Source: a virus. Taken from it: 24,956 nt of DNA. Shown here piece after piece: positions 1 to 24,956 of this stretch (within the stretch, counting starts at the first letter, position 1; each line of letters begins with the position of its first letter). The notes beneath the pieces are model-generated. The model was not told where the DNA came from. It worked only from the letters and a program-made list of their open reading frames with translations, and ran no database searches. A program made the translations under genes and the position numbers. The stretch is from positions 1 through 24,956 of IMG/VR virus record IMGVR_UViG_3300042301_003029; one strand, given 5' to 3'.

Positions 1-1386
1 TTGTTATGCGGAACTATTAACGTTACGTCGCAAACTAGAATAATCGATCCAGAACAATCAATTGTTTGGGTTAAAGGAATACCTACATGTCCCGAAGACC
101 CACAGATAACAGCTTTAATTAACAAAGTTGGAATTGATGATTTACAAAAATCAAAACGTGACATTAGTAAAAATGAAGCTAATGTATGTAGACAATTAGG
201 CAAAGCATTTAGACAACGAGATATGTATGAAGGAGCTGATTGGTATTTTGAACGAGTAAAGGCACATGTTGAAATTGTAAAACTAGAACCTGAAGTTGTA
301 TTTGAAGAAGAAGTACCTGCTGATATAGCAGCAAGCTTACAAAGCGATAAAGAATTTTTACAAAGCATACCAAAATCTTTTGAAAATGTAAGTCCAACGG
401 ACATGAAGAAATTAGCACAAGAGATTGAAGGCCAAATAGAAAAACTAATCAAAGAAAAAGAAGCACTTATTAGAAGTCATGCTAGTCCCGAAGTAATTAA
501 AGCGAAGGATGAATCTATTAAGAATTTAGGCAAAGAAAAGACAATCATTGATTTAACTGTTAAAGAAGAAAAAATGAAAGTTGAAGCAGTTAAATTAAAA
601 GATGATGCGAAGAAATTAAATAATTACTTGATTGGCGCGGGTATTACTATTTTACTTATGTTTTTAGGTATTATGATTTTATTCCAACGAAAAACAATTA
701 AAGGTCAAGACAAAGAAATACTTAGACAGTTGGCAGATATAAATACTAAAAACACCTACTTAGAATATGCTGCGCGAATTATTAGGCACGATATGCACTC
801 TGGTATCAACACATACATACCACGTGGGATATCGTCATTAGAAAAAAGATTACCTGCAGATACTATCAAAGAACTTAAGATTGAAGGTTCACTTAAAATG
901 GTACGCGAAGGATTAAATCATACACAACGGGTTTATAAAAGTGTATATGAATTTACCAATCTAGTTAAACGTACTGTAGATTTTGATACGGACGAACAAG
1001 ATGTTACGCAATTATTGAATAACCATTTTGAAAAGACTTCTTATGCCAAACAAGTTTCAATTTCAGAGTTAGGAGTATTGCCAGTTAATTCAATTTTATT
1101 TTGCAATGCGCTTGAGAATTTAGTTAAGAACGGATTGAAATATAATAACAGCGAAAACAAAACCGTATCAATATTTATAGAAGACAATCATATCATAGTA
1201 CAAGATAATGGAATTGGTATGACAAACAAACAATTTAAAAAACATTTAAAATCGGTTTCGAAAGAAAATAATGATGAAATTGGCCTTGGATTAAACATAT
1301 CTTTTGCTATATTAAAAGAGCATGGATTTGATATGGAATGTGAGGAAAATGAAATTGGAACTAAAATAAAAATAAAAGTAAAATAG
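1..1386 (+). CDS. Sensor histidine kinase, 5' end cut by window
   Basis: The frame is open from base 1 and the first in-frame ATG is only at residue 75, so the gene very probably begins upstream; residue numbers here count from base 1. A TPR-like helical stretch (about residues 60-95) is followed by a long charged coiled coil (about 130-207), one membrane helix (209-228) and a cytoplasmic kinase core. The phosphoacceptor box is IIRHDMHSGIN with His263. The ATPase domain shows the N box (NALENLVKNGLKYN, 369-382), G1 (DNGIGM, 402-407) and G2 (GLGL, 428-431). By family rule it autophosphorylates His263 and passes the phosphate to a receiver, most likely the next gene 9 nt downstream. TPR-coiled-coil-TM kinases are common in Bacteroidetes; one in a phage is unusual. 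Kinase assignment is firm; the signal sensed is unknown. Confidence 0.9.
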   Translation: MLCGTINVTSQTRIIDPEQSIVWVKGIPTCPEDPQITALINKVGIDDLQKSKRDISKNEANVCRQLGKAFRQRDMYEGADWYFERVKAHVEIVKLEPEVVFEEEVPADIAASLQSDKEFLQSIPKSFENVSPTDMKKLAQEIEGQIEKLIKEKEALIRSHASPEVIKAKDESIKNLGKEKTIIDLTVKEEKMKVEAVKLKDDAKKLNNYLIGAGITILLMFLGIMILFQRKTIKGQDKEILRQLADINTKNTYLEYAARIIRHDMHSGINTYIPRGISSLEKRLPADTIKELKIEGSLKMVREGLNHTQRVYKSVYEFTNLVKRTVDFDTDEQDVTQLLNNHFEKTSYAKQVSISELGVLPVNSILFCNALENLVKNGLKYNNSENKTVSIFIEDNHIIVQDNGIGMTNKQFKKHLKSVSKENNDEIGLGLNISFAILKEHGFDMECEENEIGTKIKIKVK

Positions 1387-1395
1387 AGAAAAGAG

Positions 1396-1833
1396 ATGAT
1401 TGATTCAATTTTGTTAGTAGATGATGAGGATTTATTCCATTTAGTGTTTGAAGATGCATGTTCGTTGCTTGATATAAGTTTATCATTGCAGTCACTTAGT
1501 AGTGCAGATGAAGCTGAGAAGAAATTTAAACGATGGTTTAATGATGGCGGATTAGATGAAAAACCAGAATGTGTATTTGTCGATTTAAATATAATTGGTA
1601 GTTCGTTTGATGGTATTGAATTGATACGAAAAATTAATTTTGAATATGGCAATCAAGTTGTTATCGGAATCATTTCATCATCAAATGAATCAGAAGAGCA
1701 AGCACGTGCTATACAAGTAGGAGCACAGTTTTGGATTATCAAATCAGATGACATAGAACCTAGATTGGAAGAATTTAGAAAAGACTATGATGGTTATAAA
1801 AATAGAACAGCACCATTTAAAATTTATAAATGA
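1396..1833 (+). CDS. Stand-alone response regulator receiver protein
   Basis: This 145-aa protein is a single receiver (CheY-like) domain with no output domain. It carries the acidic pair Asp9-Asp10 (ILLVDDED), the phospho-acceptor Asp63 (VFVDLN), the Ser switch residue in GIISSSN (94-96) and the conserved Lys116 (WIIKSDD), so all catalytic positions are intact. A purine-rich RBS (AGAAAAGAG) precedes the ATG, and the gene starts 9 nt after the kinase stop, which makes the two a probable cognate pair. The stop overlaps the start of the next gene (ATGA). Without a DNA-binding domain, signalling should go through protein contact, perhaps to the coiled-coil membrane protein encoded next, or by phosphorelay into a host pathway. 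A longer loop (about 45-60) sits before the Asp63 strand. Confidence 0.9.
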   Translation: MIDSILLVDDEDLFHLVFEDACSLLDISLSLQSLSSADEAEKKFKRWFNDGGLDEKPECVFVDLNIIGSSFDGIELIRKINFEYGNQVVIGIISSSNESEEQARAIQVGAQFWIIKSDDIEPRLEEFRKDYDGYKNRTAPFKIYK

Positions 1834-2507
1834 TTAAAATTGATGTAAATACTAAAAAACAGTTAATTGAACTTTATCAGAAAAAAGGTATTGGTCTCGA
1901 AGGCAATATTACAAAGCTTATTGAACGAGAAGATGATGAAGACTTTAAAGAGTATTTGAAAGATTGTGAATCTAAAGACGCAGAAAAAAGAAAGAAGCGG
2001 CTGGAGATGACTAAAAAGATTCAAAAACAAAATGAAGAATTGACTTCATTGAATGATGAAAATCAAAGAATATTAACTGAGTTACAAGATACTCTAGAAA
2101 ATGTTGAACAATCAAAAACGGCATTTGAATTACAAAATAAAGAATTGAATGAATGGAAAACAACTAACATTCGTTTAACAGAAGAGTTACGGGTAGAAAT
2201 GATACGTGCTGAACAAGCAAAATTAGATGCAGAGGCTGCAAAACAAAATGCAGAGAATGATTTGGATTTATTACAAAAGCGCAATCAAACAGAACTTATT
2301 TCAACCATAGTTAAAGTTGCACTTTATGTAATTGTTGGCGTCGGTGTTATTACTACAGGCGTATATGTATTTACTTTGATTGTTGGAAAAGATACTCAAG
2401 TTATAAGTGCAGCTTGGTCAAACATATTTGGGATATTGCTTACCAATGCATTTAGTATTATTGGAACAATCATGGGAATAAAATACGCAACAAATCAATC
2501 TGAATAA
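1830..2507 (+). CDS. Coiled-coil protein with two C-terminal membrane helices
   Basis: I do not recognise a family for this 225-aa protein. Residues 55-155 form a long Glu/Lys/Gln-rich coiled coil. Two hydrophobic helices follow, at about 160-185 (VALYVIVGVGVITTGVYVF) and 195-220 (IFGILLTNAFSIIGTIMGI), so it is probably anchored by its C-terminus with the coiled coil in the cytoplasm. The start ATG overlaps the receiver stop by 4 nt and its own stop overlaps the next start by 1 nt, so translation with the kinase and receiver is probably coupled. This context suggests an effector or scaffold of the signalling module, but that is inference from position only. Confidence 0.8.
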   Translation: MIKIDVNTKKQLIELYQKKGIGLEGNITKLIEREDDEDFKEYLKDCESKDAEKRKKRLEMTKKIQKQNEELTSLNDENQRILTELQDTLENVEQSKTAFELQNKELNEWKTTNIRLTEELRVEMIRAEQAKLDAEAAKQNAENDLDLLQKRNQTELISTIVKVALYVIVGVGVITTGVYVFTLIVGKDTQVISAAWSNIFGILLTNAFSIIGTIMGIKYATNQSE

Positions 2508-2854
2508 TGAATTATAAACATATTGCAATATCTTTATTGATATTTTTTCTTGGCCAAATCGTTGTTTGGGTTCAAGTAAATGGTCCTTTGTTGTGGCAAT
2601 GGGCTAAAACATATAAATTTGCATTGATGTTATTAGGAGTTCCTATAACATGGGCATTCATGGAAGCAACGCGTTATGCAGTGTCTGGGTATGGGGGACA
2701 ATTCTGGCCAGGTCGCTTTACTTCATTTGTTGCTGGCATCATTGTATTTACCATTATGACATACATGTTCAAAGGCGAAGTTATAACATTGAAAACATCA
2801 GTTTCATTATTATTAGCATTTGCTCTTATTTTAGTACAGCTGTTTTGGAAGTAG
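2507..2854 (+). CDS. Small multi-pass membrane protein
   Basis: This 115-aa protein is almost entirely hydrophobic and has about four membrane helices (roughly residues 6-25, 39-60, 70-90 and 96-114), with aromatic residues at the helix ends. A conserved-looking loop, YAVSGYGGQFWPGRF, lies between helices 2 and 3. The start overlaps the previous stop (TAATG), which places it last in the kinase-receiver cassette. Holin, ion-conducting or sensory-accessory roles are all possible; nothing in the sequence decides. A clearer holin candidate lies at 5012. Confidence 0.75.
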   Translation: MNYKHIAISLLIFFLGQIVVWVQVNGPLLWQWAKTYKFALMLLGVPITWAFMEATRYAVSGYGGQFWPGRFTSFVAGIIVFTIMTYMFKGEVITLKTSVSLLLAFALILVQLFWK

Positions 2855-2856
2855 CA

Positions 2857-2868
2857 ATATTTATATAA
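2857..2868 (+). promoter_or_regulatory. TATTTATA-type upstream box
   Basis: ATATTTATATAA lies in the 15-nt gap before the nucleotidyltransferase-like gene and ends 1 nt before its ATG. It is one of at least nine + strand copies of the same AT-rich box in this window. A promoter role is inferred from recurrence and position. The very short distance to the ATG is odd for a promoter and leaves a role in translation initiation open. Confidence 0.5.
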
Positions 2869-2869
2869 A

Positions 2870-3904
2870 ATGCTGAAAGAATACGAAACACAACATCAAC
2901 TTAATCCTAAACTATGGACAGATGATCAATGTCTGCCAAGCAAAGTTCGTAATGGATTTTTAAAAATTGCTAATAAGTTCTATGATTTTCTAGAAATTGA
3001 TGTACCTATATATGATATCATCATGATTGGCAGCAATGCAAACTATAATTGGACAGAACATAGTGATATAGATTTGCACGTTGTAATAAATTATTTAGAT
3101 GTTGGAAAAAATTTATATTTAGTTGAACAGTACCTGCAAGCCAAAAAAAGCGTTTGGAGTTCAAAATACCCGTTAACGTTTAAAGGCATGAACATTGAAT
3201 TATATGCACAAGATTCAAATGAAAATTTGCACGCATCGGTTGGAATATATTCGGTGTTAAAAGAAAAATGGATACGTAAACCATCCGCCGATTTAATTTC
3301 AATTGACGATGATTTAATTCATCAGAAAGCGGCTCCATATGAATATGAAATAAATAAAATTTCTCCAGACGATCCAGATGCTGAAATGAAAATCAAACGT
3401 TTACTTGTTAAATTAAGGCATTTGCGTCAAGCAGGTTTAGATACAGCGGGTGAATACTCTGTTGAAAATTTAGCATATAAACATCTTCGCAATAAAGGAT
3501 TACTTGATCATCTCAAGGAAATGTTTCGATTAGTTACTATGAATCAATTAACAATTGATGAAAACGTTGTGAATTCATTAGCTAATCACATCAATAAAAA
3601 ACAAACATTAACAGAATCAGATTGGTTGAATATATTACATCAAACCAACGGAGTTGAGGATGCAATGGGACAATGGCGGCATCCAGGACGATGCACTATG
3701 ATACCTAGCAATCGCATTACGATGCGTAATGTACCTTTTAAAGTATTAGGTATCGATGATACGGGTCAAGTGCATGTAATGAAACCAGAACAAGAATATA
3801 CATATCCAGGTACGCAAGTATTTGAAATTCCAATGACAGCACAACATAAAACCTGGTTGATGCAACTAAAAAATCAATTAAAAAATGGAGCACATTATGA
3901 CTAA
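2870..3904 (+). CDS. Nucleotidyltransferase-like phage protein
   Basis: Residues 48-75 carry the nucleotidyltransferase signature: Gly54-Ser55, then Asp66-x-Asp68 (MIGSNANYNW, then HSDIDLHVV). The beta strand NIELYAQD (about 108-115) could supply the third carboxylate. This is the Pol-beta/MNT fold that transfers a nucleotide to protein, RNA or small molecules. The helical middle (about 165-245) is followed by a separate C-terminal region (about 265-335) with a short beta-rich sequence (TMIPSNRITMRNVPFKVLG). At 344 aa it is longer than minimal MNT toxins, and no antitoxin partner is visible. Similar proteins occur, as I recall, in T4-like marine phages. The substrate is unknown. The start has no strong Shine-Dalgarno sequence, and the TATTTATA box sits directly upstream. 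Confidence 0.75.
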   Translation: MLKEYETQHQLNPKLWTDDQCLPSKVRNGFLKIANKFYDFLEIDVPIYDIIMIGSNANYNWTEHSDIDLHVVINYLDVGKNLYLVEQYLQAKKSVWSSKYPLTFKGMNIELYAQDSNENLHASVGIYSVLKEKWIRKPSADLISIDDDLIHQKAAPYEYEINKISPDDPDAEMKIKRLLVKLRHLRQAGLDTAGEYSVENLAYKHLRNKGLLDHLKEMFRLVTMNQLTIDENVVNSLANHINKKQTLTESDWLNILHQTNGVEDAMGQWRHPGRCTMIPSNRITMRNVPFKVLGIDDTGQVHVMKPEQEYTYPGTQVFEIPMTAQHKTWLMQLKNQLKNGAHYD

Positions 3905-4097
3905 TAGTAAAGGATTAGGCGATGACATCAAACGCATAACCAGTGCAACTAAACTTGATGAACTTGCAAAACGAATTGCACAGCTTTTAGATGAAGATTG
4001 TGGTTGTGATGATCGACAAGCGTGGTTGAATGAAAAAACTAAAAATTGGTCAAGATATAAAAAACAAAACAAGGACATAAATGGCAATAATAAATAA
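3897..4097 (+). CDS. Small conserved phage protein with Cys-Gly-Cys motif
   Basis: This 66-aa protein begins MTNSKGLGDDIKRIT and contains DCGCDDRQAWLNE near residues 38-50. I recall similar CGC-x-x-R-x-x-x-LN proteins from Bacteroidetes and marine phages, where the function is unknown. The start at 3897 is chosen over the in-frame ATG at 3885 because GGAG at 3887-3890 is correctly spaced for it. The gene overlaps the end of the nucleotidyltransferase gene by 8 nt and the next gene by 17 nt. The paired cysteines could bind a metal ion, but two residues alone are weak evidence. Confidence 0.7.
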   Translation: MTNSKGLGDDIKRITSATKLDELAKRIAQLLDEDCGCDDRQAWLNEKTKNWSRYKKQNKDINGNNK

Positions 4098-4977
4098 AAC
4101 GGGTATTACCAGCGGCGGTACTATTCAAGCTGAGCACGTAACTAGAGCTATCGATGCATTGAGTGGCGGAAGTACCGATTCAGTTGTTGCAACTGGTTCA
4201 TTTAATGGAACGTTAACAGGAAATGCAACCACTGCAACAACAGCAACCACTGCAACAACAGCAACCACTGCTACTAATGCAACAAATACAGCTGTAACTA
4301 ATACGTCAACTGGTACGGGCCCATATTATATTACATTTGTTGAATCAGCAACGGGTAACGTTGGGCAACGTGTTGATGCAACTGGATTAACATATAATGC
4401 AACAACCGATACGATTACAGCAACAGCTTCTTTTGCTACAACAGCATTGAGTGCTTCTTATGCAGCAAACGTTCCTTCTACGGCAAGTTATGCCTTAGCG
4501 GCATTAAGTTCATCATACGCAGTAACAGCATCATTTGCTTTGAATGCTGGTGGAGGATCTGGTGTAGGATTTCCATTTACGGGTAGTGCACAAGTTACTG
4601 GTTCGATGGATATCACAGGTTCTTTAACAGTATCTGGATCAACGCGTATTGTTGGCGGAACTACAATATCAGGTTCGTTGGCAGTATCTGGATCGACAAC
4701 TATTAACGGAACAACAAATCTTATAGGAACAACAAATCTTACAGGCAGTATTAATGTTAGTCAAGCTGATGGCAGTACATTACGTGGTAAAATAACCGGC
4801 GGTGAAAACTTGATTATAGATTTAACTGAAGTAGGTAAGAGTCCGGCAGTTGGTACTTTTATTATACCAATTCGACAACCGGTCACGCCATATCCTGGTT
4901 CTATATATATTGATACTTCCAACGGACGATTTTATATATATGATGGTTCCAATTGGCAACAAATTCAATATGTATAA
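4081..4977 (+). CDS. Repetitive tail-fibre or virion appendage protein
   Basis: This 298-aa protein is built of low-complexity Ala/Thr/Ser/Gly/Asn sequence. After a short N-terminal domain (1-45, INKTGITSGGTIQAEHVTRA) comes a TAT/NAT repeat, several SYA or SFA repeats (about 118-160) and a series of x-GSLTVSGST-type beta repeats (about 170-225) typical of trimeric fibres. The C-terminal motif YPGSIYIDTSNGRFYIYDG is typical of the ends of phage fibre or appendage proteins in Bacteroidetes phages. Neither a signal peptide nor a membrane helix is seen, which fits a virion protein. AAGGA at 4071-4075 is the RBS. It could be a tail fibre, a capsid decoration fibre or a fibre hinge segment; the sequence does not separate these. 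No host-binding tip domain is obvious. Confidence 0.75.
   Translation: MAIINKTGITSGGTIQAEHVTRAIDALSGGSTDSVVATGSFNGTLTGNATTATTATTATTATTATNATNTAVTNTSTGTGPYYITFVESATGNVGQRVDATGLTYNATTDTITATASFATTALSASYAANVPSTASYALAALSSSYAVTASFALNAGGGSGVGFPFTGSAQVTGSMDITGSLTVSGSTRIVGGTTISGSLAVSGSTTINGTTNLIGTTNLTGSINVSQADGSTLRGKITGGENLIIDLTEVGKSPAVGTFIIPIRQPVTPYPGSIYIDTSNGRFYIYDGSNWQQIQYV
4225..4278 (+). repeat. 18-bp in-frame tandem repeat in the fibre gene
   Basis: The unit GCAACCACTGCAACAACA occurs at 4225-4242 and 4243-4260 and in diverged form at 4261-4278; it encodes alternating Ala-Thr-Thr. A second 18-bp pair (GGAACAACAAATCTTATA and near-copy) occurs at 4708-4743. Both are multiples of three and so can change copy number without breaking the frame. 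Confidence 0.85.
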
Positions 4978-4990
4978 TATACAGCATTCA

Positions 4991-5002
4991 ATATTTATAT
5001 AA
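4991..5002 (+). promoter_or_regulatory. TATTTATA-type upstream box before holin gene
   Basis: ATATTTATATAA lies 10-20 nt before the ATG at 5012 and is followed by an AAAAGGAAAA ribosome-binding stretch. The box probably drives the 5012-6277 cluster. Promoter function is inferred from its repetition elsewhere in the window. Confidence 0.55.
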
Positions 5003-5011
5003 AAGGAAAAT

Positions 5012-5182
5012 ATGAAAAAGTTAACAAAAGAACAATTACTTGGTATTCTTCGTCACACCTTAACATTCGTTGGTGGTATTTTGATTACCAAAGGACTTAT
5101 TGATGAAGCAACTGCTACAGAAATTATCGGTGGCATTATTACTTTAACTGGAACTATTTGGTCAGTATTAGCAAAGGCTTAA
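5012..5182 (+). CDS. Putative holin, Pam3-gp28-like
   Basis: This 56-aa ORF reads MKKLTKEQLLGILRHTLT, then FVGGILITKGLI, a short DEATATEI turn and a second hydrophobic helix ending in IWSVLAKA. The pattern of an LLGILR start, a Gly-rich first helix ending in KGLIDEAT and a second helix ending in WS-x-x-AK closely matches the Pam3-gp28 family of short phage holins, as I remember it. Such proteins form membrane lesions that release endolysin; a lysozyme-LysM endolysin is encoded about 1.8 kb downstream. The RBS is AAAAGGA, and the stop is 1 nt before the next start. The 56-aa length is normal for the family. Function has not been tested here; a structural membrane peptide is the alternative. 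Confidence 0.8.
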   Translation: MKKLTKEQLLGILRHTLTFVGGILITKGLIDEATATEIIGGIITLTGTIWSVLAKA

Positions 5183-5183
5183 T

Positions 5184-5633
5184 ATGAAACGTTTGAATGA
5201 ATGTGGTTGTGGATGTGGCGGTAAAAAAGGCGGATGTCAAGATTCGTATGAAGGAAGCATGGCAAAACATGATGCAATGGAATGTGCAGAAGATGCAGCT
5301 GCGATTGCTGATATGATTCAAGATGCTGATGATTTGCCGGAATGGTTAGAAGCTAAAATAACATTGGCAGCAGATTATATGAATCGAGTTAAAGATTATT
5401 TAACACATCATATGAATCGAAACTATTCTCATTCAGGACATATGCAACCACAATTCATTCCGGTTGGATTTAAAGACCAATTAAAACAAATGATGCCAGA
5501 GCGCATTGAAAAAACAGAAGCTGGTTATTTTGCTACTACTAAATCAGGACGCAGATTATCTAAACGTCCTAAATCTAAAAAAGCAGCATTAGCTCAATTA
5601 GCTGCAGTTGAAATTTCAAAACATAAAAAATAA
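5184..5633 (+). CDS. Conserved phage protein with Cys/Gly-rich N-terminus
   Basis: This 149-aa protein begins MKRLNECGCGCGGKKGGCQD, a Cys/Gly cluster that may bind metal. A helical segment follows (about 27-75, AMECAEDAAAIADMI then LPEWLEAKITLAADYMNRVKDYL), which I recognise as a widespread module in marine phage proteins, usually of unknown function. The C-terminus (about 105-149) is basic, with GYFATTKSGRRLSKRPKSKKAA patterning suggestive of nucleic-acid contact. The N-terminus contains Leu-Asn-Glu at residues 4-6, a possible but poor match to the capsid-targeting peptide described for the genes downstream. A virion or head-internal role is plausible, not shown. Confidence 0.75.
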   Translation: MKRLNECGCGCGGKKGGCQDSYEGSMAKHDAMECAEDAAAIADMIQDADDLPEWLEAKITLAADYMNRVKDYLTHHMNRNYSHSGHMQPQFIPVGFKDQLKQMMPERIEKTEAGYFATTKSGRRLSKRPKSKKAALAQLAAVEISKHKK

Positions 5634-5638
5634 GTTAC

Positions 5639-6277
5639 ATGGCATATTTAAATGCGAACATCCCAACAATCACATGTTTCATACGAAATGAATTCATGTT
5701 TAATCACGAACAAGGTAATGGTGAATTTACTGCTGCTGATGTACATTCGGTTGCATCTATACAAAAACGAACTCCATTATTTGAAGCATTCTTAGAAAAT
5801 GGTGTCAATTGGACTAGAAGACCAATACACGCATTTTGTTGGAAGAAAGATGCTGAAACATTGCCACTAACGGAACATGTATATTGGGATTGTTTTTCAT
5901 CATACATTGATGTACAAGTAAGAGAACGTATGTCAGGATTACGTGCAGATTTAATTTCTATAACTGGAGTTAAACGAAAAGGCACGTATATGTTTACTTT
6001 AGATTGGGCACACGAAAATAGAAACATGTTAGATACAAATTTCTCAGAAACGCCAGAACATAAATGCGGACATGTATTCAAAATGGATAATGGTAATTAT
6101 TTTATCTATCCTAATAACAGAATTATATGGATGGATAATGCGTGGACATTTAAACGCATTGATAAAAATCCTGGATATAAAATTGATATGACAGTATATA
6201 GTGTCGAAGGTAAAGGTGGATTTGAAACTGATTATTCTTATATGACCGAATTCAAACAAGATAAACAATCAAAGTGA
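5639..6277 (+). CDS. Conserved marine-phage protein of unknown function
   Basis: This 212-aa protein starts MAYLNANIPTITCFIRNEF, a beginning I recall from a conserved protein of T4-like cyanophages and other marine phages. Other landmarks are FEAFLENGVNWTRRPIHAF (about 48-66), then LPLTEHVYWDCFSSYI, and TYMFTLDWAHENRN (about 119-132). It looks soluble and beta-rich, with many aromatic residues, and has no signal peptide. No enzymatic motif is visible. Five nt separate it from the previous gene. Its conservation in large marine phages is one of the reasons for assigning this window to that group. Confidence 0.8.
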   Translation: MAYLNANIPTITCFIRNEFMFNHEQGNGEFTAADVHSVASIQKRTPLFEAFLENGVNWTRRPIHAFCWKKDAETLPLTEHVYWDCFSSYIDVQVRERMSGLRADLISITGVKRKGTYMFTLDWAHENRNMLDTNFSETPEHKCGHVFKMDNGNYFIYPNNRIIWMDNAWTFKRIDKNPGYKIDMTVYSVEGKGGFETDYSYMTEFKQDKQSK

Positions 6278-6288
6278 TATTTATTAAT
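6277..6288 (+). promoter_or_regulatory. TATTTATT-type box abutting a start codon
   Basis: ATATTTATTAAT overlaps the last base of the upstream stop codon and touches the ATG at 6289. The identical arrangement (AGTGATATTTATTAATATGA) occurs at 9315-9334. Because the box abuts the ATG, a promoter here could not make a transcript that includes this start codon with a normal +1 distance, so its role may be translational or it may serve the downstream genes. Confidence 0.4.
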
Positions 6289-6624
6289 ATGAAACTAATA
6301 AATTTACTTTTTGAATCAAAAGAAGAAAAAAAAGAAACTTTTGAAACATTTGCTGATACGCGCGAAGCTGGTGCAGAAAAGATTGTTGATAATGCCAAAA
6401 AGAAAGGCGGATTAGCATTACTTACATGGCATCATTTCAAAGTTAAATTACCATATTATAAACGAGCTGCCGAAGGTAAATTTGATTTAGATAAAGCAAA
6501 AAAAGAATATGAAGCTACATATAAAAAAATATCTACTTCAATGACACAAATTGAATTTCAACGAGAGGTTGGTCGTTTAGAAGTTTTAGGCGAATTGATT
6601 ATTCGTGAAGAACGAGGAAAGTAA
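6289..6624 (+). CDS. Small phage protein, DUF5661-like, with N-terminal LxE peptide
   Basis: The ATG at 6289 is preferred over the upstream GTG at 6274 because the GTG overlaps the previous gene's end and would translate the conserved box. The 111-aa product starts MKLINLLFE, one of five related N-terminal peptides in this segment. The rest (about 20-111) includes AGAEKIVDNAKKKGGLALLT and HHFKVKLPYYKRAAEGKF, then a helical C-terminus with QREVGRLEVLGELIIR. This resembles a small family, which I believe is DUF5661, seen in cyanophages and giant viruses. It is basic and helical. The function is unknown, and packaging in the virion head is inferred from the N-terminus. Confidence 0.75.
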   Translation: MKLINLLFESKEEKKETFETFADTREAGAEKIVDNAKKKGGLALLTWHHFKVKLPYYKRAAEGKFDLDKAKKEYEATYKKISTSMTQIEFQREVGRLEVLGELIIREERGK

Positions 6625-7016
6625 TGATACGATTAGTTGATTTGTTATCAGAAGATTTACGCAGATGGGTAAAAGAAAAATGGACAGATCAACATGGACG
6701 TCCTTGTGGCAGTTCCGAAACCAAAGGAGTTAAGAAATGTCGTCCTTCTCGAAAAGTATCAAAAGATACTCCCAAAACATGGGGTGCATTTGACAAAAAA
6801 GAAAAGAAAGCATTGGTTGCACAAAAGCGCCGAGTTGGTATGGGTAAACGTACTCCTAAGGCAGAAGGCGCGATTGAAGAAAAAAAGAAAGCAAAGCGCG
6901 ATGCTTGTTACTATAAAGTAAAAGCTCGATACGATGTTTGGCCATCTGCATATGGATCATTAGCACTTGCAGCTTGTAGAAAGAAAGGTGCAAAGAATTG
7001 GGGTAAAAAATCATGA
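6624..7016 (+). CDS. Very basic phage protein with N-terminal LSE peptide (DUF5872-like)
   Basis: This 130-aa, Lys/Arg-rich protein opens with MIRLVDLLSE and then WVKEKWTDQHGRPCGSS (about 15-31). Its C-terminus has YYKVKARYDVWPSAYGSLAL followed by ACRKKGAKNWGKKS. The C-terminal block (YKVK-R-Y-VWPSAY-S-A-A-CRK-GA-NWG) is a recurrent module in T4-like marine phages; I associate it with DUF5872, with modest certainty. The high charge suggests DNA or RNA binding, as expected of a head-internal protein. The start overlaps the previous stop by 1 nt (TAATG), and the stop overlaps the endolysin start by 4 nt. Cys28, Cys39, Cys98 and Cys118 could ligate a metal ion. Confidence 0.8.
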   Translation: MIRLVDLLSEDLRRWVKEKWTDQHGRPCGSSETKGVKKCRPSRKVSKDTPKTWGAFDKKEKKALVAQKRRVGMGKRTPKAEGAIEEKKKAKRDACYYKVKARYDVWPSAYGSLALAACRKKGAKNWGKKS

Positions 7017-7720
7017 TATCATTAAAATCATTGTTAACCGAGGGTGCGGCATTAACTGACGACTTTATGCAAAAAGTAATGCAGTGGGAGAATAATAAAG
7101 CATATAAACCCGGTGGATGGAATGATAAAAAACAACGTTGGTTCCCACATAAAAGTCCAGAAGGCGGGTTGCCTACTATTGCATATGGTCATAAATTAAC
7201 TCCACGTGATGTCAGCAGCAATAGATTTAAAGGTGGTATATCTGATTCAGATGCTAAAGAACTTTTACAGAATGATTTGTTTGCTGCATCATTAAAAGCA
7301 GCTAGTCTAGTTCCTGATTATAAAAAGTTACCTATTAATGTAAGACAGGGCCTTATTAATGCAGCATATCGCGGCGAAATAAAATCAAAGCATAATACTA
7401 TAAAATTGATGAATGCTGGAAAATGGTCTGCTGCAGCTAAAGAATATCTTAACAATGATGAATACAGAAATAACCCTGGTGTAAGAAATCGAATGGATTG
7501 GAATCAAAAACAATTTCTAACCATGGCTAAAGGCAAAGACACTACAAAAGAAAAACCAGAAACTCAATCCACAAAATCAACAAAGACTTATACAGTTAAG
7601 TCCGGTGACAGTTTAAGCGTAATTGCATCAAAATATAAAACAACAGTTGATTCTCTTAAACGAGCAAACAATTTAAAATCAGATATGATTAAACCAGGTC
7701 AGAAGCTCATCATCAAATAA
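7013..7720 (+). CDS. Lysozyme-like endolysin with LysM domain
   Basis: Residues 15-170 form a phage lysozyme-like (GH24-type) domain: the candidate catalytic Glu26 lies in VMQWENNKAY, and GGLPTIAYGHKLT (51-63) matches the T4 lysozyme TIGIGHLLT region. A Thr/Lys-rich linker (about 172-190) leads to a complete LysM peptidoglycan-binding domain (191-235, YTVKSGDSLSVIA to PGQKLIIK). The protein should cleave the glycan backbone of peptidoglycan. There is no signal peptide; instead the first ten residues are MISLKSLLTE, matching the N-terminal peptide shared by neighbouring genes. This could mean a virion-carried lysozyme rather than, or as well as, the lysis endolysin. The gene starts inside the previous stop (ATGA). 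It is followed by a TATTTATA box. Confidence 0.85.
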   Translation: MISLKSLLTEGAALTDDFMQKVMQWENNKAYKPGGWNDKKQRWFPHKSPEGGLPTIAYGHKLTPRDVSSNRFKGGISDSDAKELLQNDLFAASLKAASLVPDYKKLPINVRQGLINAAYRGEIKSKHNTIKLMNAGKWSAAAKEYLNNDEYRNNPGVRNRMDWNQKQFLTMAKGKDTTKEKPETQSTKSTKTYTVKSGDSLSVIASKYKTTVDSLKRANNLKSDMIKPGQKLIIK

Positions 7721-7740
7721 TTTGGATTTTGCATCAATTT

Positions 7741-7752
7741 TATTTATATTAA
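7741..7752 (+). promoter_or_regulatory. TATTTATA-type upstream box before the UVR/ClpS genes
   Basis: TATTTATATTAA lies 3 nt before the ATG at 7756, in the 35-nt gap after the endolysin. TTTG at 7721-7724 lies 20 nt before the internal TATATTAA, which is the spacing of a Bacteroidetes host promoter, so this copy may be read by host RNA polymerase. Confidence 0.5.
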
Positions 7753-7755
7753 GTT

Positions 7756-7956
7756 ATGAATCAGAATTTCATAGAACAATTATTTATTGATTCAATCAAC
7801 ATCATGGCAACCGGTGAATGGGAATGGCCCGATACATGGGACAAATCTCGCCGAATGCGTTTTTTAAATGAATCATTGCATTATGCAGAAGAACGAGAAT
7901 TATATGAACAATGTGCAATTATACGAGATGTCAAAGAAGCAGTCGACGAAATCTAA
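7756..7956 (+). CDS. Small protein with UVR-like motif
   Basis: This 66-aa protein has a Trp-rich N-terminal half (GEWEWPDTWDKSRRMRF, about 20-36) and a C-terminal helix pair, LHYAEERELYEQCAIIRDVK (about 41-60). The latter fits the UVR motif, (A)-x-x-x-E-x-Y-E-x-C/A-A-x-x-R-D, found in UvrB, UvrC, ClpC and McsA. The UVR motif mediates pairing with another UVR helix, for example in ClpC or its adaptor McsA. The gene overlaps the following clpS-like gene by 29 nt, so a link to the host Clp system is suggested by both motif and position. The motif match is by eye and the protein is short, so this stays tentative. Confidence 0.65.
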   Translation: MNQNFIEQLFIDSINIMATGEWEWPDTWDKSRRMRFLNESLHYAEERELYEQCAIIRDVKEAVDEI

Positions 7957-8203
7957 ACGAGGCAAGTATCAAGTAACCTTGCACAACGACAATCACAATA
8001 CGTTTGATCATGTTATCAATTGTTTGATTGATGCATGTGGACACAATGAATTACAAGCCCATCAATGTGCTTTGATAGTACACAATGCAGGTCGTTGTGT
8101 TGTATTTATCGATTGTTATGAAGATTGTGAAGCAGTTCATGAATACTTTATCAAGAATAAATTAAAATCAACATTGGAGAAACATGATAGGAAAAATTCA
8201 TAA
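7928..8203 (+). CDS. clpS: ClpS-like adaptor of the Clp protease
   Basis: The 91-aa product matches ClpS along most of its length: KYQVTLHNDNHNTFDHVINC (13-32), then ELQAHQCALIVHNAGRCVVF (41-60). The N-degron pocket residues are present: Asn20-Asp21 in the HND turn and His52 in IVH. The NTFDHVI and QCALIVH segments are closest to Bacteroidetes ClpS. ClpS binds N-terminal Leu, Phe, Tyr or Trp residues and hands such proteins to ClpA or ClpC with ClpP. The start at 7928 is preferred over in-frame ATGs at 7868-7904 because it gives the usual ClpS length and the least overlap with the UVR gene. The C-terminal CYEDCEAVHEYF differs from host ClpS. A phage copy could redirect or block host N-degron proteolysis. 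Confidence 0.88.
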   Translation: MSKKQSTKSKRGKYQVTLHNDNHNTFDHVINCLIDACGHNELQAHQCALIVHNAGRCVVFIDCYEDCEAVHEYFIKNKLKSTLEKHDRKNS

Positions 8204-8372
8204 AGCAGTTTTGCGATTTCGTATTGCAATACTCCATGCATCATATCATCGCAATATGCGTCATATGGAGAAGGCACGTAGTAAACATGACATTATAAAT
8301 TTTAAAAAATACGCATACCGCGCGGAAGATGCGTGGAGACAGATAGTTATATTAACTGAAAAACTAAAATAA
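8184..8372 (+). CDS. Small basic helical protein, unknown
   Basis: This 62-aa protein is rich in His, Arg and Lys and predicted helical throughout (AVLRFRIAILHASYHRNMRH, then KKYAYRAEDAWRQIVIL). The ATG overlaps the clpS stop by 20 nt and has GGAG 6 nt upstream (8176-8179), which supports it as a real start. No family is recognised. An amphipathic helix pair that binds membrane or nucleic acid is possible. Confidence 0.6.
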   Translation: MIGKIHKAVLRFRIAILHASYHRNMRHMEKARSKHDIINFKKYAYRAEDAWRQIVILTEKLK

Positions 8373-8377
8373 AACAA

Positions 8378-8764
8378 ATGGGTAGAAAATCAGCACACAC
8401 CGGTATGTCACCGAAAGATCGTTCTGCAATGATCATGGACAAATTTATTTCTAAAAACATAAAACGCGAAGCAGGACAACCTTTTAAATCAGGCATACGC
8501 AAAGATCCAAACATTCCGATACATATGTGGCCGTTACAAGATCAAATTGAGTATTGGGAGAATCGTACGGATGCAGATCGATTTGCAGACAAGTATCCGG
8601 TATATTCTTTTTGGATTACTGAGGTAAGAGATTTATCTAAAGTGCACCCAACATTCTTTGCATCAAAAATTAGCAAACTGCAAGAAATGGTTACGGAAAT
8701 GTATGATAACAAAACGTTTCCAAAAGAAGCGGTTAGAATTTTGAAAAATCACGGATTGTATTAA
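8378..8764 (+). CDS. Hypothetical phage protein
   Basis: This 128-aa soluble, mixed-charge protein has an N-terminal basic region (MGRKSAHTGMSPKDRSAM), a central aromatic segment (IPIHMWPLQDQIEYWENR, about 47-64) and a helical C-terminus ending KEAVRILKNHGLY. I recognise neither a domain nor a catalytic motif. It lies 5 nt after the previous gene and its stop overlaps the start of the HNH gene by 1 nt, so it belongs to the same transcription unit as clpS. Confidence 0.65.
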   Translation: MGRKSAHTGMSPKDRSAMIMDKFISKNIKREAGQPFKSGIRKDPNIPIHMWPLQDQIEYWENRTDADRFADKYPVYSFWITEVRDLSKVHPTFFASKISKLQEMVTEMYDNKTFPKEAVRILKNHGLY

Positions 8765-9318
8765 TGGAAGAAAAACAATACAAATACATTTACGGTTTAG
8801 GCAAAACGGCATTAGATATTCCAGAAAGCGAAATACGCTATGCAATGGAAAATACAAAATCTAATGCCGAAGCGGCTCGGTTCCTTAAGGTGTCATTCAC
8901 TACTTATAAGAAGTATGCTCGAATGTATGAGGACCGAGATACTGGAAAGACTTTGTATGAACTTCACAAAAATCAATTTGGAGTAGGGATACCAAAGGAT
9001 GTTTGCAAAGCCAACAAAGGTATATATTCGATTGATAATATCTTAACGGGCAAGCATCCTAACTATCCTACCTGGAAGCTACGCAATAGATTGTTAGCAT
9101 TGGCAATACTTCCAGAACAATGCAACAGCTGTGGTTATGCAGAACGCAGAATAACTGATGATACAGTACCTTTACTTTTAGACCATATTGATGGAGATGA
9201 AACAAATCATTGCATTGAAAACTTACAAATGCTTTGCATGAATTGTTACTATCAACAAACAGGTAATCCTTTTAATCAAGATAAAGAACGTTATTGGAAT
9301 TACAATTTGCTTGAGTGA
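8764..9318 (+). CDS. HNH endonuclease with N-terminal helix-turn-helix
   Basis: The 184-aa protein has an HTH-like region (about 22-54, SNAEAARFLKVSFTTYKKYA) and a C-terminal zinc-stabilised HNH domain: Cys120-x-x-Cys123, LLLDHIDGDETNHCIENL (138-154, with His141 and Asn153), and Cys158-x-x-Cys161 in LCMNCYYQQTGN. HNH enzymes nick or cut DNA using one metal ion. Free-standing HTH-HNH proteins in phages are usually homing endonucleases, and some serve in packaging. There is no intron or split gene next to it, so a free-standing homing or recombination role is likelier. It starts in the previous stop (TAATG). Confidence 0.85.
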   Translation: MEEKQYKYIYGLGKTALDIPESEIRYAMENTKSNAEAARFLKVSFTTYKKYARMYEDRDTGKTLYELHKNQFGVGIPKDVCKANKGIYSIDNILTGKHPNYPTWKLRNRLLALAILPEQCNSCGYAERRITDDTVPLLLDHIDGDETNHCIENLQMLCMNCYYQQTGNPFNQDKERYWNYNLLE

Positions 9319-9329
9319 TATTTATTAAT
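9318..9329 (+). promoter_or_regulatory. Second TATTTATT box abutting a start codon
   Basis: ATATTTATTAAT touches the ATG at 9330 and is identical in sequence and placement to the box at 6277-6288, including overlap with the upstream TGA stop. If it is a promoter, the second ATG at 9339 would be the more reachable start; if it is a translation element, the ATG at 9330 would be used. Confidence 0.4.
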
Positions 9330-10079
9330 ATGATATCAATGAAGCGTTTAATTTTAGAAGGTCGTTATGATTCTTTAGTTACACAACTATCAAACAAACT
9401 TTTACAAATAGTTAAAGATAGTTATTCATCAACACAAACAGCTTCGGGAGAATTTGGTGGTAAAAAGATATACTATACCAAATCAGAAACAGTTCCTCCT
9501 ATCGAAGATGATAAGCAACAGCCAGCAGTATATTTTGAAGAAGTTGAAAATGCAACTATCCCGGTAGAATTTTATCTACAATTAAAAATACAATGGATTG
9601 AAGGTCTTAATGATTTACGTTACGGCGGAGATGCTTTCAATGACACAAAGCGAGATTCAGATGAACCACCTTTGATTGAAGTTAGAATGCAAATTGATCC
9701 AGCAGAATATCCTAAGGTGTTAAGTGAAATTGCAATGAACTTGCGAGATACATTGCGCCATGAAATTGAACATGTAACACAAAGTGGTTGGAATACAATT
9801 GATAGCAAATATATTCCTTCAGACCAACGTCTTCGCGATCGTATTGAAGCTGGTAAATTACCTGCAGCACGTTATTTTACGTTGCCTAAAGAAATTCCTG
9901 CCATGCTTCAAGGATTGTATTTTAAGGCAAAGAAAAGCAAACAACCATTCAAAATGGTAGTTGATGAATATTTATCTATGTGGGTAAGTAATAATTCTAT
10001 ATCTGCTCAAGAAAAAGAAAACATTTTAAATATTTGGAGAACATATCTTCCTAAATTAGGAATACGGCAGGACATGTAA
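9330..10079 (+). CDS. HExxH metalloprotease-like protein with N-terminal ILE peptide
   Basis: The 249-aa protein has a zinc-protease motif, His144-Glu145-Ile-Glu-His148 in DTLRHEIEHVTQ, and a likely third ligand, Glu188, in LPKEIPAMLQGL, the arrangement of gluzincin-type phage peptidases. The two parts are well spaced and intact, so activity is plausible. Starting at 9330 gives MISMKRLILE, which fits the N-terminal peptide of neighbouring genes with Glu at position 10; starting at 9339 gives MKRLILE. The GTG at 9315 lies within the upstream box and is rejected. No signal peptide is present. Possible roles are head maturation or cleavage of a host protein after injection. The stop overlaps the next start by 1 nt. 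Confidence 0.78.
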   Translation: MISMKRLILEGRYDSLVTQLSNKLLQIVKDSYSSTQTASGEFGGKKIYYTKSETVPPIEDDKQQPAVYFEEVENATIPVEFYLQLKIQWIEGLNDLRYGGDAFNDTKRDSDEPPLIEVRMQIDPAEYPKVLSEIAMNLRDTLRHEIEHVTQSGWNTIDSKYIPSDQRLRDRIEAGKLPAARYFTLPKEIPAMLQGLYFKAKKSKQPFKMVVDEYLSMWVSNNSISAQEKENILNIWRTYLPKLGIRQDM

Positions 10080-11911
10080 TGATCAGATTGAAACGACTTT
10101 TAGAGACGCAACTAATCAAAGAAGCATTGCCTTTAGATATGGCCCGTAACTTTGTTAACATCAAACGAAATCCAGAAATTGAACAACAATTAGATGCCAT
10201 ATTAAATGCAATCAAACAACGTCCAGATGCAAAGTCATCGCGTAGAGGCGATAGAGTTGCAGTAAAGTTTGAAAGCAAAGAATCGGTATTTGATCCAGAT
10301 AGAGACAGTTTATCTTATCAATTTATAAATTTTTATCCAGTTTTAAAACGACATATATCAGATGCTAATTTGTATTCTCAGCGAGAAAATTTTGATAGGT
10401 TCGAACTGCCAGACCTAGATCAAATCATATATGGACAACCAAAAGATGCGTATGGTCGCACTACTAAAATGTCTAAATTCATTGCGGCTGTAATCGCACA
10501 ATCAGAAGTAAAAGCATTTGTTTCTAGTCTAGAACGTCATGTTGAAATAGATGCGAACGGAAATAAAATGCTTGTAGGCCGCGGCGGAAGTCGTCCATTT
10601 GATGAAGTTGTAACACAAGTAAAACAAGATGCTAAAAAGAAAATAGATGAATTGTTGAAACTTTACGATGAAATTCCAGAAATTAAGCGCGCTCGAGAAA
10701 ATAAAACAAAAACATTTTACATTGTGTTTTCAAAACATGCATATGATGTTGCCGGAATGAGTACCAATCGTGGTTGGACTAGTTGCATGAATTTATATTC
10801 GGGTATCAATAAGCATTATATACAATATGATGTTGCAGACGGTACCATGGTTGCATATTTAGTTGCAAATGATGATTTAAACATAAAACGGCCTGTCGCC
10901 CGGGTAGCAATTAAACCATTTGTCAATACCGATGATGCAACCGATGTATTTTATGAGCCAGAAGAAAAAGTATATGGTAGTCCGCCGCATACATTTTTAG
11001 AAGCTGTTGATAAAATTATGAATGAAGCACAGCCAGGCAAAACGGGACGTTTCAAAATGGTTGATACGTTATATTGTGATTCAAAACGACAAGTTACAAA
11101 ATATGGAACAGACAATATCGAACAATTGGTTGCTAACATGTTAAAACGCAAGCAAATAGCTACAACGACGGATGAAGTATATTATATATTAGATAACTAC
11201 GCAGTATATAACAATATTGGTACCTTGCAATTTTCAGATGCAGATAAATTGTATGTTGATGCACCGTCAGCTGATATTGATTTTTCAGCAAACATCCCAG
11301 AATCTGATAATCCCACGTATTGTCCTATACAATTTAAACGAGTGGGTGGATTACGTTTTAAACAATTGGCTAGTTTTGATAATTTTCCGGAACAATGTAA
11401 TAGATTAATTTTAGTTAGTCCACAAATATCTGATTTTACGGGATGTCCGACAGCTATTCGCACATTAACGTTGCGCGGCGGCACTATAACAAGTTTTGCG
11501 GGATTACAAAGCGTACAAGATCTTATTATCATGTATAGCACTGATGGAACTATACAATCATTCAACGGATTGCCAAAAACTATTACTAAGATTGAATGTC
11601 TTAGTAACAACGTCAATATTGATGTTGATTTGCAAGATTTGATACAACAATTAAAACCATTGAATCTGCGGCAATTAACATTGACACCATTAATTATTAA
11701 CGCTCAGTCAACTGATAAACTTAAAACTTCATTTGATGCAGCTGTTGCGAAAACATTATCAACACTAGATAATCCAGAATCGCCAACCATGGGAGTGGTA
11801 GCATATTACATGACATTGCAACAAATAGTTAATGATTTACCATCAGTGAAAGAAATTTGTAACATACATCGAGATGACTTGAAAAGTAAAATTGATGCTT
11901 TGTTGCGATAA
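10079..11911 (+). CDS. Large conserved phage protein with GWTSCM core and LRR-like C-terminus
   Basis: This 610-aa protein begins MIRLKRLLE, another member of the shared N-terminal peptide set. The middle contains SKHAYDVAGMSTNRGWTSCM (about 218-237) and then TMVAYLVANDDLNIKRPVAR, which I recall as a conserved core in marine and Bacteroidetes phage proteins of unknown function. Residues about 440-520 show short leucine-rich-like beta repeats (TAIRTLTLRGGTITSFAGL, SFNGLPKTITKIECL). It lacks a signal peptide and has no recognised enzyme motif; the invariant-looking Ser-Cys may be catalytic, which is speculation. It is translated right after the metalloprotease-like gene (1-nt overlap), so the two may be delivered or act together. 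Confidence 0.7.
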   Translation: MIRLKRLLETQLIKEALPLDMARNFVNIKRNPEIEQQLDAILNAIKQRPDAKSSRRGDRVAVKFESKESVFDPDRDSLSYQFINFYPVLKRHISDANLYSQRENFDRFELPDLDQIIYGQPKDAYGRTTKMSKFIAAVIAQSEVKAFVSSLERHVEIDANGNKMLVGRGGSRPFDEVVTQVKQDAKKKIDELLKLYDEIPEIKRARENKTKTFYIVFSKHAYDVAGMSTNRGWTSCMNLYSGINKHYIQYDVADGTMVAYLVANDDLNIKRPVARVAIKPFVNTDDATDVFYEPEEKVYGSPPHTFLEAVDKIMNEAQPGKTGRFKMVDTLYCDSKRQVTKYGTDNIEQLVANMLKRKQIATTTDEVYYILDNYAVYNNIGTLQFSDADKLYVDAPSADIDFSANIPESDNPTYCPIQFKRVGGLRFKQLASFDNFPEQCNRLILVSPQISDFTGCPTAIRTLTLRGGTITSFAGLQSVQDLIIMYSTDGTIQSFNGLPKTITKIECLSNNVNIDVDLQDLIQQLKPLNLRQLTLTPLIINAQSTDKLKTSFDAAVAKTLSTLDNPESPTMGVVAYYMTLQQIVNDLPSVKEICNIHRDDLKSKIDALLR

Positions 11912-11912
11912 C

Positions 11913-11922
11913 ATATTTATAA
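11913..11922 (+). promoter_or_regulatory. TATTTATA-type upstream box with strong RBS
   Basis: ATATTTATAA lies 2 nt after the stop of the 610-aa gene and is followed by GAGGA at 11925-11929, 6 nt before the ATG at 11936. The Shine-Dalgarno sequence is stronger than most here. Confidence 0.5.
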
Positions 11923-11935
11923 GTGAGGAAACGAA

Positions 11936-12298
11936 ATGACACTTTACGAAAATCAAATACCAGTAGCAGAAGGATATTGTGGTTCATGTTTAATTGAAAC
12001 AATCAAAGCTGCAGATGAAAATCCAGAATACGTAACCATCAAGGAACCAGGCATCAACGAAGCTGAATATCAAGGACGCAAAGTTCAATTAGGCAAACCA
12101 ATGCGCGGTGATGTAAAGAAATTCAAAGTTTACGTTAGAAATGCCAAAGGCAACGTTGTAAAGGTCAACTTCGGCGACCCTAACATGAGAATACGTAAAA
12201 GCAATCCTGCACGTAGGCGTTCATTTAGAGCAAGGCATCGTTGTCATACTGCCAAAGACAGAACCTCAGCAAGATATTGGTCTTGCAGAAAATGGTAA
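11936..12298 (+). CDS. Basic phage protein with FGDPN-FRARH-YWSC module
   Basis: The 120-aa protein ends in a module (about 58-120) of the form GDVKKFKVYVRN, VVKVNFGDPNMRIRK, PARRRSFRARHRC and ARYWSCRKW. I recall this module from many T4-like marine phages, both alone and at the end of longer head-associated proteins. Arg/Lys clusters and the Cys/His pairs (Cys103 and Cys117, with His101 and His104) suggest a small metal- or nucleic-acid-binding fold. The N-terminal 57 residues include a CGSC motif (15-18). The function is unknown; a virion or scaffold role is likely from the family's distribution. It is the last gene before the AAA+ transcription unit. Confidence 0.75.
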   Translation: MTLYENQIPVAEGYCGSCLIETIKAADENPEYVTIKEPGINEAEYQGRKVQLGKPMRGDVKKFKVYVRNAKGNVVKVNFGDPNMRIRKSNPARRRSFRARHRCHTAKDRTSARYWSCRKW

Positions 12299-12313
12299 AA
12301 AAATATTCATAAC

Positions 12314-12347
12314 GGTTGGATATTGACTCTTTATTTCATATTATATA
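12314..12347 (+). promoter_or_regulatory. Bipartite promoter for the AAA+ gene
   Basis: GGTTGGA (12314-12320), 12 nt, then ATTTCATATTATATA (12333-12347). TTG (12316-12318) and TATTATAT (12339-12346) are 20 nt apart, as in Bacteroidetes housekeeping promoters. The same two boxes at exactly the same spacing occur at 13571 and 19898. An AAAGAG RBS follows at 12355-12360. Confidence 0.8.
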
Positions 12348-12363
12348 GAAAAATAAAGAGTTT

Positions 12364-13518
12364 ATGAAAAAGAAAGTAATTGGAGTACCGGCCGTAGTAA
12401 ATGGCAAACAAATTATTGTAGATCCGAATGGCAATGACATTAGTTCATTGTTTCGATCAATCATGATTAAACATGCACACGATAATGATGAAGCGTTAGT
12501 GTTTGATGAAGAAACAGGTCGATCTAAACGCATAAGTATATCAGACGTAGAATTAGAATTTGCACCAAGTAACCTAGAACCAGAAATGCCACAACCGCCA
12601 ACAGAAGCCGATCCAGTAATGCATCTTATTCAGAATGCACATAAAATTAAACCCGCAACCTTAGAAATGTCTGACATCAAATGGAAGTATTTGGTACGGT
12701 CAGCAGTGCGTGGTAAAAATATCATGATGGTTGGCCCTGCAGGTTGTGGTAAGACGCAAGCCGCAAAGGATCTTCCGGTAGCAACTAATCGTCCTTTCTT
12801 TTATTTTAACTTGGGTGCAACTCAAGATCCTCGCGCAACGCTTATTGGTAATACGCATTTCAAAGATGGTCAGACATCATTTGATGAATCTGCGTTTGTC
12901 AAGGCAATTCAAACAGAGAATGCCGTTGTATTGCTAGATGAGTTGTCTCGTGCGCACCCTGAAGCATGGAACATCTTAATGACAGTATTGGATGAGGGTC
13001 AAAGGTATCTGCGATTGGATGAAGATATCAATTCTCCTACCATTCGCGTTGCCTCTGGCGTATCGTTTATTGCAACAGCAAACATTGGTACCGAATATAC
13101 ATCTACAAGAGTATTGGACCGAGCATTGATGGATCGATTCGAAATCATTGAGGTTGATATTCTTTCTTTGTCTCAAGAAGAAGATTTATTGACTAAACGA
13201 TTCCCAACGGTATCCAAGGCATTGATTCATTCAGTAGCTGATATTGCAGATGCAACCCGTAAAGAATGGAGATCAGAAGAAGGTAAATTGACTACCATGG
13301 TATCCACTCGTATGACGGTGCGTGTATGTGAATTGTTAGCAGATGGCTTTTCTTTGTCAGAGGCCTCAGAGGTTGCAATTCTTCCATTCTTTGATGCATC
13401 GGGTGGTACGGATTCCGAAAGAACCTTTGTTAAACAAATCATTCAAAAACATATGGCAACTGAAATGAAAGACATTTTTAATACAGGAAATGATTCAGGC
13501 GAATGCACTCCATTCTAA
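12364..13518 (+). CDS. MoxR/CobS-type AAA+ ATPase
   Basis: The 384-aa protein has Walker A GPAGCGKT (124-131), Walker B VVLLDE (188-193), sensor-1 Asn240 in SFIATANIG and an arginine-finger region RALMDRFE (253-260), in the arrangement of MoxR/CobS ATPases. Residues 1-100 form a separate N-terminal part with a repeated acidic/Pro segment. MoxR proteins act as chaperones with a von Willebrand A (VWA) partner; the next gene is exactly such a protein. Marine phages often carry homologs labelled cobS, but no cobalamin gene is near, so I do not use that name. It has its own bipartite promoter and is followed by a hairpin terminator, so it is a single-gene unit. Confidence 0.88.
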   Translation: MKKKVIGVPAVVNGKQIIVDPNGNDISSLFRSIMIKHAHDNDEALVFDEETGRSKRISISDVELEFAPSNLEPEMPQPPTEADPVMHLIQNAHKIKPATLEMSDIKWKYLVRSAVRGKNIMMVGPAGCGKTQAAKDLPVATNRPFFYFNLGATQDPRATLIGNTHFKDGQTSFDESAFVKAIQTENAVVLLDELSRAHPEAWNILMTVLDEGQRYLRLDEDINSPTIRVASGVSFIATANIGTEYTSTRVLDRALMDRFEIIEVDILSLSQEEDLLTKRFPTVSKALIHSVADIADATRKEWRSEEGKLTTMVSTRMTVRVCELLADGFSLSEASEVAILPFFDASGGTDSERTFVKQIIQKHMATEMKDIFNTGNDSGECTPF

Positions 13519-13537
13519 TTTTTCATAGCTCAAAAAG

Positions 13538-13563
13538 AGGCGGCAGAAATGTCGCCTTTTTTT
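13538..13563 (+). terminator. Rho-independent terminator after the AAA+ gene
   Basis: AGGCGGCA and TGTCGCCT form an 8-bp stem with one G-U pair and a GAAA tetraloop, followed by seven T residues. It ends the AAA+ transcript before the promoter of the VWA gene. Confidence 0.92.
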
Positions 13564-13570
13564 ACATAAT

Positions 13571-13604
13571 GGTTGGAAACTGAATAATTATTTCATATTA
13601 TATA
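13571..13604 (+). promoter_or_regulatory. Bipartite promoter for the VWA gene
   Basis: GGTTGGA (13571-13577), 12 nt, then ATTTCATATTATATA (13590-13604); TTG (13573-13575) and TATTATAT (13596-13603) are again 20 nt apart. The downstream AAAAATAAAGAG leader is identical to that of the AAA+ gene. Confidence 0.8.
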
Positions 13605-13618
13605 TAAAAATAAAGAGC

Positions 13619-15646
13619 ATGAGTATATTAGGCAAATTTGATGGCAGACGTTATTTTACCAATTCGGCATCTAGCTTTTGGTTGAATGAAGATTTTGATA
13701 CGGACTTTAAGCGTGGCGATAGTATTGACTATACCAAGTTAGCTGCGACGCAACGTGCTATTGCCAATTTCGTTAACATTGTTACCGGTAAACCAATTCC
13801 CGTAATATTTCAATCTGCAGATTCTAGTTATACTGATGGCGAGTCTGTTGTTATTGGTACCAAGCTTGACGATAAGAATTTCGATCCAGCAGTTGGATTA
13901 GCATTGCACGAAGGTTCGCATATTGCATTGACTGATTTTAACATGTTCAAAGGCGGTATATTAGCCAATACCAAAATGGCAAAAATTGTTCAGCTTAATG
14001 GATATGATCCAGAAATGTCAATGTCGCATAGTGATTTCGTAACTATTAAAAATTTATTGAATTGGATTGAGGATCGTAGAATTGACTTTCATATTTATAC
14101 AACCGCACCTGGTTACCGTATGTATTATGAGGCCATGTATAACAAATACTTCAATGACAAAGTTATTGACAAAGCTCTTCGCGAAAATGAAAAGACCGAT
14201 GAGTCGTGGGATGATTATATGTTCCATGTTATCAATTTAACTAATCCTAATCGCAATTTGCATGCATTGAAAGCATTACAAGATATTTGGAATGTAATTG
14301 ATTTGCGAAACATTCAAAGGCTTGAAAATACCGAACAGGCTTTGTTGATTGCGTGTCAAGTGTATAAACTTATTAAGGATGCTGTTGCAGAAGCAGAGGC
14401 GGGGCAACAAGCAAACAAACAAGATGAATCACAAGATGAATCACAACCGCAAGATGGTATGGGTAATGGCGGAGAAGGTAATGATGAAGATGAATCAGAA
14501 GATTCGGATGATGATTCAGAATCTGTCTCTTCATTGACACCAGCAGAACGAGCCAAATTGGAAAAGGCAATAGAACGTCAACGAGACTTCCTTAAAGGAG
14601 AAAATAAAAAGACAGGTAAGTTAACTAAGTCGCAAGCTAGCATCGTTAATGCAGTACGCGAATCGGGTACAGAGGTTCGTCAGGTTGCAACAAATGAATC
14701 TGGGACGGCTGACTTTGTTGATGCAATTGTTATTAAGAAGTTGACTCCAGGTATTATTGCATCAATGCCACAAATGTTTGAAAGTTACTCTGAAGACTAT
14801 GTATCTGGTAAACGCAGTCTAGATGAAAATCAGCATGCAGCTAAGAGTATATTGCGAAATGATGCATCAGTAACGAAAGGCATCGTTCTTGGTAAAATGT
14901 TAGGTCGCAAATTGCAACTTAGAAATGCAGACCGAACTTTGAAAACCACTCGCTTGCAAGCAGGTAAGATTGACCGAAGATTGATTTCGCAGTTAGGTTT
15001 TGATAATGCAAATGTATTTCATCGCATTGTAACGGATCGATATAAGAATTATTTTATTCATATTTCAATTGATGCATCTGGATCGATGAGTGGTGACAAG
15101 TTTCGTAATTCAATTACATCGGCAGTAGCAGTAGCACAAGCTGCGGCAATGACAACCGGAATCCGAGTACAAATTTCACTTCGGGGAACTGATAGTACCA
15201 TTGGTGGTAAAGAAAGAGCGGTAACAATATATGCATATGATTCGGCTCATGACAAACTAAGCAAGATCCGAAACTATTTCAAATATCTAAGTGTATTTGG
15301 ATGTACTCCAGAAGGCATTGCATTTAAGAGTATTGAACAAGACATTAAACGAGATGCTAAAGGTGATGAATGTATCTTTGTTAATTATTCAGATGGTTAT
15401 CCAACCAGCGTGTCGGGTTGTGCATATCAATACGATGGCGTAGGATTTACAAGACGCGTAATTAATGGGTTCCGTGAATTAGGTATTAACATTGTTAGTT
15501 ATTTCATTACATGTAGTTACGGCGGCGAGTCTAATTCGGAGACATTCCGTAGAATGTATGGCGTTGATTCGAAATTTATTGATCCAAAGAATATGAATGA
15601 TGTGGCTCGCACTTTGAATTCAAAATTCTTGGAATTAGCACAATAG
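13619..15646 (+). CDS. VWA-domain protein with N-terminal HExxH motif
   Basis: This 675-aa protein is the expected partner of the AAA+ ATPase. The N-terminal part has LALHEGSHIALTD (His97-Glu98-x-x-His101) and NWIEDRRID (149-156, Glu151), together a zinc-peptidase-like site. A very acidic low-complexity linker lies at about 263-302. The C-terminal VWA domain has the MIDAS motif DASGS starting at Asp485 and the later Asp592 in NYSDGYPT. Similar architecture occurs in CobT-like and other VWA-MoxR partners; MoxR-VWA pairs assemble metal centres or remodel complexes. Own promoter and the AAAGAG RBS are present. Whether the HExxH site is active is unknown. The AAA+ and VWA genes are co-regulated by twin promoters rather than one transcript. 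Confidence 0.87.
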   Translation: MSILGKFDGRRYFTNSASSFWLNEDFDTDFKRGDSIDYTKLAATQRAIANFVNIVTGKPIPVIFQSADSSYTDGESVVIGTKLDDKNFDPAVGLALHEGSHIALTDFNMFKGGILANTKMAKIVQLNGYDPEMSMSHSDFVTIKNLLNWIEDRRIDFHIYTTAPGYRMYYEAMYNKYFNDKVIDKALRENEKTDESWDDYMFHVINLTNPNRNLHALKALQDIWNVIDLRNIQRLENTEQALLIACQVYKLIKDAVAEAEAGQQANKQDESQDESQPQDGMGNGGEGNDEDESEDSDDDSESVSSLTPAERAKLEKAIERQRDFLKGENKKTGKLTKSQASIVNAVRESGTEVRQVATNESGTADFVDAIVIKKLTPGIIASMPQMFESYSEDYVSGKRSLDENQHAAKSILRNDASVTKGIVLGKMLGRKLQLRNADRTLKTTRLQAGKIDRRLISQLGFDNANVFHRIVTDRYKNYFIHISIDASGSMSGDKFRNSITSAVAVAQAAAMTTGIRVQISLRGTDSTIGGKERAVTIYAYDSAHDKLSKIRNYFKYLSVFGCTPEGIAFKSIEQDIKRDAKGDECIFVNYSDGYPTSVSGCAYQYDGVGFTRRVINGFRELGINIVSYFITCSYGGESNSETFRRMYGVDSKFIDPKNMNDVARTLNSKFLELAQ

Positions 15647-15659
15647 ATATTTATATTAA
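15647..15659 (+). promoter_or_regulatory. TATTTATA-type box upstream of groEL
   Basis: ATATTTATATTAA follows the VWA stop directly and lies 30 nt before the groEL ATG. TTG at 15629-15631 is 20 nt before its TATATTAA part, as in a host-type promoter. An AAAAAGGA RBS is at 15672-15679. Confidence 0.55.
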
Positions 15660-17300
<1,641 letters not shown>

Positions 17301-17301
17301 T

Positions 17302-17535
17302 ATGAAAGACACTAAGTTATATAAAAAAGCAATTGCTTTATTAACAAAACCTAAACCAAGGCCGGTGGAAGATATTCACCGGTCTTTGGACGTGGTTGAA
17401 CATATCATGAAAGATGCTCGAGACTTAAAGATAGACACGGAAGTTGTAACCTGGGCATTGAAACGCATGAAAGAAAATCCTGCATTGAATATATCAGATG
17501 CAATTATATTAGGATACGAAGAATGGCACCAATGA
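17302..17535 (+). CDS. Small helical protein downstream of groEL, unknown
   Basis: This 77-aa protein starts 1 nt after the groEL stop. It is helical (KLYKKAIALLTKPKPRPVED, then DVVEHIMKDARDLKIDTEVV) and ends with an aromatic tail (LGYEEWHQ). I recognise no family; it is not GroES, which is a beta-barrel of about 95 aa. Tight coupling to groEL suggests co-expression. Confidence 0.65.
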   Translation: MKDTKLYKKAIALLTKPKPRPVEDIHRSLDVVEHIMKDARDLKIDTEVVTWALKRMKENPALNISDAIILGYEEWHQ

Positions 17536-17765
17536 CACCAATATACAAGCATGGCGATGTAGCATACGTTATACTGCGAAAGAAACCAATATCATACTTT
17601 GCCGCTAAATTAGGAGAAATGCCTAATATGGATTATGTTAAAATATATATGGAATGGGTACAAGCTGATCACGTATTGAGATCTGATACGCATTTTATGT
17701 TTTGCGAAACTGTACAAGATGCACAAATTATAGAAGATGAACTGGTTATTGATAACATTGATTAG
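17523..17765 (+). CDS. Small protein, unknown
   Basis: The 80-aa protein overlaps the previous gene by 13 nt; a second in-frame ATG at 17532 gives MTPIYKHGDVAYVILRKKP and is equally possible. It looks like a mixed alpha/beta fold with an acidic C-terminus (QIIEDELVIDNID). No conserved motif is recognised. The 60-nt gap that follows, before thyA, has AT-rich sequence but no convincing promoter. Confidence 0.6.
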   Translation: MAPMTPIYKHGDVAYVILRKKPISYFAAKLGEMPNMDYVKIYMEWVQADHVLRSDTHFMFCETVQDAQIIEDELVIDNID

Positions 17766-17825
17766 TATATGGTCTATACAATTAGTATGGATGGCATATC
17801 AGTTTTATAAATTTAAACAACACAA

Positions 17826-18941
17826 ATGAATAACATAGAACACGATTACTTAAAACTGCTTCATGATGTTTTGCATAATGGCATAGAAAAAGATACTAGA
17901 AACGGGAAGACTCGGTCAGTATTTGGAAGACAAATTCGACACAAGATGTCTGCAGGCTTCCCTTTACTCACAACAAAGAAGATGCCATTCCGTCTCATAG
18001 CAACCGAACTAATGTGGTTTCTGCGCGGCGATACTAACATCAAGTTCCTTGTTGATAATGGTTGTAATATCTGGACCGGAGATGCTTATAAAAATTATTC
18101 AGACCAGGTTCAAGCTTGGGAACCACATTTGGATGAAAAAACGTTTGTTGATAGAATTAAAACAGATGATGAGTTTGCTAACAAGTGGGGTGAATTAGGT
18201 CCAATTTACGGAGCACAATGGAGAAATTGGGAAAAGTATGAATGGGATAAACTAGATTTTGAGTTTCGTATAGAATATGTTGATCAAATCCGAAACCTAA
18301 TCAACGACCTTAAAACAAATCCAGATTCAAGGAGATTGATGGTTACTGCTTGGAATCCAGGAGAGTTAGACCATATGGTACTTCCACCTTGTCATTATGG
18401 ATTTCAAATTTATACAAGAGAATTAAGTTTAGAAGAAAGAAGATCCTTAGTCAGTCAAGAAATGTTTAATCAAATCTATAATGGAGGTGGGCCGGATACC
18501 TTATCCTATTCTGAAATCAATCAATGGAATGTTCCAACCAGATCAATCTCTCTAATGTGGAATCAACGTTCAGTAGATACATTCTTAGGTTTACCATTCA
18601 ACATTGCAAGTTATGCACTACTACTTCATATCATTGCCGAAGCTGTTAACATGATTCCCGATGAATTAATTGGCAACTTAGGTGATGTGCATTTGTATGA
18701 GAACCATTTAGATCAGGCAAAGGAACAGTTAACAAGAGAACCAATGCCATTACCAAAACTTAATATCAACACAGAGTTTTGGCCAACAGAATCTGGAGAA
18801 TGTGGTGAAGGGCCAATCGATGCCGTATCAGTATTCAATGCATTTAATGATGATAATTTTTGTCGTTGTTTATTGGAAGAAGACTTGCAACTATATGACT
18901 ACCAATCTCATCCACACATTAAAGCACCTTTATCAAATTAG
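17826..18941 (+). CDS. thyA: Thymidylate synthase (ThyA type)
   Basis: This folate-dependent enzyme makes dTMP from dUMP. Motifs are clear: FPLLTTKKM (45-53), DSRRLMVTAWNP (167-178), the catalytic Cys189 in LPPCHYGFQIY, RSVDTFLGLPFNIASYALL and the C-terminal HPHIKAPLSN. At 371 aa it is about 100 residues longer than E. coli ThyA (264). Extra segments lie near 92-120 and, chiefly, between the Cys region and SLMWNQRSVD (RELSLEERRSLVSQEMFNQI and following). I have seen comparable insertions in Bacteroidetes and phage enzymes. The gene would raise thymidine supply for phage DNA synthesis. All catalytic positions look intact. Confidence 0.97.
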   Translation: MNNIEHDYLKLLHDVLHNGIEKDTRNGKTRSVFGRQIRHKMSAGFPLLTTKKMPFRLIATELMWFLRGDTNIKFLVDNGCNIWTGDAYKNYSDQVQAWEPHLDEKTFVDRIKTDDEFANKWGELGPIYGAQWRNWEKYEWDKLDFEFRIEYVDQIRNLINDLKTNPDSRRLMVTAWNPGELDHMVLPPCHYGFQIYTRELSLEERRSLVSQEMFNQIYNGGGPDTLSYSEINQWNVPTRSISLMWNQRSVDTFLGLPFNIASYALLLHIIAEAVNMIPDELIGNLGDVHLYENHLDQAKEQLTREPMPLPKLNINTEFWPTESGECGEGPIDAVSVFNAFNDDNFCRCLLEEDLQLYDYQSHPHIKAPLSN

Positions 18942-18943
18942 TT

Positions 18944-19192
18944 ATGAAAAAATACGTTATCATAGGAGTTGCTGCGTATATACTAGAAACAGCATCTACC
19001 ATGTACATTGCAACAGTAGCGGATCGTAGCATTGCAATGATATTTTGGGCATTCATTGGACCGTTTTTAGGATTACCATTTGTAGGATATATGGTTGATT
19101 CTCAAACATGGCCGGATCGATTCAAAATGGCATTTGCTTCTAGTATAGGATATGTATTGGGTGCAATAACAGTTTATGCAGGAAATATATGA
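18944..19192 (+). CDS. Small membrane protein
   Basis: The 82-aa protein has three hydrophobic stretches (about 3-20, 30-50 and 60-80) and starts 2 nt after the thyA stop. The loop VDSQTWPDRFKMAFAS lies between the second and third helices. A motif Trp-Pro-x-Arg-Phe also occurs in the membrane protein encoded at 2507 (FWPGRF), which may mean relatedness but could be chance. No function is recognised. Its stop overlaps the GNAT start by 4 nt. Confidence 0.7.
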   Translation: MKKYVIIGVAAYILETASTMYIATVADRSIAMIFWAFIGPFLGLPFVGYMVDSQTWPDRFKMAFASSIGYVLGAITVYAGNI

Positions 19193-19524
19193 CATCAGAT
19201 GATATTAAAATAGTACATCTCAAAAGCAATGCACAACGACTTGAAACGTGGATTGCAATGATTAACGGTGAGATTGTAGGACACATTTACATGGAGCGAG
19301 AAGATGATAGCAAAATCAAATTCCTTGATGCTTGGGTACACGAAGAACATCGTCGCAAAGGAATATACAGAACTTTGTGGGAGACTCGGTGGAACTATGC
19401 ACAGGCTCGATACAAAGGATACAAAATTTATGCTTGGTGTAAACCTGCATCATTACCATTGTTATTAGAAAAAGGATTTGATGCTGGAGAAACATGTACA
19501 TACGTAGAAAAGACAATAGAATGA
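19189..19524 (+). CDS. GNAT-family N-acetyltransferase
   Basis: The 111-aa protein shows the GNAT core: strand GEIVGHIYMER (27-37), DAWVHEEHRRKGIYRTLWE (47-65) with the acetyl-CoA-binding R-R-x-G-x-x motif, and a C-terminal LLLEKGFDAGE strand-turn. GNAT enzymes move an acetyl group from acetyl-CoA to an amine. At 111 aa it is shorter than usual (140-180), though the core is complete. The target is unknown; phage GNATs may modify host proteins or small molecules. The start overlaps the preceding membrane-protein stop (ATGA). Confidence 0.85.
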   Translation: MTSDDIKIVHLKSNAQRLETWIAMINGEIVGHIYMEREDDSKIKFLDAWVHEEHRRKGIYRTLWETRWNYAQARYKGYKIYAWCKPASLPLLLEKGFDAGETCTYVEKTIE

Positions 19525-19575
19525 TTTATACATTAAGATACCGTTTATTAAAGTTTATATTAAGAAAGTTACGAA

Positions 19576-19893
19576 ATGAAAACCAAAAAGCCAACACGTT
19601 ATAAAAGAATATATCTTGAATACAAGAATGCATCGACCCGCGAAATTTGGGAAGGTGTTAGAGACAATTTTATCTTCGGATTTCTAGGAGCGATACTAGT
19701 AGTATTTATTGCAACTCGCATAGACTTAGCAGTATTGCTTGGTTATTTAGCGTATTATGCATTCATGGGCCGCATTGTGAATCGTCCCAAGTATGTAACG
19801 GAATTAGGTAAATTGATTGTATTTCCAATTCCATCTGCCTTAGGAGCATTTGCAGGATATAAATTAAGTTACTTTTTATTACAATTTATTTGA
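19576..19893 (+). CDS. Small membrane protein, unknown
   Basis: The 105-aa protein has a basic N-terminus (MKTKKPTRYKRIYLEYKN) and three hydrophobic segments (about 32-52, 53-65 and 82-104), so the N-terminus is probably cytoplasmic. The conserved-looking GFLGAILVVFIATRIDLAVL and PSALGAFAGYKLSY are typical of integral membrane proteins but match no family that I know. An AT-rich box, GTTTATATTAAG, lies at 19553-19564, 11 nt before the start. It is followed by the third bipartite promoter. Confidence 0.7.
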   Translation: MKTKKPTRYKRIYLEYKNASTREIWEGVRDNFIFGFLGAILVVFIATRIDLAVLLGYLAYYAFMGRIVNRPKYVTELGKLIVFPIPSALGAFAGYKLSYFLLQFI

Positions 19894-19897
19894 TTTT

Positions 19898-19931
19898 GGT
19901 TGGATATGTAATAGCAATTTCATATTATATA
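19898..19931 (+). promoter_or_regulatory. Bipartite promoter for small ORF and tRNA-Glu
   Basis: GGTTGGA (19898-19904), 12 nt, then ATTTCATATTATATA (19917-19931); TTG (19900-19902) and TATTATAT (19923-19930) are 20 nt apart. This is the third exact-spacing copy. It drives a 56-codon ORF and probably the tRNA gene, with termination at 20273-20298. Confidence 0.8.
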
Positions 19932-19941
19932 AAAAAAGAAT

Positions 19942-20112
19942 ATGGAAATTGTTTGTATAGACTCGGCACGAGACAAATTTGAATTGCGTAATGCATATGG
20001 TGAAGTTGTCACTACAGGTACGCAGGATGAGTGTTTAATGGCGTTATGCGATTTATCTTATTATGAAGATCAAATGGCATATCAACAACATTTGCATCTA
20101 GGATCTTTTTAA
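19942..20112 (+). CDS. 56-aa acidic protein, unknown
   Basis: The ORF starts MEIVCIDSARDKFELRNAYG and ends YQQHLHLGSF. It has its own strong bipartite promoter, with the ATG about 12 nt after the -7 box, so it is likely to be expressed. The first part reads as a beta-hairpin and the second as a short helix (DECLMALCDLSYYEDQMA) with two cysteines. No family is recognised. It ends 6 nt before tRNA-Glu. Promoter class and size suggest an early or middle host-takeover protein, but this is inference. Confidence 0.7.
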   Translation: MEIVCIDSARDKFELRNAYGEVVTTGTQDECLMALCDLSYYEDQMAYQQHLHLGSF

Positions 20113-20118
20113 TGTTAT

Positions 20119-20190
20119 GGTCGGTTCATCTAGGGGTTAGGATACAAGATTTTCATTCTTGTCACACGGGTTCGAATCCCGTACCGACTA
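20119..20190 (+). tRNA. tRNA-Glu (UUC anticodon)
   Basis: The 72-nt cloverleaf has acceptor arm GGTCGGT/ACCGACT (first pair G-U), anticodon stem CAAGA/TCTTG with loop TTTTCAT giving anticodon TTC, T arm ACGGG-TTCGAAT-CCCGT, and discriminator A at 20190. CCA is not encoded, as is common in Bacteroidetes and their phages. It reads GAA/GAG Glu codons; GAA is very frequent in these AT-rich genes. Confidence 0.96.
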
Positions 20191-20272
20191 CGAACACGAG
20201 TAACCACAAACCCACTGGTATTAGGCAGTTCTCGAGATGGAATGCAACGGAACATAGGACCTGCTCAAGTTT
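20191..20272 (+). other. Unassigned 82-nt segment between tRNA and terminator
   Basis: This stretch carries no supported ORF and is probably co-transcribed with the tRNA. By eye it can form a helix CGAG (20197-20200) with CTCG (20231-20234) enclosing ACCA/TGGT. It may be a tRNA trailer, a small structured RNA or the remains of a second RNA gene. I do not recognise it. Confidence 0.3.
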
Positions 20273-20298
20273 ACCCTGGCATCGCGTCAGGGTTTTTT
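20273..20298 (+). terminator. Rho-independent terminator after tRNA-Glu
   Basis: ACCCTGGC and GTCAGGGT form an 8-bp stem (one G-U pair) around the loop ATCGC, followed by five further T residues. It closes the small-ORF/tRNA unit just before the box driving the surface-protein genes. Confidence 0.9.
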
Positions 20299-20305
20299 AC
20301 TGTAC

Positions 20306-20318
20306 ATATTTATATTAA
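20306..20318 (+). promoter_or_regulatory. TATTTATA-type box before T9SS surface-protein genes
   Basis: ATATTTATATTAA lies 9 nt before the ATG at 20328 and only 7 nt after the T-run of the terminator. No TTG is found 20 nt before it, so this copy is not a simple host-type promoter. Confidence 0.55.
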
Positions 20319-20327
20319 AGGTTAGTT

Positions 20328-22766
20328 ATGAAACACGTTTATGCTATTATCATGATGTTGATTAACATCATTGCTTACACTCAATATTGTCCGGCATTGG
20401 GTCCGGATCAAATTCTTCCTTGCGGTGTTAATACTGCAACATTAACAGCAGACCTATCCCAATGTGGACCAGGTAATAATCCAAATGCTACAACCGCATA
20501 CACTGTATCGCAAATACCATATGTGGCACAAACCAATGTAGGTACATTAGTTGCATTAGGAGATGATGTGCAATCGGGTGTATTCAATATTGGATTTACT
20601 TTTTGTTTTTATGGAACAACATATACTCAGTTCCGAATTGGTTCCAATGGTTGGGTTTCTTTAGGAGCAGGAGTACAGCCAGCAACATTTACTTCATTGG
20701 CTATCCCAACGGCGAATGCAGCAGTACCAAAGAATTGTGTTATGTCACCATGGCAGGATTGGCACCCAGGAATTGGAGGACAAGTACGATATCAAGTTCA
20801 AGGTGTTGCTCCGTGCCGAAAGCTAGTTGTAAGTTGGATTGGAGTGCCAATGTATTCGTGCACTAACCTACTAGGAACATTTCATATTGTACTTTATGAA
20901 TCAACCAATGTGATTGAAACGTATATTGCCAATAAACCAAATTGTCCACAATGGGCAGGCGGTACTTCAGTGCACGGCATACACAATGCTGCAGGTACCC
21001 AAGCAGTAACGGTTGCTGGTAGAAATTCATCACAATGGACTGCTGTCAATGATGCACGTAGATGGACTCCTGCAGGTGCACCAATACAACCTACATTGGT
21101 TTGGTATCAAGTAGGCAATCTAGTTCCAATTGCTCAGAACGTAAATCAAATAACAGTAACACCTCCCGCCGGCGGAGCATATTATACTTGTCGTTTAGAA
21201 TATGGTCCTTGCAATGCAGGTTGGTCTACATGTAATGCAGGAGTAGGATTAGGACCAGACACGGTGCAAGTTGTACCAGGACCTCCGGTATTGAATCCGC
21301 CCAACGTTGTAGCAACAAATCCATTGTGTAATGGTGACTGTAATGGTAGCATCACGGTAACTCCAACTAATGGTACTGCTCCTTATACATATACTTGGAC
21401 AACGGGACAATCAACACCTAACATAACACAACTATGTGCTGGTAACTATTCCGTATTGATATCAGATGTTAATGGATGTACTGTAACTACTCCGGCTACA
21501 TTGATTGATCCAGCTCCATTGCAAGATCCAACCATGACATTTACTAATCCAGTATGTGCTGGTGATTGTAACGGAACGGCTACTGCTAATCCAATCGATG
21601 GCATAGCTCCTTATACATTTGCGTGGAACGATCAACAAATAACACAAACGGCAGTGTCGTTATGTCAAGGCACGTATGCTGTAGTAGTAACAGATGCTAA
21701 TGGGTGTGTTGCATCTAATACAATTACTTTGATAGATCCGCCTGTCGTTGTTACTGGACCAATTGCCTCATTAGATACTGTTTGTTTAGGAGAAACGGCA
21801 GCTGCATATTCAGTACCAACACAACCTGGATATACATACACATGGACATCAGTGGGTAACATAGTATCAGGACAAGGTACAAATGCCATTACGGTTGATT
21901 GGAGTGCGTTAAACGCAGGATTAGTTAGCGGGGCTGTTCAAGTAATTGCCGCAAATCAATTTGGATGTCTTAGTGCACCAGTAACTGAGAATGTATACAT
22001 ATTAAACATTGTACCAGTGATCGATGCAGTTGGACCATTTTGCGTATATGATGCAGATGCAACACTCACCGCAACACCTATAGGAGGAACATTTTCTGGA
22101 TTAGGTGTTACAGGCAATCAATTAGATCCGACTTATGCAGTAGGCACAAACAATGTATCATATACGTATACTCAAAGTGGTTGTTCATTTACTTCGTTCA
22201 CAACAATAACAGTATATCCGCAACCAGAAGTATTAGCAATTACACCAAACGATGAATTCATACAAATTTGCGAAGGAGATTCGGTTATATCAACATATGT
22301 AGCTACAGTTAATGCTCCGGGCGTAACAGAATGGACATTGCTGAGTAATACTACGCAATCGCCAACACTGACAGTATCTTGGAACAATGCTGGAATGTAT
22401 ACAATTCAAGCAACACACACGGTCGATGGATGTGTATCGCAACCTGCAACTACTACGGTAACAGTATCACGTTGTCCACAGCTTTTATATTATGTACCAA
22501 ATTCATTTACACCAGATGGCAATCAATACAATCAAACATGGAGGCCAGTATTTACCTCAGGCTTTGACCCAGCTGAATTTCATTTAACCATATTCAATCG
22601 TTGGGGCAATACTGTATGGGAATCATATTCAGCAATGGCATCATGGGATGGCACTTATAACAATACTGCGTGCCAAGATGGAGTATATACTTATAAGATT
22701 TGGTTTGGTGATAAAGAAACGGATGCTAAGTATACTGTAACGGGACATATTACATTGATACGATAA
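20328..22766 (+). CDS. Large secreted SprB-like adhesin with T9SS type B signal
   Basis: The 812-aa protein has an N-terminal signal peptide (about 1-18, MKHVYAIIMMLINIIAY). A Cys-containing beta domain follows (about 85-260; FTFCFYGTTYTQFRIGSNGW, then VMSPWQDWHP), typical of Bacteroidetes adhesins. Two SprB-type repeats (about 327-396 and 403-470) share NPxCxGDCNG, APYT and VTD/SD-x-NGC. Ig/PKD-like segments run to about 715. The last 92 residues (721-812; YVPNSFTPDGNQYNQTW, FNRWGNTVWE, WDGTYNN, DGVYTYKI) are a CHU_C/type B sorting domain, which directs export by the T9SS and surface attachment. It therefore should go through Sec, then T9SS, to the surface of the infected cell. Such genes are normal on Bacteroidetes chromosomes but unexpected in a phage; recent acquisition from a host is likely. 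Confidence 0.9.
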   Translation: MKHVYAIIMMLINIIAYTQYCPALGPDQILPCGVNTATLTADLSQCGPGNNPNATTAYTVSQIPYVAQTNVGTLVALGDDVQSGVFNIGFTFCFYGTTYTQFRIGSNGWVSLGAGVQPATFTSLAIPTANAAVPKNCVMSPWQDWHPGIGGQVRYQVQGVAPCRKLVVSWIGVPMYSCTNLLGTFHIVLYESTNVIETYIANKPNCPQWAGGTSVHGIHNAAGTQAVTVAGRNSSQWTAVNDARRWTPAGAPIQPTLVWYQVGNLVPIAQNVNQITVTPPAGGAYYTCRLEYGPCNAGWSTCNAGVGLGPDTVQVVPGPPVLNPPNVVATNPLCNGDCNGSITVTPTNGTAPYTYTWTTGQSTPNITQLCAGNYSVLISDVNGCTVTTPATLIDPAPLQDPTMTFTNPVCAGDCNGTATANPIDGIAPYTFAWNDQQITQTAVSLCQGTYAVVVTDANGCVASNTITLIDPPVVVTGPIASLDTVCLGETAAAYSVPTQPGYTYTWTSVGNIVSGQGTNAITVDWSALNAGLVSGAVQVIAANQFGCLSAPVTENVYILNIVPVIDAVGPFCVYDADATLTATPIGGTFSGLGVTGNQLDPTYAVGTNNVSYTYTQSGCSFTSFTTITVYPQPEVLAITPNDEFIQICEGDSVISTYVATVNAPGVTEWTLLSNTTQSPTLTVSWNNAGMYTIQATHTVDGCVSQPATTTVTVSRCPQLLYYVPNSFTPDGNQYNQTWRPVFTSGFDPAEFHLTIFNRWGNTVWESYSAMASWDGTYNNTACQDGVYTYKIWFGDKETDAKYTVTGHITLIR

Positions 22767-22785
22767 TTATTATAAATGGAGCGAT

Positions 22786-24162
22786 ATGAAAAAAATTTTA
22801 TTTAAACTGGTTTTATTTACTATATTATTATTTGGGTTTAACAAACAAACAGTACACGCTCAAGCATTTTGTAATAACCCAATGGGGAGTATTTCATTAA
22901 CTACATCTTGGCAATACTTTTATCATACTTGTTTAGGATATGTTTCTTTTCAAGCAACAGCAGGATGTACATATGAATTTACTTATTGTAATTCATTTGC
23001 TCCGTCTGCATATTATTCTGCAGATCCATATCTTACAATATCTACACAGCCAACATCTGGTGGGTTAGCACAGAATGATGATTGGTGTGGATTAGGTACA
23101 TATCTAACATGGACATGCCCTACTACTGGTACTTATTTTTTAAACTTAGGTAACTGTTGTTCATCAAGTTGTGGGTGTGGACAAAATCGTAACATGGGTT
23201 ATCGTTCAACCAATTGTGTTGCAACAGTAAATAATCCAACATCAATTACTCCGTCAGTAAATCCATTATGTGTTGGCAATTCTACTAACTTGGTTGCAAA
23301 TGGAGCTCAAGGTACTGTACATTGGTATACAGGTGGATGTGGTGTAACGCTGATTGGAACGGGTAATTCTCGATTAGTTTCTCCTACTACTACAACTACG
23401 TATTGGGCTAGAAATTTTAGCGGAGGACAATTTAGTACGGGTTGTGCTGCAGTAACTATAACAGTCAATCCTAGTTTACCTACTGCAGGACCTGTATCGG
23501 GAAACAATGTGATAATTGCAGGAACGTCGTCAACATATTCAATACCACCGTTACCTGGTGCAACATATCAATGGGCATATACGCAATCAATGACGGGCGT
23601 TCTTTGGATCAATATACCAGGCTCTAATAGTCCTAGCATAACACATACTTGGCCACAAACAACAACTAATGGTGCTATTCGTGTTACGGTAACAAATTCT
23701 AGTAATTGCAACAATCAAACATTGGTTTATTTGATTATAACGAATGGTGCACTGCCAGTCGAATTGCTTTATTTTGATGGCACCGCTTATGATAAAACAA
23801 ATTATCTAGAATGGGCAACTGCAACTGAATACAATTCAAGTCACTTTGTTGTAGAAAAAAGTGAAGATGGTTATGAATGGACATCAATTGGACAACAATG
23901 GGCTGCAATTAATTCAACACAAGAAATACGGTATGACTTAATGGATGATAACGTATATCCAGTAATCAATTATTATCGATTGAAACAATTTGATATTGAT
24001 GGCACAAATAAAGAGTATGGACCTATTGCAATAGATAATCGTCGAGACTTGAAGAAAGTAATTAGAACAATCAACTTGTTAGGCCAGCAAGTAAATGAAT
24101 CAGCAACTGGTATTGTTATCGAAATTTATGAAGATGGCACCATAAGAAAAACAATTCGTTAA
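22786..24162 (+). CDS. Secreted protein with T9SS type A-like C-terminal signal
   Basis: The 458-aa protein has a textbook signal peptide (1-26, MKKILFKLVLFTILLFGF to VHAQA). The N-terminal half is Cys-rich (about 27-150, with a CCSSSCGCGQN cluster). PKD/Ig-like repeats follow (about 150-320). Then comes LPVELLYFDGTAYDKTNYLE (about 324-343) with WATATEYNSSHFVVEKSEDG, a hallmark stretch seen just before the C-terminal signal in many T9SS cargo proteins. The last 35 residues (INLLGQQVN, then GIVIEIYEDGTIRKTIR) resemble a type A sorting domain. It begins 19 nt after the adhesin stop with GGAG as RBS, so the two are one operon and probably work together at the cell surface or outside the cell. 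The ligand is unknown. Confidence 0.87.
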   Translation: MKKILFKLVLFTILLFGFNKQTVHAQAFCNNPMGSISLTTSWQYFYHTCLGYVSFQATAGCTYEFTYCNSFAPSAYYSADPYLTISTQPTSGGLAQNDDWCGLGTYLTWTCPTTGTYFLNLGNCCSSSCGCGQNRNMGYRSTNCVATVNNPTSITPSVNPLCVGNSTNLVANGAQGTVHWYTGGCGVTLIGTGNSRLVSPTTTTTYWARNFSGGQFSTGCAAVTITVNPSLPTAGPVSGNNVIIAGTSSTYSIPPLPGATYQWAYTQSMTGVLWINIPGSNSPSITHTWPQTTTNGAIRVTVTNSSNCNNQTLVYLIITNGALPVELLYFDGTAYDKTNYLEWATATEYNSSHFVVEKSEDGYEWTSIGQQWAAINSTQEIRYDLMDDNVYPVINYYRLKQFDIDGTNKEYGPIAIDNRRDLKKVIRTINLLGQQVNESATGIVIEIYEDGTIRKTIR

Positions 24163-24202
24163 TTGGATATTGAATTTATTTTATTTATATTTATTAATAT
24201 AA
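24163..24202 (+). promoter_or_regulatory. Promoter region with host-type spacing plus TATTTATT box
   Basis: TTG at 24163-24165 is 20 nt before TATATTTA (24186-24193), a good match to the Bacteroidetes TTG-N20-TAnnTTTG pattern. It overlaps the recurrent TATTTATATTTATTAATA box. The ATG at 24233 follows 31 nt later with AGGA at 24222-24225. Confidence 0.6.
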
Positions 24203-24232
24203 GTTGTAAATTGTTATATGTAGGACAATGTT

Positions 24233-24445
24233 ATGAAAATAGAAATACTCACAAGGTATGCTGAATCGGGAAGTTACTATAAACTTCAAGAAATTGATTT
24301 TGATAAGCTTTCTAACATCATGATGTTTCCGCGTGAAGTATTTGCTTATATTGATGATGTTCGTGTTGCATTCCCTCGCGATGAGTATAATGCCGCAATA
24401 CAAGAATATGTCACTTATAAAAACATAACCGGAGACCCAGTATGA
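24233..24445 (+). CDS. Small protein, unknown
   Basis: The 70-aa protein (MKIEILTRYAESGSYYKLQE, then NIMMFPREVFAYIDDVRVAF) looks like a compact alpha/beta domain with no membrane segment. It has its own promoter region and an AGGA RBS 7 nt before the start. Its stop overlaps the lipoprotein start by 4 nt (ATGA). No family is recognised. Confidence 0.65.
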   Translation: MKIEILTRYAESGSYYKLQEIDFDKLSNIMMFPREVFAYIDDVRVAFPRDEYNAAIQEYVTYKNITGDPV

Positions 24446-24540
24446 AATATTTCATGATACTACTTATTGTGATGTGTTGCACGCTTGTTGCATGCCGCAC
24501 ATCAAAGTCTTCTTGCGATGCATATTCGCAAGTACGATAA
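24442..24540 (+). CDS. 32-aa lipoprotein
   Basis: The ORF encodes MKYFMILLIVMCCTLVACRT followed by SKSSCDAYSQVR. The hydrophobic helix ends in the lipobox LVAC (Cys18), so signal peptidase II would leave a lipidated peptide of 15 residues. Very small lipoproteins with a CDAY-like tail are common in Flavobacteria. In phage gene clusters a tiny lipoprotein next to a membrane-anchored coiled-coil protein suggests an outer spanin, although the usual Pro-rich stretch is missing. The ATGA overlap with the preceding gene supports translation. Confidence 0.7.
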   Translation: MKYFMILLIVMCCTLVACRTSKSSCDAYSQVR

Positions 24541-24581
24541 CCAACCCAACACGGGAGTTCTTTGACATACGGAGGAAACTT

Positions 24582-24947
24582 ATGGAAACATTAATGTTTG
24601 CTTTTGGAGTACTAACAATGGTTTTGGTGGCGATTGCTGCTATTGCTGTATATAGTATTGTGAAGGTATTAAAATTACAAAGACACATCGATACATTGGA
24701 TCGTTATACCAATGACCAATTTTCTAATTTATACAGAAACATCAGCCACGAAGATGAAGAAATTCGAAGAGTGTTTAACGAACAAATTAAACATGTATAT
24801 GAAAGAATGGATCGTCAGACTGATGACATTTGGCGTCGTACGGATGAATTAAATTCATATGTAGATCGTCGATTTGATAAATTGATAGACACATATATGT
24901 TGGTTAAAGAAACCGAACAGGAATCAAAAAAATTAATTAAAGGATAA
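24582..24947 (+). CDS. Membrane-anchored coiled-coil protein (possible inner spanin)
   Basis: The start at 24582 is chosen because of a strong Shine-Dalgarno sequence, GGAGG at 24571-24575, and because the product then begins with its membrane helix; an upstream in-frame ATG at 24474 would overlap the lipoprotein gene and lacks this. The 121-aa protein has one N-terminal helix (about 4-27, METLMFAFGVLTMVLVAIAA) and a long charged coiled coil (about 30-118, with HEDEEIRRVFNEQIKHVYER). This architecture fits an Rz-like inner spanin or a generic anchored coiled-coil protein. The neighbouring lipoprotein favours a spanin pair, but the pair is 17 kb from the endolysin. Confidence 0.75.
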   Translation: METLMFAFGVLTMVLVAIAAIAVYSIVKVLKLQRHIDTLDRYTNDQFSNLYRNISHEDEEIRRVFNEQIKHVYERMDRQTDDIWRRTDELNSYVDRRFDKLIDTYMLVKETEQESKKLIKG

Positions 24948-24956
24948 CAAAGTTTC

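Follow-up and report, generated by a model that had tools for sequence, protein, structure and literature searches.

Linkage of a phage ClpS gene to a gene for a probable UVR protein in T4-like viruses of Bacteroidota

In the window analysed here, which comprises the 24,956 nt of the IMG/VR virus record IMGVR_UViG_3300042301_003029, a gene for a ClpS-family adaptor of 91 aa (MSKKQ..., positions 7928-8203, + strand) is directly preceded by a gene for a 66-aa protein, U (7756-7956, +), which, judging from its sequence, is probably a UVR protein. A third conserved gene of unknown function, coding for the 62-aa protein T (8184-8372, +), shares 20 nt with the 3' end of clpS. Phage ClpS as a single gene is already known. 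What is new here is the linkage of U and ClpS with T in T4-like viruses of Bacteroidota, and no report of a ClpS-UVR pair was found in the open-access literature. The third co-conserved gene, the altered docking side of ClpS and the correspondence of U to F436, R443 and D444 of ClpC, all described below, go beyond an earlier note on this DNA.

The strongest evidence that U and ClpS belong together is their linkage. When viral contigs were scanned with both ClpS and U, U was detected on about 85 distinct contigs, and ClpS lay directly 3' of U on every one of them, the sole exception being a contig that ends after U. The functional tie between the two proteins that the earlier note had proposed gains support from this invariable order. 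Counted over redundant loci, U was followed by ClpS in 116 of 117 cases and the pair by T in 113 of 116. Other neighbours of the cassette come and go within the clade, whereas the U-ClpS link is invariable, and no convincing UVR motif was found near U-less phage ClpS genes. In an independent approach via the HNH-like gene located two genes downstream of T, all three genes were present in 69/69 newly fetched close relatives and none of them in the four distant ones; the cassette is therefore core to the clade. Outside the overlaps, dN/dS was about 0.02-0.35 for U, ClpS and T (0.13-0.21 for T), and all three genes are under purifying selection. Since dN/dS is low and both genes are conserved on the contigs mentioned above, U and ClpS are real genes and not chance ORFs. 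They overlap by 29 nt (7928-7956, +) in frames that differ by +1, as had been stated before; the overlap is about 23-62 nt in most relatives and absent in locus L026, and the arrangement suggests translational coupling. Although the ORF of ClpS extends upstream to 7868 (111 aa), it is the start at 7928 that is conserved in relatives. For T, comparison with the UVR profile in hhalign gave 0.1% and thus no UVR similarity, and a weak match to DUF6435 was obtained in 3 of 16 members (best E=0.0023).

On the evidence of sequence and predicted fold, the product of 7928-8203 is a genuine ClpS. It matched Pfam PF02617 with 63.1 bits against a cut-off of 23 (E=2.1e-17), and missed all NCBIfam ClpS equivalog cut-offs, the best score being 43.7 bits vs 107. 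Structure prediction, which the earlier note had named as the refuting test for the assignment, yielded a ClpS fold (AF2, pLDDT 89). The model matched M. smegmatis ClpS with PheAla at a TM-score of 0.80 (query) and 0.96 (target) and an rmsd of 0.9 Å, and its best 32 PDB matches were all ClpS structures, peptide-bound ones among them. The residues proposed to form the N-degron pocket, N20 (7985-7987), D21 (7988-7990) and H52 (8081-8083, all +), aligned with N34, D35 and H66 of E. coli ClpS, and the gatekeeper position carries the host-type F. Across the U-linked ClpS, the pocket residues are retained to 74% (N), 100% (D) and 87% (H), with changes of N34 to D in 25% and of H66 to D in 9% of the members (E. 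coli numbering).

The U-linked ClpS depart from their host counterparts in a segment that corresponds to residues 60-67 of the window protein (F-I-D-C-Y-E-D-C, 8105-8128, +). In host ClpS, three positions of the equivalent segment are occupied by K (95%), G (98%) and L (97%), whereas the U-linked proteins have F/Y (88%), D (94%) and C (94%) instead; U-less phage ClpS mostly retain the signature (K 88%, G 77%, L 66%). In the ClpS model, residues 60-67 run from the last part of the second strand into the beginning of helix 3. In E. coli ClpS, helix 3 and Glu79 are in contact with the N-domain of ClpA (PMC12493166). The signature thus appears, by alignment and model, to be lost beside the unfoldase-docking face, in an alignment of E. 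coli and phage ClpS where the gaps are ambiguous at about residues 56-70 and the counterparts of Glu79, Glu82 and Lys84 are not fixed. In a ClpS tree, a branch with 100/99 support splits the U-linked proteins from host and U-less phage ClpS, the latter being scattered among the host proteins; the rooting of the tree is unsure, as its alignment has few columns and the long branches of E. coli and SCTP-2 join the U side.

U consists of an N-terminal helix (residues 3-18), a conserved W-x-W-P-x-x-W linker and a UVR-like helical hairpin (residues ~25-66, coding ~7828-7953, +), and its predicted structure (pLDDT 91.7) has a helical hairpin at residues 30-65. The earlier note had placed a UVR-like helix at the end of the protein; the UVR likeness is upheld by a profile-profile match and a conserved residue pattern, but the element is the two-helix hairpin and not the last helix alone. 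Pfam UVR (PF02151) matched neither U nor 17 relatives, NCBIfam gave no match for the window U, a UVR HMM built from Bacteroidota yielded insignificant E-values of 0.6-18 against single U members, and Foldseek of U against the PDB returned nothing significant. PHROG 26557 (unknown function) weakly matched 6 of 17 U (best E=0.0009), and no PHROG match was confident. We obtained no real match by tblastn of the window U and two divergent U against named phages, one close, uncharacterised relative (A0A6J5NIV5) in BFVD, and no U in 296 Bacteroidota genomes in a search run without a positive control.

For profile comparison, UVR motifs were collected from eight Bacteroidota genomes. The U family profile aligned with these motifs in hhalign over 41 ungapped columns with a probability of 75-78% overall, and 0/300 column-shuffled U profiles reached the score. 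Divided by UVR class, with two carriers of the DUF151/BFN class confirmed by Pfam and the other classes assigned by ORF length and context, the probability was 89% for DUF151/BFN tails, 18% for ClpC and <1% for UvrB and UvrC. We rejected mimicry of the UvrB or UvrC motif by U, as these two profiles matched no better than shuffles. Residues E48, Y/F50, E51, I56, R57 and D58 are conserved in U and correspond to the UVR pattern; among 51 distinct sequences, position 50 is Y or F, position 57 R (one K) and position 58 always D. In a second-look structural alignment (VIA-align), U 25-66 superposed gap-free on residues 133-174 of McsA and 411-452 of the S. aureus ClpC M-domain, pairing Y50 with F436, R57 with R443 and D58 with D444 of ClpC. 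The Z-scores of 4.4-4.8 are generic for hairpins, and only the register was used from this alignment because unrelated hairpins reach equal or higher values. Structure and sequence motif agree on one register of U relative to the McsA UVR and the ClpC M-domain. The three ClpC residues form resting-state M-domain contacts, and mutating them activates ClpC (PMC5699869).

By gp23, the phages of the cassette clade are T4-like: the T4-type major capsid protein was detected in the three longest of 13 relatives tested (E ~1e-74), the contigs of these relatives being incomplete genomes of up to 160 kb. We infer Bacteroidota as hosts because of the affinity of ClpS, for which the closest cellular relatives of the window protein are nearly all from Bacteroidota, and because a window protein carries a type IX secretion signal domain. 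The latter is encoded at 20328-22766 (+) and combines SprB repeats with the CHU_C signal domain (E=5e-13); together with the product of 22786-24162 (+), which has an Ig_7 (CHU_C-associated) domain, it is a phage protein with Bacteroidota cell-surface features. A Clp_N protein was present in 8/8 sampled Bacteroidota genomes, the respective ORF (~857-903 aa) also carried a UVR motif in at least 7 of the 8, and the sampled Bacteroidota encode their own ClpS. Neither ClpP nor a ClpA/ClpC-sized unfoldase was found in the 13 incomplete phage contigs. Their AAA_2 matches were considered as ClpC candidates and rejected, as they are MoxR/CobS-like proteins of ~380-395 aa, with weaker ones of ~310-330 aa, and thus too small. 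Since the sampled Bacteroidota encode ClpS and a UVR-bearing ClpC of about 866 aa and the phage contigs came up without ClpP and without an unfoldase of that size, gene content indirectly supports host ClpC as the putative target of the cassette.

We tentatively propose that the phage uses U and ClpS as the two parts of an adaptor that acts on host ClpC-ClpP, a reading that we regard as quite possible but short of probable. The ClpS half, with its host-type pocket, would deliver proteins that start with bulky hydrophobic residues to the N-domain of ClpC. The U half would present a UVR hairpin that resembles the tip of the ClpC M-domain, with Y50, R57 and D58 in place of F436, R443 and D444, and could pair with ClpC's own M-domain/UVR, as was suggested for ClpF in plastids. 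U would thereby anchor the phage ClpS on ClpC and might free ClpC from a putative resting state. The binding to ClpC, the UVR-UVR pairing, the contact between U and ClpS and the direction of the effect are all steps that we infer. One point against the adaptor is that, in the profile comparison, ClpC's own UVR motif ranks below the DUF151/BFN tails as a match for U. A bolder variant, which we consider unlikely, would make U an unlocking key that copies the M-domain tip, dissolves the resting state and switches host ClpCP on, with ClpS as the loader that chooses the substrates and T as a third component. A ClpS tied to a UVR mini-protein would offer a concrete and testable route to phage control of host ClpCP, and U a free-standing 66-aa module for probing the control of ClpC by its M-domain. 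The finding also points to N-degron proteolysis in Bacteroidota, which to our knowledge has been little studied.

Phage ClpS has already been proposed to bring targets to host ClpAP (Iyer et al. 2021, PMC7824862). Jumbo and huge phages likewise encode ClpS, as exemplified by gp708 of Agrobacterium phage Atu_ph07 (PMC6102473) and gp192 of Salicola phage SCTP-2, the latter with a ClpX-like gene two genes upstream. The U-less phage ClpS examined had no U or T alongside. Compared with cellular ClpS (PF02617; Bacteroidota, E. coli), the phage protein shares the fold, the N-D...H triad and the gatekeeper F, but has a short basic KRG NTE, carries the K, G and L replacements described above, and is encoded together with U and T. 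The closest parallel to the cassette is the plastid pair ClpF-ClpS1, in which the UVR domain protein ClpF associates with ClpS1 and ClpC and UVR-UVR pairing was suggested (PMC7966870). In both cases a UVR protein and a ClpS would meet on a UVR-bearing ClpC, the association being indicated by gene linkage in our case, and the cassette could thus be regarded as the phage parallel of a pair whose own mode of action remains open. ClpF has a YccV domain, whereas U, with 66 aa and no Pfam match, has no room for one; U may therefore act in the manner of ClpF without being one, and the resemblance is likely convergent. With McsA, DUF151/BFN-UVR proteins and the ClpC M-domain, U shares, in register, the hairpin and the (Y/F)-E-x(2)-A-x(2)-R-D motif, but in U the UVR-like hairpin stands alone, preceded by an N-terminal helix of its own, and falls below the Pfam model. 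A phage protein that modulates host ClpCP is also known from SPO1: Gp53 is a single 25-kDa Bacillus phage protein, for which the abstract mentions no ClpS partner (PMC6873191).

The same components might instead shut the host system down. In this case, the phage ClpS would occupy N-degrons and/or the ClpC N-domain without delivery and U would cap or lock the M-domain, so that host N-degron degradation or ClpCP is turned off. This inhibitor or decoy, which we hold to be somewhat unlikely, would fit the altered segment beside the unfoldase contact face and the pocket changes in part of the U-linked family, and also the short NTE. The 25-residue NTE of E. coli ClpS sits in the ClpA channel, where it is pulled on in the course of delivery, and delivery is inhibited when its entry is blocked (PMC9663308), whereas the phage NTE has about 11 residues, is basic and contains a conserved KRG. 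Pocket changes and a short NTE may thus result in weak or altered N-degron delivery by some U-linked ClpS. On the other hand, the NTE of the sampled host ClpS is only roughly twice as long as that of the phage proteins, and most members, which are under strong purifying selection, retain the pocket, for which a pure ClpC blocker would have no use.

The high rank of the DUF151/BFN tails raises the question of whether U targets another UVR protein of the host, either a DUF151/BFN-UVR protein or the repair pair UvrB-UvrC, and has only transcription in common with clpS. UvrB and UvrC are known to pair through their UVR motifs, but the profiles of these motifs matched U no better than shuffles. The invariable linkage to ClpS amid changing neighbours points to the Clp system instead, and in plastids a ClpC trap (CLPC1; PMC8889267) enriches DUF151-UVR proteins, so that we consider such a target quite improbable. 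It is more doubtful still that the UVR likeness is coincidental and U merely a small helical partner of ClpS, e.g. a stabiliser or cargo selector, with ClpS alone acting on ClpC: the failed Pfam, NCBIfam, PHROG and Foldseek searches and the generic Z-scores would suit this, but not the shuffling result next to the 0.1% of the cassette protein T, the common register from sequence and structure, or the (nearly) invariant E48, Y/F50, E51, R57 and D58.

Several neighbouring genes of the cassette deserve mention. The start M-x-x-L-x-x-L-L-x-E, in most cases with S, A or G as the next residue, is common to many proteins that show no other relationship; in the window, such starts are located at 6289, 6624, 7013 and 10079 (+) and, by eye, at the ORF from 9315 (MISMKRLILEG), and they were also seen in loci L055-L126. 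Over 30 loci, this start was counted in 110 ORFs of the + strand, for which shuffles predict 0.9, and in 4 of the - strand. The gene directly before U codes for different enzymes in different relatives, with the tag kept. This tag looks like a capsid-targeting sequence of T4-like phages that is cut by the prohead protease, and on this reading a large number of proteins would therefore be packaged and perhaps injected. The HNH-like protein encoded at 8764-9318 (+), which has Cys-x-x-Cys pairs, is 76-100% identical over most of the clade, its neighbours being far less conserved; since it is evenly present, we count its gene among the core genes and do not take it for a homing enzyme. Downstream of the cassette, a gene for a MoxR/CobS-like AAA ATPase (12364-13518, +) was present in 27 of 30 loci, and a gene for a long protein with a vWA-like region by eye and no Pfam match (13619-15646, +) in 20 of 30. 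The window further codes for a histidine-kinase-type HATPase protein (1-1386, +) and a response-regulator receiver protein (1396-1833, +), possibly a phage-encoded two-component system, and for a full-length GroEL (15690-17300, +; NCBIfam 810-815 bits), here in a T4-like phage; no GroEL was seen in the 30 flanking loci, which end short of this position.
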